Positions 1 through 64,000 of a stretch of DNA of 64,000 nucleotides are shown here, piece by piece. The notes below the pieces were generated by a model. That model searched no databases and was not told where the DNA came from. It worked only from the letters and a program-made list of their open reading frames with translations. How positions within the stretch are numbered: the stretch's first letter is position 1; the number at the start of each line of letters is the position of its first letter. The stretch is from positions 1-64,000 of the forward strand of contig JOEL01000020.1 in the NCBI GenBank assembly GCA_000720995.1, read 5' to 3'. The DNA is from Streptomyces celluloflavus. GTDB taxonomy: Bacteria > Actinomycetota > Actinomycetes > Streptomycetales > Streptomycetaceae. The position numbers were made by a program, and so were the translations under genes.

Positions 1-212
1 GCCCCGCTGCCGAAGCGCTGGACCGTGGAGCGGACCTACGGGTGGCTCATGTTCCACCGCCGCCTGGCCCGCGACTACGAAACCCTCCCCGCCCGCTCCG
101 AAGCCATGATCCACCTCGCCGTGACCGACCTCATGGCCCGCCGCCTCTCCGGCGAAACACCATCTCCTGGCGCGACCCTAAAACTCGGGATCAAACACAT
201 ATTCCGGGATAA
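1..212 (+). pseudogene. IS5-family transposase C-terminal fragment, frameshifted
   Basis: The frame open at position 1 reads [21 protein letters not shown] and then [12 protein letters not shown], the C-terminal DDE block (with the catalytic E of VERT) of actinobacterial IS5-type transposases. It holds to about residue GET at 157-159. The usual ending TISWRDP...IPG then continues in the +3 frame from 159 to a TAA at 210-212, so one indel separates the two parts. The 5' part lies outside the window. I read this as an element edge with a decayed or frameshifted transposase. A programmed frameshift is possible, but no slippery heptamer is obvious. It lies just downstream of the lanthipeptide exporter gene, which is on the opposite strand. 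Confidence 0.75.
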
Positions 213-423
213 AAACGGGCCGTTGCCCCCGCCTACGGTGTCAGTGGGCCCCGGGTTCAGTGACGTCGCTGTCGGGTGGTTGAGGGCGTGGGTGGACCGG
301 TGGGTGAGCGCGCCGGGCTCGACAGCGGCGATCGGTGACACGAATGGGCTGGAGGGGTTCGGAGCTTCCGTCACGACCCGGGTGCCGGGGCGTGGCAGAC
401 CGCAATCCGGTCCGGGCGAGTGG

Positions 424-2184
424 TCAGGGTGGGGGGATCGTCTGGCTTGTGACCAGGTCCCGGTACGGGGTGCAGCGTTGCAGGAGTGTGGGGTGGTTGC
501 CGGCGTCGAGCACGGTGCCCCGGTTCATCATGATCACGTGATGGGCGTGCTGGACGGTGGAGAGCCGGTGGGCGACCACGATCACCGCGCGGGTCGCCGC
601 CAGGTCTTCCATGATGGCGCGGAACCGGTGTTCGTTGATTCCGTCCAGCTGACTGGTGGGTTCGTCCAGCAGCACGATGTCGGCGTCGGAGAGGAGGGCG
701 CGTGCCAGTGCCATGCGCTGGCGCTGTCCTCCGGACAGGTCCGACTCCCGGCCGAGCGGTGTGTCGAGGCCCTGCGGGAGGCGGGTGATGTCGTCGGTGA
801 GTCCGACGGCGTCCAGGGCGGCCGTCAGTTCGTCGGCACCGGCGTGGCGTTCGCGGCCCAGCTGGAGGTTCTCCCGGGCGGTGGCCTCCAGAAGCGTGAA
901 TGCCTGGTCGACGTAGGCGATCCGGGCGCGCAGCTCGTCCAGTGGCCAGTGTCGGGTGTCGTGGCCGAGGACGGTGATCGAGCCGGAGGTGGGCCGGATG
1001 AACCGGTCGATGAGGGAGAGTGCGGTGCTCTTGCCGGCTCCTGAGGGGCCGACCACGGCGGTCAGGCCGGTGCGGGCGGCGGTGAAGGAGATTCCTCGCA
1101 GTGCGGGGTCGTCCGATCCGGTGTGGGTGTAGGAGACCTTGCGGAAGACCACGGACGGGGCTTGCGGGCGTGGAGTGGGGGCAGTGCGCGGGGTGTCCCG
1201 GGGGTCGCTCTCGGGAGCGAGCGAGAGGAGTGCGCTGCATCGGTCGCGGGCTGCGAGGCTGGCTTGCAGCCGGCTGAAGCCGGTGGCCAGAGCGCCGATC
1301 GAGGGAACGGTCTGCAACAGGTAGAGCAGGAACGCGGCGAAGGCCGCCACGTCGAGGCTGCCTGCGGCCAGCCGGGCGCCGCCGGTGAGGATCACAGCGA
1401 TCATCGCGAATTGATTGCCGAGCGACACCGCCGGCGGGATCAGGGCGTTGAGGCGGGCTCCCTCCAGCGAGACGGCCCGCAGCCGCTCGGCGGCCGCCGC
1501 CAGTGTGCGGGCGGCCATCGGTTCGGCCCGGTATGCCTTGATCGTGGTGAGGGCCTCCAGATTGGCCGTGAAACGCTGGGAGATATGTCCCACCGCGTCC
1601 TGCTGGCCGTTCACATTGGCCTTCATCCGGCGCACGACCAGCAGCACCAGAACCGTCAGCACGGCGAACGCCACGACGGTGACCAGGGTGAGGACCCAGT
1701 CGATCCACACCATCACGAGCAGCGTCGCCGCGACGGTCAATGCGGCCAGGGGAAGTTGGGTGACGACCTCGACCGCCTGCCTCAGCAGCAGTGCGTCCGA
1801 GGTGATGCGGGCGGTGAGTTCCCCCGTGCCCTGGGCACGCGCCACGGACAGGGGCAGTCGCAGGGTGTGGTCCATGATGCGGGTGCGCAGCCGGTAGGTC
1901 ATCCGCTCGCCGATCCGGGCCAGCAGGAAGCCCGACAGGGCCTGGGTGAGGGCGCTGCCGATGGTGGCGGCGCACATCAGCAGCACGTCGGGGCCGAGCA
2001 GCCGGTGCGCGGAGAAGTCAGTGATGATCTTCTGGACCAGAAGCGGGACGGCGAGCGCCGCCGCGGTGGAGACCAGAGCGAGCAGAAGGGCACAGAGCAG
2101 GCGGCCGGGCTCGGTGGTCAGTTCGCGGCGCAACCGTACGCGGCCCGGCGCGCGGTGGGCGGTACGAGGGGGCTGGTCGGCCAC
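424..2184 (-). CDS. ABC transporter, fused permease-ATPase, lanthipeptide exporter candidate
   Basis: The 586-residue half-transporter has an N-terminal membrane domain (about residues 25-310, hydrophobic runs such as [20 protein letters not shown]) and a C-terminal ATPase. Visible motifs are Walker A GPSGAGKS near residue 380, signature LSGGQRQRM near 482 and Walker [15 protein letters not shown] near 500. There is no N-terminal C39 peptidase, so it would export without cleaving a leader. It is the third gene of the minus-strand set after the LanKC and precursor genes, matching RamA/AmfA-type exporters. SapB-type loci usually encode two such half-transporters. Only one is present here, and the IS5 fragment sits just beyond it, so the partner may be lost or this one may act as a homodimer. 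A strong stem-loop precedes it. Confidence 0.85.
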
Positions 2185-2236
2185 GGCGTCCTCTCTGGTG
2201 GTTCGGCCGTATCACGCCACCGGGGGCGGTCGTCCG

Positions 2237-2277
2237 GTCCGGGCCCGTGGCGGCGGTGTGCTGCCACGGGCCCGGAC
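2237..2277 (-). terminator. Stem-loop between precursor and exporter genes
   Basis: A perfect 15-bp inverted repeat (arms 2237-2251 and 2263-2277, left arm GTCCGGGCCCGTGGC, 11-nt loop) lies in the 162-nt gap between the precursor stop (2349) and the exporter start (2184). There is no following T-run, as is common for actinobacterial terminators. By position it could be a partial terminator or an mRNA-stabilising hairpin that keeps precursor transcript above exporter transcript. The structure is seen; the role is inferred. Confidence 0.6.
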
Positions 2278-2348
2278 GCCGGCCGGGCCTGGGTGGCGCC
2301 CGACCGGCTCCGCGGTGCTGTCTCCGTCCTACCGGGCGGAGGTACGGC

Positions 2349-2486
2349 TCAGAGGCAGAGCAGGGTGCTGACGGTGCTGACGGTGCAGTTGAGGACGCTC
2401 AGGGAGCTGCCGGTCGCGAGAACGTCGTCGATCGGGGCTGCCTCGGACTCGGGCGGCTCCATGGTCTGGAGGTCGAGGATCGCCAT
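2349..2486 (-). CDS. lanA: Class III lanthipeptide precursor peptide (SapB/AmfS-like)
   Basis: A 45-residue ORF begins MAILDLQTMEPPESE and ends CTVSTVSTLLCL. The leader carries the ILDLQ motif recognised by class III synthetases. The C-terminal core starts around TGSSLS and holds two exact SxxSxxxC units: S27/S30/C34 and S37/S40/C44. This is the labionin or lanthionine pattern of SapB and AmfS. A strong ribosome site (AAAGGAG, 7 nt upstream) fixes the ATG. It lies 81 nt after the LanKC gene and before the exporter, the expected order. The product should be a small amphipathic, surface-active lanthipeptide of the kind that supports aerial growth. The core sequence is hydrophobic (V, L, T) with almost no charge, unlike AmfS. 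Family assignment is firm; ring chemistry is inferred. Confidence 0.92.
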   Translation of the reverse strand: MAILDLQTMEPPESEAAPIDDVLATGSSLSVLNCTVSTVSTLLCL

Positions 2487-2567
2487 GGCTGTTCTCCTTT
2501 GTTGGATCGCCCGGCCGGCGGCCGGGAGTCGGTGGGGCGCGCCCGGGGCGCGCGGGCCGGTGGCCCG

Positions 2568-5132
2568 TCAGCCGGGAGTGCCGGTCCAGGGGAGGAAAGG
2601 GGTGCCGGCCAGGGCTGTGCCCAGGGCCAGCAGCACCCCGGCGGAGCCGGTCGCCAGGTCCGCCGAGAGCCGCAGCAGTTGGTCGCCGGGGAAGGCGAGC
2701 AGGCCCTGGTAGGAGACCTGGTGGAGGGCCAGCAGCGCCCGCTGCCGATCCAGCAGGGCCGTTCCGGCAGGGGCCGGCGCGCGGTGCCGGGTAAGGGCCA
2801 GGTAGCCGAGCAGCCCCGCCCGGCCGTTGAACAGGCCCGGCTGAATGACGAACTCGGGCTCGGCGGCGCGGCGGATCGCTTGCTCGTGGCAGGCCGAGGG
2901 CGCGTCGGGGCGGTGGGCCAGCAGGGTGTTGAGCGCGAGGCCGATGCCGGCGCTGCCGGTCTCGACGTAGGGCAGGACTCGGCGTCCGTCGGCGACCTGG
3001 AAGGTACCGTCGGCGAGGCTCGTGCACCGGTCGAGGTCCAGTTCCACCAAGGTCTGCGCCTGGTCGAGCAGCGCGTGTTCGCCGATGTGCTCGTACAAGC
3101 GGACCAGGGCGAGCGCCGTACCGGAGGCTCCGGCCAGCAGGCCGGCCGTGCGCCGGGGGTCGCTGCGGCCGGCCTTCTCCAGGGCGTCGGCGCAGGAGCG
3201 GGCGAGGACCAGTGCCTGCTCCAGCAGCCGGTGCTCGCCGGTGGCTGCGGCGAAGTGCAGGAGCGTCAGGGCGATACCGGGCGCACCGGCGGCCAGGCCC
3301 GGCTGCGGTTCCTCGTCCGGAGCCGTGGCCAGGCGCCGCAGGAGCGCCAGGGCTGCGTCGCGTTCGCCGAGCAGGTCCAGCACATATGCCACGCCATGTC
3401 CGCCGAAGTACAGTCCCGGCTCGACGGGGCGGGTGCGAGAAGCCCGGACCAGCCATCGGACGTGGTCGGGGGCGATCGTGGCGCCCGTGGTGTGCAGGGC
3501 GTAGAGCACACCGGCCGCGCCGTAGGCCAGGCCCAGGCCGCCGTGGGTGAACTGGGCGACATCGCCGGGAAAAAGACGGTCGGTTCGGTCGGGGGTGGCC
3601 ATCGCCGTGATACCGGCGGCCAGCGAGTCCCTGATCCGCGGCCAGTCGGCCGTCGGCGCTGTCAGCAGCGCGTTGAGCTGCTCACGGTCGTGGCCCAGCT
3701 CGGGTCGGCGGGAGCGGCCGTCGGACGGGGCGGGGCCGAGCAGGCGACGGATCTCGTCGGTGTAGCCGTCAGGGACCGGGAAGCGGAGCTCGATGGCGTC
3801 GGCGAGTTCATCGGCCTTGCCCGGGTCGAGGGCGGGCAGCTGCGCCAGCGGCAGGAACAGCCAGAGCCGGATCGCGGCCAGCCCGTACCGGTCGATCCGC
3901 GTCCCGGTGCACCCCGGGGGAGCGGCGAAGCCGGCAGCGCCCAGTGCCGGGCGGACGAAGTCCTCCACAGTGCTGGCGAGCTCGAAGTCGATGAAGCAGA
4001 TGTCGCCGTTCGCCCGAATGATCAGATTGCGGGGGTGGAGGTCGCCGAAGACCACCCCGCGAGCATGGATCGCCGCCAGGACCTCTTCGATGCGGTCCAC
4101 GATCCCGAGCGCCTCGCGGGTGTACTCGGCGACAGCGGCTTCGTCGGCGTCCGGGTGGATCAGCGGGTAGCGGGTGGCCAGCCACTCGCTCAGTAATCGG
4201 CCCTCGACGAATTCCTGGACCAGGAACTCGTGCTCCCAGGCAGTCAGCAGCCCGTGCTGCGCGGGTACGCCGGGCACACCTGCCAGCCGGACGAGGATGT
4301 CGTGCTCGTTGCGCAGCCGGGTCACCGCGTCGACCCCGCGCTGGTCCAGGCCCGCGAACGGCCGGGCCTCCTTCAGCACCAGCCGGGGTCCAGCGTCCCC
4401 GTCGCGCGCCAGGTACACGCCCCCCGCGTTGGAGAAATGCAGGACGCGCTCCACGGTGTACGGCAGCCCGGTGTCGCGCGACGCCGCCCGCTCGGCCACC
4501 GCAGCTGCGATGAAGTCCGGCACCGGAGCCCAGTCGGGGACGGCGAATCCGGTGCCGCGGACATCGGGCACCAGACGGCCCTCGGGGCCGATGAGTGCGA
4601 GTACCCGCGCTCCGGCGTCGTTGCGACAGTAGCGCTCCGCGAATCCCCCGTACCTCAGGTAGAGCGGGCCTTCGCCCCATCGCAAGTCGCTGAGGATGTA
4701 CGGCCCCTTGCGGCCGGCCAGGACACGGCCGAGGCCGTCGAGGCATCGCTCCAATTCCGCCTGATCCACCGGGTAGAGGGTGCAGAACTTTCCGCTGGAT
4801 TCGCGCGGCGCGTACTTGGAGTTCTGCACCTGGAGGATGGGCAGTCCGCGCAGGAACTTGAACGTGACCCGCTCTCGCAGGCAGTACGCGTGGACCGCCT
4901 CCAGCACCTCTTCGGCGTCCCCCGCTTCCGAGGACACGTGGATCTTCCAGCCCTGCGCGGGCAACTGAACGTCAACGGGCCGCACAACCGCCCAGATCTC
5001 CTGGTCAACGCGTTCCCAGCCCGCAGGCAGCGGCCACTCGACGGCCGCGAACTCTTCGTGCGCGCCCCAGCGTCGGGGCGAGTCGTAAAAGAGCGGATCG
5101 GCATAGGCATAAGCCTCGTACCGGTTATCCAT
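2568..5132 (-). CDS. lanKC: Class III lanthipeptide synthetase LanKC (RamC/AmfT-like)
   Basis: The 854-residue protein has the three-part LanKC layout: an N-terminal lyase region (about 1-220), a Ser/Thr kinase-like domain (about 230-500) and a C-terminal LanC-like cyclase domain (about 520-854) rich in G-x-G-x repeats (GGLGLAYGAAGVLYAL, GLLAGASGTALALV). The kinase catalytic loop VVFGDLHPRN (Asp near 362) and FIDFE metal-binding segment (near 382) are intact. The usual LanC zinc ligands are not evident, which is normal for class III. The enzyme would phosphorylate Ser residues of the precursor, eliminate phosphate and cyclise onto Cys. The ATG at 5132 (MDNRYEAYAY) is chosen for its GAGGAGGG ribosome site; upstream in-frame starts lack one. 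No RamR-like regulator lies beside it. Downstream are the precursor and exporter genes. Confidence 0.92.
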   Translation of the reverse strand: MDNRYEAYAYADPLFYDSPRRWGAHEEFAAVEWPLPAGWERVDQEIWAVVRPVDVQLPAQGWKIHVSSEAGDAEEVLEAVHAYCLRERVTFKFLRGLPILQVQNSKYAPRESSGKFCTLYPVDQAELERCLDGLGRVLAGRKGPYILSDLRWGEGPLYLRYGGFAERYCRNDAGARVLALIGPEGRLVPDVRGTGFAVPDWAPVPDFIAAAVAERAASRDTGLPYTVERVLHFSNAGGVYLARDGDAGPRLVLKEARPFAGLDQRGVDAVTRLRNEHDILVRLAGVPGVPAQHGLLTAWEHEFLVQEFVEGRLLSEWLATRYPLIHPDADEAAVAEYTREALGIVDRIEEVLAAIHARGVVFGDLHPRNLIIRANGDICFIDFELASTVEDFVRPALGAAGFAAPPGCTGTRIDRYGLAAIRLWLFLPLAQLPALDPGKADELADAIELRFPVPDGYTDEIRRLLGPAPSDGRSRRPELGHDREQLNALLTAPTADWPRIRDSLAAGITAMATPDRTDRLFPGDVAQFTHGGLGLAYGAAGVLYALHTTGATIAPDHVRWLVRASRTRPVEPGLYFGGHGVAYVLDLLGERDAALALLRRLATAPDEEPQPGLAAGAPGIALTLLHFAAATGEHRLLEQALVLARSCADALEKAGRSDPRRTAGLLAGASGTALALVRLYEHIGEHALLDQAQTLVELDLDRCTSLADGTFQVADGRRVLPYVETGSAGIGLALNTLLAHRPDAPSACHEQAIRRAAEPEFVIQPGLFNGRAGLLGYLALTRHRAPAPAGTALLDRQRALLALHQVSYQGLLAFPGDQLLRLSADLATGSAGVLLALGTALAGTPFLPWTGTPG

Positions 5133-5444
5133 CAAAGCCCTCCTCGGCGCCGGGTGTGCAGGCATGTGTGCGTAATGCAGCAAAGGAGCCGGCCGCTGTC
5201 ACGGCCCACGGAACCTGACGTTGCCTACGCATCAGCGCCTGTCGGCAGGAGAGACCGGAAGAGCCGGCCCGCGATGCGACTATCCGAAATATGGAGGTGG
5301 CGGGAGAGCAAAAGCAACAGCACAGACAAGACAATGATGTTTTCTAACGGGGGGTGAAGTGATTCGGGCGCTCAGGGGGCGCTGTCAAGAAGAGGGACGG
5401 GCCTCGGGACTGGGGTGGGCATCGAGTTTCTTGATCGTCCGGGA

Positions 5445-5552
5445 GGTGCCTGCTGTGAAAAGCGCGATGTGAAGGCCGCCAAGGGGTTCATGGCAAAGCT
5501 GATGAAGGAACAGCAGCACGTGCCCAGAGTGCTGGTCGCCGACAAGGCCAAC
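5445..5552 (+). pseudogene. IS6-family transposase fragment
   Basis: About 30 codons, with KRDVKAAKGFMAKLMKEQ and then VPRVLVADK, match the segment just before the second catalytic Asp of IS6-type DDE transposases (normally KAAxRFFxKLL...VPRVxxTDK). Flanking sequence in the same frame is unrelated: downstream it runs straight into antisense sensor-kinase sequence. It is a short internal scrap, not a gene, and seems to have joined or replaced the 3' end of the kinase remnant. Confidence 0.55.
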
Positions 5553-5850
5553 GTGCGACGGCGGTTCCGAGCCCGCTGCCCTCTGACCGCGTGCGGGCGG
5601 AGTCCGGCCCTGTAGAAATGGCCGAAGATATGCGCGAGTACCTCGGGGAGCGGCCCGGGTCCGTGGTCGGTGACCTCGATGGTCACCGCTGTCCGCGGTG
5701 AGTGCGACCGTTACCGGTGTCCGACCGTGCCGTAGTGCGTTGCCGACGAGGTTGACGCTGGTCACGCCGGAGCAGCGGCGGTCCACCATCGCCCTGATGC
5801 CGTCGGCTCCGGCTCGGCGAACCGCGCATCAGACAACCGCGGCAGCCTGG
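5553..5850 (-). pseudogene. Sensor histidine kinase ATPase-domain remnant
   Basis: On the minus strand three frames in succession carry kinase ATPase boxes. They are an N-box NLVGNALRHG with TPVTVAL, a G1 box VTDHGPGPLPEVLAHIFGHF and then FYRA, and a G2 box SEGSGLGTAVA. Upstream in yet another frame is DARFAEPEPTASG. The order and spacing match the end of a two-component sensor kinase, but at least three frameshifts break it and the N-terminal sensor and HisKA parts are missing. It ends where the IS6-like fragment begins. Each box is clear by eye; the full extent is approximate. Confidence 0.7.
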
Positions 5851-6152
5851 GCGGCCCCTTCCGCACGCGCCGCAGGTGACGGCCGGGTGACGCCCGGCGA
5901 CGGGGCGGGGATCCTGACGTGCACGCCGCCGCGCACCGCCTCCCGTACCTGCGCCCTGGACCGCTCATCAAGATCCTCCGGGAGCACCTGGCTGGCGAGC
6001 TCGGCGCAGCGGCTCGCCCAGCTCGTGGCCGCGGGCCGGGCCGGCTGGCTGCCCCGGGTGATCCGCAGTTGTCGGCACCGGTCGGCGAACAAGGACTCCA
6101 CCGCCCGCAGCAGGGCCTCGTCGGCGGCACGCTCGGCGGCCGCCTCGGCCAT
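5829..6152 (-). CDS. Unrecognised 107-aa ORF in a decayed region
   Basis: The ORF begins MAEAAAERAADEALLRAVES and ends AAAVV. It is Arg/Ala-rich with helical character and one Cys-Arg pair near residue 35, and I recognise no family. It lies between the kinase remnant and the integrase fragment, and its 3' end overlaps sequence that reads as kinase in another frame. It may therefore be a remnant or a chance ORF. No clear ribosome site precedes the ATG. Confidence 0.25.
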   Translation of the reverse strand: MAEAAAERAADEALLRAVESLFADRCRQLRITRGSQPARPAATSWASRCAELASQVLPEDLDERSRAQVREAVRGGVHVRIPAPSPGVTRPSPAARAEGAAQAAAVV

Positions 6153-6171
6153 CGCCCGGTTCGGATACCGG

Positions 6172-6684
6172 TGCTGGGAAGACGTTGAATTGGGAAACGC
6201 CACGATTGTGATTGCCAACACGCGCACGATGATGGGCAACCGGTACGTGGTGGAGAAGGACACCAAGTCTCTTGCGGGCGAGCGGGATTTGCCGCTGCCG
6301 GCTCCGGTGCTGGCCGCCCTCAAGGCTTTCAGGGCTCTCCAAACCGAGGAGAAGCTCGCTCTGGGCGAGGCGTATGTGGCGTCAGGCCACGTGCTGGTGC
6401 ATGAGGCGGGAGATGCTTTCACGGTCAAGCAGCTTCGTCGGCGCGCGTACCGGCTCATGGAGCTTCTCGGCCTCCGTCGCGTCAGGCTCTACGACGCACG
6501 CTCGTCGTGCTTCACCTTCCTGGCCGACAACGGCGTGCCGGACCGCATTCTCGCGCGATGGGCCGGGCACACGAAGGTGAAGACGACCAAGAGGTGGTAC
6601 GTCAAGCCGGACGTAACGGATCTCCGCGGAGCCACCACCACATGGGATGGCCTGCACTGGGTTGCGGTGGAGGGGCAAGCGTGA
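6172..6684 (+). pseudogene. Tyrosine recombinase (integrase) C-terminal fragment
   Basis: From CWEDVELGNATIVIANTRT onward the frame reads as the catalytic half of an actinobacterial integrase: KSLAGERDLPLPAPVLAALKA, then LYDARSSCFTFLADNGVPD, GHTKVKTTKRWYVKP and a TGA at 6684. The box II Arg (in YDAR), the GHT His and the nucleophile Tyr (in RWYVKP) are visible. The usual DARHSC reads DARSSC. The core-binding domain and the first catalytic Arg region are missing, so it cannot be functional alone. It marks the edge of a former integrative element beside pcaL. I could not see a tRNA or clear att repeat nearby. Confidence 0.8.
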
Positions 6685-6778
6685 GCCGCGCGCTCCATCA
6701 GTCGAGCGACTTGCCGAGCCGCATGGCCAACAGACCCCGGCTATGTGACTTCCCGTGACAGATGAGAGGGTCTGGCGG

Positions 6779-8068
6779 GTGAGTGAGACACCGGCGAACA
6801 CCCTCCAATACCGCCTTGACGGGCCGGAAGACGCCCCGGTCCTGATCCTGGGTGCCGCACTGGGTACCACCTGGCACATGTGGGACCGGCAGATCCCCGA
6901 GCTGACCCGCCACTGGCGCGTCCTCAGATTCGACCTGCCGGGTCACGGCGGATCGCCCGCCCACCCGGCCGCCTCCGTCGCCGAGCTGGCCGACCGGCTG
7001 ATCGCCACCCTCGACGCCCTGGGAGTGGACCGCTTCGGGTACGGCGGCTGTTCCATCGGCGGGGCCATCGGCGTCCAGCTGGCCCTCACCCGCTCGCACC
7101 GCCTCACCTCCCTGGCGCTGGTGTCCTCCTCGCCGCGCCACGGCACCGCCGACGCCTGGCGCCAGCGCGGTGTGGTGATCCGGACGAACGGACTCGACCC
7201 GATCGCCCGCACCGCCCCAGAGCGCTGGTTCACCCCCGGTTTCGCGGAGGCCCAGCCCGCCATCGTCGAATGGGCCGTCCAGATGGTGCGGACCACCGAC
7301 CCCGGCTGCTACATCGCCGCCTGTGAGGCGATGGCCTCCTTCGACGTGCGGTCCGCGCTCGGCCGGGTCGGCGTGCCGACCCTCGTCGTCGTCGGTTCCG
7401 CGGACCGGACCACCCCGACCGCCGACGCCCGCACGCTGGTCGCCGGCATCCCGGACGCCAGCCTGGCGCTGGTGCCCGGCACCTCGCACCTCGCGCCCGT
7501 CGAACAGCCCGCGGCCGTCACCGACCTCCTCATCCGGCACTTCACCACCGCCTGGCAGGACCGGCCCGGCGGCGGCCCGGCCGCGCCCGGCGCCACCGCG
7601 AACACACCGGTGCTCGCGCCCCCGCGGCCCCCGCAGCCGGTCCCCGCCGCCATCGAGTCCGGTCTCGCCCAGCCGGCGCGGTTCCGCGGCAGCACCTACG
7701 AGCAGGGCGTCAAGATCCGCCGCGAGGTGCTCGGGGACGCCCATGTCGACCGGGCCGAGGCCGCCACCGACGGCTTCACCGACGACTTCCAGGACTTCGT
7801 CATCCGCTACGGCTGGGGCGAGACCTGGAGCCGCCCCGGTCTGGACCGGCGTACCCGCAGCATCGTCACGCTCACCGCGCTGGTCGCCGGCGGCCACCAC
7901 GACGCGCTGGCGTCGCACACCCGCGCCGCGCTGCGCAACGGCCTCACCCCGGCGGAGATCAAGGAGATCCTGCTGCACACCGCGGTCTACTGCGGGGTGC
8001 CGGCCGCGCACGCCGCCTTCGCGGTCGCCCAGCGGGTCATCCGGGAAGAGACCACCCCGGAAGGCTGA
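6779..8068 (+). CDS. pcaL: Fused 3-oxoadipate enol-lactonase / 4-carboxymuconolactone decarboxylase
   Basis: The 429-residue bifunctional enzyme serves the protocatechuate branch of the beta-ketoadipate pathway. Residues 1-260 form the PcaD alpha/beta hydrolase, with nucleophile elbow GGCSIGG, acid SADRTTP and base TSHLAPVEQP. After an Ala/Pro linker, residues about 300-429 form the PcaC decarboxylase (RREVLGDAHVDRA, ALVAGGHHDALASH, EILLHTAVYCGVPAA). The GTG at 6779 (MSETPANTLQYR) is preferred over GTG 6755: it follows GAGAGGG and matches the family start. In Streptomyces pcaL usually ends a pcaIJFHGBL operon. Here integrase remnants replace those genes upstream, so pcaL is orphaned from its operon in this window. 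Confidence 0.93.
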   Translation: MSETPANTLQYRLDGPEDAPVLILGAALGTTWHMWDRQIPELTRHWRVLRFDLPGHGGSPAHPAASVAELADRLIATLDALGVDRFGYGGCSIGGAIGVQLALTRSHRLTSLALVSSSPRHGTADAWRQRGVVIRTNGLDPIARTAPERWFTPGFAEAQPAIVEWAVQMVRTTDPGCYIAACEAMASFDVRSALGRVGVPTLVVVGSADRTTPTADARTLVAGIPDASLALVPGTSHLAPVEQPAAVTDLLIRHFTTAWQDRPGGGPAAPGATANTPVLAPPRPPQPVPAAIESGLAQPARFRGSTYEQGVKIRREVLGDAHVDRAEAATDGFTDDFQDFVIRYGWGETWSRPGLDRRTRSIVTLTALVAGGHHDALASHTRAALRNGLTPAEIKEILLHTAVYCGVPAAHAAFAVAQRVIREETTPEG

Positions 8069-8157
8069 CCCGGCCGGACCACGCGCCCGTGGCCCGGTGG
8101 TGCGCGGCGCGCCGCCCCGGGCGGCCGCGGCGTCCCGGGCGCGGCAAGATGGCGGCC

Positions 8158-8796
8158 ATGGAACTCACGAAGAAGACCCATGCCTGCGTCCGGCTGGAGA
8201 AGGACGGGCAGACGCTCGTCATCGATCCGGGAGTCTTCAGCGAGACGGACGCGGCCGTCGGCGCCGACGCGATCCTGGTCACCCACGAGCACCCCGACCA
8301 CTTCCACGAGGACCGGCTGCGCGCGGGCATGGCGGCCAATCCGGGCGCCGAGATCTGGACCCTCGCCAGCGTCGCCGAGCAGCTCGCGGCCGCCTTCCCC
8401 GGCCGGGTGCACACCGTCGGCGAGGGCGACACCTTCACCGCCGCGGGCTTCGACGTGGAGGTGCACGGCCAGCTGCACGCCGTCATCCACCCCGACCTCC
8501 CGCGCATCACCAATGTCGGCTTCCTGCTCGACGGTTCGGTCTTCCACCCCGGTGACGCGCTCACCGTGCCGCAGGGCCGCCGCGTCGACACCCTGCTGCT
8601 GCCGGTGCACGCCCCCTGGAACAAGGTCGCCGAGATCATCGACTACGTCCGCGAGGTCGCACCGCGGCGCGCCATCGACATCCACGACAGCCTGCTCCAG
8701 GACCACGCCAGGCCGATCTACGACGGGCTGATCGGCGGGCTCGGCGGCGCCGACCACGGCCGCCTCGCGCCCGGCGCCCACACCGACGTCGGCTGA
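8158..8796 (+). CDS. MBL-fold metal-dependent hydrolase (UlaG-like)
   Basis: The 212-residue metallo-beta-lactamase-fold protein begins MELTKKTHACVRLEKDG. It has the metal motif THEHPDHFHEDR (HxHxDH), a second His in QLHAVIHPD and an Asp in FHPGDALTVP. It resembles the UlaG/YtkL-type branch of cytoplasmic hydrolases, whose substrates are mostly unknown. In-frame starts at 8089 and 8149 exist; ATG 8158 gives the family N-terminus. It sits 30 nt before xth on the same strand and may share a transcript. No substrate can be assigned. Confidence 0.85.
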   Translation: MELTKKTHACVRLEKDGQTLVIDPGVFSETDAAVGADAILVTHEHPDHFHEDRLRAGMAANPGAEIWTLASVAEQLAAAFPGRVHTVGEGDTFTAAGFDVEVHGQLHAVIHPDLPRITNVGFLLDGSVFHPGDALTVPQGRRVDTLLLPVHAPWNKVAEIIDYVREVAPRRAIDIHDSLLQDHARPIYDGLIGGLGGADHGRLAPGAHTDVG

Positions 8797-8825
8797 CTGT
8801 CGGTGCCTCGCGGTAGGTTACGGAC

Positions 8826-9605
8826 ATGCGCATCGCGACCTGGAACGTCAACTCGATCACCGCCCGTCTCCCGAGGCTGCTGGCCTGGCTGGAGAGCACC
8901 GGCACGGACGTGCTGTGCATCCAGGAGACCAAGTGCGCGGCGGACCAGTTCCCCGTCGGTCAGCTGCGCGAGCTGGGCTACGAAGCCGCGGTCAACGCCA
9001 CCGGCCGGTGGAACGGCGTCGCCGTGCTCTCCAAGGTCGGCCTGGCGGACGTCGTCACGGGCCTGCCCGGCGGCCCGGAGTACGACGGCGTCCAGGAGCC
9101 GCGCGCCGTCTCCGCGACCTGCGGCCCGGCCCGCGTCTGGTCGGTGTATGTCCCCAATGGCCGCGAGGTGGGCCATGAGCACTTCTCCTACAAGCTGCGC
9201 TGGTTCGAGGCGCTGACGGCGGCGGTCGCCGAGGACGCCGCGGCCGGCCGCCCGTTCGCGGTCCTCGGCGACTTCAACGTGGCCCCGACGGACGAGGACG
9301 TCTGGGACCCGGCGGTGTTCGAGGGCCTGACCCATGTCACCCCCGCCGAGCGCGACGCCCTGGCCACCCTGCGCGGGACGGGCCTGACGGACGTCCTGCC
9401 GCGCCCCCTGAAGTACGACCGTCCGTACACGTACTGGGACTACCGCCAGCTCGGCTTCCCCAAGAACCGCGGGATGCGCATCGACCTCGTCTACGGCAAC
9501 GCCCCGTTCGCCGAGGCCGTCTCGGACGCCTATGTCGACCGAGAGGAGCGCAAGGGCAAGGGCGCCTCGGACCATGCGCCGGTCGTGGTGGATCTGGACG
9601 TCTGA
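8826..9605 (+). CDS. xth: Exodeoxyribonuclease III
   Basis: The 259-residue AP endonuclease/3'-exonuclease belongs to the EEP superfamily. Visible catalytic motifs in order are TWNVNS (Asn), IQETKCA (metal-binding Glu), SVYVPNG (Tyr), GDFNVAPTDEDVWD (Asp/Asn), YTYWDYR, GMRIDLVYG (Asp) and the C-terminal SDHAPVV (Asp-His). Length is typical. It acts on abasic sites in base-excision repair in the cytoplasm. It is followed by a strong GC hairpin (9614-9640). Confidence 0.96.
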   Translation: MRIATWNVNSITARLPRLLAWLESTGTDVLCIQETKCAADQFPVGQLRELGYEAAVNATGRWNGVAVLSKVGLADVVTGLPGGPEYDGVQEPRAVSATCGPARVWSVYVPNGREVGHEHFSYKLRWFEALTAAVAEDAAAGRPFAVLGDFNVAPTDEDVWDPAVFEGLTHVTPAERDALATLRGTGLTDVLPRPLKYDRPYTYWDYRQLGFPKNRGMRIDLVYGNAPFAEAVSDAYVDREERKGKGASDHAPVVVDLDV

Positions 9606-9613
9606 CGCCCGCC

Positions 9614-9640
9614 CCGGCCCCGGCACCCTCCCGGGGCCGG
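9614..9640 (+). terminator. GC-rich hairpin after xth
   Basis: A perfect 10-bp inverted repeat, CCGGCCCCGG / CCGGGGCCGG, with a 7-nt loop starts 8 nt after the xth stop codon. There is no T-run. It is a typical high-GC actinobacterial terminator. Confidence 0.7.
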
Positions 9641-9785
9641 TGATCCGGTGTCCCGGCGCGCCGTCGCCGTACGCGTGCGCCGGCCCGTCGTGCCGCCGGG
9701 CGGATCGGCCAAGAGCGCGGGAGCACAAGGCGGTTGCCGCGCGCCCTGTGGCCGCCGCCCCGGGCCGGATGCGACCCTGCACACC

Positions 9786-10226
9786 ATGAACATGTCTTTC
9801 CTGGACAAGTGGCGCCGGCATCCGGACGCGGACCGCCGGCTATCCCTCGCGGAATCGGTCCGCGCCGACCCCGGCAGCGTCGTCGAGCTGCTCTCCGAAT
9901 GCGAACTGCTGCGGGCGCAGGCCGCCGACTCGGGCGTGGAACTCGACGACTCCGTACGGTCGTTGGAGGAGCTGGACCAATTGCAGCCGGTGTGGCGGGA
10001 CGACCCCGAAGTGCTGCCCTGGCTCGGCAACGACGCGGGTCTCTATCTGGGCACCGTCCTCGTGCGTACGGTGCGCGGCGCCGTGTGGCAGGTGCGGCAG
10101 GACGGCCGGCCGGTGGTCCGGCTGGCGTCCGGCCGGGAGATCGATGTCGTCGCGGCGGGCCAGGACTGGGCCGATGTCGGGGCGCCCGAGCTGTCCCAGG
10201 AGTACGCCGAGGTCGCCGAGAGCTGA
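9786..10226 (+). CDS. DUF6278 family protein
   Basis: The 146-residue acidic, probably cytoplasmic protein begins MNMSFLDKWRRHPDADRR and contains LLSECELLRAQA and WLGNDAGLYLGTVLVR. I recognise it as the Streptomyces family DUF6278; no function is known. It has no signal peptide, membrane segment or catalytic motif. ATG 9786 is taken because the longer in-frame extension has low-complexity codon use and no family likeness. It stands alone between xth and the glutamate transporter. Confidence 0.75.
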   Translation: MNMSFLDKWRRHPDADRRLSLAESVRADPGSVVELLSECELLRAQAADSGVELDDSVRSLEELDQLQPVWRDDPEVLPWLGNDAGLYLGTVLVRTVRGAVWQVRQDGRPVVRLASGREIDVVAAGQDWADVGAPELSQEYAEVAES

Positions 10227-10454
10227 CGCCCGCGGAGCGTACGCCCGAGGCATCCGGCGCGGCCCCCCGGCGCCCGGTTGCCGCCGTCCCGGCGCCGCGC
10301 GCCGAACGCCCCTGAAGCGGCCTTCCGCGACCCGGCGTATGCCTGGTCCATCCGCCCGCTTCTGCTCCTCTGTGCGTGTCAACGATCAGGCGTCCCTTTT
10401 GTCCCGGTAAGTTGCGGCTCTCCGCGGTACGGATGAGAGGGAGCAGGTCTGCAT

Positions 10455-11198
10455 ATGGCCGGTGAGGCGCTGATCGAACTGCGCGGGGTCAACAAGTACT
10501 ACGGAAAGCTGCACGTCCTCCAGGACATCGACCTCACCGTCGGCCGCGGGGAGGTGGTCGTGATCATCGGGCCCTCCGGGTCCGGCAAGTCCACCCTGTG
10601 CCGGACCATCAACCGCCTCGAAACGATCGAGTCGGGCACCATCACGCTGGACGGCACACCACTGCCCGACGAGGGCCGCGCGCTCGCCGAGCTGCGCGCC
10701 GAGGTCGGCATGGTCTTCCAGTCCTTCAACCTCTTCGCGCACAAGACCGTGCTGGCCAATGTGATGCTGGCGCCCGTCAAGGTCCGCAAGGTCAAGAAGG
10801 AAGATGCCGCCCGGCGGGCCCGGGAGCTCCTCGACCGGGTCGGGCTCGCCTCGCAGGCCGAGAAGTACCCCGCGCAGCTCTCCGGCGGCCAGCAGCAGCG
10901 GGTGGCCATCGCCCGCGCGCTCGCCATGGACCCGCTGGCGCTGCTCTTCGACGAGCCGACCTCCGCGCTCGACCCGGAGATGATCAACGAGGTGCTGGAG
11001 GTCATGCAGCAACTCGCCCGGGACGGTATGACCATGGTGGTCGTCACTCACGAGATGGGCTTCGCCCGCTCCGCCGCCAACCGCGTGGTGTTCATGGCCG
11101 ACGGCCGCATCATCGAGGACCGCGCCCCCGAGGACTTCTTCACCGCACCGCGCAGCGACCGGGCGAAGGACTTCCTCTCCAAGATCCTCAAGCACTGA
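10455..11198 (+). CDS. gluA: Polar amino acid ABC transporter ATPase (GluA-like)
   Basis: The 247-residue ATPase belongs to the polar amino acid (PAAT) uptake family. Walker [10 protein letters not shown] lies near residue 40, Q-loop VFQSFNLF near 90, signature [15 protein letters not shown] near 140, Walker [14 protein letters not shown] near 165 and switch His in VVTHEM near 200. ATG 10455 follows GGGAGCAGG. It is the first gene of gluABCD, 13 nt before gluB. It would energise glutamate or related amino acid import. Substrate is inferred from gene order and similarity to the Corynebacterium/Streptomyces system. Confidence 0.93.
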
Positions 11199-11211
11199 AC
11201 GGCCCGCCGCG

Positions 11212-12144
11212 ATGCCGCACTCCCGTACTCCGCGCCTGCGCCGCGCCCTGCTGGCCGCCGCGCTCACCCTCCTCGCACTGGCCACCGCCGCCGGCTGCGG
11301 CCGCAACGGCAGCCCACCGGTCAAGAGCCCCAAGGCCGGCGAACTGCCCCACTACCCGGTCGCCGAGAACTTCCGGCTGCCGGACTCGCCCACCTGGCGA
11401 CGGGCCGAAGCGCGCGGCCATCTCGTCGTCGGCGCCAAGGAGGACCAGCCCTACCTCGGCGAGCGGGACCCGGCCACCGGCACGTACAGCGGTTTCGACA
11501 TCGAGATCGCCAAGATGATGTCGGCCGCCCTCGGCTTCGACCCCGCGACGACCCGGTTCAAGACGATCGCCTCCGCCAACCGCGAGACGGCCCTGCAGAA
11601 CGGCCAGATCGACTTCTACGTCGGCACCTACACCATCAACGCCCTGCGCAAGAAGCAGGTCGGCTTCGCCGGGCCGTACTACCTGGCCGGCCAGGGGCTG
11701 CTGGTGCGCACCGACGAGAAGGACATCCACGGACCGCAGGACCTGGCCGGCAAACGCGTCTGCTCGGCCGCCGGTTCCACGCCCGCCCAGCGCATCGCGG
11801 CCGACTACCCCCAGGCGATTCTGGTCACCTACGACACCTACTCGGTGTGTGTGGACAACCTGCTCACCTACCAGGTGGACGCGGTCACCACCGACGACGC
11901 GATCCTGCTGGGCTACGCCGCCAAGGCGCCCGACGAGCTGAAGGTCGTCGGCAAACCGTTCTCCGAGGAGCCGTACGGCATCGGCGTCCCCCGCGACGAC
12001 ACCGCACTGCGGGCCGCGCTCAACGACGCCCTCGTCGCCGCCGAGCGCGACGGCTACTGGAAGCGGGCGTACGAGGCGACGCTCGGCCTGTCCGGAGTAC
12101 CCGCACCGCAGCCGCCCCCGGTCGACCGCTACCCGGCGGGCTGA
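11212..12144 (+). CDS. gluB: Amino acid ABC transporter substrate-binding lipoprotein (GluB-like)
   Basis: The 310-residue lipoprotein has a basic N-terminus, a hydrophobic stretch and the lipobox ATAAGC (Cys29). The mature part is a type 3 periplasmic binding domain with family segments GFDIEIAKMMSAALGF and DLAGKRVCSAAGSTP, plus a KRA...YEATLG ending. It captures the amino acid outside the membrane and delivers it to the GluC/GluD permeases. It lies 13 nt after gluA, with gluC 17 nt downstream. Confidence 0.92.
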   Translation: MPHSRTPRLRRALLAAALTLLALATAAGCGRNGSPPVKSPKAGELPHYPVAENFRLPDSPTWRRAEARGHLVVGAKEDQPYLGERDPATGTYSGFDIEIAKMMSAALGFDPATTRFKTIASANRETALQNGQIDFYVGTYTINALRKKQVGFAGPYYLAGQGLLVRTDEKDIHGPQDLAGKRVCSAAGSTPAQRIAADYPQAILVTYDTYSVCVDNLLTYQVDAVTTDDAILLGYAAKAPDELKVVGKPFSEEPYGIGVPRDDTALRAALNDALVAAERDGYWKRAYEATLGLSGVPAPQPPPVDRYPAG

Positions 12145-12161
12145 GCAGCAAGGACCCCACG

Positions 12162-12806
12162 ATGAACGTTCTCCTCGACAATCTCTCCCTCTACGGGGAG
12201 GGCCTGCTGGGCACCGTCGAACTCACCGTCTACGCCTCGCTGCTCGCCCTCTTCCTCGGCTTCCTGACGGCCGCCTGCCGCGTCGCGCCGGTCCGCTCGC
12301 TGCGGGCCTTCGGCACGGTGTGGGTGACGGTGCTGCGCAACACCCCGCTGACGCTGCTGTTCTTCGCGGTGCTGCTGGGGCTGCCGCGCTTCGGGCTGGT
12401 GCTGCCCTTCCAGATGTTTGCTGTCCTCGCCCTCGGCTGCTACACCTCCGCCTTCATCTGCGAGGCGGTGCGCTCCGGCATCAACACCGTGCCGGTCGGG
12501 CAGGGCGAGGCGGCCCGCAGCCTGGGCATGACCTTCCCGCAGACGCTCGGCGACGTGGTCCTGCCGCAGGCGTTCCGGACGGTCATCCCGCCCATCGGCT
12601 CCACCCTGATCGCGCTCGCCAAGAACTCCGCGATCGCCGGCTCCTTCAGTGTCGTCGAACTGCTCGGCACGTACCGGACACTCAGCGAGCTGGGCTACAG
12701 CATCATCTGGACCTTCATCTGGATCGCCGTCGGCTATCTGATCGTGACCCTGTCCATCAGCGCGCTGTTCCACGTGCTGGAGAAGCGCTGGGGAGTCGCC
12801 CGATGA
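12162..12806 (+). CDS. gluC: Amino acid ABC transporter permease (GluC-like)
   Basis: The 214-residue membrane permease has about five hydrophobic helices. Its EAA cytoplasmic loop reads GEAARSLGMTFPQTLGDVVLPQAFR. The N-terminal GTVELTVYASLLALFLG is typical of the HisM/GlnP family. ATG 12162 follows AGCAAGGA. Its stop overlaps the gluD start by ATGA (12803-12806), so translation is probably coupled. It should pair with GluD as the channel. Confidence 0.92.
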   Translation: MNVLLDNLSLYGEGLLGTVELTVYASLLALFLGFLTAACRVAPVRSLRAFGTVWVTVLRNTPLTLLFFAVLLGLPRFGLVLPFQMFAVLALGCYTSAFICEAVRSGINTVPVGQGEAARSLGMTFPQTLGDVVLPQAFRTVIPPIGSTLIALAKNSAIAGSFSVVELLGTYRTLSELGYSIIWTFIWIAVGYLIVTLSISALFHVLEKRWGVAR

Positions 12807-13654
12807 CCACCGCCCTCTACGACGTACCGGGGCCGAAGAGCAAGCGGCGGCATCTGCTCTACGGTGCCGGGTCGACCGTGGTGCTCCTCGGACTGCTCGG
12901 CTGGCTCGTCTACCTCCTCTTCCACACCGGCCAGTTCACCGCCCAGAAGTGGACTCCCTTCCTCTACAAGGGAATTCAGGAGCTGCTGCTGCGGGGCCTG
13001 GGCAACACGCTCCGGGCGTTCGGTTACGCGGCGGTGTTCTCCCTGGCGCTCGGCGCGGTGCTCGCGACCGGCCGGCTCTCCGTGCACCGGCCGGTCCGCT
13101 GGGTGAGCACGGCGCTGGTCGAGTTCTTCCGCGCGATGCCCGTACTGGTCATGATCTTCTTCATCTATGTGGCACTGAAAGCGGAACCGCTGACCGCGCT
13201 GGTCGCCGGGCTGACCCTCTACAACGGTTCGGTGCTCGCCGAGGTCTTCCGTACCGGTATCCACGCGGTCGAGCGCGGCCAGGGGGAGGCGGCCTACGCG
13301 CTGGGCATGCACAAGACCCAGGTCATGACGCACGTCCTGGTGCCGCAGGCGGTCCGCGCGATGCTGCCGACGATCATCAGCCAGCTGGTGGTCGCCCTCA
13401 AGGACACCTCGCTCGGCTACCTGATCACCTACGAGGAGTTCCTGCACGCCGGCAAGCTCATCGCCGCCAACCTCGACTACGGACTGCCGTTCATCCCCGT
13501 CGTCATGATCATCTCGCCGATCTACATCGGGATGTGCATGCTGCTGTCCTGGTGCGCCCACTGGGTCGCCCGGCGCCAGCGGCGCAACCCCAAGGTCGAG
13601 GCGGTGGAGGTGGGTGCCGCGGAGCCGGGCACCCTGCTCCCGGGCGGCCCGTAG
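12803..13654 (+). CDS. gluD: Amino acid ABC transporter permease (GluD-like)
   Basis: The 283-residue second permease has an N-terminal cytoplasmic stretch (KSKRRHLLYG) and a first helix (VVLLGLLGWLVYLLF). Typical segments follow: GLGNTLRAFGYAAVFSLALG, FFRAMPVLVMIFFIYVAL and the EAA loop GEAAYALGMHKTQVMTHVLVPQAVR. It overlaps gluC by 4 nt. The tail after residue 260 is a soluble acidic extension. It ends the operon; a convergent gene lies 66 nt downstream. Confidence 0.92.
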   Translation: MTTALYDVPGPKSKRRHLLYGAGSTVVLLGLLGWLVYLLFHTGQFTAQKWTPFLYKGIQELLLRGLGNTLRAFGYAAVFSLALGAVLATGRLSVHRPVRWVSTALVEFFRAMPVLVMIFFIYVALKAEPLTALVAGLTLYNGSVLAEVFRTGIHAVERGQGEAAYALGMHKTQVMTHVLVPQAVRAMLPTIISQLVVALKDTSLGYLITYEEFLHAGKLIAANLDYGLPFIPVVMIISPIYIGMCMLLSWCAHWVARRQRRNPKVEAVEVGAAEPGTLLPGGP

Positions 13655-13720
13655 GGGCGGTGATCAGCCCGCCCAGGCCGGCCGGTTGACGTGGCCGGAG
13701 GTCGCGCCGCGGCGGGCGGC

Positions 13721-14182
13721 TCAGCGGAAGGTGCGGGCCATCCAGGGGCTGAGGCCGCGGAAGATCAGTTCCTTGTAGGTCTCGTCGCCGGGCAGCGGCA
13801 CGACCAGCCACTGGCCCGGCGGGAAGGTCCGCCCCTTCACATGGGCGAGCCCGCCGTACACCGAGCGCAGGAACGCGGGCACCGAGTCCCGGGGGACGTC
13901 CGGGAACGTCACCGAGTCGACGGTGATCCGTGCATCGTCCTCCGGGAAGATCTGCACGCTGACCGCGGGCGACCCGCCCAGCTCGACGAACGCCTCGTGG
14001 GGCAGCGAGCCGTCCGCGTCCAGCACCGTGAACGCCCCGGACGAGGTACGGCGGGACGTCTGGTCCGCGCCGATGTCGTCCGTGACGGTCAGCTCCAGGT
14101 GGTACTCGCCGGCGATCTCGCGGATCGCGGTGACGGCGGCCTCGGTGGTCGGCAGATGCGGGTGTCCCATGAGAAGGATCAT
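13721..14182 (-). CDS. Conserved hypothetical protein translationally coupled to CocE-like gene
   Basis: The 153-residue soluble protein begins MILLMGHPHLPTTEAAVTAI and ends SPWMARTFR. I do not recognise a named family. It has a mixed alpha/beta look (VSVQIFPEDDARITVDSVTFPDVP), no signal peptide and no catalytic motif. Its ATG overlaps the stop codon of the upstream peptidase gene (ATGA at 14179-14182), so the two are translated from one mRNA. An internal ATG at codon 5 is an alternative start. Confidence 0.7.
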   Translation of the reverse strand: MILLMGHPHLPTTEAAVTAIREIAGEYHLELTVTDDIGADQTSRRTSSGAFTVLDADGSLPHEAFVELGGSPAVSVQIFPEDDARITVDSVTFPDVPRDSVPAFLRSVYGGLAHVKGRTFPPGQWLVVPLPGDETYKELIFRGLSPWMARTFR

Positions 14183-15804
14183 GCCTTATGGGACGGTTGC
14201 CCTCCCTCGCGGACCGGCACCGAGACATACGACGGGTCATCGGCGGGCGAGGAGAACGTCAGCCGCGCGCCGCTCGGATTGTGCTCGATGTACAGCGGAT
14301 CGACGGTGTCCACGACCACCGCGAGCCGGTGCCCGGCCGGTACGTCGTACGCCGTGGAGAACAGCTCCAGGTCCACGCCGAACGGCCGGCCGGGGGTCTT
14401 GCCGTGGAAGGTGAACGGCGCGTGCGAGACCAGTTTGCCGAGACCGAGCGGGCCCACGTCGTAGAGGTAGGCGATGGCGGTCCCGCTCTCGGCGGTGCCG
14501 GTCACCGTCGTGTGCAGCCGGGTGGTCCCGCGGACCCGCTGCTCGCTCGCGTAGCGCCCGGACTCCCAGACGGCGGCCACGGAGCGCGGCAGCAGCGGGA
14601 TCGAGGCCATCGGCGGCAGCCGGAAGAACTGGTCCAGCATGCTGGAGAGGAAGACCAGCCCGCCGTTGGCGCCGGAGTCGATGTTGGTGCGGATCCGCTG
14701 GGTGCCGGTCAGCTCGATCTTCCGGTGCCCGGACGGTACGTCCCGCCAGCTCTGGTACCCCTCGTACGCGCCGGTGGAGCGGGACTTGAGCAGCACCGGA
14801 GCCGCCCGGTCGATCCCGTTGTCCGTGCCCTTGAGGTAGTGGTCGAACCACTGCCTGGTGTGGCTCCAGGTGTCGTTGGGCAGCCCCAGCAGTCCGAGCC
14901 CCTCGGCGGTCGCATGGTCACCGGGGCGGAACTCCAGCCGCTTGGGGCCGGTCAGCTTCTCGTAGAAGTCGGCGTACTGGTTGGGCGGAAACAGGGAGTC
15001 GCCCCAGGCGTTGCCGAGCATGATCGCGGCGCCATTGGCGTTGATCTTGTCGATGTAGGTGGCGGGGGAGCGCTTCTTCCCCCAGGCGATCATGTCCTGC
15101 TCCTTGGCGAGGTTCGAGCCGAGGAAGTCCTTGAGGATGCCCCGGAGTTCCGGACCGGGGCGGCCGGTGAGCTCGCCCAGGCCGCCCAGCAGTTGGGCGG
15201 CCTGCCGGTGCTGGGTGCGGCCGCTGTAGATGGAGCCGATGAGATCGCCCCAGCCGCTGAGCGCCGCGACCGCCTTGATCCGCTTGTCGAACGCGGACGT
15301 CAGCAGGCTGATCCCGGCCCCGTAGGAGACCCCGCCCATGCCGATCTTCTGCGGATCGGCCGGCGTATGGGCCAGTGCCCAGTCGATGACCTTCGACGCA
15401 TCGGCGATGTCCTGCGGACCGGCCGTCTCGATCTGCCCGCCGGACTGCCAGAAGCCGCGTGAGTTGTAGCCGACGACCACATAGCCCGCGTCCGCCAGCT
15501 TCTGGGCCTGCGCCAGGTATTCGACCTGCGGCATCGCCCAGCTGGTGGGCAGCACGATGACCGGGTACCGCCGGGTCCCGTCGGCACCGGCGGGCGTGCT
15601 GACGTTCGCCTTGAGGACGACACCGCCGTCGCCGGTGATGTCGACGAACTTCACGGATCCGGGGGTGCGGGTGGCCGTGGCGGCGGAGACGGGGGCGGCG
15701 GGCGATACCGCGGCGGCGGGCGGACCGGTGAGTACCGTGGCGGCGAGCACCGCCGCGGAGACGGTGCCGACGGCGGCGCGCAGCGTCGTGCGGGAGGGCG
15801 TCAT
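14179..15804 (-). CDS. Secreted CocE/X-Pro dipeptidyl-peptidase-like hydrolase (S15)
   Basis: The 541-residue secreted alpha/beta hydrolase has a signal peptide at about 1-32 (hydrophobic AAVGTVSAAVLAATVLTG, then a PPAAA cleavage region). The S15/CocE catalytic core follows, with nucleophile GGVSYGAG, acid GNAWGDSLFPP and base GDHAT. The C-terminal beta-sandwich (GTTRLHTTVTGTAESG onward) is the usual galactose-binding-like domain. ATG 15804 is chosen for its CTGGAG ribosome site and the signal peptide; the ORF is open 20 codons further. It should act outside the cell on acyl-peptide or ester bonds; the real substrate is unknown. It is coupled to the small gene downstream. Confidence 0.87.
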   Translation of the reverse strand: MTPSRTTLRAAVGTVSAAVLAATVLTGPPAAAVSPAAPVSAATATRTPGSVKFVDITGDGGVVLKANVSTPAGADGTRRYPVIVLPTSWAMPQVEYLAQAQKLADAGYVVVGYNSRGFWQSGGQIETAGPQDIADASKVIDWALAHTPADPQKIGMGGVSYGAGISLLTSAFDKRIKAVAALSGWGDLIGSIYSGRTQHRQAAQLLGGLGELTGRPGPELRGILKDFLGSNLAKEQDMIAWGKKRSPATYIDKINANGAAIMLGNAWGDSLFPPNQYADFYEKLTGPKRLEFRPGDHATAEGLGLLGLPNDTWSHTRQWFDHYLKGTDNGIDRAAPVLLKSRSTGAYEGYQSWRDVPSGHRKIELTGTQRIRTNIDSGANGGLVFLSSMLDQFFRLPPMASIPLLPRSVAAVWESGRYASEQRVRGTTRLHTTVTGTAESGTAIAYLYDVGPLGLGKLVSHAPFTFHGKTPGRPFGVDLELFSTAYDVPAGHRLAVVVDTVDPLYIEHNPSGARLTFSSPADDPSYVSVPVREGGQPSHKA

Positions 15805-15894
15805 CTTCTGCTCCAGATCTCGATGCGGACCTGGTCGGGCGCTGTCCGAGGACAGGAGGGGCACCCGGCGGTCCGATGTGACTGGAGAGTAAAG

Positions 15895-15945
15895 TTCGCG
15901 CTTTACCCGTGGTAACCCGTCGGTAGGTTACGGATGGGTAACATC
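15895..15945. promoter_or_regulatory. Repeated GTAAC half-sites upstream of the CocE-like gene
   Basis: The 338-nt gap between the peptidase start and the hmp stop holds no gene. Near 15900-15942 it carries GTAACC (15912-15917), GGTTAC (15926-15931) and GGTAAC (15937-15942), plus a TTTACCC nearby. The first two form an inverted repeat with an 8-nt spacer. This could be an operator for the minus-strand peptidase gene starting at 15804. The sites are seen; the regulator is unknown. Confidence 0.35.
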
Positions 15946-16020
15946 GGGGGGCGTGGGCCGACCGCAGGGGGCCGCCCCGCGCCGTCGCCGAGCAGGCGAG
16001 GCCACCCCTGAACATGCGGA

Positions 16021-16056
16021 ACGGTCCGCACACCCCACCAGAGGTGTGCGGACCGT
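16021..16056 (-). terminator. Perfect 14-bp hairpin downstream of hmp
   Basis: Arms ACGGTCCGCACACC (16021-16034) and GGTGTGCGGACCGT (16043-16056) pair perfectly around an 8-nt loop. It lies 87 nt past the hmp stop. A smaller perfect hairpin (CCGGGGCC / GGCCCCGG, 16122-16140) lies directly after the stop. Together they should end hmp transcription. Confidence 0.7.
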
Positions 16057-16142
16057 CGTCCCCCGTGCCCCCGCCGCGCGGTGTCAGCGGCGGCCGGATC
16101 TCCGGGCGGGGCTACGTCCTTCCGGGGCCGTCGGCCCCGGGC

Positions 16143-17387
16143 TCACAGTCCCAGGTCCGGGCCGAAGATCTCGTAGTGGATGTCGGCCGCGCGTACTCCG
16201 GACTCCAGGAGCTGGGTGCGGGCCGCCCGCATGAACGGCACCGGACCGCAGAGGTAGGCGGTGGTGCCGGCCGGGATCTCCAGCCGCGACAGGTCCATCC
16301 GGCCGGTGTGCACGGTGACGGCGCCGTTCCGGTCGCCGGTGCCGCGGCCGGCGCCGTCCTCGCCGTCGGCGGGGGCGTTTTCGGCGGCGGCCTCGTACCA
16401 GACGTCCGTGGTTGCGCCGGTCAGTTTGCGTGTGAGCTGCCGGAGTTCGGTGCCGAAGGCGTGGGTGTGCGGTGCGCGGTCGGCGTGTGCCGCGATGACG
16501 CGGCGCGGGGAGCCGACGGCGGCCAGATGTGTGAGCATCCCGATCATCGGCGTGCAGCCGATCCCGGCGGAGGCGAGCAGCAGCGGTCCGGTGCCGTCGT
16601 CGAGCACCACATCGCCGAACGGCGCGCTCACCCGCAGCGTCTCCCCGCCGTGGAAGTGGTCGTGCAGATGCCCGGAGACCTCGCCCGCCGGATCGCCGGC
16701 CGGGTCCCCGGCCACCCGCTTGACGGAGAACTGCAATCCGCCGTCCGGCTGCCCGGACATGCTGTACTGGCGTATCTGCCGCGCCCCGTCGGGGAGTTCG
16801 ACCTGTACGGAGACGAATTGGCCGGGCCGGGACGCCGGAACGGGCGCGCCGTCGAGCGGCTGGAGGAAGAACGTCGCGACGTCATCGGTCTCCTGGACGC
16901 GGCCGGCCACCCGGTACGTGCGCCACACCGCGCCGTCCGGGGCGCCGGCCTCCGCGTAGAGGCCCTTCTCGATGGCGATGAGGGCGTGCGCCATCAGCCA
17001 GTACACCTCGTCCCAGGCCCGTACGACCTCGTCGGTCACCGCGTCGCCGAGCACCTCCGCGATGGCCGCGAAGAGGTGTTCGCGCACGATGGGGTACTGG
17101 TCCTCGCGCACCCCGAGCGAGGCGTGCTTGTGCGCGATCCGGGCGAGCATGGTGTCCGGACGGCTCTCCGGGTGCTCCACCAGATAGCCCGCGAAGGTGG
17201 CTATGGAGCCCGCGAGCGCCTGCCGCTGAGTGCCGTTGGCCTGGTTGGCGCGGTTGAAGAGATCGCGCAGCAGCTCCGGGTGGGCCGCGAACAGCTTCTC
17301 GTAGAAGAGCGGCGTGATCTCCCCGATGGCCGCCCCGACGGCGGGGAGGGTGGCACGTACGGTCTCGGCGGACTTCGGCGACAGCAT
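16143..17387 (-). CDS. hmp: Flavohaemoglobin (nitric oxide dioxygenase)
   Basis: The 414-residue enzyme detoxifies NO to nitrate using O2, NAD(P)H, FAD and haem. The globin domain (1-135, MLSPKSAETVRATLP onward) has the distal-side FYEKLF segment and the proximal His in LARIAHKHASLGV. The FAD-binding region has RQYSMSG (RxYS). The NAD-binding region has ASAGIGCTPMIGML and the C-terminal YLCGPVPFM. An upstream in-frame ATG at 17435 lies inside the operator, so ATG 17387, preceded by GGAG, is taken. The gene is next to nsrR and has an NsrR-like palindrome just upstream. Confidence 0.93.
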   Translation of the reverse strand: MLSPKSAETVRATLPAVGAAIGEITPLFYEKLFAAHPELLRDLFNRANQANGTQRQALAGSIATFAGYLVEHPESRPDTMLARIAHKHASLGVREDQYPIVREHLFAAIAEVLGDAVTDEVVRAWDEVYWLMAHALIAIEKGLYAEAGAPDGAVWRTYRVAGRVQETDDVATFFLQPLDGAPVPASRPGQFVSVQVELPDGARQIRQYSMSGQPDGGLQFSVKRVAGDPAGDPAGEVSGHLHDHFHGGETLRVSAPFGDVVLDDGTGPLLLASAGIGCTPMIGMLTHLAAVGSPRRVIAAHADRAPHTHAFGTELRQLTRKLTGATTDVWYEAAAENAPADGEDGAGRGTGDRNGAVTVHTGRMDLSRLEIPAGTTAYLCGPVPFMRAARTQLLESGVRAADIHYEIFGPDLGL

Positions 17388-17424
17388 CGGAAACTCCAGA
17401 CTCTCGGCACTCTCGGAAGGAGAT

Positions 17425-17451
17425 AAAACTCGCATCTGAGATGCGTATTTT
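17425..17451 (-). promoter_or_regulatory. NsrR-like operator upstream of hmp
   Basis: A 27-bp inverted repeat has arms AAAACTCGCATCT and AGATGCGTATTTT around a single G (11 of 13 positions match). It ends 38 nt upstream of the hmp start. NsrR in Streptomyces is known to bind 11-bp arms separated by 1 bp, A/T-rich at the outer ends, in hmpA promoters. Layout and position fit. Binding is inferred. Confidence 0.7.
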
Positions 17452-17489
17452 TGAATGTGGTGGTGGCGGGTGGGTGAGGGGTGCGGGGG

Positions 17490-17936
17490 TTAGTCGGGCG
17501 GGCGGGTGGTCAGGGTCAGCAGCAGCGGTCCGGTCGGCTCGCCGACCAGGTCCTCGATCGACAGCGGATCGAGCGAGGCGAAGAACGCCTCCTGTGCCGT
17601 GCGCAGTGCGCCGCGCAGCCGGCAGCCGCCGCGCAGCGGGCACGGCGGATCGTCCTCGCACCCCACGACATCGCCGACCCCCTCCAGCTCGCGGACGAGC
17701 CGGCCGAGCGAACCGGTACGCCCCGCGGCGGTCAGCGTCAGCCCGCCGCCGCGCCCGCGCCGCGCCTCGACCGCGCCGAGGTGCTGGAGCTTGCTCACCA
17801 CCTTGGCGGCGTGCGTGTACGGCACGTCCACGGCGCTCGCCACCTCGCGGGTGGTCGGGGCGTCGCCCGTGTCGTCGAGGACCGCCAGCCGCATGGCGAT
17901 GCGCAGGGCGATGTCGGTGCTCTTGGTGAGTCGCAC
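17490..17936 (-). CDS. nsrR: NsrR, Rrf2-family NO-sensing repressor
   Basis: The 148-residue Rrf2 regulator has an N-terminal winged helix (TTREVASAVDVPYTHAAKVV). Three Fe-S ligand cysteines are spaced C-x5-C-x5-C in GCEDDPPCPLRGGC, as in S. coelicolor NsrR. Nitrosylation of its 4Fe-4S cluster releases DNA and derepresses hmp. GTG 17936 gives the family start (V)RLTKSTD; GTG 17945 is an alternative. A weaker palindrome lies just upstream, suggesting autoregulation. It is transcribed in the same direction as hmp but has its own promoter region. Confidence 0.92.
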   Translation of the reverse strand: MRLTKSTDIALRIAMRLAVLDDTGDAPTTREVASAVDVPYTHAAKVVSKLQHLGAVEARRGRGGGLTLTAAGRTGSLGRLVRELEGVGDVVGCEDDPPCPLRGGCRLRGALRTAQEAFFASLDPLSIEDLVGEPTGPLLLTLTTRPPD

Positions 17937-17951
17937 AGCCCTCACCGTACA

Positions 17952-17976
17952 GAAGTGGTATTTGGAATGCCAATTT
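17952..17976 (-). promoter_or_regulatory. Possible NsrR autoregulatory operator
   Basis: The imperfect inverted repeat has arms GAAGTGGTATTT and GAATGCCAATTT around one G (8 of 12 matching). It uses the same one-base spacer as the hmp site and lies 16 nt upstream of the nsrR start. It is a weaker site than the one at hmp. Confidence 0.45.
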
Positions 17977-18080
17977 GGGTGGGGTGCTCGCCCGGGGCCT
18001 CCGGCATGGGTAGTTGAATTCGAGATTGGTCCGGTTTGAAGTGTTGACGCGTCAATGACGGGGGTTCACTCTGTGAGGCG

Positions 18081-18096
18081 ATTGGTCTGGACCACT
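18081..18096 (+). promoter_or_regulatory. DasR-responsive element (dre) upstream of chitinase
   Basis: ATTGGTCTGGACCACT matches the known dre consensus (ACTGGTCTAGACCACT) at all but two positions, and its core TGGTCT/GGACCA is an inverted repeat. It ends 22 nt before the chitinase start codon. DasR, the N-acetylglucosamine-controlled GntR repressor, is known to bind such sites in Streptomyces chi promoters. A palindrome TTGACGCGTCAA lies 26 nt further up (18044-18055). Confidence 0.75.
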
Positions 18097-18117
18097 TCGT
18101 CTCCCGCGGGAGGACCC

Positions 18118-19392
18118 GTGTCACTTCGAAACGCCAGAACACTCACCACCGCCGTATCGGCGGCCTGCCTCGCGGCCGCGGCGCTGATCGGGACGGCCGC
18201 CGCCACCGGCCACGCGGCCACCACCGGCCGCGCGGTCACGGCCGGCCGTACGGTCCCCGCGGCGTCGGCCGCCGTCGGCAGCAACTGGTACGCCGCCGCC
18301 CCCTACCTCATGCCGCTGGACAACGATCCGCCGAACGCCGGCGCGGTCATGGACGCCACCGGTCTCAAGGCGTTCCAGCTGGCCTTCATCCTGGCGCCGA
18401 ACGGGGGCGGCTGTGCGCCGACATGGGGCGGCACCAACCCGGTCGACTCCGACACCGCCGTGGCGGGCGTGATCTCCGCCATCCGCGCCAAGGGGGGTGA
18501 TGTCTCGGCCTCCGTCGGGGGCTACGGCGGCACCAAGCTCGGCCAGAGCTGCGGCACCCCCGAGGCCACCGCCGCCGCGTACCAGAAGGCCATCGACACG
18601 TACGGGCTCAAAGCGCTCGACCTGGACCTGGAGGAGCCGGAGTACGAGAACACGGCCGCCGTGCACAACGAGATCGGCGCCGCCAAGATCCTCCAGCAGC
18701 GGAACCCCGGCATCTATCTGTCCATCACCACGGCGGGCACCGCCGATGGCACCGGCTGGTTCGGCAAGCAGATGCTCAACGAAGCCAAGTCCCAGGCGTT
18801 CATCCCGGACAACTTCTCCATCATGCCGTTCGACGGCGGATTCGACGGAGCCGCGTCGCAGACCCAGGCGCTGACGAACTTCAACGCCGTCCTCCGGTCC
18901 ACCTTCGGCTGGGACGAGGCCACCGCCTACGCCCACGAAGGCATCTCGCAGATGAACGGCCGCAGCGACACCGGGGAGTACTTCACCCAGGCGGACTTCC
19001 AGGCCGTGCTCGACTTCGCGACCGGCCACCACATGGCGCGCTTCACCAACTGGTCCGTCAACCGCGACCGGCAGTGCTCCCCGCCGGACAACAACGGCAA
19101 GACGTCCGGCGCCTGCAGCGGCGTGCCGCAGGGCGCGTACGACTTCACCGCGTACTCGGTGAAGTTCGCCGGCGCCACCCCGCCCGCCCCGACGACACCG
19201 CCGACCACCTCACCCACCACACCTCCGCCCGGCGGGAGTTGCACCACGGCCGCGTACCGCAGCGGCACCGTCTACCTCGGCGGCGCCACCGTCTCCTACG
19301 ACGGGCACCTCTGGAAGGCGAAGTGGTGGACACAGGGCGAGAGGCCCTCCACCGGCGGCTCGGGCGTATGGCAGGACCAGGGCACCTGCTGA
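18118..19392 (+). CDS. Secreted GH18-type chitinase with C-terminal chitin-binding domain
   Basis: The 424-residue secreted protein has a signal peptide (VSLRNARTLTTAVSAACLAA onward). The GH18 TIM-barrel domain (about 55-345) carries the acid motif DLDLEEPE in place of DGxDxDxE. A Thr/Pro linker (PPAPTTPPTTSPTTPPP) leads to a C-terminal CBM5/12-like domain with paired Trp residues (WKAKWWTQGE, GVWQDQGTC). It would hydrolyse chitin or a related beta-1,4-glycan outside the cell. GTG 18118 follows GGGAGGA. The dre site just upstream predicts induction by GlcNAc. The active-site motif is diverged, so chitinase activity is likely but not certain. Confidence 0.85.
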   Translation: MSLRNARTLTTAVSAACLAAAALIGTAAATGHAATTGRAVTAGRTVPAASAAVGSNWYAAAPYLMPLDNDPPNAGAVMDATGLKAFQLAFILAPNGGGCAPTWGGTNPVDSDTAVAGVISAIRAKGGDVSASVGGYGGTKLGQSCGTPEATAAAYQKAIDTYGLKALDLDLEEPEYENTAAVHNEIGAAKILQQRNPGIYLSITTAGTADGTGWFGKQMLNEAKSQAFIPDNFSIMPFDGGFDGAASQTQALTNFNAVLRSTFGWDEATAYAHEGISQMNGRSDTGEYFTQADFQAVLDFATGHHMARFTNWSVNRDRQCSPPDNNGKTSGACSGVPQGAYDFTAYSVKFAGATPPAPTTPPTTSPTTPPPGGSCTTAAYRSGTVYLGGATVSYDGHLWKAKWWTQGERPSTGGSGVWQDQGTC

Positions 19393-19453
19393 TCCCCGCA
19401 AACGGGCGGCGTCGTGCCCTCACGGGGACGCGGAAGCGGCCGCCCGCACCGGC

Positions 19454-20326
19454 TCAGTACTCGACCCGGATCGGGGTGTATCCCTCGTCCAGCAGGCGGG
19501 GCAGGTACCACTTCAGGGCGGCCACGGTCTGGGAGCGGTCGCCGCCGCCGTCGTGCGACAGCACGATCGCGCCCGGTTTCATCTCGCTCATGATGTTCCT
19601 CGCGATGCGGTCGGCACCGGGGGAGGTCCAGTCCAGTGAGTCGATCGACCAGTTGACGGGGGACATGCCCAGCTCGTTGCAGATTCTCAGGGAGGCCCGG
19701 TCCCAGTCGCCGTACGGGGCGCGGGCCAGGGTCGGGGGGCTGCCCAGGGTCTTCTCGATCAGGTCGCTGGTGCGGCCGAGTTCGCTGCGCACCCGGCCCG
19801 GGGCGAGCGTGGTGAACTGGGGGTGCGTCCAGGAGTGGTTGGCGACGATATGACCGTCGCCGACGATGGCGTGCAGCTGCTCCGGGAAGGCGACGGCGCA
19901 TTCGCCGAGGACGAAGAAGGTGGCCCGGACGTCGTGGCTGCGCAGGACGCGGAGGACCTGGGGCGTGAAGCTGGGTTCGGGGCCGTCGTCGAAGGTGAGC
20001 GCGATCTCGCGGGTGCGGGTGGGGACGGTGAAGGCGACCTCGGCATGGGGCGGCGGGGCGTCGGGGTACCACGGAGAGGGCTCGCCGGCGAGGGGGCGCA
20101 GCCGGTAGGTGTCGGGGGCCTGTACGGGCAGCGTGCCACGGGCCGGTGGCGCGGGCGCGGCGGGGTGCGGCTTCGCCGCGTGCGCCGCGCCGTTGCGTCC
20201 CACGGGCGCTTTCGGGGTGTCGGTATCGGGCAGGGCCAGGATGCGGGCGGCGGACAGGGCGCCGATCGCGACGGCGCCGCGGAGCAGGAGTCGTCGCGTA
20301 TTTGTGCGTTTATCGTTTTTATCCAC
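19454..20326 (-). CDS. Secreted polysaccharide deacetylase (NodB domain)
   Basis: The 290-residue exported carbohydrate esterase (CE4-like) has N-terminal NTRRLLLRGAVAIGALSA, resembling a Tat signal. The NodB domain (about 105-285) shows motif 1 TFDDGPEPS, motif 2 NHSWTHP (metal His pair), motif 3 RAPYGDWD, motif 4 DSLDW and motif 5 IVLSHD. It should remove N-acetyl groups from chitin-like or peptidoglycan glycans. It converges on the chitinase gene, a plausible functional neighbour. About 300 nt of G-rich sequence upstream (20327-20635) shows no gene or clear motif. Confidence 0.88.
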   Translation of the reverse strand: MDKNDKRTNTRRLLLRGAVAIGALSAARILALPDTDTPKAPVGRNGAAHAAKPHPAAPAPPARGTLPVQAPDTYRLRPLAGEPSPWYPDAPPPHAEVAFTVPTRTREIALTFDDGPEPSFTPQVLRVLRSHDVRATFFVLGECAVAFPEQLHAIVGDGHIVANHSWTHPQFTTLAPGRVRSELGRTSDLIEKTLGSPPTLARAPYGDWDRASLRICNELGMSPVNWSIDSLDWTSPGADRIARNIMSEMKPGAIVLSHDGGGDRSQTVAALKWYLPRLLDEGYTPIRVEY

Positions 20327-20635
20327 CTCACCGTGCTCTCATGCGGCTACCGGTTCCGGCCGCAACGACACGGCGGGCGAGGGGTGTCGCGCGGGAATCG
20401 CACCCGATCGGCCGTCCGGTGGCGTGTGCCGAGGTGGCGGGGCGGGGTGGCCCCCCGGTGGGGGTGGCGCGGGGGAGTGGCGGGCCGCCGTGACACCGTC
20501 GGCAGCGGCCCGGCCCGGCTTTCGCGGGGGTCCTGCCCCGGCCCCGAGGGCGGCTCCGGCCCGTCCCGGCGCCTGCGGGGTCCGCCCCGCGAGCCTCCCT
20601 CCCGCTCCACTGGACGGCCCATAGTTTGTCCGGCT

Positions 20636-22600
20636 ATGAGCCAATTCTTCAGGCCGAAGCGGATGATGGTCGGCCGTCCGCTGGACAGTGCGCGGCTCGG
20701 CGAGACGCTGCTGCCGAAGCGGCTGGCCCTGCCGATCTTCTGCAGCGACCCGCTGTCCTCGGTCGCCTACGCCACCGAGGAAATCCTGCTGGTGGTGGCG
20801 CTCGGCGGGGTCGCCCTGCTGCATCTGGCCTGGTATGCGGCGGCCGGCATCGTGCTGCTGCTCATCGTCGTGGTCGCCTCCTACCGGCAGACCTGTTACG
20901 CGTATCCCGGGGGCGGCGGGGCGTACATCGTCAGCGCCCGCAACCTCGGCCCGACCGCGGCGCTCACCTCGGCCAGCGCCCTGCTCGTCGACTATGTGCT
21001 GACCGTCGCGGTGTCCGTCGTCTCCGGGGTCGCGGCCATCACCTCCGCGATCCCGTCCCTCAGCGGCCACAACGTCGCGCTCTCCGTCGGCTTCGTGGCG
21101 CTGCTGGCCCTGATGAACCTGCGCGGCGTCCGCGAATCGGGCCGGGTCTTCGCCGTCCCCACCTACGGGTTCATCTTCTTCGTCTACCTGATGTTCGCGT
21201 TCGCCGCCGTACGGACGGCCACCGGCGCGAGCGTCCGCGCCGAGTCCGCGGCGCTGCCACTGCACACGGTCTCGGTCTACTCCGGGCTGGCGCTCGTGCT
21301 GCTGACGATGAGGGCCTTCGCGTCCGGCTGCACCGCGCTGACCGGCGTCGAGGCGATCAGCAACGGTGTGCCCGCCTTCGCCCGGCCCAAGAGCCGCAAC
21401 GCCGCCATGACGCTGTCGATCATGGGATTCTTCTCGGTCACCATGTTCGCCGGGATCACGGTCCTGGCCATGGCCTACCGGGTGCACGTCGCGGCGGAGC
21501 CCGGCGAACTGGGGCTCGCGCCGGACACGCCGATGCCCACCGCGCTCTCCCAGATCGCCCGCGCCGCCTTCGGCGACGTCCGCTTCCTCTTCTACCTGCT
21601 GCAAGCCTTCACGGCCGGGGTGCTCATCCTCGCCGCCAACACCGCCTTCAACGGCTTCCCGATGCTGGCCTCGATCCTCGCCGCGGACGGCTACGCGCCC
21701 CGGCAGCTGCACAACCGCGGTGACCGGCTGGTCTTCTCCAACGGCGTCATCCTGCTCGCACTGGCCGCGATCGGGCTGATCGTCCTCTTCGACGCGGAGC
21801 TCACCCGGCTGATCCAGCTCTACATCATCGGCGTCTTCGTCTCCTTCACGCTCTCCCAGGCCGGCATGGTGCGGCACTGGCGGACCGTGCTCGCCGAACG
21901 GGGGACGGACACCGCGCTCCGCGTACGGCACCGGCGCTCCCAGGCGATCAACGCGGTCGGCGCGGTACTCACCGGTGTGGTGCTGATCATCGTCCTGATC
22001 ACCAAGTTCACGCACGGCGCCTGGCTCGTGGTGATCGCCATGCCCACGCTCTTCCTGGCCATGCGGGGGGTACGGCAGCACTACCGGCGGGTCGCCGAGG
22101 AACTGGCGGTCGCGCCGGATGCCCGTCCCTGGGAGCCGGCCGGAATCCATGTGCTGGTGCTGGTCTCCGCCCTGAACGCGCCCGCGCTCAAGGCCCTCGG
22201 CTACGCCCGCGCGATGCGCCCCGCCTCGCTGAACGCGCTGACCGTCGCGGTCGATCCGTCGGACGTCGTGGGACTGCGCGAACAGTGGGACGCCCATGAC
22301 ATCGACGTACCGCTCCAGGTGCGCAGCTCGCCCTACCGGGACTTCACCCAACCGGTGATCAACCACATCCTGGACGTCGCGGAGCGGCATCCGGGCGGGG
22401 CCGTCACGGTCGTGATCCCCGAGTACATCGTCGGCCACTGGTGGGAACATCTGCTGCACAACCAGAGCGCCCTGCGCCTGAAGGCCCGGCTGCTCTTCAC
22501 ACCCGGCGTGACCGTGATCAACGTCCCGTTCCGGCTCGCGTCGAGCAGGCGCCCGCGAGAACGGGACGGACGGGACGGGTGGAGCGTCCGGGAGAGATAG
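20636..22600 (+). CDS. APC-superfamily permease, KimA-like (possible K+ uptake)
   Basis: The 654-residue membrane protein has about 12 hydrophobic helices between residues 35 and 485, then a 170-residue cytoplasmic domain (HVLVLVSALNAPALKALGYAR, VTVVIPEYIVGHWWEHLLHNQ). The start KRMMVGRPLDSARLGE and CSDPLSSVAYATEEIL match the KimA/YdaO branch, known in Bacillus as an H+/K+ symporter, rather than ordinary amino acid permeases. ATG 20636 gives this N-terminus; the long upstream ORF extension is antisense to the deacetylase. No ydaO-type riboswitch is evident. Substrate is inferred. Confidence 0.8.
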   Translation: MSQFFRPKRMMVGRPLDSARLGETLLPKRLALPIFCSDPLSSVAYATEEILLVVALGGVALLHLAWYAAAGIVLLLIVVVASYRQTCYAYPGGGGAYIVSARNLGPTAALTSASALLVDYVLTVAVSVVSGVAAITSAIPSLSGHNVALSVGFVALLALMNLRGVRESGRVFAVPTYGFIFFVYLMFAFAAVRTATGASVRAESAALPLHTVSVYSGLALVLLTMRAFASGCTALTGVEAISNGVPAFARPKSRNAAMTLSIMGFFSVTMFAGITVLAMAYRVHVAAEPGELGLAPDTPMPTALSQIARAAFGDVRFLFYLLQAFTAGVLILAANTAFNGFPMLASILAADGYAPRQLHNRGDRLVFSNGVILLALAAIGLIVLFDAELTRLIQLYIIGVFVSFTLSQAGMVRHWRTVLAERGTDTALRVRHRRSQAINAVGAVLTGVVLIIVLITKFTHGAWLVVIAMPTLFLAMRGVRQHYRRVAEELAVAPDARPWEPAGIHVLVLVSALNAPALKALGYARAMRPASLNALTVAVDPSDVVGLREQWDAHDIDVPLQVRSSPYRDFTQPVINHILDVAERHPGGAVTVVIPEYIVGHWWEHLLHNQSALRLKARLLFTPGVTVINVPFRLASSRRPRERDGRDGWSVRER

Positions 22601-22648
22601 GGCGGGCGGGGCACGGGTGCGGGGAGAGATCCCGGGTCGCGCGCCTTC

Positions 22649-23749
22649 TCAGGGGCTGACGGCCAGCACGATGTACGCGGCCAGCAGGGCGAGGTGGACG
22701 CCGCCCTGCAACGGGGTGGCACGGCCGGGGATCACCGTCAGCGTGCCGACGACGACGGTGAGGGCGAGCAGCACCATATGGCTGGCGCCCAGGCCCAGGA
22801 CCAGGGGGCCCTTCAGCCAGACGGTGGCCAGCGAGACCGCGGGAATGGTCAGGCCGATGCTGGCCACCGCCGAGCCCAGGCCGAGGTTGAGGCTGGTCTG
22901 CACCCGGTCGCGGCGGGCCGCGCGGACCGCCGCGATGGTCTCCGGCAGCAGGACCAGCAGCGCGATGACGACCCCGACGGCGGAGGGCGGCAGACCGGCC
23001 GCGGCCACACCGGACTCGATGGTCGGGGAGACGGTTTTGGCCAGCCCGACCACCGCGATCAGGGCCAGCGCCAGCTCACCGAGGCTGAAGAGCGCGGCCT
23101 GCGCCGACGGCGGGTCGGCGTGGTCCTCGGCGTCGATCACCTTGCCCGCCGAGGTCACCGGCAGGAAGTAGTCCCGGTGCCGGACGGTCTGCGTGGCCAC
23201 GAACAGCCCGTAGAGCGTCAGCGCGGCGAGGGCGGCGAAGACCAGCTGCGGTGGGGAGAAGCGCGGGCCCGGCGTGGTGGTGGTGAACGTCGGCAGGACC
23301 AGGCTGAGGCCGGCCAGTGTGGTGACGGTCGCCAGCGCCGCGCCGGTCCCCTCGGGGTTGAAGACGGCCACCCGGCGTTTGAGCGAGCCGACCAGCAGGC
23401 TGAGGCCGACGATGCCGTTGCAGGTGATCATCACCGCCGCGAAGACGGTGTCCCGGGCCAGCCCGGCGTTCTTCTCGCCGCCGTCGACCATCAGTGTGAC
23501 GATCAGCGCCACCTCGATGATCGTCACCGCGACCGCCAGGATGAGTGACCCGAACGGCTCGCCCACGCGGTGCGCGATCACCTCGGCGTGGTGCACCGCG
23601 GCGAGCACTGCCCCGGCCAGGAAGCAGGAGACCACGGCGACCAGCGCGGCCGGCAGTGTCCGTCCCCAGGTCAGTGCCAGCAGGACGATTGCCACGATGG
23701 GCAGCAGACCGGTCCAGCGCAGGACCGTGGAACGGAGACCGGCGATCAT
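22649..23749 (-). CDS. chaA: Ca2+(Na+)/H+ antiporter ChaA
   Basis: The 366-residue CaCA-family exchanger has about eleven hydrophobic helices. It carries the two family alpha-repeats with acidic residues: EPFGSLILAVAVTIIEVALI in the first half and VVIALLVLLPETIAAVRAA in the second. Length and the AAVHHAEVIAHRVGEP segment match ChaA/y4hA proteins. It exports Ca2+, Na+ or K+ for protons. Transcribed convergently with the KimA-like gene; both concern cation balance. Confidence 0.88.
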   Translation of the reverse strand: MIAGLRSTVLRWTGLLPIVAIVLLALTWGRTLPAALVAVVSCFLAGAVLAAVHHAEVIAHRVGEPFGSLILAVAVTIIEVALIVTLMVDGGEKNAGLARDTVFAAVMITCNGIVGLSLLVGSLKRRVAVFNPEGTGAALATVTTLAGLSLVLPTFTTTTPGPRFSPPQLVFAALAALTLYGLFVATQTVRHRDYFLPVTSAGKVIDAEDHADPPSAQAALFSLGELALALIAVVGLAKTVSPTIESGVAAAGLPPSAVGVVIALLVLLPETIAAVRAARRDRVQTSLNLGLGSAVASIGLTIPAVSLATVWLKGPLVLGLGASHMVLLALTVVVGTLTVIPGRATPLQGGVHLALLAAYIVLAVSP

Positions 23750-23851
23750 GCCTTCGAGCTTCGCAGATCCCCCGTCTCCCCGCTCGCGGGCCGGGTCGCC
23801 GCCGGGAATTCGGCCGAACCGGGGTGGCGCGCCGGGCGGGCCCCGGGACGG

Positions 23852-24595
23852 TCAGGCCGCCGCCCGGTGGCCCCGCACCTCGGCGGGGGCGGTCGCGGCC
23901 TTGGTGACATCCGCCACCAACTCGACGACATCGGGTCCGTACGCCTGCGAGTTGACCACCTTCAGCAGCAGGCAGAACTGGCCCTCGGCGCCGTACCGGC
24001 GGGCCAGCCTGGTTCGGTTGCGGACGAGGTGGCGGACGGCGGCCCGATGCGTGACCGGGCGCTGGCCGGCCGCCAGGAACACCGGCCGGCCGCCCTCACC
24101 CGCCGTCAGACGGGCCAGCAGGACGTATTCGAGCGCCCCGGGCTCCATCCGGTACGTCGAGCCGCCGATCACGAAGGTGCCGCGGCTCATCCCCAGCTCG
24201 TCGCCCGGCTGCACGGTGACGCCCGGCAGCAGACTGGTCAGGTGCGAGGCCAGCCGGCGGTGCGCGGTCGGGTCGCCGACACAGAACTCGGTGCGCGCCC
24301 CGAACCCCTGGAGGCCGGTGTCGTGCGGTGCGACCTCGGGGTGCGCCCCGCAGTTCTCGACCACCGCGGCCAGCCCGAGCAGCGCCAGCGCGTCATGGCG
24401 GGGGATGCTCCAGTGGGCCGAGGCGCTGTCCCGGTGGGTGACCAGCACACACTCCGAACCGGCCGGCAGACCGAAGAAGTCCCGTTCACGGGTGAGCTTC
24501 CGGCGGGCCGCCGCCGATCGCACGGCCCAGCCGGCCGCGAGCCCCACGATGAGGGCCGCCGCCGGCACGGTCAGGAGCAGCAGGGTGTCGTCCAT
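23852..24595 (-). CDS. Conserved hypothetical protein with N-terminal membrane anchor
   Basis: The 247-residue protein begins MDDTLLLLTVPAAALIVGLAAGW, a single N-terminal transmembrane helix, followed by a soluble region (SAHWSIPRHDALALLGLAAVV, RRYGAEGQFCLLLKVVNSQAYG). No named family is recognised. ATG 24595 is preferred: 90 further in-frame codons upstream read through the repeat-like intergenic sequence and have no protein character. It lies 102 nt downstream of the chaA start side, in the same direction. Confidence 0.65.
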   Translation of the reverse strand: MDDTLLLLTVPAAALIVGLAAGWAVRSAAARRKLTRERDFFGLPAGSECVLVTHRDSASAHWSIPRHDALALLGLAAVVENCGAHPEVAPHDTGLQGFGARTEFCVGDPTAHRRLASHLTSLLPGVTVQPGDELGMSRGTFVIGGSTYRMEPGALEYVLLARLTAGEGGRPVFLAAGQRPVTHRAAVRHLVRNRTRLARRYGAEGQFCLLLKVVNSQAYGPDVVELVADVTKAATAPAEVRGHRAAA

Positions 24596-24659
24596 GGCGG
24601 GCGAGCGTAGCCGCAGTCCGGGAGCGTGTTCGAAGGCGGGGCGGGCGGCTGGGCGGGCT

Positions 24660-24895
24660 TGTCCCGGTCCGTACGGACACATCTGATACGTGCCGACACG
24701 GCTGGTCCATGCGGACATATGCGCTCTGTGCGCGCGCTTCGGACCCGAGCGGATACCCGCGCTCCGGGCCGGCACATCGGATCCGAGACGGCACGTCAGA
24801 GATGTGCAGCCCCCGGCCCGTGCCGGTACCTCTATCGGCGCGGCGCACCCGATCCGTACGGGCATATCCGGCCCGTACCGGCATAGGGGACGGGC
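24660..24895. repeat. Degenerate GGACATAT/CCGTAC-rich intergenic repeats
   Basis: The 389-nt gap between the anchored protein and ggt holds no convincing gene. It carries many related short elements: GTCCGTACGGACACAT, CATGCGGACATATGCG, CCGGCACATCGGATCC, CCGTACGGGCATATCC and CGTACCGGCATAG. They are partly palindromic and loosely spaced, and contain more AT than the surroundings. It may be a relic of a tandem repeat or a protein-binding array. No function can be assigned. Confidence 0.4.
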
Positions 24896-24984
24896 CGCCG
24901 TCGCGCCCTCTATCGTCCCGCAAATCCCCCGAGTATGCTCCGCCCGCTGCCGCCCCCCGCGCGCACTTTGGAGGATATTCCGGT

Positions 24985-26823
24985 ATGTCGAACGCCCGAC
25001 GCCTCACCGTCCTGGGAGCGGCCGCCGCGCTGGCCGGCTCCCTGGTGGCGGTCCCCGCCGCCGCCCAGTCAGCGCCACCGCAACCCGGCGGCGCACCGCA
25101 CTCCGGTCCGGCGGCCCCCGCTGCCGCACCGGCCAAGACCCCGGTCGCCATAGGCTCCGGCGGCGCGGTGTCCAGCGTCGACGCGGACGCCTCGGCCGCC
25201 GGTATAGCGGTACTGAAGAAGGGCGGCAACGCCGTGGACGCGGCGGTCGCCACCGCCGCCGCGCTCGGCGTCACCGAGCCCTACTCCGCGGGGGTCGGCG
25301 GCGGTGGCTACTTCGTCTACTACGACGCGAGGTCCCGGACCGTACGGACCCTCGACGGGCGGGAGACGGCGCCGCGCTCGGCGGGCAAGGACCTCTTCCT
25401 GGAGAGCGGCAAGCCGATCCCGTTCGACGACGCCGTCACCAGCGGGCTGAGCGTCGGCACCCCCGGCACCCCCGCCACCTGGGACACCGCCCTGCGCAAG
25501 TGGGGCAGCCGGTCGCTGGGCCAGGTGCTGCGGCCCGCACAGGATCTGGCCGAGCACGGTTTCACCGTCGACGAGACGTTCCGCCGGCAGACCGCGGACA
25601 ACGAGGCCCGCTTCCGGGACTTCCCCGCGACCGCCGCCATCTTCCTGCCCGGGGGCAAGCTCCCGGCGGTCGGCTCGCAGCTGAAGAACCCCGATCTGGC
25701 GCGTACCTACGGGGAGTTGGCGAGGAAGGGCGTCGGTGCGCTCTACCGCGGGAAGCTGGGCCAGGACATCGTGCGGACGGTGCAGCGGCCGCCGGTGCGC
25801 CCCGGCGCCACCCGGCAGGTGCGGCCCGGCGACCTCACCGCCAAGGACCTGCGGGCCTACCGGGTGCGCGGCGAGGCGCCGACCCACACCACCTACCGCG
25901 GACTGGACGTCTACGGCATGGGGCCGTCCTCGTCCGGCGGCACCAGCGTCGCCGAGGCGCTCAACATCCTCTCGAAGAGCGACATTTCACGGCTGAGCGA
26001 GAAGCAGTACCTGCACCGCTACATCGAGGCCAGCCGGATCGCCTTCGCCGACCGCGGCCGCTGGGTGGGCGACCCGGCGTACGAGAAGGTGCCGACCAAG
26101 GGCCTGACCTCGCAGCGGTTCGCCGACTCGCGGGCCTGCCTGATCAAGGACGACGCGGCGCTCACCAGCCCGCTCGCGCCGGGCGACCCGCGCCACCCCC
26201 AGCGCTGCGACACCGGCGGCCAGGCGGCTCCGACGACGTACGAGGGTGAGAACACCACGCATCTGACCGTCGCCGACAAGTGGGGCAACGTCGTCGCCTA
26301 CACCCTCACCATCGAGCAGACCGGCGGCAGCGGCATCGTCGTACCGGGCCGCGGCTTCCTGCTCAACAACGAGCTGACCGACTTCTCCTTCGCGCCCGCG
26401 AACCCGGCCGTGCACGACCCGAACCTGCCCGGCCCCGGTAAGCGGCCGCGCTCGTCCATCTCGCCGACGATCGTGCTGCGCGACGGCCGGCCGGTGGTGG
26501 CGCTCGGCTCGCCGGGCGGCGCGACCATCATCACGACCGTGCTGCAAACCCTCGTCAACCACCTGGACCGCGGGATGCCGCTGGTGGACGCCATCGCCGC
26601 ACCGCGCGCCAGCCAGCGCAACGCGGCGGCCACCGAACTCGAACCGGCCCTGTGGAACAGCCCGCTGCGCGGCCAACTCGAAGCGATCGGCCAGGTGTTC
26701 AAGGAGAACCCGGAGATCGGGGCGGCTACCGGCGTCCAGCGGCTGCCGGACGGGCGCTGGCTCGCGGCGGCCGAGAAGGTACGGCGCGGCGGCGGATCCG
26801 CGATGGTGGTCCACCGGTCGTAG
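24985..26823 (+). CDS. ggt: Secreted gamma-glutamyltransferase
   Basis: The 612-residue N-terminal nucleophile (Ntn) hydrolase precursor has a signal peptide (RRLTVLGAAAALAGSLVAVP, AAAQS cleavage). Family segments are GGNAVDAAVATAAALGVTEP, GVGGGGYFVYYD, LDGRETAP and MGPSSSGGTSVAEAL. The autocleavage site is NTTHLTVADKWGN, whose Thr becomes the small-subunit nucleophile. It should hydrolyse or transfer the gamma-glutamyl group of glutathione-like substrates outside the cell. ATG 24985 follows TTTGGAGGA. A second, cytoplasmic paralogue lies at 52901. Confidence 0.93.
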   Translation: MSNARRLTVLGAAAALAGSLVAVPAAAQSAPPQPGGAPHSGPAAPAAAPAKTPVAIGSGGAVSSVDADASAAGIAVLKKGGNAVDAAVATAAALGVTEPYSAGVGGGGYFVYYDARSRTVRTLDGRETAPRSAGKDLFLESGKPIPFDDAVTSGLSVGTPGTPATWDTALRKWGSRSLGQVLRPAQDLAEHGFTVDETFRRQTADNEARFRDFPATAAIFLPGGKLPAVGSQLKNPDLARTYGELARKGVGALYRGKLGQDIVRTVQRPPVRPGATRQVRPGDLTAKDLRAYRVRGEAPTHTTYRGLDVYGMGPSSSGGTSVAEALNILSKSDISRLSEKQYLHRYIEASRIAFADRGRWVGDPAYEKVPTKGLTSQRFADSRACLIKDDAALTSPLAPGDPRHPQRCDTGGQAAPTTYEGENTTHLTVADKWGNVVAYTLTIEQTGGSGIVVPGRGFLLNNELTDFSFAPANPAVHDPNLPGPGKRPRSSISPTIVLRDGRPVVALGSPGGATIITTVLQTLVNHLDRGMPLVDAIAAPRASQRNAAATELEPALWNSPLRGQLEAIGQVFKENPEIGAATGVQRLPDGRWLAAAEKVRRGGGSAMVVHRS

Positions 26824-26934
26824 CGGTGGTCTTCGCGCCGGGCGGTCGGTCCGGGGCGGCGGCCGGCATCTGCCGTCCGTGTGTCTTCCGCGTTACTTCC
26901 GTGTGCCGTCCGGGCGTCCCGCAGCGCGGCGGCA

Positions 26935-26963
26935 TTGTCGGCCGTGGGCGTGACGACTACCCT
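26935..26963 (+). promoter_or_regulatory. Putative housekeeping promoter of the amidase gene
   Basis: TTGTCG (26935-26940), a 17-nt spacer and TACCCT (26958-26963) fit a TTGACN/TANNNT-type Streptomyces promoter. Transcription would begin near 26970, inside the left arm of the 40-bp palindrome. Confidence 0.4.
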
Positions 26964-27000
26964 CCTGGGACCGTTTGTTCGAATGAACGGTCCCAGGAGG
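26961..27000 (+). promoter_or_regulatory. 40-bp near-perfect palindrome ending in the amidase Shine-Dalgarno
   Basis: Arms 26961-26980 and 26981-27000 match at 18 of 20 positions with no spacer. The core reads GTTTGTTCGAATGAAC, like a TetR-family operator. The right arm ends in AGGAGG, the ribosome site of the amidase gene (GTG 27010), and the left arm begins with CCTCCT. As DNA this is an ideal repressor site over the start of transcription. As RNA it could fold and hide the ribosome site. No regulator gene adjoins it. Confidence 0.65.
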
Positions 27001-27009
27001 GCGCGCACC

Positions 27010-28479
27010 GTGAGCGTTGACGAGAGCCGGGAGAGCGAGACCGGGCCCGTACCGGCCGGACCGACCGGGGCTGCCGGGGAGTGGGAAGGGCTCGCCGAGC
27101 AGGCGCGGGCGCTCGCCGACGGCCGGGTGACCTCGGTCGCGCTCGTCCAGCGGTCGCTGGCCCGCATCGCGGCCACCCAGAGCAGCGTCAACGCCTTCCG
27201 GCGGGTCCGTGCCGAGGCGGCGCTGGCGGAGGCCGAGGCCGCCGACCGCAGGCTGGCCACCGGCGAACGGCTGCCGCTGCTCGGTGTGCCGGTCGCGGTC
27301 AAGGACGATACGGATGTGGCGGGTGAGCCGACCGCGTTCGGCTGCGCCGGAGACTTTCCGCCCAAGGCACGGGACGCCGAGGTCGTCCGGCGGCTGCGCG
27401 CGGCCGGTGCGGTGATCGTCGGCAAGACCAACGCCTGCGAACTCGGACAGTGGCCGTTCACCGAGGGACCGGCGTTCGGCGAGACCCGCAACCCGTGGCA
27501 CCTCGCCCACACCCCGGGCGGCTCGTCCGGCGGTTCGGCCGCCGCGGTCGCCGCCGGACTGGTACCGGCCGCGCTCGGCACCGACGGCGCGGGCTCGGTA
27601 CGGATCCCCGCGGCCTGGACCCATCTCGTCGGCATCAAGCCCCAGCGCGGCCGCATCTCCACCTGGCCCGACCCCGAGTCCTTTCAGGGGATCACCGGGA
27701 TCGGCCCGCTGGCCCGCACGGTCGAGGACGCGGCGCTGCTGCTGGACGTCGCGAGCGGCAACCACACCGGCGATCTGCACCGCCCGCCCGTCATCGGCGC
27801 GCGCGAGGCGGCCGGCCGCGATCCGGGGCGGCTGCGCATCGCGCTGTCCTGGAAGCCCGCCTTCACCGGTACGTCCACACCACTGCACCCGGAGGTCCGG
27901 GCGGCGGTCACCGGTCTGGCCCGTACGCTGGCCCGCCTCGGCCACCACGTCGAGGCCGCCGAACCGGACTACGGCCTGGTCGGGCTCTCCTTCGTGCCGC
28001 GCGCGACGGCCGGGGTGGGGGAGTGGGCGGCACGGGTACCCGACCGCGCCCTGCTGGACCCCCGGACCCGGGAGGCGGCGCGGCTGGGACGGCTGCTGGG
28101 CGGCCCGGTACTGCGCCGGGCGCGCGCCGCCGAGAAGCGTCAACAGGAGCGCATCGGGGCGCTGTTCGGCCCGTACGACGTGCTGCTGACACCGACCACC
28201 GCCACCCCGCCGCCGCGCGTCGGCACCTTCGCGAAGCTGAACGGCTGGCGTACGGATCAGGCCATGATCGCCGCCTGTCCGTACGCCTGGCCGTGGAACG
28301 TGCTGGGCTGGCCGGGGGTGAGCGTGCCCGCCGGATTCAGCACCGGCGGGCTGCCGTTGGGCGCCCAGCTGCTCGGCCCGGCGCACACCGAGCCGCGGCT
28401 GATCTCGCTGGCCGCGCAGCTCCAGGACGATCTGCGCTGGCACGAGCGGCGGCCCGCCGGACATCCGGTCACCGGCTGA
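27010..28479 (+). CDS. Amidase-signature family hydrolase
   Basis: The 489-residue amidase has the Ser-cisSer-Lys triad: Lys in VAVKDDTDVAG, the Gly/Ser-rich signature TPGGSSGGSAAAVAAGLVPAALGTDGAGSVR, and the segment VGIKPQRGRIS. C-terminal NVLGWPGVSVPAGFSTGGLPLGAQLLG is typical. It may hydrolyse an amide or carbamate; substrate is unknown. GTG 27010 is set by the AGGAGG at 26995-27000. The gene is single, controlled by the unusual palindrome, and converges with the isochorismatase-fold gene. Confidence 0.88.
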   Translation: MSVDESRESETGPVPAGPTGAAGEWEGLAEQARALADGRVTSVALVQRSLARIAATQSSVNAFRRVRAEAALAEAEAADRRLATGERLPLLGVPVAVKDDTDVAGEPTAFGCAGDFPPKARDAEVVRRLRAAGAVIVGKTNACELGQWPFTEGPAFGETRNPWHLAHTPGGSSGGSAAAVAAGLVPAALGTDGAGSVRIPAAWTHLVGIKPQRGRISTWPDPESFQGITGIGPLARTVEDAALLLDVASGNHTGDLHRPPVIGAREAAGRDPGRLRIALSWKPAFTGTSTPLHPEVRAAVTGLARTLARLGHHVEAAEPDYGLVGLSFVPRATAGVGEWAARVPDRALLDPRTREAARLGRLLGGPVLRRARAAEKRQQERIGALFGPYDVLLTPTTATPPPRVGTFAKLNGWRTDQAMIAACPYAWPWNVLGWPGVSVPAGFSTGGLPLGAQLLGPAHTEPRLISLAAQLQDDLRWHERRPAGHPVTG

Positions 28480-28541
28480 CGGCGGGGGTACCCGCTGCCG
28501 TCCGCCGATACCGGCCGGCCGCCGCTCGGCGCCGTCAGCCG
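28473..28541. terminator. Inverted repeat joining the ends of two convergent genes
   Basis: CGGCTGACGGCG (28473-28484) and CGCCGTCAGCCG (28530-28541) are perfect 12-bp arms, 45 nt apart. Each overlaps the stop region of one of the converging genes. A smaller GACGGC...GCCGTC hairpin lies inside. This is a candidate two-way terminator. Confidence 0.45.
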
Positions 28542-29089
28542 AGGAGCGCGATGATCGCGGCGGTCGTGTCCGTCTCGCCGAGCAGCGGGAAGATCCGCTC
28601 CAGACTGCGGCGGTGCGCCGCCTCGTCGGGGTCCGTCACCGCGTCGGTGGCGACGGTGACGTGGTAGCCGTGCTCGTGCGCGGCGCGGGCGCTGGACTCC
28701 ACGCCGATGCTGGTGGCGATGCCGCCGAACACCACCTGGGTCACGCCGCGGCGGCGCAGCTCCAGGTCCAGGCCCGTGCCGTGGAAGGCGCCCCACTGCT
28801 GCTTGGTGACGGTGATGTCGGTGGGCTGCCGGTCGAGTTCGGGCACCAGCTCGGCCCAGTCGGCGGGCAGCGGCGTGCCGTCGCCCGGGCCGGACTCCGT
28901 ACGGCCCGGCGCGCGGCCCGCGACGTTCACCAGGACGACGGGCAGCCCGTGCGCGCGGAAGGCGGCGGCGAGCCGCGCACCGCGCGCGATGATCTCGTCG
29001 GTGGGGTGGACGGTAGGCAGGGCGGCGATGCCCTTCTGGAGATCGATCAGGACCAGGGCGGTCCTGGCGTCGAGGGTCGTGGCGGGCAC
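28535..29089 (-). CDS. Isochorismatase-fold hydrolase lacking the usual Cys
   Basis: The 184-residue protein has the isochorismatase-like fold: VLIDLQKGI (catalytic Asp), TVTKQQWGAF (Lys) and GGIATSIGVESSARAAHEHGY. In cysteine hydrolases this last block holds a nucleophile Cys, but here Gly sits at that place, as in true isochorismatases. A cysteine-independent reaction, or a different role, is therefore likely. GTG 29089 follows AAAGGAG. It converges with the amidase, and its start lies 60 nt beyond the MFS gene's stop (29181), in the same direction. Confidence 0.8.
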   Translation of the reverse strand: MPATTLDARTALVLIDLQKGIAALPTVHPTDEIIARGARLAAAFRAHGLPVVLVNVAGRAPGRTESGPGDGTPLPADWAELVPELDRQPTDITVTKQQWGAFHGTGLDLELRRRGVTQVVFGGIATSIGVESSARAAHEHGYHVTVATDAVTDPDEAAHRRSLERIFPLLGETDTTAAIIALLG

Positions 29090-29180
29090 GGTGAACTCCT
29101 TTGACGTAACGGGTGGTTCCGGCGTGGCCGGAGGGGGGACTGTGGAGCCCTCTAGGGGCGGTGCGGCGCCGTCCGGCCGG

Positions 29181-30734
29181 TCAGCCGTCGGCCGTCCGGG
29201 CGGCGCCGGTCCGCAGTGAGCGGTCGGTGAGGGTCAGCGCGAGCAGTACGACGCCGAGGAGGACGCCGAGCCCGGCGATCTCGTGCAGCCCGGTATCCGT
29301 CGCGCGCCGCCCGTACACCAGCCCGATCAGGCTCGAAGCGCTGATCGCGCCGAGGTACTGGGCGGTGCGCTGGAGCCCGGCGGCCGCACCGACGCCGTCG
29401 GCCGGGGCCTGGGCGTAGACGGCGGCCTGATTGCCGGTGGCGGCCAGGCCCTGCGGGATGCCGAAGAGCGCCCCGGCGAAGAGCAGCGCGCCGAGCGGGG
29501 TGCCGTCGTGCAGCAGCAGGAGGACCCCGCCGCCCGCCGCGAGCGCGACCGCGGCGATCGTCAGCGGGGCGCGGATGCCCTTCGTCCGGGCGCCGGCCAG
29601 CGAACAGCAGGCGGCCGCAGCGGACATCGGCAGCATGATCAGGCCGGCGTGGAAGGACGAGTAGCCGTGTGCCTGCTCCAGCCACTGGCTGAACCCGTAG
29701 AGCACGCCGTAGATGACGAGATACGTCAGCCCGTGCCGCAGGTAGGTGCGCACCAGCGCGCGGTTGCGGGCGAGCATCCGCAGGTCGAGGAAGGGCGCCG
29801 GATGCCGGAGCTGCCACCACACCAGGACGGCCGCCAGCAGGACGGTGGGGGCGAGCAGCGGCCACCGAGGGTCGTCGAGGCGCAGCAGGAAGAACATCGC
29901 CGTGGTCAGGGTCGCGGCGAACAGCCCGATGCCCAGCGGGTCGAGGGAACCGCCCGTCGGCGCGTCGCCGGTGGCGGCCGGTGCGGGCCCGTTCTTGCCG
30001 CGCCCAGGATCGGCGGGCAGCCACCGCAGCCCGCAGACCAGGGCGACCAGCGCGAGCGGGACGTTCACGGCGAAGACCCCGCGCCAGCCCGTCGTGACGG
30101 CCAGCAGCCCGCCGAGCGTGGGGCCGACGGCGGCGCTGCCCAGCGCGGCGAGCGAGAGCCGGCCGAGTATGCGCCGGGGCGTGGGCAGCCCCGTCCGCCG
30201 CGACTCGGCGCGCAGCATCGCCATCGCGGCGGGGTACGCGGCCGCGGTGCCGATCCCGAGCACCACCCGCGAGACGACCAGCAGGGTGAAGGTGGGCGCG
30301 AGGGCGCCGAGCAGGCCCGCGACGCAGACGATCAGCGCACCGGCGGTGAAGACCCGGCGCGGGCCGAGCCGGTCCGCCAGCCGCCCCATCGACGGCTGGC
30401 CCACCGCGCTGGCGAGGAACATCGCGGAGATGAGCCAGGCGGTGTCGGCGGCGCCGACGTGGAAGTCCTCGCCGATGGCGACCAGGGCGGTGGCGATCAT
30501 CGTCGAGTTGATGGGGTTCAGCGCCGAGCCGAGCAGCAGCGGCGTCATCAGCCGGGCACCGAAGGCGCGGTCGGCGGGGCCGGGAGCGCCCGGACCGGGA
30601 TCGGCCGAGCCGGGAGCCCGGCGGGTGCCGGTGCGGGCCGGCGGACCGGTGGGAGCCGTGGGACCGGCGGTGCCGAGGGGGGCCGTGGCGGGGCCGGCTA
30701 TCCCGTCCGGGCCGGCCGGTGGGGAGTCCGTCAT
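29181..30734 (-). CDS. MFS drug-efflux transporter (DHA2-like)
   Basis: The 517-residue protein starts with a disordered Pro/Ala/Gly-rich 60 residues, followed by about 13-14 hydrophobic helices. Motif A (GRLADRLGPRRVFTAGALI) follows helix 2, and VVLGIGTAAAYPAAMAML matches the motif B/C region of multidrug exporters. Its ATG overlaps the stop of the MarR gene (ATGA, 30731-30734), so the two form one transcription unit. It probably exports a toxic compound that is also the MarR ligand. Confidence 0.88.
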   Translation of the reverse strand: MTDSPPAGPDGIAGPATAPLGTAGPTAPTGPPARTGTRRAPGSADPGPGAPGPADRAFGARLMTPLLLGSALNPINSTMIATALVAIGEDFHVGAADTAWLISAMFLASAVGQPSMGRLADRLGPRRVFTAGALIVCVAGLLGALAPTFTLLVVSRVVLGIGTAAAYPAAMAMLRAESRRTGLPTPRRILGRLSLAALGSAAVGPTLGGLLAVTTGWRGVFAVNVPLALVALVCGLRWLPADPGRGKNGPAPAATGDAPTGGSLDPLGIGLFAATLTTAMFFLLRLDDPRWPLLAPTVLLAAVLVWWQLRHPAPFLDLRMLARNRALVRTYLRHGLTYLVIYGVLYGFSQWLEQAHGYSSFHAGLIMLPMSAAAACCSLAGARTKGIRAPLTIAAVALAAGGGVLLLLHDGTPLGALLFAGALFGIPQGLAATGNQAAVYAQAPADGVGAAAGLQRTAQYLGAISASSLIGLVYGRRATDTGLHEIAGLGVLLGVVLLALTLTDRSLRTGAARTADG

Positions 30735-31162
30735 TCCTGCATCAGCCGGCGCATCAGCCCGGTCGCCGTGGCGAGGGTCCGCTGTTCCTCGGGGGTCAGC
30801 CGCTCGGCGATGGCCACCGCGAGCCAGTTGTGCTTGGCCTGCCGCACCACGCCGAGCATCCGGCGGCCCTCCTCGGTGAGCGAGAAGACGACCTGGCGCC
30901 CGTCCGTCGGATGCGGGCTGCGGGCGACCACACCGCTCTCTTCCAGCGCGCCGAGCGTCAGCCGCATCGACTGCGGGCGGACCAGTTCGGCGCGGGCGAG
31001 CGCCGCGGTGGTGGCCGGTCCGCCGGTGTCGATCCGCCAGATGACCGACCGCTGGGTCGGGGTGAGTTCGCCCTGCGGGGAGGCCGCGCGCAGATGGCGC
31101 ATCAGCTGCGACACGGTCGCGCCGAGGTCGGTGGCCAGATGTTCCTGATCTTTTTCCGGCAT
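30731..31162 (-). CDS. MarR-family regulator of the adjacent MFS gene
   Basis: The 143-residue MarR protein has a winged helix TTAALARAELVRPQSMRLTLGALEESGVV and a wing SPHPTDGRQVVFSLTEEGRRML, with dimer helices at both ends. ATG 31160-31162 (MPEKDQEHLATDLG) is preferred. The open frame runs on through the palindrome and is not coding there. It is first in a two-gene operon with the MFS transporter. A 24-bp palindrome 22 nt upstream is its probable own operator. Confidence 0.9.
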   Translation of the reverse strand: MPEKDQEHLATDLGATVSQLMRHLRAASPQGELTPTQRSVIWRIDTGGPATTAALARAELVRPQSMRLTLGALEESGVVARSPHPTDGRQVVFSLTEEGRRMLGVVRQAKHNWLAVAIAERLTPEEQRTLATATGLMRRLMQE

Positions 31163-31183
31163 GCGCCGAGCGTAGGGGATGCA

Positions 31184-31207
31184 CAGGTAAACTTGCAAGT
31201 TTGCCTG
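31184..31207 (-). promoter_or_regulatory. Probable MarR operator
   Basis: CAGGTAAACTTG (31184-31195) and CAAGTTTGCCTG (31196-31207) form an inverted repeat with no spacer (11 of 12 matching). It lies 22 nt upstream of the marR start, where autoregulation would act. ACTTGCAAGT at the centre is perfectly symmetric. Confidence 0.65.
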
Positions 31208-31422
31208 TCTTTTACGTTCCGGCAGGGCTGCCCCCGGCGAGGCCGTCACTCCCGCCGGAAGCGCTCCGCCGCCGGGTGCCGGGCGGGCCCGCCCGGTACG
31301 CCCGGTACGGACGCGCCGCACGGAAGATGGTCTTGCCACCGTGCGTGGCGGGGCTTACGGTCGCCTCCACACGCGTAGACCCGCGTGGTACGCAGGGTGA
31401 CGCACCGACAAAGGAGCAGCTC

Positions 31423-32265
31423 ATGGCCGATGTTGTGCGTGCCGCACTGGTTCAGGCGACCTGGACCGGCGACACCGAATCGATGATCGCGAAGCACGAG
31501 GAACACGCCCGCGCGGCCGCCGCGCAGGGCGCGAAGGTCATCGGCTTCCAAGAGGTCTTCAACGCCCCCTATTTCTGCCAGGTCCAGGAGCCGGAGCACT
31601 ACCGCTGGGCCGAGCCGGTACCCGACGGCCCGACCGTCCGCCGGATGCAGCAACTCGCCCGCGAGACCGGCATGGTGATCGTGGTGCCCGTCTTCGAGGT
31701 CGAGCAGTCCGGCTTCTACTACAACACCGCGGCCGTCATCGACGCCGACGGCACCTTCCTGGGCAGCTATCGGAAGCACCACATCCCACAGGTCAAGGGC
31801 TTCTGGGAGAAGTACTACTTCAAGCCGGGGAACGCCGGCTGGCCGGTCTTCGACACCGCCGTCGGCAAGATCGGCGTCTACATCTGCTACGACCGCCACT
31901 TCCCCGAAGGCTGGCGGCAGTTGGGCCTCAACGGCGCCCAGCTCGTCTACAACCCCTCCGCCACCTCCCGCGGCCTGTCCGGCTACCTCTGGCAGCTGGA
32001 GCAGCCCGCGGCGGCCGTCGCCAACGAGTACTTCATCGCGGCGATCAACCGGGTCGGCGTCGAGGAGTACGGCGACAACGACTTCTACGGCACCAGCTAC
32101 TTCGTCGACCCGCGCGGCCGGTTCGTCGGCGAGGTCGCCAGCGACTCCAAAGAGGAACTGGTCATCCGTGACCTCGACTTCGGGCTGATCGACGAGGTGC
32201 GGCAGCAGTGGGCGTTCTACCGTGACCGCCGCCCCGACGCCTACGAGGGCCTGGTGCGGCCGTGA
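31423..32265 (+). CDS. Nitrilase-superfamily beta-ureidopropionase-like amidohydrolase
   Basis: The 280-residue carbon-nitrogen hydrolase has the triad Glu (GFQEVFNAPYF), Lys (YRKHHIPQVKGFWEKYYF) and Cys (GVYICYDRHFPEGWR). The motifs and length match N-carbamoyl-beta-alanine or N-carbamoylputrescine amidohydrolases. Near a dihydropyrimidinase it most likely performs the last hydrolytic step of reductive pyrimidine breakdown. ATG 31423 follows AAAGGAG. Its stop overlaps the GTG of the aminotransferase gene. Confidence 0.9.
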   Translation: MADVVRAALVQATWTGDTESMIAKHEEHARAAAAQGAKVIGFQEVFNAPYFCQVQEPEHYRWAEPVPDGPTVRRMQQLARETGMVIVVPVFEVEQSGFYYNTAAVIDADGTFLGSYRKHHIPQVKGFWEKYYFKPGNAGWPVFDTAVGKIGVYICYDRHFPEGWRQLGLNGAQLVYNPSATSRGLSGYLWQLEQPAAAVANEYFIAAINRVGVEEYGDNDFYGTSYFVDPRGRFVGEVASDSKEELVIRDLDFGLIDEVRQQWAFYRDRRPDAYEGLVRP

Positions 32266-33575
32266 CCCACGACTCCGCGAGCCTGTACGCCCGCCACCAG
32301 GCCGTCCTGCCGTCCTGGCTCGGCCTCTTCTACGAGCGGCCGCTCGAACTGACCCACGGCGAGGGCCGGCACGTCTGGGACGCCGAGGGCAACCGCTACC
32401 TCGACTTCTTCGGCGGCATCCTGACCACCATGACGGCGCACGCGCTGCCCGAGGTGACCCGGGCCGTCGCCGAACAGGCCGGCCGGATCATCCACACCTC
32501 CACGCAGTACCTCTCCCGCCCCATGGTCGAGCTGGCGGAGCGGATCGCCGCGCTCTCCGGCATCCCGGACGCCCGGGTCTTCTTCACCACCTCGGGCACC
32601 GAGGCCAACGACGCCGCCCTGCTGCTGGCCACGGCGTACCGCGGGTCCAACCAGGTCCTGGCGATGCGCAACAGCTACCACGGCCGGTCGTTCTCGGCCA
32701 TCGGCGTCACCGGCAACACCAGCTGGTCGCCGACGAGCCTCTCGCCGCTCCAGACGCTCTACGTGCACGGCGGGGTGCGCGGCCGCGGCCCGTTCGCGGA
32801 GCTGGACGACGGTGCGTACACCGCGGCGTGCGTCGCCGACCTGGAGGACATGCTCCAGCAGACCGCGGGCGGCGTCGCCGCGCTGATCGCCGAACCGGTG
32901 CAGGGCGTCGGCGGGTTCACCGCACCACCGGACGGCCTGTACGCGGCGTTCCGCGAGGTGCTCACCCGGCACGGCATCCTCTGGATCAGCGACGAGGTGC
33001 AGACCGGCTGGGGCCGGACCGGCGACCACTTCTGGGGCTGGCAGGCACACGCCGACAACGGCCCGCCGGACCTGCTCACCTTCGCCAAGGGGATCGGCAA
33101 CGGGATGTCCATCGGCGGCGTGGTGGCCCGTGCCGAGGTGATGAACGCGCTCCCCGCGAACTCCATCTCGACCTTCGGCGGCAGCCCGGTCACCATGGCC
33201 GCGGGCCTGGCCAACCTCACCTACCTCCTGGAACACGATCTGCCGGGCAACGCCAGGCGCGTCGGCGGGCTGCTCATCGAGCGGCTGCGGGCGGTCTCGG
33301 CCGGACTCGACGTGGTACGGGAAGTGCGCGGCCGGGGCCTGATGATCGGCATCGAACTCGTCCGCCCCGGCACCGGCGAACCGTCCCCCGAGGCCGCCGC
33401 CCTCGTCCTGGAGACCGCCCGCGAACGCGGCCTGCTGGTGGGCAAGGGCGGCCTGGGCGGCGCCACGCTGCGCATCGCACCCCCGATGTCCCTGACCGTC
33501 GCCGAGGCGGAGGAGGGCGCGGACCTGCTCGCGGACGCACTGCGGACGGCCCAGCAGCGGTGGGCTGCCGCGTAG
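32262..33575 (+). CDS. Class III aminotransferase (beta-alanine/omega type)
   Basis: The 437-residue PLP enzyme begins with DFFGGILTTMTAHALPEV. Cofactor residues are in TTSGTEANDAALLLA and SYHGRSFSAIGVTG; the Asp pair is in WISDEVQTGWGRTG and the Schiff-base Lys in LTFAKGIGNGM. It resembles alanine-glyoxylate and beta-alanine aminotransferases. GTG 32262 overlaps the stop of the upstream gene (GTGA). With that enzyme it could move the amino group of beta-alanine formed from uracil. The donor/acceptor pair is inferred. Confidence 0.9.
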   Translation: MTHDSASLYARHQAVLPSWLGLFYERPLELTHGEGRHVWDAEGNRYLDFFGGILTTMTAHALPEVTRAVAEQAGRIIHTSTQYLSRPMVELAERIAALSGIPDARVFFTTSGTEANDAALLLATAYRGSNQVLAMRNSYHGRSFSAIGVTGNTSWSPTSLSPLQTLYVHGGVRGRGPFAELDDGAYTAACVADLEDMLQQTAGGVAALIAEPVQGVGGFTAPPDGLYAAFREVLTRHGILWISDEVQTGWGRTGDHFWGWQAHADNGPPDLLTFAKGIGNGMSIGGVVARAEVMNALPANSISTFGGSPVTMAAGLANLTYLLEHDLPGNARRVGGLLIERLRAVSAGLDVVREVRGRGLMIGIELVRPGTGEPSPEAAALVLETARERGLLVGKGGLGGATLRIAPPMSLTVAEAEEGADLLADALRTAQQRWAAA

Positions 33576-33611
33576 GGTCTGCCGTCCATCGTTACCCGGC
33601 CACATCGTGGC

Positions 33612-33895
33612 TCAGCCGGCATCCACGTTGCCGAACAGCGCATGCAGCGCACCGGGGCGCGGCGGCGACGTCGATGTCGGCCACGGCCGGACCGCCGTCG
33701 GCTTGACGCCGTGGTGCGCGCTGCTCACGGGGCCCGTACCGCACCGATCGCGGCCCGGCCCTCGTCGGTGAGCCGGATGAGCGATGATCGGCGGTGTGCC
33801 GGGTTGGCCGGGCTCTCCACCAGGCGTGCCGGGCGGCGTTGTTCGCCATACGTCGCACGGACCGCCGGCTGAGTGCCTGTGCCCGTCCCGTCCCG
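33612..33895 (-). pseudogene. Decayed MarR-family regulator
   Basis: Minus-strand frames carry, in order, ALSRRSVRRMANN, then ESPANPAHRRSSLIRLTDEGRAAIGAV, then REQRAPRRQADGGPAVADIDVAAA, and finally ALHALFGNVDAG with a stop at 33612-33614. Each piece is a normal MarR segment, but at least three frame changes separate them and the N-terminal half is not recognisable. It is divergent from the isochorismatase-fold gene at 33997, the usual place for its regulator. I read it as a recently broken regulator; sequencing error is an alternative. Confidence 0.7.
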
Positions 33896-33996
33896 CCCGA
33901 CGGGCGCATCACCACCGTGCCCGGGGCCGAGCAGGATCCGAATATGGCGAACCCGGCCCGTTCCCATGCCGAACCGACTTCGCTCCTGGAGACGAT

Positions 33997-34557
33997 ATGA
34001 GCAGCGCCCTTCTCGTGATGGACGTCCAACAAGCCATCGTGGACATCGTCGACGACGGCTCCGGATACCTGCCACGCCTGCGCAGGGCGATCGATGGGGC
34101 CCGGGTGGCGGACATCCCCGTGATCTACGTGGTCATCGAGTTCCGCCCCGGCTTCCCGGAAGTCGGCACGCGCAACAGGGCTCTCACCGCTATCGCAGAG
34201 GCCGGCCTCTTCGTCGAGGGCGCCCCGGGTACGGAGATCCACCCCGAGGTCGCGCCCCGGCCGGGCGATGTGGTGGTCACCAAGAGACGGGCGAGTGCGT
34301 TCTCGGGCAGCGATCTCGACATGGTGCTCAGGGCGCGCGGTATCGACAGCCTCGTGCTCACCGGCATCGCCACCAGCGCGGTGGTGCTGTCCACCCTGTG
34401 CCAGGCGAACGACCTGGACTTCGGCCTCGCCGTCCTCTCCGACGCCTGTCTGGACACCGCCCCGGAGCTGCACCGGGTCCTCATGGAGCGGCTGTTCCCG
34501 CAGTGGGCGGATGTCGTCACCGTCGACGACTGGGTCAAGACGATCGCCCCTCGGTAG
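33997..34557 (+). CDS. Isochorismatase-fold hydrolase, Cys replaced by Val
   Basis: The 186-residue protein begins MSSALLVMDVQQAIVDIV (catalytic Asp) and has VVVTKRRASAFSGSDLDMVL (Lys) and TGIATSAVVLSTLCQANDLDF. The position of the usual nucleophilic Cys is Val, a variant I know from actinobacterial members of this family. The start ATG follows TGGAGAC. Its regulator upstream on the other strand looks inactivated. It lies in the block that interrupts the pyrimidine-breakdown genes. Function is unknown. Confidence 0.82.
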   Translation: MSSALLVMDVQQAIVDIVDDGSGYLPRLRRAIDGARVADIPVIYVVIEFRPGFPEVGTRNRALTAIAEAGLFVEGAPGTEIHPEVAPRPGDVVVTKRRASAFSGSDLDMVLRARGIDSLVLTGIATSAVVLSTLCQANDLDFGLAVLSDACLDTAPELHRVLMERLFPQWADVVTVDDWVKTIAPR

Positions 34558-34726
34558 CGGCGGACCGGGCGGGCGGTGATATGGGGGCCGCCGGCTCCGG
34601 CGGGCCTGCCCGTCTTCGTGGGGTGGCCGGCCCGGACGTCGTCGGACGCGGCGCCGGGCCGGGGTCTCCGGTAGCAGCTTCACCGGCACCGGCGTGGACG
34701 CGCCGGGACCGGCGTCCCCGGGCGCG

Positions 34727-35554
34727 TCAGGGGGCGGCGTCCCCGTAAGTCCGGCCGACCGCCGGGCTGTTGAGGTAGGCGGTGGCCTGGCCCGTGACGC
34801 CGTCGGAGCGGTAGACGCCCCACTTGTCGGTGACCCAGTCGCCGCGCAGGGTCGCCGCCCGGTACTGCTCGGTGCCACCGGTCAGCCGCTGGGCCGTGCC
34901 GTCGTGCCAGAGCTCGACCCAGCCCTTGGCGGGGTCCTCGGAGATCTTGATTCCCACGACGAAGTCGTGCCAGGTGTTGAGCGTGAGCCCGGTGTGCCAC
35001 AGCTGTGTGGTCTTCAGATCCGGGTCGCAGTACTCCAGGTCGACGGTGCCGTCACCCCGCGCGCGCAGCGAGAGCGGCGGCATCGCGGCGCCCGAGCCGT
35101 AGTCCTTGAGCTGCCACAGGACCACCCAGTTGCCCTTCTTCGTCGGCAGCGGCCCCCACATCGACCGCCAGCCGACGTAGTAGACGTCGCCCTCCTTCGC
35201 GAAGCGCAGCCGGGATCCGTCGGCGGTGCGGTGGCCCCGGGTCTCGACCCGGACCCGGGTGGCGTCGTCGATCTTCTCGCCCGAGGTGTGCAGCTGGAAC
35301 GACTTGCCGTACCGGCCGGCCGGATCGTCGACGACCCGCACCGAGCCGGGCTTGGTCTCGGTGCCCTCGAAGGAGGCCAGGCCCCGGGCCGGATCGGCGC
35401 GCCACAGCGGCGCCGCGCGGTGCGTGGCGGCACCCGCCCGGCCGGCCGGCGCCGATGACTCCTCGGCGGCCGACGCCGTCCAGGTGCCGACCAGCGCGAG
35501 GCTGGCCAGGAGAGCAACTCCCCATCGGACATGGGGAGTTAAGGGTCGCTTCAT
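34727..35554 (-). CDS. Secreted heparin-lyase-I-like polysaccharide lyase
   Basis: The 275-residue protein has a signal peptide (MKRPLTPHVRWGVALLASLA, then a TASAAEE region). The mature part is a beta-jelly-roll typical of the heparin lyase I-like family: YYVGWRSMWGPLPTKKGNWVVLWQLKD and TGLTLNTWHDFVVGIKIS, ending with GVYRSD. It probably binds or cleaves an acidic polysaccharide outside the cell. ATG 35554 is chosen over an earlier in-frame ATG because it starts the signal peptide. A perfect 10-bp inverted repeat lies inside its first codons (35516-35540). Confidence 0.75.
   Translation of the reverse strand: MKRPLTPHVRWGVALLASLALVGTWTASAAEESSAPAGRAGAATHRAAPLWRADPARGLASFEGTETKPGSVRVVDDPAGRYGKSFQLHTSGEKIDDATRVRVETRGHRTADGSRLRFAKEGDVYYVGWRSMWGPLPTKKGNWVVLWQLKDYGSGAAMPPLSLRARGDGTVDLEYCDPDLKTTQLWHTGLTLNTWHDFVVGIKISEDPAKGWVELWHDGTAQRLTGGTEQYRAATLRGDWVTDKWGVYRSDGVTGQATAYLNSPAVGRTYGDAAP
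35516..35540 (-). repeat. Perfect 10-bp inverted repeat within the 5' coding region
   Basis: AACTCCCCAT (35516-35525) and ATGGGGAGTT (35531-35540) flank a 5-nt loop and occupy codons 5 to 13 of the lyase gene. It would make a strong hairpin just after the start codon. It may affect translation or be a binding site. Confidence 0.5.
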
Positions 35555-35786
35555 CACGGGCTCCCGGAGTGGGGGGATGGGATGCGAGTGAAAGTTAGGT
35601 TTGTTTCCAGACCCCGTCAAGGGGGTGCGGGGAGGGCGCGGTGCACGGGGTGGGGCCGGTGCTGATCACCGCGTCCGGGGCGCCGGTGCCGCGCGCCGTT
35701 GTCGTGCCGCGAATGCCCGTGCCGACGTGGTCCGCCGCCCCGGCCGCCGTCCGAGGAGGCGGGGCACGGCCACCGGCGGAGGCGGG

Positions 35787-36668
35787 TCACGACCCGGCTG
35801 TCTCCCGAATCGTCTCGGCCATCGACGCGAAGAACCGGGTGTGCGCGCGACGGCTGCACGGAGCTTCCGGATTCCACGGTATGAGCCGCGCGCGGGCCTC
35901 GATCGCCCGCCAGTTCTCGTCGGCGCGCAGCGCTTCGGGCCGGGCGGCGTTGGCCCGTACGTCCGTCAGCACGATGTCCGCCGCCAGCGCCGCGGCCTCC
36001 GCCCAGCCGACCGTGGACCAGTTCGTACCGGCGCCGCCGGCCGGCTCCAGCAGGCCGACACCGTGCTCGGCCAGCGCCCGCAGATCGGGCCAGGCGCTCG
36101 GCCGGGCCAGATGCACCCGCTCCGGTCCGGCCGGCGACAGCGCCAGCACCCGCGGCCGGCGAGGGCCCCCGGTCGCCTGCCGCAGCGCGTCCTCCGCGGC
36201 GTCCAACTCGCCCGCCGCGGACAGCGGTTCACCCTTGCCCAGCGAACCGGCGAGCGCCGCGAACCGTTCGCGCACCTCCGCCAGTCCCCGGCCGGGACCC
36301 ACCGCGACGGTCACCACCGGGACGTGCGCCTCCACCTCCAGCGCGGTCTTCGGCTCCAGACCGTAGACCTGCCGGCCGTCGTAGGTGACGGCCACCACGA
36401 GGTCCGGCCGGGCCGCCAGGAGGGTGTCCGGGTGCAGCGCGCCGCCCGAACCGAGATAGGGGATGTCATCGAGCGGCAGCTCACCGCTCTTGGCCCGGTC
36501 GGGTCCGGCGCCGTCGTGCTGGGATCCGAAGATGCCCACGGGGCGGATGCCGTGGTCCCACAGCGTCGCCCCGGCCTGTATGTACGCCACGATCCTCAAC
36601 GGCCGGCTCCCGGCCACCGCCAGGCGCCCGCGGTCGTCGGAAACCTCCCAGGGCGTGCTCTGTTCCAT
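35787..36668 (-). CDS. Periplasmic-binding-protein-like protein (TroA/FepB fold) without signal peptide
   Basis: The 293-residue protein resembles iron-siderophore binding proteins: LRIVAYIQAGATLWDHGIRPVGIFG, IPYLGSGGALHPDTLLAARPDLVVAV and ENWRAIEARARLIPWNPEA. It begins MEQSTPWEVSDDRGRLAV and has neither signal peptide nor lipobox, and no ABC permease or ATPase genes adjoin it. It may act as a cytosolic binder or be a diverged family member. ATG 36668 follows AAAGG; the longer open frame upstream reads into a hexamer repeat (Arg-Thr codons) and is not credible. Confidence 0.75.
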   Translation of the reverse strand: MEQSTPWEVSDDRGRLAVAGSRPLRIVAYIQAGATLWDHGIRPVGIFGSQHDGAGPDRAKSGELPLDDIPYLGSGGALHPDTLLAARPDLVVAVTYDGRQVYGLEPKTALEVEAHVPVVTVAVGPGRGLAEVRERFAALAGSLGKGEPLSAAGELDAAEDALRQATGGPRRPRVLALSPAGPERVHLARPSAWPDLRALAEHGVGLLEPAGGAGTNWSTVGWAEAAALAADIVLTDVRANAARPEALRADENWRAIEARARLIPWNPEAPCSRRAHTRFFASMAETIRETAGS

Positions 36669-36701
36669 GACGTGTCGCCTTTCTGATGTCGCTGTCCTGA
36701 A

Positions 36702-36778
36702 CCTGATGTCCGCAGATTGATTCCGAGTCCGAGTCCGAGTCCGAGTTCGAATCCGAATTTGAGTCCTGATGTCTGCAG
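36702..36778. repeat. Hexanucleotide repeat array bracketed by direct repeats
   Basis: Seven copies of a CCGAGT-type hexamer (36723-36764; four perfect, three with 1-3 changes) are flanked by near-identical 14-mers, CCTGATGTCCGCAG (36702-36715) and CCTGATGTCTGCAG (36765-36778). It lies in the 638-nt gap between the binding-protein gene and the dihydropyrimidinase gene. The rest of that gap (36780-37300) shows no gene I can support. Confidence 0.7.
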
Positions 36779-37306
36779 GCCGAGCCGCGAAGTCCTCGGC
36801 CGGGGGCTTCCTCCCGGCCTTCGTCACGCCGGCCGCCGTGCGCCGACCGATCCGTGCGGCCGATGGCGTCGTGGCGGCCGCATCCCACCGGCCACACCGC
36901 GCCGTAGGGGGTCGTACCCGGCCCGCCGTCCTGCGGAGGTCGTCCCTTGCGCGGCGTCCGCTCCGCCGATCGGACGGCACGGCCGACGGCATCGGCGGTT
37001 ACCTGCCCACCACGGAGCCTCCGCACCCCTCCGCGCGCCCCCGGCCCGCCCCGCGTGCTGCCCGCCCCGCCCGGTGTTGCCCCGTCCAGCTGATCGTCCG
37101 CGCAACACGGCGGCGCCTGCCCATTACCGGCCGGACTCTTGCCACCTGGGGTGACATGCTTCTACGGTCTCCTTCTCGACCGGAATCTACGGGTGTAGAC
37201 CGGTTGTGGCGCGGCGTCAGCGGAGCGGACCTGCCGAGGAGATGGTCCGCGTCGAGCTCCGCCTTCCGGTGCCGTGGATGCCGCTGGTGTGGAAGGGAGC
37301 AGGATT

Positions 37307-38713
37307 GTGAGCCGTACGGTCATCCGGGGCGGACTGGTCATCACCGCCGCCGACGAGATGCACGCCGATGTCCTCGTGGAGGACGGCCGGATCGCCGCCC
37401 TCGCCGCGCACGGCAGCCCGTCCGCCGCGAGCTGGCACGAGTCCGCGGACCGCACCATCGACGCCACCGGCAAGTACGTCCTCCCGGGCGGCGTGGACGC
37501 CCACACCCACTTCGACTTCCCGTTCGGCGGGACCTCCTCCGCCGACACCTTCGAGACCGGCACCCGCGCCGCGGCCTGGGGCGGCACGACCACCGTCGTC
37601 GACTTCGCGGTCCAGAGCCGGGGCCAGGCGCTGCGCGCGGGCCTGGACCAGTGGCACGCCAAATCAGACGCCCGGTGCGCCATCGACTACGCCTTCCACA
37701 TGATCCTCTCCGATGTGAACGACCACACGCTCAAGGAGATGGACCGCCTGGTGGAGGAGGGCGTGACGTCCTTCAAGCTGTTCACCGCCTACCCCGGGGT
37801 CTTCTACAGCGACGACGGACAGATCCTGCGCGCGATGCAACAGGCCGCCGGAAACGGCGGGCTGACGATGATGCACGCCGAGAACGGCATCGCCATCGAC
37901 GTCCTCGTCGAGCAGGCGCTCGCGGCCGGCCGGACCGATCCGCGCTACCACGGCGAGGTCCGGCACGTCCTCCTCGAAGCCGAGGCCACCCACCGCACCA
38001 TCCAGCTCGCCCGGATCGCCGGCGCACCGCTCTACGTCGTGCACGTCTCCGCCGAGGAGGCCGTCGCGGAGCTGATGCAGGCCCGCGACAAGGGGCTGAA
38101 CGTCTTCGGCGAAACCTGCCCGCAGTATCTGTTCCTGTCCACCGACAACCTCGCGGAGCCGGACTTCGAGGGCGCCAAATATGTGTGCAGTACGCCGCTG
38201 CGCCCGCGCGAGCACCAGGAGGCGCTCTGGCGCGGGCTGCGGACCAACGACCTCCAGGTGGTCTCCACAGACCACTGCCCCTTCTGCTTCCGGGGCCAGA
38301 AGGAACTGGGCCGCGGCGACTTCTCCCGTATCCCCAACGGCCTGCCCGGTGTGGAGAACCGGATGGACCTCCTCCACCAGGGCGTCGTGGAAGGGCGCAT
38401 CAGCCGCCGCCGCTGGATCGAGATCGCCTGCGCCACCCCGGCCCGGATGTTCGGCCTCTACCCGAAGAAGGGCACCATCGCCCCCGGCACCGACGCCGAT
38501 ATCGTCCTCTACGACCCCACCGCCGAACAGACCGTCTCCGCCGCGACCCACCATATGAACGTCGACTACTCGGCGTACGAGGGCAAGCGGCTCACCGGAC
38601 GGGTGGAGACGGTCCTCTCCCGCGGTGAACTCGTCATCGACCGGCGCGAGTTCACCGGCCGCGCGGGCCACGGGCAGTACATCCCGCGCGGCACCTGCCA
38701 GTACCTCGTCTAG
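37307..38713 (+). CDS. Dihydropyrimidinase / D-hydantoinase
   Basis: The 468-residue cyclic amidohydrolase has the metal motif DAHTHFDFPFGGT (HxH), carboxylated Lys in TSFKLFTAYPG, metal His in MMHAENG and VVHVSAEEAV, and Asp in STDHCPFCF. Length is typical. It opens dihydropyrimidines or hydantoins to N-carbamoyl amino acids, which the nitrilase-like enzyme at 31423 could hydrolyse. GTG 37307 follows GGGAGCAGG. Next is the LLM oxidoreductase gene, 78 nt downstream. Confidence 0.92.
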   Translation: MSRTVIRGGLVITAADEMHADVLVEDGRIAALAAHGSPSAASWHESADRTIDATGKYVLPGGVDAHTHFDFPFGGTSSADTFETGTRAAAWGGTTTVVDFAVQSRGQALRAGLDQWHAKSDARCAIDYAFHMILSDVNDHTLKEMDRLVEEGVTSFKLFTAYPGVFYSDDGQILRAMQQAAGNGGLTMMHAENGIAIDVLVEQALAAGRTDPRYHGEVRHVLLEAEATHRTIQLARIAGAPLYVVHVSAEEAVAELMQARDKGLNVFGETCPQYLFLSTDNLAEPDFEGAKYVCSTPLRPREHQEALWRGLRTNDLQVVSTDHCPFCFRGQKELGRGDFSRIPNGLPGVENRMDLLHQGVVEGRISRRRWIEIACATPARMFGLYPKKGTIAPGTDADIVLYDPTAEQTVSAATHHMNVDYSAYEGKRLTGRVETVLSRGELVIDRREFTGRAGHGQYIPRGTCQYLV

Positions 38714-38791
38714 GCGCGTATCCGTACCCCGTATCCGTGCCGCCCGTACCCGGCACGGCGCGTGTCCGTACCTCAGTCAAGGAGTGCCGCT

Positions 38792-39793
38792 GTGGATTTC
38801 GGAGTTGTCCTCCAGACCGACCCGCCCGCGTCCGCCGTCGTGGAGCTGATGAGCCGCGCCGAGCGCAACGGCTTCCGCTACGGCTGGACCTTCGACTCCT
38901 CCGTGCTGTGGGAGGAACCGTTCGTCATCTACAGCCGCATCCTGGAACACACCGAGCGGCTGATCGTCGGCCCGATGGTCACCAACCCCTCCACCCGCAC
39001 CCCGGAGGTCACCGCCTCCACCTTCGCCACGCTCAACGAGATGTTCGGCAACCGCACGGTCTGCGGCATCGGACGCGGCGACTCCGCGATGCGGGTGGCC
39101 GGACGGGCCCCCAACACCCTGGCCCGGCTGGGCGAATCGATCGGCGTCATCCGCGACCTGGCCGAGGGCCGGGAGGCGGACGTCGGCGGGCGGCGGCTGC
39201 GGATCCCCTGGGTCGAGAACGGCAGACTCCCCGTCTGGATGGCCGCGTACGGGCCCAAGGCCCTCGCCATGACCGGCCGGCTGGCGGACGGTTTCATCCT
39301 CCAGCTCGCCGACCCCTATCTGACCGAATGGATGATCAAGGCCGTCCGCCGGGCCGCGGTGGACGCCGGCCGCGACCCGGCCGCCATCACGATCTGCGTC
39401 GCCGCGCCCGCCTACGTGGGCGACGACCTCGACCACGCCCGCGAGCAGTGCCGCTGGTTCGGCGGCATGGTGGGCAACCACGTCGCCGACCTCGTCGGCC
39501 GCTACGGCGCGCACTCCGGGATGGTCCCGGACGAGCTGACGGACTACATCAAGGCCCGGGACGGCTACGACTACGCCCACCACGGCCGGACCGGCAACCC
39601 GGACACCGCCTTCGTGCCGGACGCGATCGTGGACCGCTTCTGCCTGCTGGGCCCGCCCGAGGCCCATCTCGACAAGCTGCGGGAACTCCGGGCGCTGGGT
39701 GTGGACCAGTTCGCGCTCTACGCCATGCACGATGCGAAGGAAGCCACCATCGACGCGTACGGAGCGCGGATCATTCCCGCCCTCGGCGGCTGA
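38792..39793 (+). CDS. LLM-class F420/flavin oxidoreductase (TIGR03842-like)
   Basis: The 333-residue luciferase-like monooxygenase-fold protein starts VDFGVVLQTDPPASAVVELM. It has VGPMVTNPSTRTPEVTAS, VCGIGRGDSAMRVAG and WMAAYGPKALAMTGRLADGF. It resembles the TIGR03842 subfamily, which is regularly found beside dihydropyrimidinase and nitrilase genes in actinobacteria. It may supply or remove the reduced pyrimidine using F420H2; that role is inferred from neighbourhood. GTG 38792 follows AAGGAG. Confidence 0.85.
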   Translation: MDFGVVLQTDPPASAVVELMSRAERNGFRYGWTFDSSVLWEEPFVIYSRILEHTERLIVGPMVTNPSTRTPEVTASTFATLNEMFGNRTVCGIGRGDSAMRVAGRAPNTLARLGESIGVIRDLAEGREADVGGRRLRIPWVENGRLPVWMAAYGPKALAMTGRLADGFILQLADPYLTEWMIKAVRRAAVDAGRDPAAITICVAAPAYVGDDLDHAREQCRWFGGMVGNHVADLVGRYGAHSGMVPDELTDYIKARDGYDYAHHGRTGNPDTAFVPDAIVDRFCLLGPPEAHLDKLRELRALGVDQFALYAMHDAKEATIDAYGARIIPALGG

Positions 39794-39852
39794 ACGGGCG
39801 CGGCCACCCGGCGGGCCGAACCCGCCGGCCGCCGGCCCGGGGAGGGGGAGGG

Positions 39853-40917
39853 CTAGGGGATGCGCGCCGTCCACTCCGCGGTGGCGAACTTGGTGCGTAC
39901 GAGTTCCTCGGCCTTCGCCATCTCTTCGTCGGTCACCCTGCCGTGGGTGAGGCCGTGCCGGTTACGGAAGGAGTCGATCATGCGCTCGATGACCGTCTCG
40001 CGGGGCAGCCCGGTCTGCCGGCGCAGGGGGTCCACCCGCTTCTTGGCGGACTTCGTGCCCTTGTCGGACATCTTCTCCTTGCCGATGCGCAGGACGTCCA
40101 GCATCTTGTCGCTGTCGATGTCGTAGGCCATGGTCACGTGGTGGAGCACGGCGCCGGGTGTGCCACCGGGTCCCACTATGCGCTTCTGGGCCGCGCCGGC
40201 GATCTTGCCGAGCTCGGTGGCGATGTCGTTGAGCGGCTGGTACCACGCCTTGATGCCCATGTCGCCGAGGGCTTCGAGGACCCAGTCGTCGAGGTAGGCG
40301 TAGCTGTCGGCGAAGGAGAGCCCGGAGACCAAGGACTGGGGGACGGCGAGGGAGTACGTGATGGTGCTGCTGGGCTCCGCGAACATGGCCCCGCCCCCGG
40401 AGATACGGCGGACGACGGTCACGCCGTGGCGCTCGGTGCCGGCGGGGTCGACCTCGTTGCGCAGGGACTGGAAGCTGCCGATGATCACGGCGGGGCGGTC
40501 CCATTCCCAGACCCGCAGCGTCGGCGGGCGGCGGCCCGCGGCGACCTCGGCGGTGATGACCTCGTCGAGCGCCATGTGCAGGACGGGGGACTGCGGCGCT
40601 TCATGGATGAGCTGCCAGTCGTAGTCGCTCCACTCGGTGGCCTGCGCGAGGGCACGCCGTACGGCGACGGCGACCCCCTCGCTGGACAGGCCGAGCATCA
40701 CCGTCGAGGCGGGGAGCGCGGCGTCGATCCGGGCGGCGAGGCCCGCGGCGTCGCTGTTGGCGGGGGCGCCCTCCAGGGCCGCGTCGATGGTGAGAATCGC
40801 TTCGTCGGGCTCCAGGAAGAAGTCCCCGGCCACCCGCACATTGCGCAGGGCCCCGCCCTCGACGTCCAGGTCGACCACGACGAGCTTGCCGCCGGGAACC
40901 TTGTACTCACCGTGCAC
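39853..40917 (-). CDS. Lipoate-protein ligase A-like enzyme
   Basis: In this 354-residue protein residues about 105-354 form the biotin/lipoyl ligase fold: HMALDEVITAEVAAGRRPPTLRVWEW, RRISGGGAMFAEPS (lipoate/ATP loop) and the Lys-containing KIAGAAQKRIVG. The first 90 residues (GGKLVVVDLDVEGGALRNVRVAGDFFLEPD) look like the accessory domain that in E. coli LplA sits at the C-terminus, here placed first. It should attach lipoate or octanoate to E2/GcvH domains. It is divergent from the Wadjet operon; the 251-nt gap shows TGCATTCCGTGCAAT near 40993. Confidence 0.85.
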   Translation of the reverse strand: MHGEYKVPGGKLVVVDLDVEGGALRNVRVAGDFFLEPDEAILTIDAALEGAPANSDAAGLAARIDAALPASTVMLGLSSEGVAVAVRRALAQATEWSDYDWQLIHEAPQSPVLHMALDEVITAEVAAGRRPPTLRVWEWDRPAVIIGSFQSLRNEVDPAGTERHGVTVVRRISGGGAMFAEPSSTITYSLAVPQSLVSGLSFADSYAYLDDWVLEALGDMGIKAWYQPLNDIATELGKIAGAAQKRIVGPGGTPGAVLHHVTMAYDIDSDKMLDVLRIGKEKMSDKGTKSAKKRVDPLRRQTGLPRETVIERMIDSFRNRHGLTHGRVTDEEMAKAEELVRTKFATAEWTARIP

Positions 40918-41168
40918 AGCCTTGCCTCCTGCTCTTGAACCGGCTCACCGATACGTGAGCCCCGAACGCGGACAACGCTAGCGCCGACGCGGTGCATTCC
41001 GTGCAATCCGCTCGTCAGGGCGGTGTTCGGAGGCGTTCGACGGGGTGCGGACGGGGGCGCGCACCGGTCCCGCGCGGGGGACGGGGAAGCGACCCACCCC
41101 TGAATGTCAGTGCCGACCTCTACGGTGGAGATCCACATGCCGCCGGGGCGGGGGAGGAGGCGACGGGC

Positions 41169-42725
41169 GTGCGCAGGGTTCCACCGGAGATGTTCCGTTT
41201 CACCACGGGGGAGAAGTCCGGTCTCTACGGTGCGGTGCTGGACGCGTTCGGCGCGGCCGGTGAGCATCTGGAGACGGCGCTGGGGCTCGACGACGTGCGC
41301 GAGCGCCTGCGGACGGTGGGGTGGTTGGCCGCGGTCGAGGACGAGGAACTCCACGACGTACTGAAGAAACTCGTGGACTGGGAGCTCCTGGACCGGGTCC
41401 ACAACCACGCCGAGAACTACCGCACGGCCGAGGAGTACGAGCGGCGCAACCTCCAGTACTCGCTGACCCGCCGGGGCGAGGCCGCGCTCGCCGGGGTGCG
41501 GCACGCACTGGAGGTGCTCGCCTCCACCGGGGCGCTCCAGACGGCTGTACTGGAGGCGATCGCCGACCGGCTCGACGAGCTGTGCCTGCTCTCCGAGGGG
41601 CCCGCCTCGTCCGATCGCCGGATCTTCACCACGCTGCGCGAGCTGGAAGGGCACCTGGAGGCCCTGGTGGAGAACACCAAGGCGTTCCACGCCGAGTTGC
41701 AGCGGCTGCTGCGCGCCGAGGGCGCCGACCTGGAGGTCTTCCGCGAGGTGAAGGCCGCCACCGTCGCGTATCTCCAGGAATTCCTGGTCAACCTGGACCG
41801 GCGCGGGCAGGCCGTCGCCGCCGCCGTCGGCCGGGTGGAGGAGCGGGGCGTCTTCCTGCTGCGCGAGCGGGCGCTGCACGGAGCCGAGCTGCCACCGGTG
41901 GCCGGTGCGGACCCCGCGCCCGGCTGGCTGGAGAGCCGGCGCGCCCGCTGGGCCGGGCTGCGGGCCTGGTTCCTGCCGGACGACGGTGCCCGTCCCCGCA
42001 TCGAGCAGCTCCATGACATCGCCCGGCGGGCCATCGTCTCCCTCCTCCAGGTCCTGGAGCGGATCAACGAATCGCGGCGCCGCTCCTCCAGCGCCGTACA
42101 GGACTTCCGCGAGCTGGCGCGCTGGTTCGCCGCCGCCCCCGGGGAGGAGGACCTGCACCGCCTCTGGTCGGCCGCCTTCGGCCTCGGCTCGGCGCGCCAC
42201 GCCCACCTCGCCCACGCCGACCCGGAACTCATCCCCGCGGCACTGCCGTGGTCCCAGGCCCCGCCGGTCGAGGTGTCGGCGCTGCTGCGCGAAAGCGGAC
42301 GGAACGAGCGGTTCACCCGTACCGCCAAGGTGCGCGATGTCGCCGCGGTCAAGGCGGCGCGGGCCGAGCGGGCCCGCGCCGAGCGAGCAGAACTCGCGCT
42401 GGCCTGGCGGGAGTTGGCGACGGACGGGCCCGTGCGGCTGTCCTCCTTCGGCGAGCTGGACCCGATGGTCTTCGAGCGGCTGCTCGACCTGCTGGGCCGC
42501 GCCCTGTCCACCGGTCCGGACACCACCGGGCTGCGCCGCGCGACCACCGGGGACGGCCGGGTGGAGATCACGCTCGCCCCGCCGCCCGACCACCGCACCG
42601 CCGTGCTGCGTACCGCGCAGGGCGCGCTGACCGGGCCGGACTACCTCGTCTCCGTCACCGCGCCGGACGGGGCCGGGGCACTCCCGGCCCTACCGGGCTC
42701 CACACGAGGGGAGGCGGCGGGATGA
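41169..42725 (+). CDS. jetA: Wadjet type II JetA (TIGR02677/DUF2397), kleisin-like
   Basis: The 518-residue, mostly helical protein begins VRRVPPEMFRFTTGEKSGLY. It carries the family's FLVNLDRRGQAVAAAV and RELARWFAAAPGEEDLHRLWSAAFGL segments. It belongs to the DUF2397/TIGR02677 family, the kleisin-like bridge of type II Wadjet condensin complexes. It would link the JetC heads and bind JetB. GTG 41169 sits 10 nt after GGAGGAGG; ATG 41190 is an alternative. Its stop overlaps the jetB ATG, and all four jet genes overlap by 4 nt, so they are probably made in set ratio. No internal stop or frameshift is seen. Confidence 0.93.
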   Translation: MRRVPPEMFRFTTGEKSGLYGAVLDAFGAAGEHLETALGLDDVRERLRTVGWLAAVEDEELHDVLKKLVDWELLDRVHNHAENYRTAEEYERRNLQYSLTRRGEAALAGVRHALEVLASTGALQTAVLEAIADRLDELCLLSEGPASSDRRIFTTLRELEGHLEALVENTKAFHAELQRLLRAEGADLEVFREVKAATVAYLQEFLVNLDRRGQAVAAAVGRVEERGVFLLRERALHGAELPPVAGADPAPGWLESRRARWAGLRAWFLPDDGARPRIEQLHDIARRAIVSLLQVLERINESRRRSSSAVQDFRELARWFAAAPGEEDLHRLWSAAFGLGSARHAHLAHADPELIPAALPWSQAPPVEVSALLRESGRNERFTRTAKVRDVAAVKAARAERARAERAELALAWRELATDGPVRLSSFGELDPMVFERLLDLLGRALSTGPDTTGLRRATTGDGRVEITLAPPPDHRTAVLRTAQGALTGPDYLVSVTAPDGAGALPALPGSTRGEAAG

Positions 42726-44074
42726 GCACACTCGCCAACCAACTGGCGGCCGCCGAACGAACGGAAGTGGCCCGGGGCATCCGGCTGCTGCTCGCCCGTC
42801 CGCTGCTCACCGAGGCGGCCGACCCGGCGGGCTTCGAGCTGGTGCGGCGCCGCCGGGAGCCGCTGGCCAAATGGTTCGACTACACCTGCGGCTGGAGCCT
42901 GGTGGTCGAGCCCCGGCGCGGCTACGCACGCCTCGCCAAGGTCCGCGCCCACGCCGACGCCTCCCGTCCGGCCCGCAGGGCGCGTTCCGGCCGGGCCCCG
43001 TTCGACCGCCGGCGCTACGTCCTGCTGTGCGTGACGGCGGCCGAGCTGCTGTCCATGCCGATGACGACCATCGGCCTGCTCGCCGACCGTGTCGTCCAGG
43101 CGACGGCGGCCGATCAGGCGCTGCCCGCCTTCGATCCGGTGCACCGGCCGGAGCGGATGGCGTTCGTGGACGTCCTGAAGCTGCTGGAGTCGTACGGTGT
43201 GCTCCGCGCGGTGGACGGCGCCACGGAGACCTACGTCGAGTCGGCGGAGGCCAAGGTCCTCTACGGCGTGGACACCACCCTGCTGATGCGGCTGCCCGCC
43301 GCACCCGTCGGTGCCTCCGGGCTGGCCGTCCCCCCGGACGAGGTGCCCGCCCGCTTCGAGGACCTCCTCACCGGGATCGTGCGGGAGCGGCGCTACGGTG
43401 GCGCGGCCGGTGACGGGACGGCGGACGACGCGCCCGGCACGGGCGCCGCCACGGAACCCCAGCGCAATCTGTGGCTGCGCCACTCGGTGCTGCGCCGCCT
43501 CTTCGACGACCCCGTCGTCTACCGGGCGGAGCTCACCGAGGAGGAGCTGGCCTACGTCACCTCCCTGACCGGCCGTCAGATCCTGCGCCGATCGGTCGAA
43601 CAGGCCGGCCTCCTCCTGGAGGAACGCGCCGAAGGGTTCCTGCTCGTGGACCCGGACGGGATCGCCACCGACGTCCGCTTCCCCGACGACACGTCCACCG
43701 CCCGGGTCGCCGCACTGCTCCTTCTCGAACCGGTCCGTGCCGCGCCCGCCGGACTGCTCCCCGAACAGCTCGCCGAGGCCGGCGCGGATCTCCTGCGCCG
43801 CTTCCCCCGCTGGGCGAAGGCGTACCAGTCCCAGGAGGGCGCGGCACGACTTGCCGACGACGCCGTGTGCGTACTGCGGGACACCGGGCTGGTCCACCGG
43901 GTCGGGGGCCGCATCGTCGCCCGCCCGGCCGCACACCGCTACCGCGTCGCGGAGACCACGAGCGCGGACACGGACACGGACACCGGAGCCGGCCGGCGGA
44001 AGACCGGGAAGAGGCGCGAGGTGATGGGCGCCGCCGCCCCGGCCGGCGGCCCCGACGAAGGAGACGAGCAGTGA
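42722..44074 (+). CDS. jetB: Wadjet type II JetB (TIGR02678/DUF2398), kite-like
   Basis: The 450-residue winged-helix protein begins MSTLANQLAAAERTEVARGIRLLLARPLLT. Family segments are FELVRRRREPLAKWFDYTCGW, RRYVLLCVTAAELLSMPMTTI and RHSVLRRLFDDPVVYRAELTEEELAYV. It corresponds to DUF2398/TIGR02678, the kite subunit that binds the kleisin. The last 40 residues (ETTSADTDTDTGAGRRKTGKR) are charged and probably disordered. ATG 42722 overlaps the jetA stop; the jetC GTG overlaps its own stop. Confidence 0.93.
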   Translation: MSTLANQLAAAERTEVARGIRLLLARPLLTEAADPAGFELVRRRREPLAKWFDYTCGWSLVVEPRRGYARLAKVRAHADASRPARRARSGRAPFDRRRYVLLCVTAAELLSMPMTTIGLLADRVVQATAADQALPAFDPVHRPERMAFVDVLKLLESYGVLRAVDGATETYVESAEAKVLYGVDTTLLMRLPAAPVGASGLAVPPDEVPARFEDLLTGIVRERRYGGAAGDGTADDAPGTGAATEPQRNLWLRHSVLRRLFDDPVVYRAELTEEELAYVTSLTGRQILRRSVEQAGLLLEERAEGFLLVDPDGIATDVRFPDDTSTARVAALLLLEPVRAAPAGLLPEQLAEAGADLLRRFPRWAKAYQSQEGAARLADDAVCVLRDTGLVHRVGGRIVARPAAHRYRVAETTSADTDTDTGAGRRKTGKRREVMGAAAPAGGPDEGDEQ

Positions 44075-47000
44075 GCGTGACAGAGCTTCCCGGACCGCGG
44101 CGCCACGAGTCCGCCGAACCGGCCGCACCGGCGCGGCCGAGCCGCTGGCAGCCGCACCGCGCCGGCATCCTCAACGTCTGGCGCTACTACGACGAGACCT
44201 TCACCTTCCACCAGGGCCGGCTGCTGCTGCGCGGCCGGAACGGCTCGGGCAAGTCCAAGGCCCTGGAACTCCTGCTGCCCTTCCTCTTCGACGCCAGCCT
44301 GCGCCCCCACCGGCTCTCGACCTTCGGCGGCTCGGAACGCACCATGCACTGGAACCTGCTGGGCGAGGGCGCCACCGGCAAGACCCGTGTCGGATACGTA
44401 TGGCTGGAGTTCCACCGCCCCGGCGACGACGGCGAGGAACGCTGGTTCGGCTGCGGCGCGCGGCTGCAGGCGAGCGTGCACACCACCGGAGTGCACACCG
44501 ACTACTTCACCACCCGGGCCCGGATCGCCCATCCGGGCGGCCTCTCTCTCGTCAACGACGCCGGACAGCCCCTGACCCGCGCCGCCCTCGCGGAGGCCCT
44601 GCGCGACCGCGGCGACGTCCACGCCTCGGCCGCCGACTACCGTACGGCGGTACGCCGCGAACTCTTCGCCGGTATGGGGGAACAGCGCTATGAATCCCTC
44701 CTGTCCGCCCTGCTCCAACTGCGCCAGCCCAAACTGTCCGAACGGCTCGACCCCGCCCTGCTCTCCACCCTCCTCTCCCGCGCCCTGCCCCCACTGGGCG
44801 ATGCCGAGATCGCCGAACTCGCCGAGGGCTTCGAGCGGCTGGACCGCCAGCGCGAACACCTCAAGCGGCTCGATGCGGAGGCGGCGGCCGCCGGCACCGT
44901 CGCGTCCCGGCAACGCGGTTACGCGCAGCGGGTCCTGCGCGCCGCCTCGGCCGCGCTGATCTCCGCCACCACGGACATGGACAACCTCACCCGGGTCGCC
45001 CGTCTCAGCGCCGAGGGACACGCCGGGGCCCGGGAGGAGCGAGAGGCGGCCGAGGCCCGGCGGGAGGAGCAGACCCGGCGCGCGCACGCCCTGGAGGAGA
45101 CCATCGAGGGCCTGCGCGACCGCGACGCGTACCGGCAGGGCGAGGAACTCGACCGGCTCCGCCGCCGCGCCGAGGAGGCATCGGCCACCGCCTGGGGGCA
45201 GCGCGCCACCGCCCGCAGCGGGCAGCACCGGGCGGCGGCGGACCGGCGGCAGGCCGACGAGGCCGCGGGCCATGCCCGGACGCTCGACGAGCATGCCCGC
45301 GAGGCCGCCGAGGAGGCGCGCCGGTCGGCACGGGCAGCGGGCCTGGAGTCCGTCCACCACGAGGCGAACGCGCTGCTCGACGCCGTACGCCCGCCCTCCG
45401 GCACGGCGGTTCCCCCGCGGAGCGCCGGCCCTGCCGAGGCCCCGCCCGCCCCCGGCGAGAGCGGCGACCAGCGGGCCCGGCAGGCGCGTCGGCTGCTGCG
45501 GGGCGCGGTCGCCGCCCGGCGGCAGCAGGTCGATCTCATCGTCGAGGCGAGGGACGGGCACGACCGGGCGGTCCGGGACCGGGGAACCGCCGAGGACGCG
45601 CTGGAACGGACCCGCACCCGGCTCGCGGAGGCGTTCGCCGATCGCGATGCGGCGGTCCACGCCTGGGAGGACACCCGCTCGGCGCAGGAGGAGCGGCTGC
45701 GCACCTGGGCCGGGGAATGCACGGAACTCCGGATCACCGACCCCGGCGAACTCGCGGCCCGCGCGGCGTCCGAGACCGAGGTGGCGGCCCTGGTGGACGC
45801 CGCCGCCCGCCCGGTGGAGCAGGAGATCGCGGAAGACGAGGCCACCGGCCGAGCCGCCCGGCGGAGCCTGCTGGACGAGCGGGACGGGCTGGTCCGGGAG
45901 GTGAACCGGCTGCGTACGGAGACCGACCTGCCGCCCTCGCCACCGGCCACCCGCACCACGGACCGCACCGCGCTGGCGGGCGCGCCGCTGTGGCGGCTGG
46001 TCGCCTTCCGCGAGGACGTACCGATCGCCGTACAGGCCGGCGTGGAAGCGGCACTGGAGGCGTCGGGCCTGCTGGACGCCTGGGCCCGTCCGGACGACGG
46101 GTTCACACCGCCCGGCCACGACACCCGCGTCGAGGCCGCCCTGGCCCGGCCCGCCCCGGGCCCGAGCCTGCTGGAGGTGCTGCGGCCCGAGGAGGACATC
46201 CCGGTCCCGACGGAGACCGTCACACGCCTGCTCGCCGGTGTCGCCTACGGCGCGCGGCTGCCCGGGGGACATCCGGCCGCCGTGTCCGCCGACGGCGCCT
46301 GGCGCCTGGCGCACGTCACGGGAACCTGGAGCAAGCCGGAGCCCGCCCATATCGGCACCCTCGCCCGGCAGCGCGCCCGGCACCGCCGGATCGGCGAACT
46401 GACCGACCGGATCGGCGAGGCGAACGCCTCCCTCGCCGCACTCGACGACCGGCTGCGCGCGCTCGCCGCCCGGCGCGCCCGGCTCGACGGTGAGCGGGCG
46501 GCCCGCCCCGACCACCGCGACCTCGATCAACGGCGCCGTGCCCGGGACCGCGCCGAGGACCAGGTGGCGGTCCGGGACGACGCCGTACGCGAGGCGGCCG
46601 AGCGGGTGGAACGGACCGAGACCGAGGTCGCGGCCGCCCTGCGCACGCTCAGCCGCCGGGCGGCCGAGCACGGCCTGCCCACCGACAGCGGCCGGCTGCG
46701 CGAACTGTCCCGGACCATCGACTCGTTCCGGGACACCGCCGACCTCTGGGTGGACGCCCGGCTCCATGCGACGGCGGTCGCCGACCGGGCTCGTCAGCTC
46801 GTGGCGCAGGCCGACCGCTCGCACCAGGACGCCGAGGAGCGCGACGCGGCCGCGACCGCCGCCGAGACCGAGGCCGACGGGTTGCGGGCGCGCCTGGAGG
46901 CGGTGGAGTCCACTGTCGGCGAGGACTACCGCCAAGTGGTCGCGCGGGTCGCCGAGGCACGGGCCGAACTGCGCCGGTGCCGTGACGAGACCGAGCGGAC

Positions 47001-48204
47001 CGGCGATCTCCTGCGCCGCCTGGAGGGCCGTATCGGAGAGCTGCGGGCCGTCAGCGAACGTGACGCCGAGGGACGGGAAGAAGCGGTCGCGGCCCGGGAC
47101 GGCGCGGCGCGCCGGTTCCGGCATCTGTGCGCGACCGGACTGGCCGAGGACGCCGGCACCGTCCTGCAACTCGGTGCCGAGGACGGCGCGAAGGCCACCC
47201 TGGAGGCCGCCCGCGCCACCGCGGCGCAGTGGTCCGGCGTCCCGCATGCCCCGCGCAACCTGGGCGACGCCGCGACCCGCCTCTCCGAAGCGGTGCACGA
47301 GGCCCGCCGGCACCTCGGCGCCCGCGCCGACCTCGACCTGGAGCCCGACGAGGACATCCAGCTGTTCACCGCCACCCTGGACGGCGTACGCGTCGGGGCG
47401 ACGGGCCTGCTCACCGCGCTGACGCAGGAGCGCGACCGCAGCCGGGACGACATCACCGGCGCCGAGCGCCGTCTGTTCGACCAGATCCTCACCGGTGACA
47501 TCCGCCGCCACCTCGCCACCCGCATCCGCCAGGCCGGTGACCTCGTCGACCGGATGAACGGCCACCTGGAACGCGTCCGCACCGCCTCCCGGGTCGCCGT
47601 CCAACTCGTATGGCAGATCCGCCCGGATCTCCCCGAAGGCACCCGCACCGCCCGCGAACTGCTGCTCAAGGACCCCGGCCGGATCACCGACACCGACCGG
47701 GAGGCCCTGCACTCCTTCTTCCGCGCGCGGATCGAGGAGGCCAAGAGCAGCGACACCGCCGCGAGCTGGGAGGAACAACTCGGCGAGGTCCTCGACTACA
47801 CGGCCTGGCACCAGTTCACCGTCCGCCTGGACCGTTCGAACGGGACCGGCTGGCAGCCGCTGACCAAGAAACTGCACGGTGCGCTGTCCGGTGGGGAGAA
47901 GGCCATCGCCCTGCACCTGCCGCTGTTCGCCGCGGTCGCCGCCCACTACGAAGCCGTGCCCCTCGCGCCCCGGCCGATCCTGCTGGACGAGGTCTTCGTC
48001 GGCGTCGACACCGTCAACCGCGGCCAGGTGTTCGCGCTGCTCACCGCCCTCGACCTGGACCTCATGCTCACCTCCGACCACGAGTGGTGCACCTACGGAG
48101 AGCTGCCCGGCATCGCCGTCCACCAACTCCTCACCGGCCCGGACGACGATGCGGTCACGAGCGCCCGCTTCGTATGGAACGGCACCGACCTGGAGGCGCA
48201 ATGA
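44071..48204 (+). CDS. jetC: Wadjet type II JetC (TIGR02680), SMC-like ATPase
   Basis: This 1377-residue SMC-like motor has an N-terminal half-ATPase with Walker A RGRNGSGKSKALELLLPFLFD near residue 55 and STFGGSERTMHWNLLGEG. A long charged coiled coil (about 240-1200) with a hinge-like globular centre (GAPLWRLVAFREDVP, RLLAGVAYGARLPG) follows. The C-terminal half-ATPase has signature LSGGEKAIALHLPLF and Walker B PRPILLDEVFVGVD. It would extrude DNA loops and detect small closed circles. GTG 44071 overlaps the jetB stop; earlier codons of the open frame are antisense noise. All catalytic motifs are intact. Confidence 0.95.
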   Translation: MSVTELPGPRRHESAEPAAPARPSRWQPHRAGILNVWRYYDETFTFHQGRLLLRGRNGSGKSKALELLLPFLFDASLRPHRLSTFGGSERTMHWNLLGEGATGKTRVGYVWLEFHRPGDDGEERWFGCGARLQASVHTTGVHTDYFTTRARIAHPGGLSLVNDAGQPLTRAALAEALRDRGDVHASAADYRTAVRRELFAGMGEQRYESLLSALLQLRQPKLSERLDPALLSTLLSRALPPLGDAEIAELAEGFERLDRQREHLKRLDAEAAAAGTVASRQRGYAQRVLRAASAALISATTDMDNLTRVARLSAEGHAGAREEREAAEARREEQTRRAHALEETIEGLRDRDAYRQGEELDRLRRRAEEASATAWGQRATARSGQHRAAADRRQADEAAGHARTLDEHAREAAEEARRSARAAGLESVHHEANALLDAVRPPSGTAVPPRSAGPAEAPPAPGESGDQRARQARRLLRGAVAARRQQVDLIVEARDGHDRAVRDRGTAEDALERTRTRLAEAFADRDAAVHAWEDTRSAQEERLRTWAGECTELRITDPGELAARAASETEVAALVDAAARPVEQEIAEDEATGRAARRSLLDERDGLVREVNRLRTETDLPPSPPATRTTDRTALAGAPLWRLVAFREDVPIAVQAGVEAALEASGLLDAWARPDDGFTPPGHDTRVEAALARPAPGPSLLEVLRPEEDIPVPTETVTRLLAGVAYGARLPGGHPAAVSADGAWRLAHVTGTWSKPEPAHIGTLARQRARHRRIGELTDRIGEANASLAALDDRLRALAARRARLDGERAARPDHRDLDQRRRARDRAEDQVAVRDDAVREAAERVERTETEVAAALRTLSRRAAEHGLPTDSGRLRELSRTIDSFRDTADLWVDARLHATAVADRARQLVAQADRSHQDAEERDAAATAAETEADGLRARLEAVESTVGEDYRQVVARVAEARAELRRCRDETERTGDLLRRLEGRIGELRAVSERDAEGREEAVAARDGAARRFRHLCATGLAEDAGTVLQLGAEDGAKATLEAARATAAQWSGVPHAPRNLGDAATRLSEAVHEARRHLGARADLDLEPDEDIQLFTATLDGVRVGATGLLTALTQERDRSRDDITGAERRLFDQILTGDIRRHLATRIRQAGDLVDRMNGHLERVRTASRVAVQLVWQIRPDLPEGTRTARELLLKDPGRITDTDREALHSFFRARIEEAKSSDTAASWEEQLGEVLDYTAWHQFTVRLDRSNGTGWQPLTKKLHGALSGGEKAIALHLPLFAAVAAHYEAVPLAPRPILLDEVFVGVDTVNRGQVFALLTALDLDLMLTSDHEWCTYGELPGIAVHQLLTGPDDDAVTSARFVWNGTDLEAQ

Positions 48205-49475
48205 CGCCCACGGGACCCGCCCCGGGGGAAAGCTCTCTGCACCGCCCCGAGCTGCGCCCCCTCTGGCGGACGGTCCACGACCGCCTCTCCTCCGGCCGGC
48301 CCGTCACCCGCGTACGCCTCGGCCCGCTCGACGACGCCCAGCGCGAAGCCCTCGCCGACCTCCTCGGCCTGGACCGCCTGCCGGACGTCCGGCCCTCCGT
48401 CGCCCTGGCCCGCCTGGAGGAGGCGGTCACCGAGCTCTGCGGCCGCACGGTCCGCGAAGCCGTCACCGAACTGGTGGGCCCGCTGGGCGACCGCGCGACC
48501 GAGCGGCGCCGGCAGGGTGACGAACGCGCCGGACTGTGGACCTGGCTGGACGGCCACGACACCGTGCGGGCCCAGCCCGCGCTCGCCGACTGGGCCGCCT
48601 CCTGCCGGGCCGCCGGTCTGGTCGGCGGCTCACCGGCACGCACCCGCGCCCTGCTCACCGACGCGCTCGCGGTACTGGCGGCACTGCCCGCCCACGCCGA
48701 GCCGCTGCCCGTCTTCACCGCCCGGGTGGTGAGCGGCGACTCCCACGCACTCGACGACGGCACCCGCCTGTCCTCCCTCGTCCTGCGCGCCCTGGCGACC
48801 CTGCACGACACCGCCCCGCCGCAGTCCGCGGCGGACCGGCGCGCCCTGTGGGCCCGCGCGGGCGTCGCCGACGACGAACTGTCCGCCACCGTGCTCACCG
48901 CCGGACTGCGACCGGACGGCGGCGGACCGCTCGCCCGCGTGGCCCGCGTGTGCGCCGACGCCGGGCAGGCCGCCAGCCTGACGCTGGCCCAGGTACGGGC
49001 CCCGGGCGGACTCACGCTCGCCACCGCCCGCTCCGCGCCCGTTGTCCACGCCGTGGAGAACCCCAGCGTCATGGCCCTCGCCCTCCGGCGGTTCGGCCCC
49101 GCCTGCCCGCCCCTCGTCTGCACGTCCGGCTGGCCCAACAGCGCGGCCGTCCACCTCCTCCGCCTGCTCGCCGACCACGGTGCGGTCCTCCGCTACCACG
49201 GCGACTTCGACGGTGAGGGCATCCGTATCGCCGCCTATCTGCTCGACAAGACACCGGCCCGCCCATGGCGCATGACGGCGGCGGACTACCGCGCCGCCGT
49301 CGCCCGCGCCCCCGGCGGCCCGCCACCCGGACGCCTGACCGAGGCACCCTGGGACCCGGAGCTGACCACGGCCATGGCCGCCCACGGCACCGCCGTCGTC
49401 GAGGAACTGGTCGCGGACCTCCTCCTGGCCGACCTGGCCGACGCCGCTCGGACGGGCGCGGCCCGAGGGGACTGA
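48201..49475 (+). CDS. jetD: Wadjet type II JetD (TIGR02679), TOPRIM nuclease
   Basis: The 424-residue protein starts with a helical arm region (LDDAQREALADLLGLDRLPD, RPSVALARLEEAV). The C-terminal TOPRIM domain has the catalytic Glu in HAVENPSVMALAL and the DxD metal motif in RYHGDFDGEGIRIA. This is the DUF2399/DUF3323 nuclease that cleaves plasmid DNA once the JetABC motor stalls. ATG 48201 overlaps the jetC stop. It is the last gene of the operon. Catalytic residues are present, so the system looks active. Confidence 0.94.
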   Translation: MTPTGPAPGESSLHRPELRPLWRTVHDRLSSGRPVTRVRLGPLDDAQREALADLLGLDRLPDVRPSVALARLEEAVTELCGRTVREAVTELVGPLGDRATERRRQGDERAGLWTWLDGHDTVRAQPALADWAASCRAAGLVGGSPARTRALLTDALAVLAALPAHAEPLPVFTARVVSGDSHALDDGTRLSSLVLRALATLHDTAPPQSAADRRALWARAGVADDELSATVLTAGLRPDGGGPLARVARVCADAGQAASLTLAQVRAPGGLTLATARSAPVVHAVENPSVMALALRRFGPACPPLVCTSGWPNSAAVHLLRLLADHGAVLRYHGDFDGEGIRIAAYLLDKTPARPWRMTAADYRAAVARAPGGPPPGRLTEAPWDPELTTAMAAHGTAVVEELVADLLLADLADAARTGAARGD

Positions 49476-49632
49476 CCACGCGTCACCCGGCCACGTAGCG
49501 GACAGTTCACCGCTGTTTCTGACGGCGGAGGGACGCCGATGTCTTCGAGGCCCCCTGCCGGCGGACCCGATTGCGGAAGCCGCGAAGCGGGTGAGGCAGG
49601 CTTGTCCCCGGTCGGCGAACGGCCCGGTATCG

Positions 49633-49690
49633 CCGCTTTCGAGCGAGTCGTTGGATACAGTGAGCCGCTGAATTCCGTGATCGAAAGCGG
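49633..49690. repeat. 10-bp inverted repeat in the gap after jetD
   Basis: CCGCTTTCGA (49633-49642) and TCGAAAGCGG (49681-49690) are perfect arms, 38 nt apart. They lie in the 318-nt gap between jetD and the amidinotransferase gene. The rest of the gap has no ORF or motif I can support. It may be a terminator arm pair or an operator for the next gene. Confidence 0.4.
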
Positions 49691-49793
49691 TCGAGCATGA
49701 TGGCAGTGCGGAGGCCCGGCACTCCGGTGGCGGCGGCAGATATCGACGCACCGAGTGGGCTGTGGGCCATACGTGATATCGGTGTCATCGGCC

Positions 49794-50897
49794 ATGACTG
49801 ACAATGCTGCGGAACCTCTCGTATCGCCGGTCAATTCGCACAACGAGTGGGATCCGCTGGAGGAGATCATCGTCGGGCGTCTGGAGGGCGCGACGATGCC
49901 CTCCAACCATCCGGTCGTCGCCTGCAACGTCCCGCCGTGGGTGGCGCGATTGCAGGGGCTCGCCGCCGGGTTCAAGTATCCGCGCATGATGATCGAGACG
50001 GCGCAGCGGGAACTCGATCAGTTCATCGCTCTCCTGGAGGCCCTCGGTATCACGGTGACGCGTCCGGACGCGGTCGACCACAGGAAACGCTTCGCCACCC
50101 CCGACTGGTCGTCGCGTGGATTCTGCAATGCCTGTCCGCGTGACAGCCTGCTCGTGATCGGCGACGAGATCATCGAAACCCCGATGGCATGGCCGTGCCG
50201 GTATTTCGAGACCCATTCCTATCGCGCGGTCCTCAAGGACTACTTCCGGCGCGGTGCGCGCTGGACGGCGGCGCCGAAGCCGCAGCTCACGGACGCACTG
50301 TTCGAGGCGGATTTCCGTATCCCCGAGGCCGGTGAGCCCATGCGCTATATCCTCACCGAGTTCGAGCCGGTGTTCGACGCGGCGGATTTCGTGCGCGCGG
50401 GGCGCGACCTGTTCGTCACGCGAAGCAATGTCACCAACCTCATGGGAATCGACTGGTTGCGCCGCCATCTCGGGCCCGGTTACCGCATCCACGAGATCGA
50501 GAGCCGCTGCCGCACGCCCATGCACATCGACACGACGTTCCTGCTGCTCGCGCCCGGCAAGGTGCTGGTCAATCCCGAATACATCGATGTCGACCGCCTG
50601 CCCGACATCCTCGGTTCGTGGGACATCCTGATCGCCCCCGAGCCCGATCCGATCGACGAGCGCTTGCTCAAGATCACCTCGATGTGCGGTAAATGGCTCA
50701 GCATGAACATTCTCATGATCGACGACAAGCGGGTGATCGCGGAGCGGCACCACACCGAGATGCTCCGTGCGCTCGAACGATGGGGGTTCGAGCCGATCCC
50801 GTGCGACCTGCTGCATTACGCGCCGTTCGGCGGCTCATTCCACTGCGCGACACTCGATATCCGGCGTCGCGGCACGCTCGAATCGTATTTCCCTTGA
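49794..50897 (+). CDS. Arginine:glycine (or inosamine) amidinotransferase
   Basis: The 367-residue guanidino-group-modifying enzyme begins VNSHNEWDPLEEIIVGRLEGA, the family hallmark. The catalytic triad residues are visible: Asp in FEPVFDAADFVRAG, His in RTPMHIDTTFLLL and Cys in GGSFHCATLDIRRRG. It moves the amidino group of arginine to an amine acceptor. Glycine is the default acceptor, but StrB1-type enzymes act on aminocyclitols. No aminocyclitol or natural-product genes are nearby, so it is an orphan here. ATG 49794 gives the family start. Codon use has more A/T third positions (GAT, ATT, AAT) than its neighbours, hinting at transfer. Confidence 0.9.
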   Translation: MTDNAAEPLVSPVNSHNEWDPLEEIIVGRLEGATMPSNHPVVACNVPPWVARLQGLAAGFKYPRMMIETAQRELDQFIALLEALGITVTRPDAVDHRKRFATPDWSSRGFCNACPRDSLLVIGDEIIETPMAWPCRYFETHSYRAVLKDYFRRGARWTAAPKPQLTDALFEADFRIPEAGEPMRYILTEFEPVFDAADFVRAGRDLFVTRSNVTNLMGIDWLRRHLGPGYRIHEIESRCRTPMHIDTTFLLLAPGKVLVNPEYIDVDRLPDILGSWDILIAPEPDPIDERLLKITSMCGKWLSMNILMIDDKRVIAERHHTEMLRALERWGFEPIPCDLLHYAPFGGSFHCATLDIRRRGTLESYFP

Positions 50898-51084
50898 CCG
50901 GTCCGCCGATTGTCCCTGCGGAAGGCCGCGGATTCCGGGCCGGGACCGGCCCCGGCCGGGCGCCCGAGTGCCGCGGTCGCGCATACGCGCCGGCACCGGG
51001 CCGCCGGACTCAAGAGGTTCCTCAGCGGCCCCGCCGACCCGGTCCGCCGGCCCTCCGGTGAAGGAGGCCGGCGGACCGGTCCGG

Positions 51085-52023
51085 TCACCTGCCCACGCTG
51101 TCCAGCAGGTCCGTGATCGCGCGGTGTACGGCGTCCGGGCGTTCCACGTGCAGCCAGGCGTGCCCGGCGTCATCGAGCACCCGGTGCTCACCCCGTGGAG
51201 CCGCGGCGGCCAACTCCGCGTGCAGGGCGTACTTGACGTCGCAGAACTCGCGCTCCACCTCTTCGGACAGCTGCACCGCCTGGAACATGTCGCGCCCCAT
51301 GGCGGTGAGCACGATCACGGGTACGTCGGGCAGGTCCCCGCCGTGGCGGACTTCTTCGCCGAGCTGGACGAGGTTGGCACCCTCCTGCGCGCCGGTCCGC
51401 CAGTGGGCGAGGTGGTGCGCGATGAGCGCCTCGCGCACGGCCTCCGGCCACTGGGCCAGCCGTGGTGCGAACAGACCGCGGAACTGCTGCAGTTCCTCCT
51501 CCGTCGGCTCCGGCGGCGGCTGGTCGTTCAGACGCTCCAGCATCTCCAGCACCTGCTTCGACATGCGGGTCACGCTGTCCTCATGGGTGGGGTCCAGCAG
51601 GAGCAGACCGGCCACCTCGGCGGGGAAACGCTGTGCGTAGCGGCGTACGTAGCTCCCGCCCAGGGAGTGGCCGACGAGTATGTACGGGGCGGGCACGCCG
51701 GCGCTGTGCAGCAGCTCCCGCAGCTCGTCGGTGACCTCGGCGCCGGTGCGGGGCAGGGGGACCGGGTCGCTCCAGCCGGTTCCGGCGCGGTCGTAGAGCA
51801 CGCTCGTGGTGCGCTCGGACACCTGGTCGTGGAGGTTCAGGTAGTCGAAGCCGACCATGCCCGCCCCGGGGACGAACACCACGGACGGGCCTCCGCTGCC
51901 CGTGCGGTGGAGCAGCAGCCGGCGGCCCCCGAGGTCGTGGCGGCGCCCGATCGGCGGGGTCCCGTCGTTCGCCGGCTCGCCATCTGGCGTCCCAGGGCGG
52001 TTGGTTGACTGAGGGTGGGACAT
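51085..52023 (-). CDS. Alpha/beta hydrolase
   Basis: The 312-residue soluble hydrolase has an oxyanion segment VVFVPGAGMVGFDYLNLHDQ, nucleophile elbow VGHSLGGSYVRRYA, acid region VPVIVLTAMGRD and base DDAGHAWLHVERPD. It has no signal peptide. The substrate is unknown. It is divergent from an HTH regulator gene (84 nt apart), with paired TCAAG-type sites between them, so the regulator probably controls it. Confidence 0.85.
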   Translation of the reverse strand: MSHPQSTNRPGTPDGEPANDGTPPIGRRHDLGGRRLLLHRTGSGGPSVVFVPGAGMVGFDYLNLHDQVSERTTSVLYDRAGTGWSDPVPLPRTGAEVTDELRELLHSAGVPAPYILVGHSLGGSYVRRYAQRFPAEVAGLLLLDPTHEDSVTRMSKQVLEMLERLNDQPPPEPTEEELQQFRGLFAPRLAQWPEAVREALIAHHLAHWRTGAQEGANLVQLGEEVRHGGDLPDVPVIVLTAMGRDMFQAVQLSEEVEREFCDVKYALHAELAAAAPRGEHRVLDDAGHAWLHVERPDAVHRAITDLLDSVGR

Positions 52024-52065
52024 CGGGGCTCCTTCGCTTCCGCTGCGCTCCGCCGGGCAACTATT

Positions 52066-52095
52066 CTCAAGTTTGAGGACGGTATCAAGTGTGAG
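52066..52095. promoter_or_regulatory. Paired TCAAGTKTGAG operator candidates between divergent genes
   Basis: TCAAGTTTGAG (52067-52077) and TCAAGTGTGAG (52085-52095) are direct repeats 18 bp apart, and the first forms an inverted repeat CTCAA-GT-TTGAG. They lie between the hydrolase and regulator start codons, 11 nt before the regulator ATG. They are probably bound by the divergent HTH protein. Confidence 0.55.
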
Positions 52096-52106
52096 ATCTT
52101 GCCGCC

Positions 52107-52658
52107 ATGGACACGGTCGATCTGCTTCTGCACCCGGTGCGGCTGCGCATCGTGCACGCCATGTTCGGCGGGCGAACCCGCACGATCTCCGAGCTGTGCG
52201 CCCGGATGCCCGACGTCTCGAAGGCCACCGTGTACCGGCATGTCGGCCTGCTCGACGACGGGGGACTCCTGGAGGTGAGCGGCGAGCAGCGGGTGCGCGG
52301 TGCCGTCGAGCGCCGGTACCGGCTGCACCGGGCGCGCGCGGCGATCGATACCGACGCGGCCGCCTCGATGTCCCTGGACGACCACCGTCGCGGGTTCACC
52401 GCGGCCATGGGCGCCCTGCTCGCCGAGTTCCACGCCTACCTCGACCGGGACGGCAGCGATCCGGTCGCCGACTCCGTGTCCTACCGGCAGACCACGCTCT
52501 GGCTGAACGAGGACGAACTCGCCGGGATGACCGCCGAGATGAGCGAGGTGATCAGGTCCCGGATGGATAACGAACCCTCGCCCGGCCGCACACCGCATCT
52601 GCTCGGCACGATCCTGTTCCCGACGGAGCAGGCGCCTCCGGAACCGGCGGGCACATAG
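52107..52658 (+). CDS. ArsR-like winged-helix transcriptional regulator
   Basis: The 183-residue protein begins MDTVDLLLHPVRLRIVHAMF, the ArsR-type N-terminus. Its recognition helix is ISELCARMPDVSKATVYRHVGLLDDGGLL and its wing RVRGAVERRYRLH. The C-terminal 100 residues (DDHRRGFTAAMGALLAEFHAYL, YRQTTLWLNEDELAGMTAEM) form a helical dimer or ligand domain. No metal-binding Cys pair is seen. It is divergent from the alpha/beta hydrolase, which it likely controls. Confidence 0.87.
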   Translation: MDTVDLLLHPVRLRIVHAMFGGRTRTISELCARMPDVSKATVYRHVGLLDDGGLLEVSGEQRVRGAVERRYRLHRARAAIDTDAAASMSLDDHRRGFTAAMGALLAEFHAYLDRDGSDPVADSVSYRQTTLWLNEDELAGMTAEMSEVIRSRMDNEPSPGRTPHLLGTILFPTEQAPPEPAGT

Positions 52659-52808
52659 ACCGGTCACGGCGACCGCCTCTCGCACCATGGCACGTCGCCG
52701 CACCCCGGCCCAACGACCCCGCCGCTGCCTAGACTCCGACCCCGCCTCACTCCGGCCCCCCCCTCGCGCGCTGCCGCGCAACGCCGCATCCGCACCCGGG
52801 CCCGTACG

Positions 52809-52880
52809 GAGAATGAGCCCGTACTACCGAACGATCCCGTCGCACCGAACGATCCCGTCATACGGAACGAGTCCGTACCC
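52809..52880 (+). repeat. Four tandem 18-bp repeats in the leader of the second ggt-like gene
   Basis: Units start at 52809, 52827, 52845 and 52863. The middle two read CCGAACGATCCCGTCGCA and CCGAACGATCCCGTCATA (16 of 18 identical); the outer two are diverged. The array ends 20 nt before the gene's start codon, just upstream of the GAGGAGC ribosome site. Confidence 0.7.
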
Positions 52881-52900
52881 GACGCATTGAGGAGCCGCTC

Positions 52901-54715
52901 GTGTTCACCACCCGCCCGACCCTGCAAGGCACCTTCGGGATGGCCGCCACGACGCACTGGCTGGCGTCCCAGTCCGCGATGGCCGTCCTGGAGGACGGTG
53001 GCAACGCGTATGACGCGGCCGTCGCCGCGGGGTTCGTGCTGCATGTGGTGGAGCCGCATCTGAACGGTCCGGCGGGCGAGGTGCCGATCATCCTGGCGCC
53101 GGCGGACGGCGCGGTGCGGGTGCTGTGCGGTCAGGGCCCGGCGCCGGCCGGTGCGAGCGTGGCGCACTACACCGCGCTCGGCCTCGACCTGGTGCCGGGG
53201 ACCGGACCGCTGGCCGCCGCCGTGCCCGGTGCGTTCGACGCCTGGCTGCTGCTGTTGCGCGACTACGGGACCAAGTCCCTCGCCGAGGTGCTGCGGTACG
53301 CCATCGGGTACGCCGAGCACGGGCACCCGGCCGTCGAGCGGATCGGCGAGACCGTCGAGACGGTCCGGGAACTCTTCGAGACGGAGTGGACCTCCTCCGC
53401 CGAGATCTACCTCCCCGGCGGCAAGTCCGTCGCCCCCGGCGGCCTGCTCAGGAACGGGCCGCTGGCGGCCACCTGGCGGCGGCTGATCGTGGAGGCGGAG
53501 TCCGCCGCGACCGGCCGCGAGGCGCGGATCGACGCCGCGCGCCGGATCTGGCGCGAGGGATTCATAGGCGAGGCGCTCGCCGACTTCGCCGCTCGTCCGG
53601 CCATGGACACCTCGGGCGAACGCCATGCGGGCACCCTCACCGGCGACGACCTCGTCGCCTTCAGCGCGAGCTACGAGGACCCGGTCACCTACGACTGGCG
53701 CGGCTGGACCGTCGCCAAGGCCGGCGGCTGGTCCCAGGGCCCGTCCCTCCTCCAGCAACTCGCCCTGCTGCCGCAGGAGCTGCCCGAGTACGGCAGCCCC
53801 GCATACGTGCACCTGCTCATCGAGGGCTGCAAGCTCGCGATGGCCGACCGCGAGGCGTGGTACGGCGACGCCGCCGAGGTTCCGCTGGAGACCCTGCTCA
53901 GCGACGACTACAACGCCGCCCGCCGCGCGCTGATCACCGGCACCGCCTCGTACGAGCTGCGGCCCGGCAGCCCGGACGGCCGCACCCCGCGGCTGAGCCG
54001 GCACGCGCTGGCGGTCGCGGCCGGCGAGGGCGCCTTCGACCCGCTGGGTGTTTCCGGCACCGGGGCGGGCGAGCCCACGATGGCGCCGGAGGTCGGCCGG
54101 AACGGTGCCACTCGCGGCGACACCTGCCACATCGACATCGTCGACCGTTGGGGCAACCTGGTCTCCGCCACCCCCTCCGGCGGCTGGTTGCAGTCCAACC
54201 CGGTCGTCCCGGCCCTGGGCTTCCCGCTCGGCTCCCGGTTGCAGATGGCCTGGCTGGAGGAGGGGCTGCCCAACTCGCTCACCCCCGGGCGCCGCCCCCG
54301 GACCACCCTCACCCCGTCGCTGGCGCTCCGTGACGGGGTGCCCGTCATGGCCTTCGGCACGCCCGGCGGCGACCAGCAGGACCAGTGGCAGCTGCACTTC
54401 TTCCTGGCCGTCGCGCTGCGCGCCACGGTCCGCGGCGGTCTCGACCTCCAGGGCGCCATCGACGCCCCGAACTGGCACAACGATTCCTTCCCCGGCTCCT
54501 TCTTCCCGCGCACCATGCGGCCGGGGAGCGTCACGGTCGAGTCCCGGATCGGTGCGGAGACCATCGCCGAGCTGCGACGGCGCGGCCATCACGTCACGGT
54601 CGGCGGCGCCTGGTCGGAGGGGCGGCTGTGCGCGGTGGCGCGCGATCCGGAGACCGGGGTGCTGTCGGCGGCGGCCAATCCGCGCGGGATGCAGGGGTAC
54701 GCGGTCGGCCGCTGA
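52901..54715 (+). CDS. Cytoplasmic gamma-glutamyltransferase-like Ntn hydrolase
   Basis: This 604-residue homologue of gamma-glutamyltransferase has no signal peptide. Segments include MAVLEDGGNAYDAAVAAGFVLHVVEP, GPLAAAVPGAFDAWLLLLRDYG and the autocleavage site GDTCHIDIVDRWGNLVSAT (Thr nucleophile), then AFGTPGGDQQDQWQLHFFLA. The catalytic Thr is kept but the flanking residues differ from the secreted enzyme at 24985. It is probably an acylase or gamma-glutamyl hydrolase acting inside the cell. GTG 52901 follows GAGGAGC. The leader carries an 18-bp tandem repeat. Confidence 0.85.
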   Translation: MFTTRPTLQGTFGMAATTHWLASQSAMAVLEDGGNAYDAAVAAGFVLHVVEPHLNGPAGEVPIILAPADGAVRVLCGQGPAPAGASVAHYTALGLDLVPGTGPLAAAVPGAFDAWLLLLRDYGTKSLAEVLRYAIGYAEHGHPAVERIGETVETVRELFETEWTSSAEIYLPGGKSVAPGGLLRNGPLAATWRRLIVEAESAATGREARIDAARRIWREGFIGEALADFAARPAMDTSGERHAGTLTGDDLVAFSASYEDPVTYDWRGWTVAKAGGWSQGPSLLQQLALLPQELPEYGSPAYVHLLIEGCKLAMADREAWYGDAAEVPLETLLSDDYNAARRALITGTASYELRPGSPDGRTPRLSRHALAVAAGEGAFDPLGVSGTGAGEPTMAPEVGRNGATRGDTCHIDIVDRWGNLVSATPSGGWLQSNPVVPALGFPLGSRLQMAWLEEGLPNSLTPGRRPRTTLTPSLALRDGVPVMAFGTPGGDQQDQWQLHFFLAVALRATVRGGLDLQGAIDAPNWHNDSFPGSFFPRTMRPGSVTVESRIGAETIAELRRRGHHVTVGGAWSEGRLCAVARDPETGVLSAAANPRGMQGYAVGR

Positions 54716-54863
54716 GGGCGGGGCGGCCGGGGCGGGGCGAGTGCGGCACATTTTTCCCACCGCATCCGCCCCGGCTTCCCCACCCCGCCCCGTATCCCCT
54801 GTGGCATCGCGAGTTCACCTGGAGTCCAGCTCCGGTGTCAGTGGGGCGTGGTTCGATGGACGC

Positions 54864-55847
54864 ATGATCGAAGCACTTCGTACTCACGTTTCGGGAGATA
54901 CCGCGAACACCACCGATACGGCCATGGCTGCTCCTGACGCCCTCGCCGCCTCTGTCGCACCCGGCGGCACCGCCCCCGCGGCCCCCGCCGTGATCCCGCC
55001 CGCCGGGCCTGACCCGGCCGCCGCCCTCGACCTGTCGGCGCTGGACCTGGCCGCCGTCGAGGCCGCCGTCCGCCGGGCCGCCGCCGACGAGATCATGCCG
55101 CGCTTCCGGCAGCTCGCGGCCGAGGACATCGTCGAGAAGAACGGTCCGCACGACCTCGTCACGGTCGCCGACCGGCTCGCCGAGGAGCAGCTCACCGCCG
55201 CGCTCTCGGCACTGCTGCCCGGCTCCCGGGTGGTCGGCGAGGAAGCGGTGCACGCCGACCCCACGGTGCTCGACGCACTGAGCGGCGACGCCCCGGTATG
55301 GATAGTCGACCCGGTCGACGGCACCCGCCAGTTCGTGCACGGCGACCCCGGTTTCGCGACGCTCGTCGCCCTCGCCCACCGCGGCGAGGTGCTGGCGTCC
55401 TGGACGTACGCCCCCGCGCTCGACCTGATGGCGGTGGCCCGCCGGGGCGCCGGCGCCGAGCTGAACGGCGTCCCGCTGCACACCGGTACCCCGGCCCCCG
55501 GTGCGGTCCTCGATGTCGCCATATCCCACTTCGACTTCACCACCGACGACCAGAAGCGGGTGCTCGCCGCGCTGGACACCGACGGCATCGCCCCGCGTCC
55601 CTGCGGCTCGGCCGGGCTGGAGTATCTGTACGTCGCCCGCGGCGAGATCGACGCCACCGCGTTCAGCTGGGAGAACTCCTGGGACCACGCCGCCGGGCTG
55701 CTGCTGGTGCACGAGGCGGGCGGCGCCAGCGGCACGGTCGCTGGCCGCCCGTTCCGCATCGAGGGCGGCAACGCGCTGCCCTTCACCGCGGCGCGGGATG
55801 CCGAAACCGCGCGGCGTATCCTCGGACTGCTGGCGGCCGCCAACTGA
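54864..55847 (+). CDS. Inositol monophosphatase-family phosphatase
   Basis: In this 327-residue protein the first 60 residues are Ala/Pro-rich and unlike the family. The phosphatase fold follows: metal ligands in [13 protein letters not shown] (Glu), [14 protein letters not shown] (DPxDGT) and [20 protein letters not shown] (WDxAAG). These are the three Li+-sensitive phosphatase motifs. Substrate could be inositol phosphate, histidinol phosphate or PAP. An internal ATG at 54924 is an alternative start. The FAD oxidoreductase gene follows 40 nt later and may be co-transcribed. Confidence 0.88.
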
Positions 55848-55887
55848 TCCTCGACGACGAGGGTCGGACGTGAGGGGAGTGGCGCAG

Positions 55888-57309
55888 GTGCCGAGGATGC
55901 TCGATGCCGTGGTGATCGGAGCGGGACCGAACGGCCTGACAGCCGCCGTGGAGCTGGCCCGCCGCGGGATGTCCGTCGAGGTCTTCGAGGCCCGCGACAC
56001 CATCGGTGGCGGGGCGCGCACCGAGGAGCTGACCCTCCCCGGCTTCCGCCACGACCCCTGCTCCGCGGTGCACCCCTTCGGCGTGGGCTCGCCCGCCTTC
56101 GCCACCATGCCGCTGGAGCGCCACGGCCTGGAGTGGCTGCACCCCGACGTCCCGATGGCGCACCCCTTCCCGGACGGTACGGCCGCCGTGCTGGCCCACT
56201 CCGTCGGCGCGACCGCGATGTCCTTCGGCCCGCGCGACGCCGGCACGTACCGCAGGCTGGTGGCGCCGTTCATCGGGAAGTGGGACACCATGGCCCGCGA
56301 CTTCCTGCGCACCCAGTGGCTCGGCCTGCCCGGCGACCCGCTGACCTACGCCCGCTTCGGCCTGGTCGCGATGCAGCCGGTCACCCTCCTCAACCGCCGC
56401 TTCCAGGACGAGAAGGCCCGCGCCCTGATGGCGGGCCTCGCCGCGCACGCCATCGCGCCGCTCGGCGGCTTCGGCACCACCGGCCTCGCCCTGATGTTCG
56501 CGCTCGCCGCGCACGCCAAGGGCTGGCCGGTGCCGCGTGGCGGCTCGCAGGCCATCTCCGACGCGCTGGCCGGGCTGCTGCGTGCCCACGGCGGCGCGCT
56601 GCACACCGACTTCGAGGTCAAGCGGCTCGACGACCTGCCACCGGCCCGCGCCTATGTCTTCGACACCTCGCCGACCGCGCTGGCCCGGATCGCGGGCCTG
56701 GGCAACGCCTACCGCGGGGTGAAGTACGGCCCCAGCGTCTTCAAGATCGATTACGCGCTGTCGGGCCCGGTGCCGTGGACGGCGCCGGAGGCCCACCGGG
56801 CCGGCACCGTCCACATCGGCCCCACCAGCGGCGAGATCGCCGCCGCACTGGACGCCGCCACGCACGGCCAGGACCCGACCGTGCCCTTCCTCATCACCGC
56901 CCAGCCCAGCCTCTTCGACACCACCCGCGCCCCCGAGGGCAAGCACACCTTCTGGGCGTACGGCCATGTCCCCAACGGCTGGGAAGGCGACGCCACCGAG
57001 GTCGTCGAGCGGCAGATCGAGCGGTTCGCCCCCGGCTTCCGCGATCTCGTGCTGGCCCGCGCGGTCGCCGGCCCGCCCCGGATCGCCGCCCGCAACGCCA
57101 ACTACGTCGGCGGCGACACCGCCACCGGGTCCGCGGCCGGTCTGCGGCTGCTCATCCGCCCCAAGCTCGCCCGGGTCCCCTACGAAACCGCCCACCCGGC
57201 CGTCTTCCTCTGCTCCCAGGCCACCCCGCCGGGCCCCGGTGTGCACGGCATGTCCGGCCACTACGCCGCCAAGGCGGTCTGGCACCGACTGCGCAGCGGC
57301 CGACGCTGA
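55888..57309 (+). CDS. FAD-dependent oxidoreductase, phytoene-desaturase-like
   Basis: The 473-residue flavoprotein begins [27 protein letters not shown] (GxGxxG dinucleotide fold). It has [24 protein letters not shown] and the C-terminal [24 protein letters not shown], which closes the FAD site. It resembles the CrtI-like NAD(P)/FAD amine-oxidase group; no other carotenoid genes are near, so its substrate is open. GTG 55888 lies 8 nt after AGGGGAG; ATG 55897 and GTG 55870 are alternatives. Confidence 0.88.
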
Positions 57310-57437
57310 CGGCGGGGTGCGCGGGACCGGCGCGGCGGCTGACCGGCGGGCCGACGGCTCAGGAAGTGCTGCCAAGAACGCCGGCCCCGGGCGTCGGCAT
57401 GTCCCGCCCGGTACGGCATCACCTAGGCTCCGGACCC

Positions 57438-58001
57438 ATGAGCGCTACCGGCTCCGGCCCCGACATCCCCACGGCCCTCACCCTCCACCGCGGCGACATC
57501 ACGGAACAGGCCGTGGACGCCGTGGTCAATGCCGCCAATTCCTCGCTCCTGGGCGGCGGGGGAGTGGATGGCGCGATCCACCGCCGCGGCGGTCCGGAGA
57601 TTCTCGCCGAGTGCCGCGCCCTGCGCGCCTCCCGGTACGGACGCGGTCTGGCCACCGGCGCGGCCGTCGCGACCGGCGCCGGCCGACTGCCCGCCCGCTG
57701 GGTGATCCATACCGTCGGCCCCGTCTGGTCCGCCGACGAGGACCGCACCTTGCTGCTGGTCTCCTGCTACGAGCGGTCGCTCCAGGCCGCCGCCGAACTG
57801 GGCGCCCGCACGGTCGCCTTCCCCGCCATCTCCACCGGAATCTACGGCTGGCCGATCGACGACGGCGCCCGCACCGCCGTCGCCACGGTCCGCGCGGTGA
57901 CCGCGGCGATGCCCGGCACCTTCGACGAGATCCGCTTCGTCGTCTTCGACGACCGCGCCCGCGAGGCGTACGAGGCCTCCCTCGCCGACGACTCCCGCTG
58001 A
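57438..58001 (+). CDS. Macro-domain protein (O-acetyl-ADP-ribose deacetylase-like)
   Basis: The 187-residue single macro domain has LHRGDITEQAVDAVVNAANSSLLGGGGVDGAIHRRGG (ADP-ribose binding and catalytic Asn/Asp), RWVIHTVGPVW and VAFPAISTGIYGWP. All family-critical residues look intact. It would remove ADP-ribose from proteins or hydrolyse O-acetyl-ADP-ribose. It stands alone between an oxidoreductase and a DUF5713 gene. Confidence 0.93.
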   Translation: MSATGSGPDIPTALTLHRGDITEQAVDAVVNAANSSLLGGGGVDGAIHRRGGPEILAECRALRASRYGRGLATGAAVATGAGRLPARWVIHTVGPVWSADEDRTLLLVSCYERSLQAAAELGARTVAFPAISTGIYGWPIDDGARTAVATVRAVTAAMPGTFDEIRFVVFDDRAREAYEASLADDSR

Positions 58002-58104
58002 CGCCCCGTAGCAGGAGGAGGACAGCCGCCGGGACGGGCGGCCGGCCAGCAGTCCCGTGGTGGGAGGGCGCAGGCGCCGCGGCCGGCCCGGCGGATGCGG
58101 CGCC

Positions 58105-58446
58105 TTACCAGTCCCGAGCGGCTATCAGCTCCTCCGCATCCGCCTCCGGGAACCCGTACGCCGTGGCCACGAACCAGAAGTCCTCGGCTATCTCCTCCCG
58201 GGCGACGGTCTCGATCTCGCTGCCGGCCGCGTCGAACTCCGCCTCCAGGGCGTTGAATTCCTCCGTCGCCGCCTCCGTCAGCACGTACAGCGCCGGCAGA
58301 TCCGAGGGCGGCTCGGCCTCGATCCGCTCGCAGAGCCGCAGCAGGATCGCCCGTCCCTTGTCGACGACGTGATCGGGGAAGTACCCGTCCGCGTACAGCC
58401 CCCGGAGAAACGCGTGTTCTGCCACCCGCTGGTTGGTGATCGGCAC
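58105..58446 (-). CDS. DUF5713 family protein
   Basis: The 113-residue acidic helical protein begins MPITNQRVAEHAFLRGLYAD and ends ADAEELIAARDW. I recognise it as DUF5713, of unknown function. It has no signal peptide or catalytic motif. ATG 58446 is the only plausible start. Confidence 0.75.
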   Translation of the reverse strand: MPITNQRVAEHAFLRGLYADGYFPDHVVDKGRAILLRLCERIEAEPPSDLPALYVLTEAATEEFNALEAEFDAAGSEIETVAREEIAEDFWFVATAYGFPEADAEELIAARDW

Positions 58447-58527
58447 CGAGACCCCCGTCCTTTCGTTCCATTCGGCCCGTCAGAAAGCCGATACCGCCAC
58501 TCTGCACCACGCCACTGACAACGCCCC

Positions 58528-59067
58528 TCAGCGCACGGTGCCGTCCGTCGTACCGGCCGCCCCCGGCGCCGGGGGATCCGCGACGAGGTCCGGCGCCACC
58601 GCGGCGATCCGTTGCCGCATCGGGCGCCGGTGCAGGGCGTCGAGCGCCTCCTCGACGAGGCGGCTGAGCGGAAACGACAGCTCCGCCTCGAACTCGGCGG
58701 CCGCGGCGCTGGTGGCCGCCGCCTCGGCGTCCAGCGCCGGCAGCAGCGACTCGGCCCGCGGGGTGAGGCGGACGATGCGCTGACGGGCGTCCCGGCCCGG
58801 GGTGCTGGTCACCAGACCCGCCGTGACCATCTGGGCCACGGTCTGGCTCGCCGCGGAATGGGTCACGCCGACGGCCCGTGCCAGCTCGCGGATGGTGGCG
58901 GGCCCCGAGGCGGCCAGCGCCCGTACGACCGGGGTGAACCGCGGCCGGAATCCCGTGAGCCCGAGATCCGCGTGGACAGCCGCGACATCGCCGTCCAGGA
59001 GGTCCAGCAACTGGCGGAGCCTGGTGCCGAGCAGTTCCGGGCCGGGACCGGAGCGGGAGGGAGTCAT
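58528..59067 (-). CDS. MarR-family regulator divergent from pip
   Basis: The 179-residue MarR protein has its winged helix in ATIRELARAVGVTHSAASQTVAQMVTAGLVTS and wing GRDARQRIVRLTPRAESLLP. The C-terminal 30 residues are Pro/Ala-rich. It is divergent from the prolyl aminopeptidase gene with a short shared control region holding a 22-bp palindrome. It probably represses itself and pip. Confidence 0.88.
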   Translation of the reverse strand: MTPSRSGPGPELLGTRLRQLLDLLDGDVAAVHADLGLTGFRPRFTPVVRALAASGPATIRELARAVGVTHSAASQTVAQMVTAGLVTSTPGRDARQRIVRLTPRAESLLPALDAEAAATSAAAAEFEAELSFPLSRLVEEALDALHRRPMRQRIAAVAPDLVADPPAPGAAGTTDGTVR

Positions 59068-59074
59068 GGGGCGT

Positions 59075-59096
59075 AATGTAACAGCGCTGTTGTATT
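59075..59096. promoter_or_regulatory. Palindromic operator between marR and pip
   Basis: AATGTAACAGC (59075-59085) and GCTGTTGTATT (59086-59096) pair at 9 of 11 positions, with a perfect AACAGCGCTGTT core. It lies 8 nt from the marR start and 28 nt from the pip ATG, ideally placed for dual repression. Confidence 0.65.
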
Positions 59097-59123
59097 GGTT
59101 GGGTGAGCGAAGGAGGCAGGGAG

Positions 59124-60095
59124 ATGGCCGAGCGTTATCCGCCGATCGAGCCGTACGACAAGGGGATGCTCGATGTCGGCGACGGCAATCAGGTGTACTG
59201 GGAGGTCTGCGGCAACCCGGACGGCAAGCCCGCGCTGGTCGTCCACGGCGGACCGGGCTCCGGATGCACCACCGGGGCGCGTGAGTATTTCGACCCCGAG
59301 CGCTATCGGGTCGTCCTGTTCGATCAGCGCGGCTGCGGCCGGAGCACCCCGCACGCGAGCGATCCGGCCACCGATATGCGGTACAACACGACGGATCATC
59401 TGCTCGCCGATATGGAGCGGTTGAGGGAGCACCTCGGCATCGACCGCTGGCTGCTGTTCGGCGGATCGTGGGGCTCCACCCTGATCCTGGCGTACGCGGA
59501 ACGCCATCCGCACCGGGTGTCGGAGATCGTCATCCCCAGCGTTACCACGACCCGGCGTTCGGAGACCGACTGGCTCTACCGGGGTGTCGGCCGGTTCTTC
59601 CCCGAGGCATGGGAACGCTTCCTGGCCGGCGTCCCCGGGGTACCGCGGGACGGCGATATCGTCGGGGCGTACGCGCGCCTGACGGAGGACCCCGACCCGG
59701 CGGTACGGGAGAAGGCCACCGCCGACTGGTGCGCCTGGGAGGACGCGGTGCTCTCCCTGGAGGCGTACGGCGCACCGGCCCCGTACGGTGGTCGGCCCAC
59801 CGCGGCCCGGCTGGCCCTGGTCCGGATCTGTGCGCACTACTTCTCCCACGGAGCGTGGCTGACGGAGGGCGCCCTGCTCCGCGGCGCCGACCGACTCGCG
59901 GGCATCCCGGGGGTGCTCATCCACGGACGTCAGGACATGAGCGGGCCGCTGCACACCGCATGGGACCTGGCCCGCGCCTGGCCCGACGCCCGGCTGATCG
60001 TCATCGAAGACGCCGGCCACAAGGGCAGCGCGGCGACGCGGGACCAGGTGATCGGCGCGCTCGACCGGTTCGCCACCACGAGTGAGCGTCGGTGA
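59124..60095 (+). CDS. pip: Prolyl aminopeptidase (S33)
   Basis: The 323-residue alpha/beta hydrolase removes N-terminal proline. Visible are HGGPGSGCTTGAREYFDPERY, FDQRGCGRSTPHAS, nucleophile GGSWGSTLILAYAERHP, Asp in IPGVLIHGRQDMSGP and His in EDAGHKGS. ATG 59124 is set by AGGAGG 8 nt upstream; GTG 59103 is in frame but has no ribosome site. It is divergent from the MarR regulator and has its operator beside it. Confidence 0.92.
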   Translation: MAERYPPIEPYDKGMLDVGDGNQVYWEVCGNPDGKPALVVHGGPGSGCTTGAREYFDPERYRVVLFDQRGCGRSTPHASDPATDMRYNTTDHLLADMERLREHLGIDRWLLFGGSWGSTLILAYAERHPHRVSEIVIPSVTTTRRSETDWLYRGVGRFFPEAWERFLAGVPGVPRDGDIVGAYARLTEDPDPAVREKATADWCAWEDAVLSLEAYGAPAPYGGRPTAARLALVRICAHYFSHGAWLTEGALLRGADRLAGIPGVLIHGRQDMSGPLHTAWDLARAWPDARLIVIEDAGHKGSAATRDQVIGALDRFATTSERR

Positions 60096-60299
60096 CCGAT
60101 AACCAGTGACCGGTGAGTCCGGCAATCAGTGACCGATGATGGGTGGCCGGCGTCCGGCAACGGATGGCGAAGCGACCGGGCCCGGAAGCGAGGCGGGGGT
60201 GTCCGGGCCCGGCCCCGAGCCATCCCCGCCCCGCCACCGCCCCACCTACATGTCGGATTCCCGCCAGCCGTCGCCCGCGGGCTGAGTGATCCTGAGGGC

Positions 60300-61772
60300 A
60301 TGCACACCGACACCGAGGGCTGTCTGCGCGCCGTGCAGTCCAAGGACGCCCGTTTCGACGGCTGGTTCTTCACGGCGGTGCTCACCACCCGTATCTACTG
60401 CCGGCCCAGCTGCCCCGTGGTGCCGCCCAAGCCCGCGAACATGCGTTTCTACCCCAGTGCGGCCGCCGCCCAGCAGGCCGGATTCCGGGCCTGCAAGCGC
60501 TGCCGGCCGGATGCCAGCCCCGGATCCCCGCAGTGGGACGAGCGGGCCGACCTCGTCGCCCGTGCCATGCGGCTGATCGCCGACGGCGTCGTCGACCGCG
60601 AGGGCGTCCCCGGCCTCGCCGGGCGGCTCGGCTACAGCACCCGCCAGATCGAACGCCAGCTGCTGGCCGAACTCGGTGCGGGACCGCTCGCGTTGGCCCG
60701 CGCGCAGCGTGCCCAGACCGCCCGGCTGCTGGTGGAGACCAGCGGGCTGCCGATGGCCGAGGTCGCGTTCGCCGCCGGGTTCGCCAGTATCCGTACCTTC
60801 AACGAGACCGTACGGGAGGTCTTCGCGCTCTCCCCGACCGAACTGCGGCAGCGCGCCAGGCCCGGTCCGCGCGCGGCGGTGCCCGGCACGCTCGCCCTGC
60901 GGCTGCCCTTCCGGCAGCCGCTCAACCCCGACAACCTCTTCGGCCATCTCGCAGCCACCGCCGTCCCCGGTGTCGAGGAGTGGCGCGACGGCGCCTACCG
61001 CCGCACGCTGCGCCTCCCGTACGGGCACGGCATCGTCGCCCTCAGCCCCCGCCCCGACCACATCGACTGCCGGCTCGCCCTCACCGATCTGCGTGATCTC
61101 GCGGGTGCCATCGCCCGCTGCCGCCGGATGCTCGACCTGGACGCGGACCCGGAGGCCGTCGACGGACTGCTCCGTGCCGACCCGCAGCTGGCCCCGCTGG
61201 TCGACAAGGCGCCGGGCCGCCGGGTCCCGCGCACCGCCGACGCCGACGAGTTCGCGCTCCGCGCCGTCCTCGGCCAGCAGGTCTCCACCGCCGCGGCCCG
61301 CACCCACGCGGGCCGCCTGGTCCGCGCGCACGGCGACGAGATCGACGATCCGGGCGGCGGCCTCACCCACCTCTTCCCGTCCGTCGACGCGCTCGCGCAC
61401 CTCGACCCGGAGTCGCTGGCGATGCCCCGCACCCGCCGCGCCACCCTCACCGGCGTCATCGCGGCGCTCGCCGCCGGCACGTTGCAACTCGGCGTCGGCA
61501 GCGACCGGGAGGAGGCCCGCGCCCAGCTGGCGGCGCTGCCGGGCATCGGCCCCTGGACCGTCGAATGCGTTGCCATGCGGGCCCTCGGCGACCCCGACGC
61601 GTTCCTGCCGACCGATCTGGGGCTGCGCCGGGCCGCCGCCGGACTGGGCCTGCCCGCCACCCCCGCGGCCCTCATCCGTCACTCCGCGCGCTGGCGCCCC
61701 TGGCGCGCGTACGCCGTCCAGTACCTCTGGGCGACCGACGACCACCCCATCAACCACCTCCCCACGAACTGA
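60300..61772 (+). CDS. Ada-N / AraC / AlkA fusion DNA glycosylase
   Basis: The 490-residue protein has three domains. Residues 1-75 form the Ada methyl-phosphotriester zinc domain with four Cys (IYCRPSCPVVPP, ACKRCRPDASPG). Residues 85-190 form an AraC-type HTH (LAGRLGYSTRQIERQL, MAEVAFAAGFASIRTFNETVRE). Residues about 200-490 form an AlkA 3-methyladenine glycosylase with the helix-hairpin-helix LPGIGPWTVECVAMRAL and catalytic Asp in FLPTDLGLRR. It senses alkylation and removes alkylated bases. ATG 60300 opens the zinc domain. ogt follows 9 nt later, so the pair rebuilds Ada functions in one operon. Confidence 0.92.
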   Translation: MHTDTEGCLRAVQSKDARFDGWFFTAVLTTRIYCRPSCPVVPPKPANMRFYPSAAAAQQAGFRACKRCRPDASPGSPQWDERADLVARAMRLIADGVVDREGVPGLAGRLGYSTRQIERQLLAELGAGPLALARAQRAQTARLLVETSGLPMAEVAFAAGFASIRTFNETVREVFALSPTELRQRARPGPRAAVPGTLALRLPFRQPLNPDNLFGHLAATAVPGVEEWRDGAYRRTLRLPYGHGIVALSPRPDHIDCRLALTDLRDLAGAIARCRRMLDLDADPEAVDGLLRADPQLAPLVDKAPGRRVPRTADADEFALRAVLGQQVSTAAARTHAGRLVRAHGDEIDDPGGGLTHLFPSVDALAHLDPESLAMPRTRRATLTGVIAALAAGTLQLGVGSDREEARAQLAALPGIGPWTVECVAMRALGDPDAFLPTDLGLRRAAAGLGLPATPAALIRHSARWRPWRAYAVQYLWATDDHPINHLPTN

Positions 61773-61781
61773 GCACCCGCC

Positions 61782-62351
61782 ATGACCCGTCATCCGTCAC
61801 CGGACTCCGCAACCGGCGCCGTCCTCCCCACGCCCGCCCTCACCCACACCGTCCTCGCCGACACCCTCGTCGGCCCGCTCACCCTCGTCGCGGCCGGGGA
61901 CGCGCTCACCGGCCTCTACATGACCGATCAGCGCCACCGCCCGCCGCAGGAGAGCTTCGGCCCTCCGGCGGACCCCGCCGAGCCCCCGTTCGCCGCGACC
62001 ATCGCCCAGCTCCGCGCGTACTTCCGCGGCGAGCTGACCACCTTCGAGCTGCCGCTGGCGCTCCGCGGCACGCCCTTCCAGCGACGCGTCTGGGCGGCCC
62101 TGTGCACGATCCCGTACGGCGAGACCGTCAGCTACGGCCACCTCGCGGCACGGCTCGGCGTCCCGTCGGCGGCCCGTGCGGTGGGTCTGGCCAACGGGCG
62201 GAACCCCGTCGGCATCGTCGTCCCCTGCCACCGCGTCGTCGGCGCCGACGGCAGCCTCACCGGCTACGGCGGCGGCCTCGACCGCAAGCGCCAGCTGCTC
62301 GCCTTCGAGCGCTCGGACGAGGCGCTCTTCCCGGTGGAGGAGTGCGGCTGA
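61782..62351 (+). CDS. ogt: Methylated-DNA-[protein]-cysteine S-methyltransferase
   Basis: The 189-residue MGMT protein has acceptor Cys in GIVVPCHRVVGADGSLTGYGGGL, helix-turn-helix with TVSYGHLAARLGVPSAARAVG and the Arg finger, and the conserved RKRQLLAFE. It repairs O6-methylguanine by irreversible self-alkylation. It lies 9 nt after the Ada/AlkA fusion and is probably co-transcribed. The following 263 nt hold no gene. Confidence 0.94.
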   Translation: MTRHPSPDSATGAVLPTPALTHTVLADTLVGPLTLVAAGDALTGLYMTDQRHRPPQESFGPPADPAEPPFAATIAQLRAYFRGELTTFELPLALRGTPFQRRVWAALCTIPYGETVSYGHLAARLGVPSAARAVGLANGRNPVGIVVPCHRVVGADGSLTGYGGGLDRKRQLLAFERSDEALFPVEECG

Positions 62352-62614
62352 CCGCCAGGGAGACGGCGCCGGCCACGGCGGTACGGCCACGATCCGGGCT
62401 CCGTGGCCGCGGTCGTACGGCCGCGGCTGCGACGGCGACGGCCGCGCAATGCCGCCGAGCGGCGTCCGGCCCCTCTGGCCGGCAGCCCGGATGACCTCCG
62501 TGCGGTGCCCGGCCGTGGTGCGCGCGTCGCCCGGCGGCGTACGGCCACGCGGTCGGCGACAGCCCCTGATGGGCGCGTGCGGCCGCCGCCGGGGCGCCAC
62601 CGCGCGCCCGTCCG

Positions 62615-63424
62615 TCAGCCCTCGACCGCCTCCCGGACCTCGGCCACCAGCCGCTCCGCCCGGGTCAGGGAGCGTGCCAACTCCACGTCCGTACGGCCGA
62701 GTTCGCCGAGCAGCGTGGTCGCGTGGCCGCCGAAGCCTGGCGGGGTCCGCGGCAGTGCGGCGGCCACGGCGAGCGCGCCCTTTTCGTTGACGCACCACAC
62801 CCCGTGGTGCGCGTGCAGGGCCTGGACGAGGTAGCCGACCGCCCGGGACAGGCAGAGCGCCGCGTACAGCACGTCCTGCGCCGCGTACGACTTGGTGGCC
62901 ATCGTCACCGAGAAACCGGCGTCCCAGACCGCGTCGCGCGTCAGGGACGTCCGCAGCGCCTCCGGGTAGCCCCGGGTCTCCTCCTGAAGGCGGCCCAACT
63001 CCCCACCGGGGTCGGCGAGTACCTGCCCCAGGGCCACCTCGCCCGGGTACGCGGGGGACCAGAAGCCCAGTGGGTGACCGGCCTGGACGCCGATCTCGAA
63101 ATGGCCGCCGCGGCACTCCTCCCACACCCGCCGCACCCGGTCGACGTCCCGCAGAATCCAGTCCACCCGGCTGCCGTCGGGCAGTTCGAGCCAGGCCCCG
63201 CCGTTGACCCAGGCACCCCAGGCCCCCGGTTCGTACACCTCGACCGGACCGCCGGTCACCTCCGCGGCCAGCGCCGCCAGCGCCCGGAGATCCGGTTCGC
63301 CCCGGTAGTAGACCCCCAGATCCCAGTCGGAGTCCGGGCGGTGCGTCCCGCGCGCCCTGCTCCCGCCGAGCATCACCCCGACAACTCCCGGTACCTGCGC
63401 GATCTTTGCGGCGATGTCGTCCAT
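62615..63424 (-). CDS. Nucleotidyltransferase-domain protein
   Basis: In this 269-residue protein residues 10-45 carry the minimal nucleotidyltransferase motif GVMLGGSRARGTHRPDSDWDLGVYY (GS...DxD), and VDWILRDVDRV gives a further Asp. The C-terminal half is a helical domain (DVLYAALCLSRAVGYLVQALHA) like antibiotic adenylyltransferases or HEPN-type partners. Substrate is unknown. ATG 63424 is chosen; the open frame beyond it covers the upstream gap. Confidence 0.82.
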   Translation of the reverse strand: MDDIAAKIAQVPGVVGVMLGGSRARGTHRPDSDWDLGVYYRGEPDLRALAALAAEVTGGPVEVYEPGAWGAWVNGGAWLELPDGSRVDWILRDVDRVRRVWEECRGGHFEIGVQAGHPLGFWSPAYPGEVALGQVLADPGGELGRLQEETRGYPEALRTSLTRDAVWDAGFSVTMATKSYAAQDVLYAALCLSRAVGYLVQALHAHHGVWCVNEKGALAVAAALPRTPPGFGGHATTLLGELGRTDVELARSLTRAERLVAEVREAVEG

Positions 63425-63484
63425 ACCGGCCAGCCTAGGCCCTCCGACTGATCGCGCTCGGACAGGGGCCGGTAGCTTAGGCGC

Positions 63485-63835
63485 ATGTCTTCTGTACTTG
63501 TTGTCGGTTACGACCCGCAAGCGATACCCGGCGGCGACGGCGAGGCGCTTGGTGCGGCTCTCGACGCGGAGCTGGTCCGGTTCGGTGAGCAGGGCATCGA
63601 CGCGGCCGTGGCGCTGGTCGTGTTCGACGAATCGGCCGCGTCCGTCCTCGTCGCGTCGCTGACCGAGCGTCCGTGGGATGTGGTGGTCGTCGGCGGTGGG
63701 ATCCGCAAGACCGAGCAGTTGCTTCCGCTCTTCGAGCAGACCGTGAACCTGATCCGCCGCCATGCGCCCCAGGCCGCCATCGCGTTCAACACAGGTATCG
63801 GGGACAGTGTCGAGGCGGCACAGCGGTGGCTCTGA
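63485..63835 (+). CDS. Conserved small protein of unknown function
   Basis: The 116-residue alpha/beta protein begins MSSVLVVGYDPQAIPGGDGE. It contains PWDVVVVGGGIRKTEQLLPLFEQTVNLIRRH and AIAFNTGIGDSVEAAQRWL. The pattern looks like a small Rossmann-like or response-regulator-like fold without a receiver Asp site. I do not recognise a named family. It is divergent from the nucleotidyltransferase gene. The last 165 nt of the window show no gene. Confidence 0.7.
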   Translation: MSSVLVVGYDPQAIPGGDGEALGAALDAELVRFGEQGIDAAVALVVFDESAASVLVASLTERPWDVVVVGGGIRKTEQLLPLFEQTVNLIRRHAPQAAIAFNTGIGDSVEAAQRWL

Positions 63836-64000
63836 CTTCCGTTCGTCCGGCACTTATGTGATCCGCCGACAGGCCCTGGAGCAGCGGGCCGACGGCGGGC
63901 CGGGAACCGGTCGTCGGTCCGGGTGCCGCTGCCCCCGGACCCCACGGCTCCCGGACCTGCCCGCCGGACAGGTCAGCCGGGGGTGCCGTCGGCCGACCTC

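Follow-up and report, generated by a model that had tools for sequence, protein, structure and literature searches.

The stretch of DNA analysed here comprises 64,000 nucleotides at the start of contig JOEL01000020.1 of Streptomyces celluloflavus (hereafter the window) and contains, close to its beginning, three genes of the minus strand, lanKC, lanA and lanT. The central gene, lanA (2349..2486), encodes the 45-residue SapB/AmfS-family precursor MAILDLQTMEPPESEAAPIDDVLATGSSLSVLNCTVSTVSTLLCL, which carries the leader sequence ILDLQ, in agreement with the LxLQ leader of this family, and a core of 19 residues, S27-L45 (2352..2408, minus strand; SSLSVLNCTVSTVSTLLCL). The two SxxSx(2-5)C motifs typical of the family are represented in this core by two ring motifs, S27-S30-C34 (2385-2408) and S37-S40-C44 (2355-2378). 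Re-reading of the sequence confirmed what a first-pass annotation of this DNA had reported on the 45-codon reading frame, namely its coordinates, its strand and its place between a LanKC and an ABC exporter, as well as the ILDLQ leader, both exact SxxSxxxC motifs and the additional Ser/Thr residues S28, T35, T38 and T41, to which T25 is to be added as a fifth. The ATG start codon is preceded at a distance of 7 nt by the Shine-Dalgarno sequence AAGGAG (2494..2499, minus strand), which was found in 8/8 relatives inspected.

The peptide is recognised by the NCBIfam model of the SapB/AmfS family, NF033212, with 59 bits (cut-off 25, E=3.5e-16) and by the Pfam model of RamS, PF19402, with 56.6 bits (cut-off 24.3, E=3.5e-15); as judged by these scores, the match is far beyond chance. 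Moreover, Asp, Glu, Lys and Arg are absent from the peptide after D21, and its core has a mean hydropathy of 1.23, compared with 0.97 for AmfS and 1.61 for durhapeptin. The earlier description as a SapB-like class III locus with a hydrophobic, uncharged core is thus borne out, while the concern that so short a gene might be missed by annotation carries little weight, since the NCBI naming model itself scores it well over its cut-off.

Upstream of lanA and separated from it by 81 nt, lanKC (2568..5132, minus strand) encodes a class III lanthionine synthetase of 854 residues. Model NF038151 covers residues 5-838 with 1017 bits (cut-off 575), and Pfam detects a RamC_N domain (251.8 bits), a kinase domain and a LanC-like domain, i.e. 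the order lyase-kinase-cyclase, within an intact reading frame that includes the kinase motifs GDLHPRN and DFE. When LanKC is aligned to a single chain of 8sao, a class III LanKC structure that we take to be ThurKC, all eight lyase residues are seen to be retained: K63, H65, K92, K106, K115, D149, R160 and R192 align to ThurKC K65, H67, K94, K108, K117, D152, R163 and R191, respectively. These residues are named for ThurKC in PMC10604976.

The third gene, lanT (424..2184, minus strand), is located 164 nt downstream of lanA, starts with GTG and encodes in an intact reading frame a single ABC exporter of 586 residues, whose transmembrane and ATPase domains score over the cut-offs of PF00664 and PF00005, while no peptidase domain was found in LanT by Pfam. 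The coordinates given earlier for the locus, 2349..5132, omit this exporter, which is a member of the cassette. The intergenic stretch 2205-2348 folds with a z of -5.1 and contains, on the minus strand, a covarying stem-loop of 12 pairs (2278..2308, 97.5% of cells paired) next to a second, longer stem-loop with 18-nt arms (2237..2277). In the former, 4 pairs are changed on both sides, which 15/500 shuffles reach, and the covariation score exceeds that of 500/500 shuffles; no Rfam match was obtained in the window. The predicted role of these stem-loops is likely that of a brake which lowers lanT relative to lanA. They were rejected as a special trait of this locus and appear ordinary, given that strong folding past the precursor gene occurs in all types sampled (median z -2.6 to -4.9, 25 shuffles each), and that, with a z of -1.5, two of the ten stretches folded (L014 and L020) hardly surpass their shuffles.

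For comparison with relatives, precursors were assigned by our own letter patterns to the SapB, AmfS, durhapeptin and window types; 149 loci were scanned for precursors, four of which gave none (L009, L016, L017, L021). A quick maximum-likelihood tree of LanKC was built from 70 rows, comprising all 21 window-type rows that have a LanKC, three of the four loci in which no precursor was recognised, and rows drawn at random from the other types (9 SapB, 7 AmfS, 10 durhapeptin, 20 other). L010 was left out after bad trimming, so that 69 rows remain, and L020 is only 30% filled. All 20 window-type rows form one LanKC group together with L009, the contig of which stops 196 nt past LanKC and thus cuts off the precursor, with a support of 100 by SH-aLRT, the only support measure used; apart from it stand the 44 rows that hold every sampled SapB, AmfS and durhapeptin type. 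The LanKC of the window shares 71-82% identity with those of its own subclade, 55-63% with the other window-type enzymes and no more than 49% with those of other types. Within the subclade, the window joins L006 (genus g14), L014 (genus g7) and L020 (Actinacidiphila), while L008 and L036, which have identical LanKCs, join L009 and Yinghuangia, and L037 stands apart. The rows of the window's own genus are hence scattered inside the subclade, and the support of the joins is partly weak (86-90); given this support and an unremarkable base composition, we only infer that the cassette may have moved between genera.

Apart from the window, nine distinct subclade genomes keep the order lanKC-lanA-lanT, and a tenth genome (L038), in which lanA is cut at the contig end, preserves the order lanA-lanT. 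A different ORF conserved in the slot of lanA, which the first-pass annotation had named as an observation that would speak against its reading, was not encountered among these relatives. Of the neighbours, as determined by automatic gene picking, only synthetase and exporter are common to the nine subclade loci and the window, and other shared genes are limited to the close-kin pairs L011/L012 and L008/L009. Among eight exporter-side neighbours scanned, four match unrelated families and four match nothing; past LanKC, six unrelated genes follow in the window, encoding a carboxymuconolactone decarboxylase/hydrolase, a metallo-beta-lactamase fold protein, an exo/endonuclease, a DUF6278 protein, an ABC ATPase and a solute-binding protein. 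In the set of scanned neighbours, no gene for a leader peptidase could be recognised. In lanA, dN is lower than dS in 8/8 pairs (0.13-0.18 vs 0.24-0.44, over 45 codons only), and 11 core positions are invariant in 12 aligned precursors (S27, L29, S30, N33, C34, S37, T38, S40, T41, C44 and L45).

The cassette is located at the contig end between a transposase fragment at 1-212, which Pfam matches only weakly and under its cut-off, and the remains of an integrase at 5698-6684, and owing to this setting it may be recently acquired or silent. That it is a decaying or silent cassette, which was acquired along with mobile elements and has lost its expression, seems nonetheless improbable: although these remnants and the lack of a linked RamR-like gene (see below) would fit, the three reading frames and the ribosome site are intact, the catalytic residues are kept, dN of lanA is below dS, and the relatives equally lack a linked RamR-like gene. 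The G+C content of the cassette, 71.4% vs 72.7% for 6700-64000, gives no sign of foreign origin.

With respect to export, the locus departs from ram/amf clusters, in which the precursor gene is followed downstream by two genes for ABC half-transporters; here lanT is the sole exporter gene, in a window that ends 423 nt past it. Among the subclade loci with enough downstream sequence, 11/11 (10 distinct genomes, since L036 duplicates L008) encode a single exporter, which shares 72-81% identity with LanT, and no second. In other window-type loci, two RamAB-like genes were found in 9/10, the exception being L019, which has none. Complete loci of the SapB, AmfS and durhapeptin types comprise two or three ABC genes in 71/71 cases, and among the complete loci of other types (n=43), two or three were counted in 34, one in two and none in seven. 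These counts are based on homology, as a motif-based count missed real transporters (it yielded zero in 15/33 complete SapB-type loci), and Pfam confirms the ABC domains in L039, L041 and L118. At more than 60% identity, the LanT type of exporter occurs in 0/115 other-type loci having an ABC match, and LanT shares only 27-34% identity with RamAB-like proteins over the aligned parts. Across the loci compared, the single exporter is therefore a mark of the subclade, where it stands in place of the RamAB-like pair. It might be objected that a second exporter was lost, or separated, through insertion of the transposase, as the window begins at a contig end and the transposase fragment follows the exporter. 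This account is highly improbable, and a loss caused by the transposase was rejected, in view of exactly one such exporter in each of the 11 informative subclade loci.

Regulation presents a second departure, as no RamR-type regulator of the kind adjacent to ram/amf clusters was seen, the exporter side of the window being readable for 423 nt only. In tblastn searches with two RamR-like queries, taken from SapB- and durhapeptin-type loci and thus liable to miss a very diverged regulator, a linked match was absent from all 12 subclade loci (L009 and L038 being short) and present in one of the 10 other window-type loci (28% identity). By comparison, linked RamR-like matches were obtained in 30/34 SapB-type, 28/31 durhapeptin-type, 10/14 AmfS-type and 35/47 other loci; the stretches compared differ in length and some end at contig ends, those of the window type being mostly longer. 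According to Pfam, the SapB-type locus L049 and the durhapeptin-type locus L118 encode a LuxR-type response regulator, the place of which is taken by a dehydrogenase in L041 and L045. The best RamR-like proteins of the host genome are 41-43% identical and unlinked. As far as these loci indicate, the missing linked RamR-like gene is a mark of the whole window-type lineage, and since the relatives share it, such an arrangement is normal for the lineage. The developmental control of the SapB-, AmfS- and durhapeptin-type clusters is not to be assumed for this cassette, as the linked RamR-like gene is lacking.

The core of lanA had been regarded as new, a claim that mostly fails: the core S27-L45 of L195 (genome G447, genus g14) is identical to that of the window, and many genomes have cores that follow its pattern, so that the locus is a little-studied branch of the known SapB/AmfS family. 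A first scan of public genomes retrieved 17 loci related to the window. Within the window's own genus, 13/392 genomes match the lanA peptide at E<=1e-4, including 11 with a window-type core, one of AmfS type (L033) and one other (L034); 11/392 is a lower bound, because the window-type cores L182 and L187 of g14 missed this threshold. In a sample of the family, 45/394 genomes match, 25 of them at >=73% identity, and these are distributed over g14 (16), g3 (3), g7 (3), g2 (1) and the window's own genus (2). RamS-family precursors in general are present in 108/199 genomes of an own-genus sample. The 126 precursors classified (120 fetched from this sample, five earlier ones and that of the window, with the weak rows G042:C4 and G018:C30 left out) comprise 34 of SapB, 14 of AmfS, 31 of durhapeptin, 5 of window and 42 of other type. 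When charge is counted from the start of the first SxxS..C motif up to the last residue, with His excluded, 43 of the 126 have no D, E, K or R, the durhapeptin type among them, and the missing charge therefore does not distinguish this peptide as had been proposed. As a defining trait the uncharged core was rejected altogether, given that L184, with a Kitasatospora-type core, carries a Glu.

The known systems resemble the locus to different degrees. SapB (RamS) of S. coelicolor, encoded by ramCSAB-ramR, has in common with it the motif of the leader, a pair of SxxSxxxC motifs two residues apart, a LanKC directly upstream and a RamS match over cut-off. Nevertheless, SapB-type cores include one or two charged residues in 34/34 sampled precursors, while the core of the window has none, SapB-type LanKCs are only 42-47% identical to that of the window and belong to a separate clade, and in place of the two exporters the window has one, of a different type, and lacks a RamR-like gene linked to the cassette. 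The amf cluster of S. griseus shares the kind of precursor and synthetase and the two-residue motif spacer; AmfS-type cores, in contrast, have one charged residue in 14/14 sampled and end in CTP, their LanKCs are 38-44% identical to that of the window, and complete loci carry two or three ABC genes. Durhapeptin (durKC, durA, durT) of Streptomyces durhamensis was characterised in 2026 as an uncharged two-motif peptide of 21 residues with the core TGASTASLLSCVSAASVLLCL (PMC13380574). It shares with the window the uncharged hydrophobic core, the LLCL end, two SxxSxxxC motifs and the NCBI family name, but has one residue between the motifs instead of two and other core letters, and its locus is described as also encoding a response regulator and a second ABC protein, neither of which belongs to the window cassette (PMC13380574). 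The sampled durhapeptin-type LanKCs, a set that excludes DurKC itself, fall into the other clade with 42-45% identity to the window. The Kitasatospora-type locus L006 (K. indigofera) has a LanKC 82% and an exporter 81% identical to those of the window and a core that differs at three positions; the leaders of L006 and L195, which belong to the same subfamily, differ from that of the window. In the literature searched, core strings gave no paper, and among the papers listed by further searches, as judged from titles and abstract starts, no product of the window subfamily was seen, although large precursor lists in supplements may include it.

By analogy with these systems, we infer that LanKC would bind the ILDLQ leader, phosphorylate Ser27, Ser30, Ser37 and Ser40 and eliminate the phosphates to yield four dehydroalanines, whereupon one lanthionine or labionin ring would be closed on Cys34 and another on Cys44. 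Further dehydrations are conceivable among the five other Ser/Thr residues of T25-L45. With four dehydrations, T25-L45 would have a calculated monoisotopic mass of 2025.03 (2097.07 when unmodified) and S27-L45 one of 1866.96, and any additional dehydration would lower the mass by 18.01. LanT would secrete the peptide, presumably as a homodimer, and the leader would be removed by a protease encoded elsewhere, in view of the missing peptidase domain in LanT and the lack of a recognised leader peptidase in the neighbours scanned. In other bacteria, class III peptides are known to be processed by unlinked proteases (PMC8960859). The ring type is described as hard to predict from the synthetase sequence alone, and two labionins are reported as supported in a durhapeptin variant (PMC13380574).

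Taken as a whole, the locus is a complete class III cassette of the SapB/AmfS family whose product is probably a two-ring, surfactant-like morphogen that aids the formation of aerial hyphae: hydrophobic and uncharged, it would act as a surface-active peptide helping hyphae to leave the wet surface. The morphogen activity is suggested by the family, by the hydrophobicity of the core and by the host genome, which encodes chaplins and, in its draft form, no other SapB-like locus. This draft comprises 8.68 Mb in 193 contigs; neither a second LanKC (the next match is 30% identical over residues 235-407) nor another RamS match over cut-off was found in it, so that the lanA product is probably the only SapB-like morphogen of the strain. 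Chaplins, which likewise coat aerial hyphae, are represented by 10 domain matches. In favour of the morphogen reading is also that durhapeptin S26T, a variant of an uncharged peptide with two such motifs, induced aerial hyphae in four Streptomyces strains (PMC13380574).

Class III peptides are diverse in their activities, and a functional cassette might instead yield an antimicrobial or a kin signal, a reading that we consider unlikely yet worth weighing. The patchy occurrence of the subclade in its own genus and its varied neighbours would suit an accessory trait, a linked RamR-like gene is missing, and genome G071 has a window-type precursor (L037) beside a SapB-type one (L050), from which it follows that the two types need not be interchangeable. 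Moreover, the durhapeptin variant S26T induced aerial hyphae in only four of 17 strains with durhapeptin or related clusters and had no effect on its own producer, on S. coelicolor or on S. griseus (PMC13380574). The same source fits the mass of native durhapeptin by six dehydrations plus glutathione and that of S26T by four dehydrations (PMC13380574), and with these observations both the role and the dehydration count of the lanA product become unsure. Against a signal or antimicrobial, however, stands the uncharged and hydrophobic core, as in a known morphogen, as well as the situation in Kitasatospora, where 30/30 precursors read are near the window type, in accordance with a core role, even though half of the 70 genomes show no RamS-family match. 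The morphogen reading is hence preferred.

The genus g14 is taken to be Kitasatospora, since over 3135 bases L171 is identical to L006 (K. indigofera), as is L178 to L012 (K. purpeofusca). RamS-family matches were obtained in 35/70 of its genomes, and the window peptide was matched at E<=1e-4 in 27/70. The precursors read in 30 of the 35 matching genomes, the five lower-scoring ones (G434, G465, G483, G428, G469) lying outside this set, all belong to the window type or close to it, and neither SapB nor AmfS type was found among the 30. Their core pattern is near S-x-L-S-x-x-N-C-x-x-STVST-x-CL; the strict window-type pattern fits 28/30, the deviating ones being L192, which has Ile at the second position ahead of the first cysteine, and L193, with Ser for Asn directly before that cysteine and STAST for STVST, and Asn precedes the first ring cysteine in 29/30.

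Building on the morphogen reading, a tentative scenario, plausible but short of probable, would be that in Kitasatospora SapB is replaced by a separate, Kitasatospora-type lineage of morphogens that is no longer linked to ramR, and that one subclade swapped the RamAB pair for a single exporter and became a three-gene cassette which reached a few streptomycetes, serving here as the sole SapB-like peptide. If so, it would represent a private developmental dialect, movable between genera. What deserves notice is that the regulator is unlinked, that the subclade has a single exporter and that this type prevails in Kitasatospora. The locus suggests that two or more LanKC lineages, separated by a deep split, serve the SapB-like function in streptomycete development, the less studied of them being the one on which one genus mainly relies. 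In addition, with a minimal cassette of three genes it could easily be examined whether a morphogen of one lineage can substitute for that of another. As a side observation on the g14 loci, L177 equals L011, a locus recorded as Streptomyces.

Remains of mobile elements flank the lanthipeptide cassette on both sides. Beyond the exporter gene, a C-terminal fragment of a DDE transposase (window positions 1-212, plus strand) is broken off at the contig end, its match to PF13586 being weak at 17.7 bits and lying under the Pfam cut-off of 29.2, while the opposite flank carries the remnant of a phage-type integrase (5698-6684, plus strand; PF00589, 31 bits). Near the gene for the class III lanthionine synthetase LanKC, a small open reading frame (ORF; 5372-5686, minus strand) resembles, on visual inspection, the final part of a histidine kinase ATPase domain, and has no Pfam match.

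At locus L166, the ORF of a RamS-family match on the minus strand at about position 4684 carries a strongly basic C-terminal tail in place of the second ring motif, and the LanKC encoded on the same stretch shares 47% identity with that of the window. Furthermore, the Micromonospora LanKC loci L015 (position 8720) and L018 (position 3374) feature a candidate precursor of 34 residues with one ring motif (SSISIACC).

Several genomes harbor more than one precursor or RamS-family match. In genome G572, two identical tandem copies of the precursor peptide (loci L173 and L181; contig C739, 34165-34511) are separated by less than 80 nt, and genome G483, a member of the inferred Kitasatospora genus g14, comprises three consecutive RamS-family matches (contig C1, 121771-122273). 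Stretch identity places the record Streptomyces sp. NRRL F-6131 (loci L011 and L177) in g14. Genome G071 combines a window-type locus (L037) with a SapB-type precursor (L050), and constitutes a useful system for testing the exchangeability of the two types.
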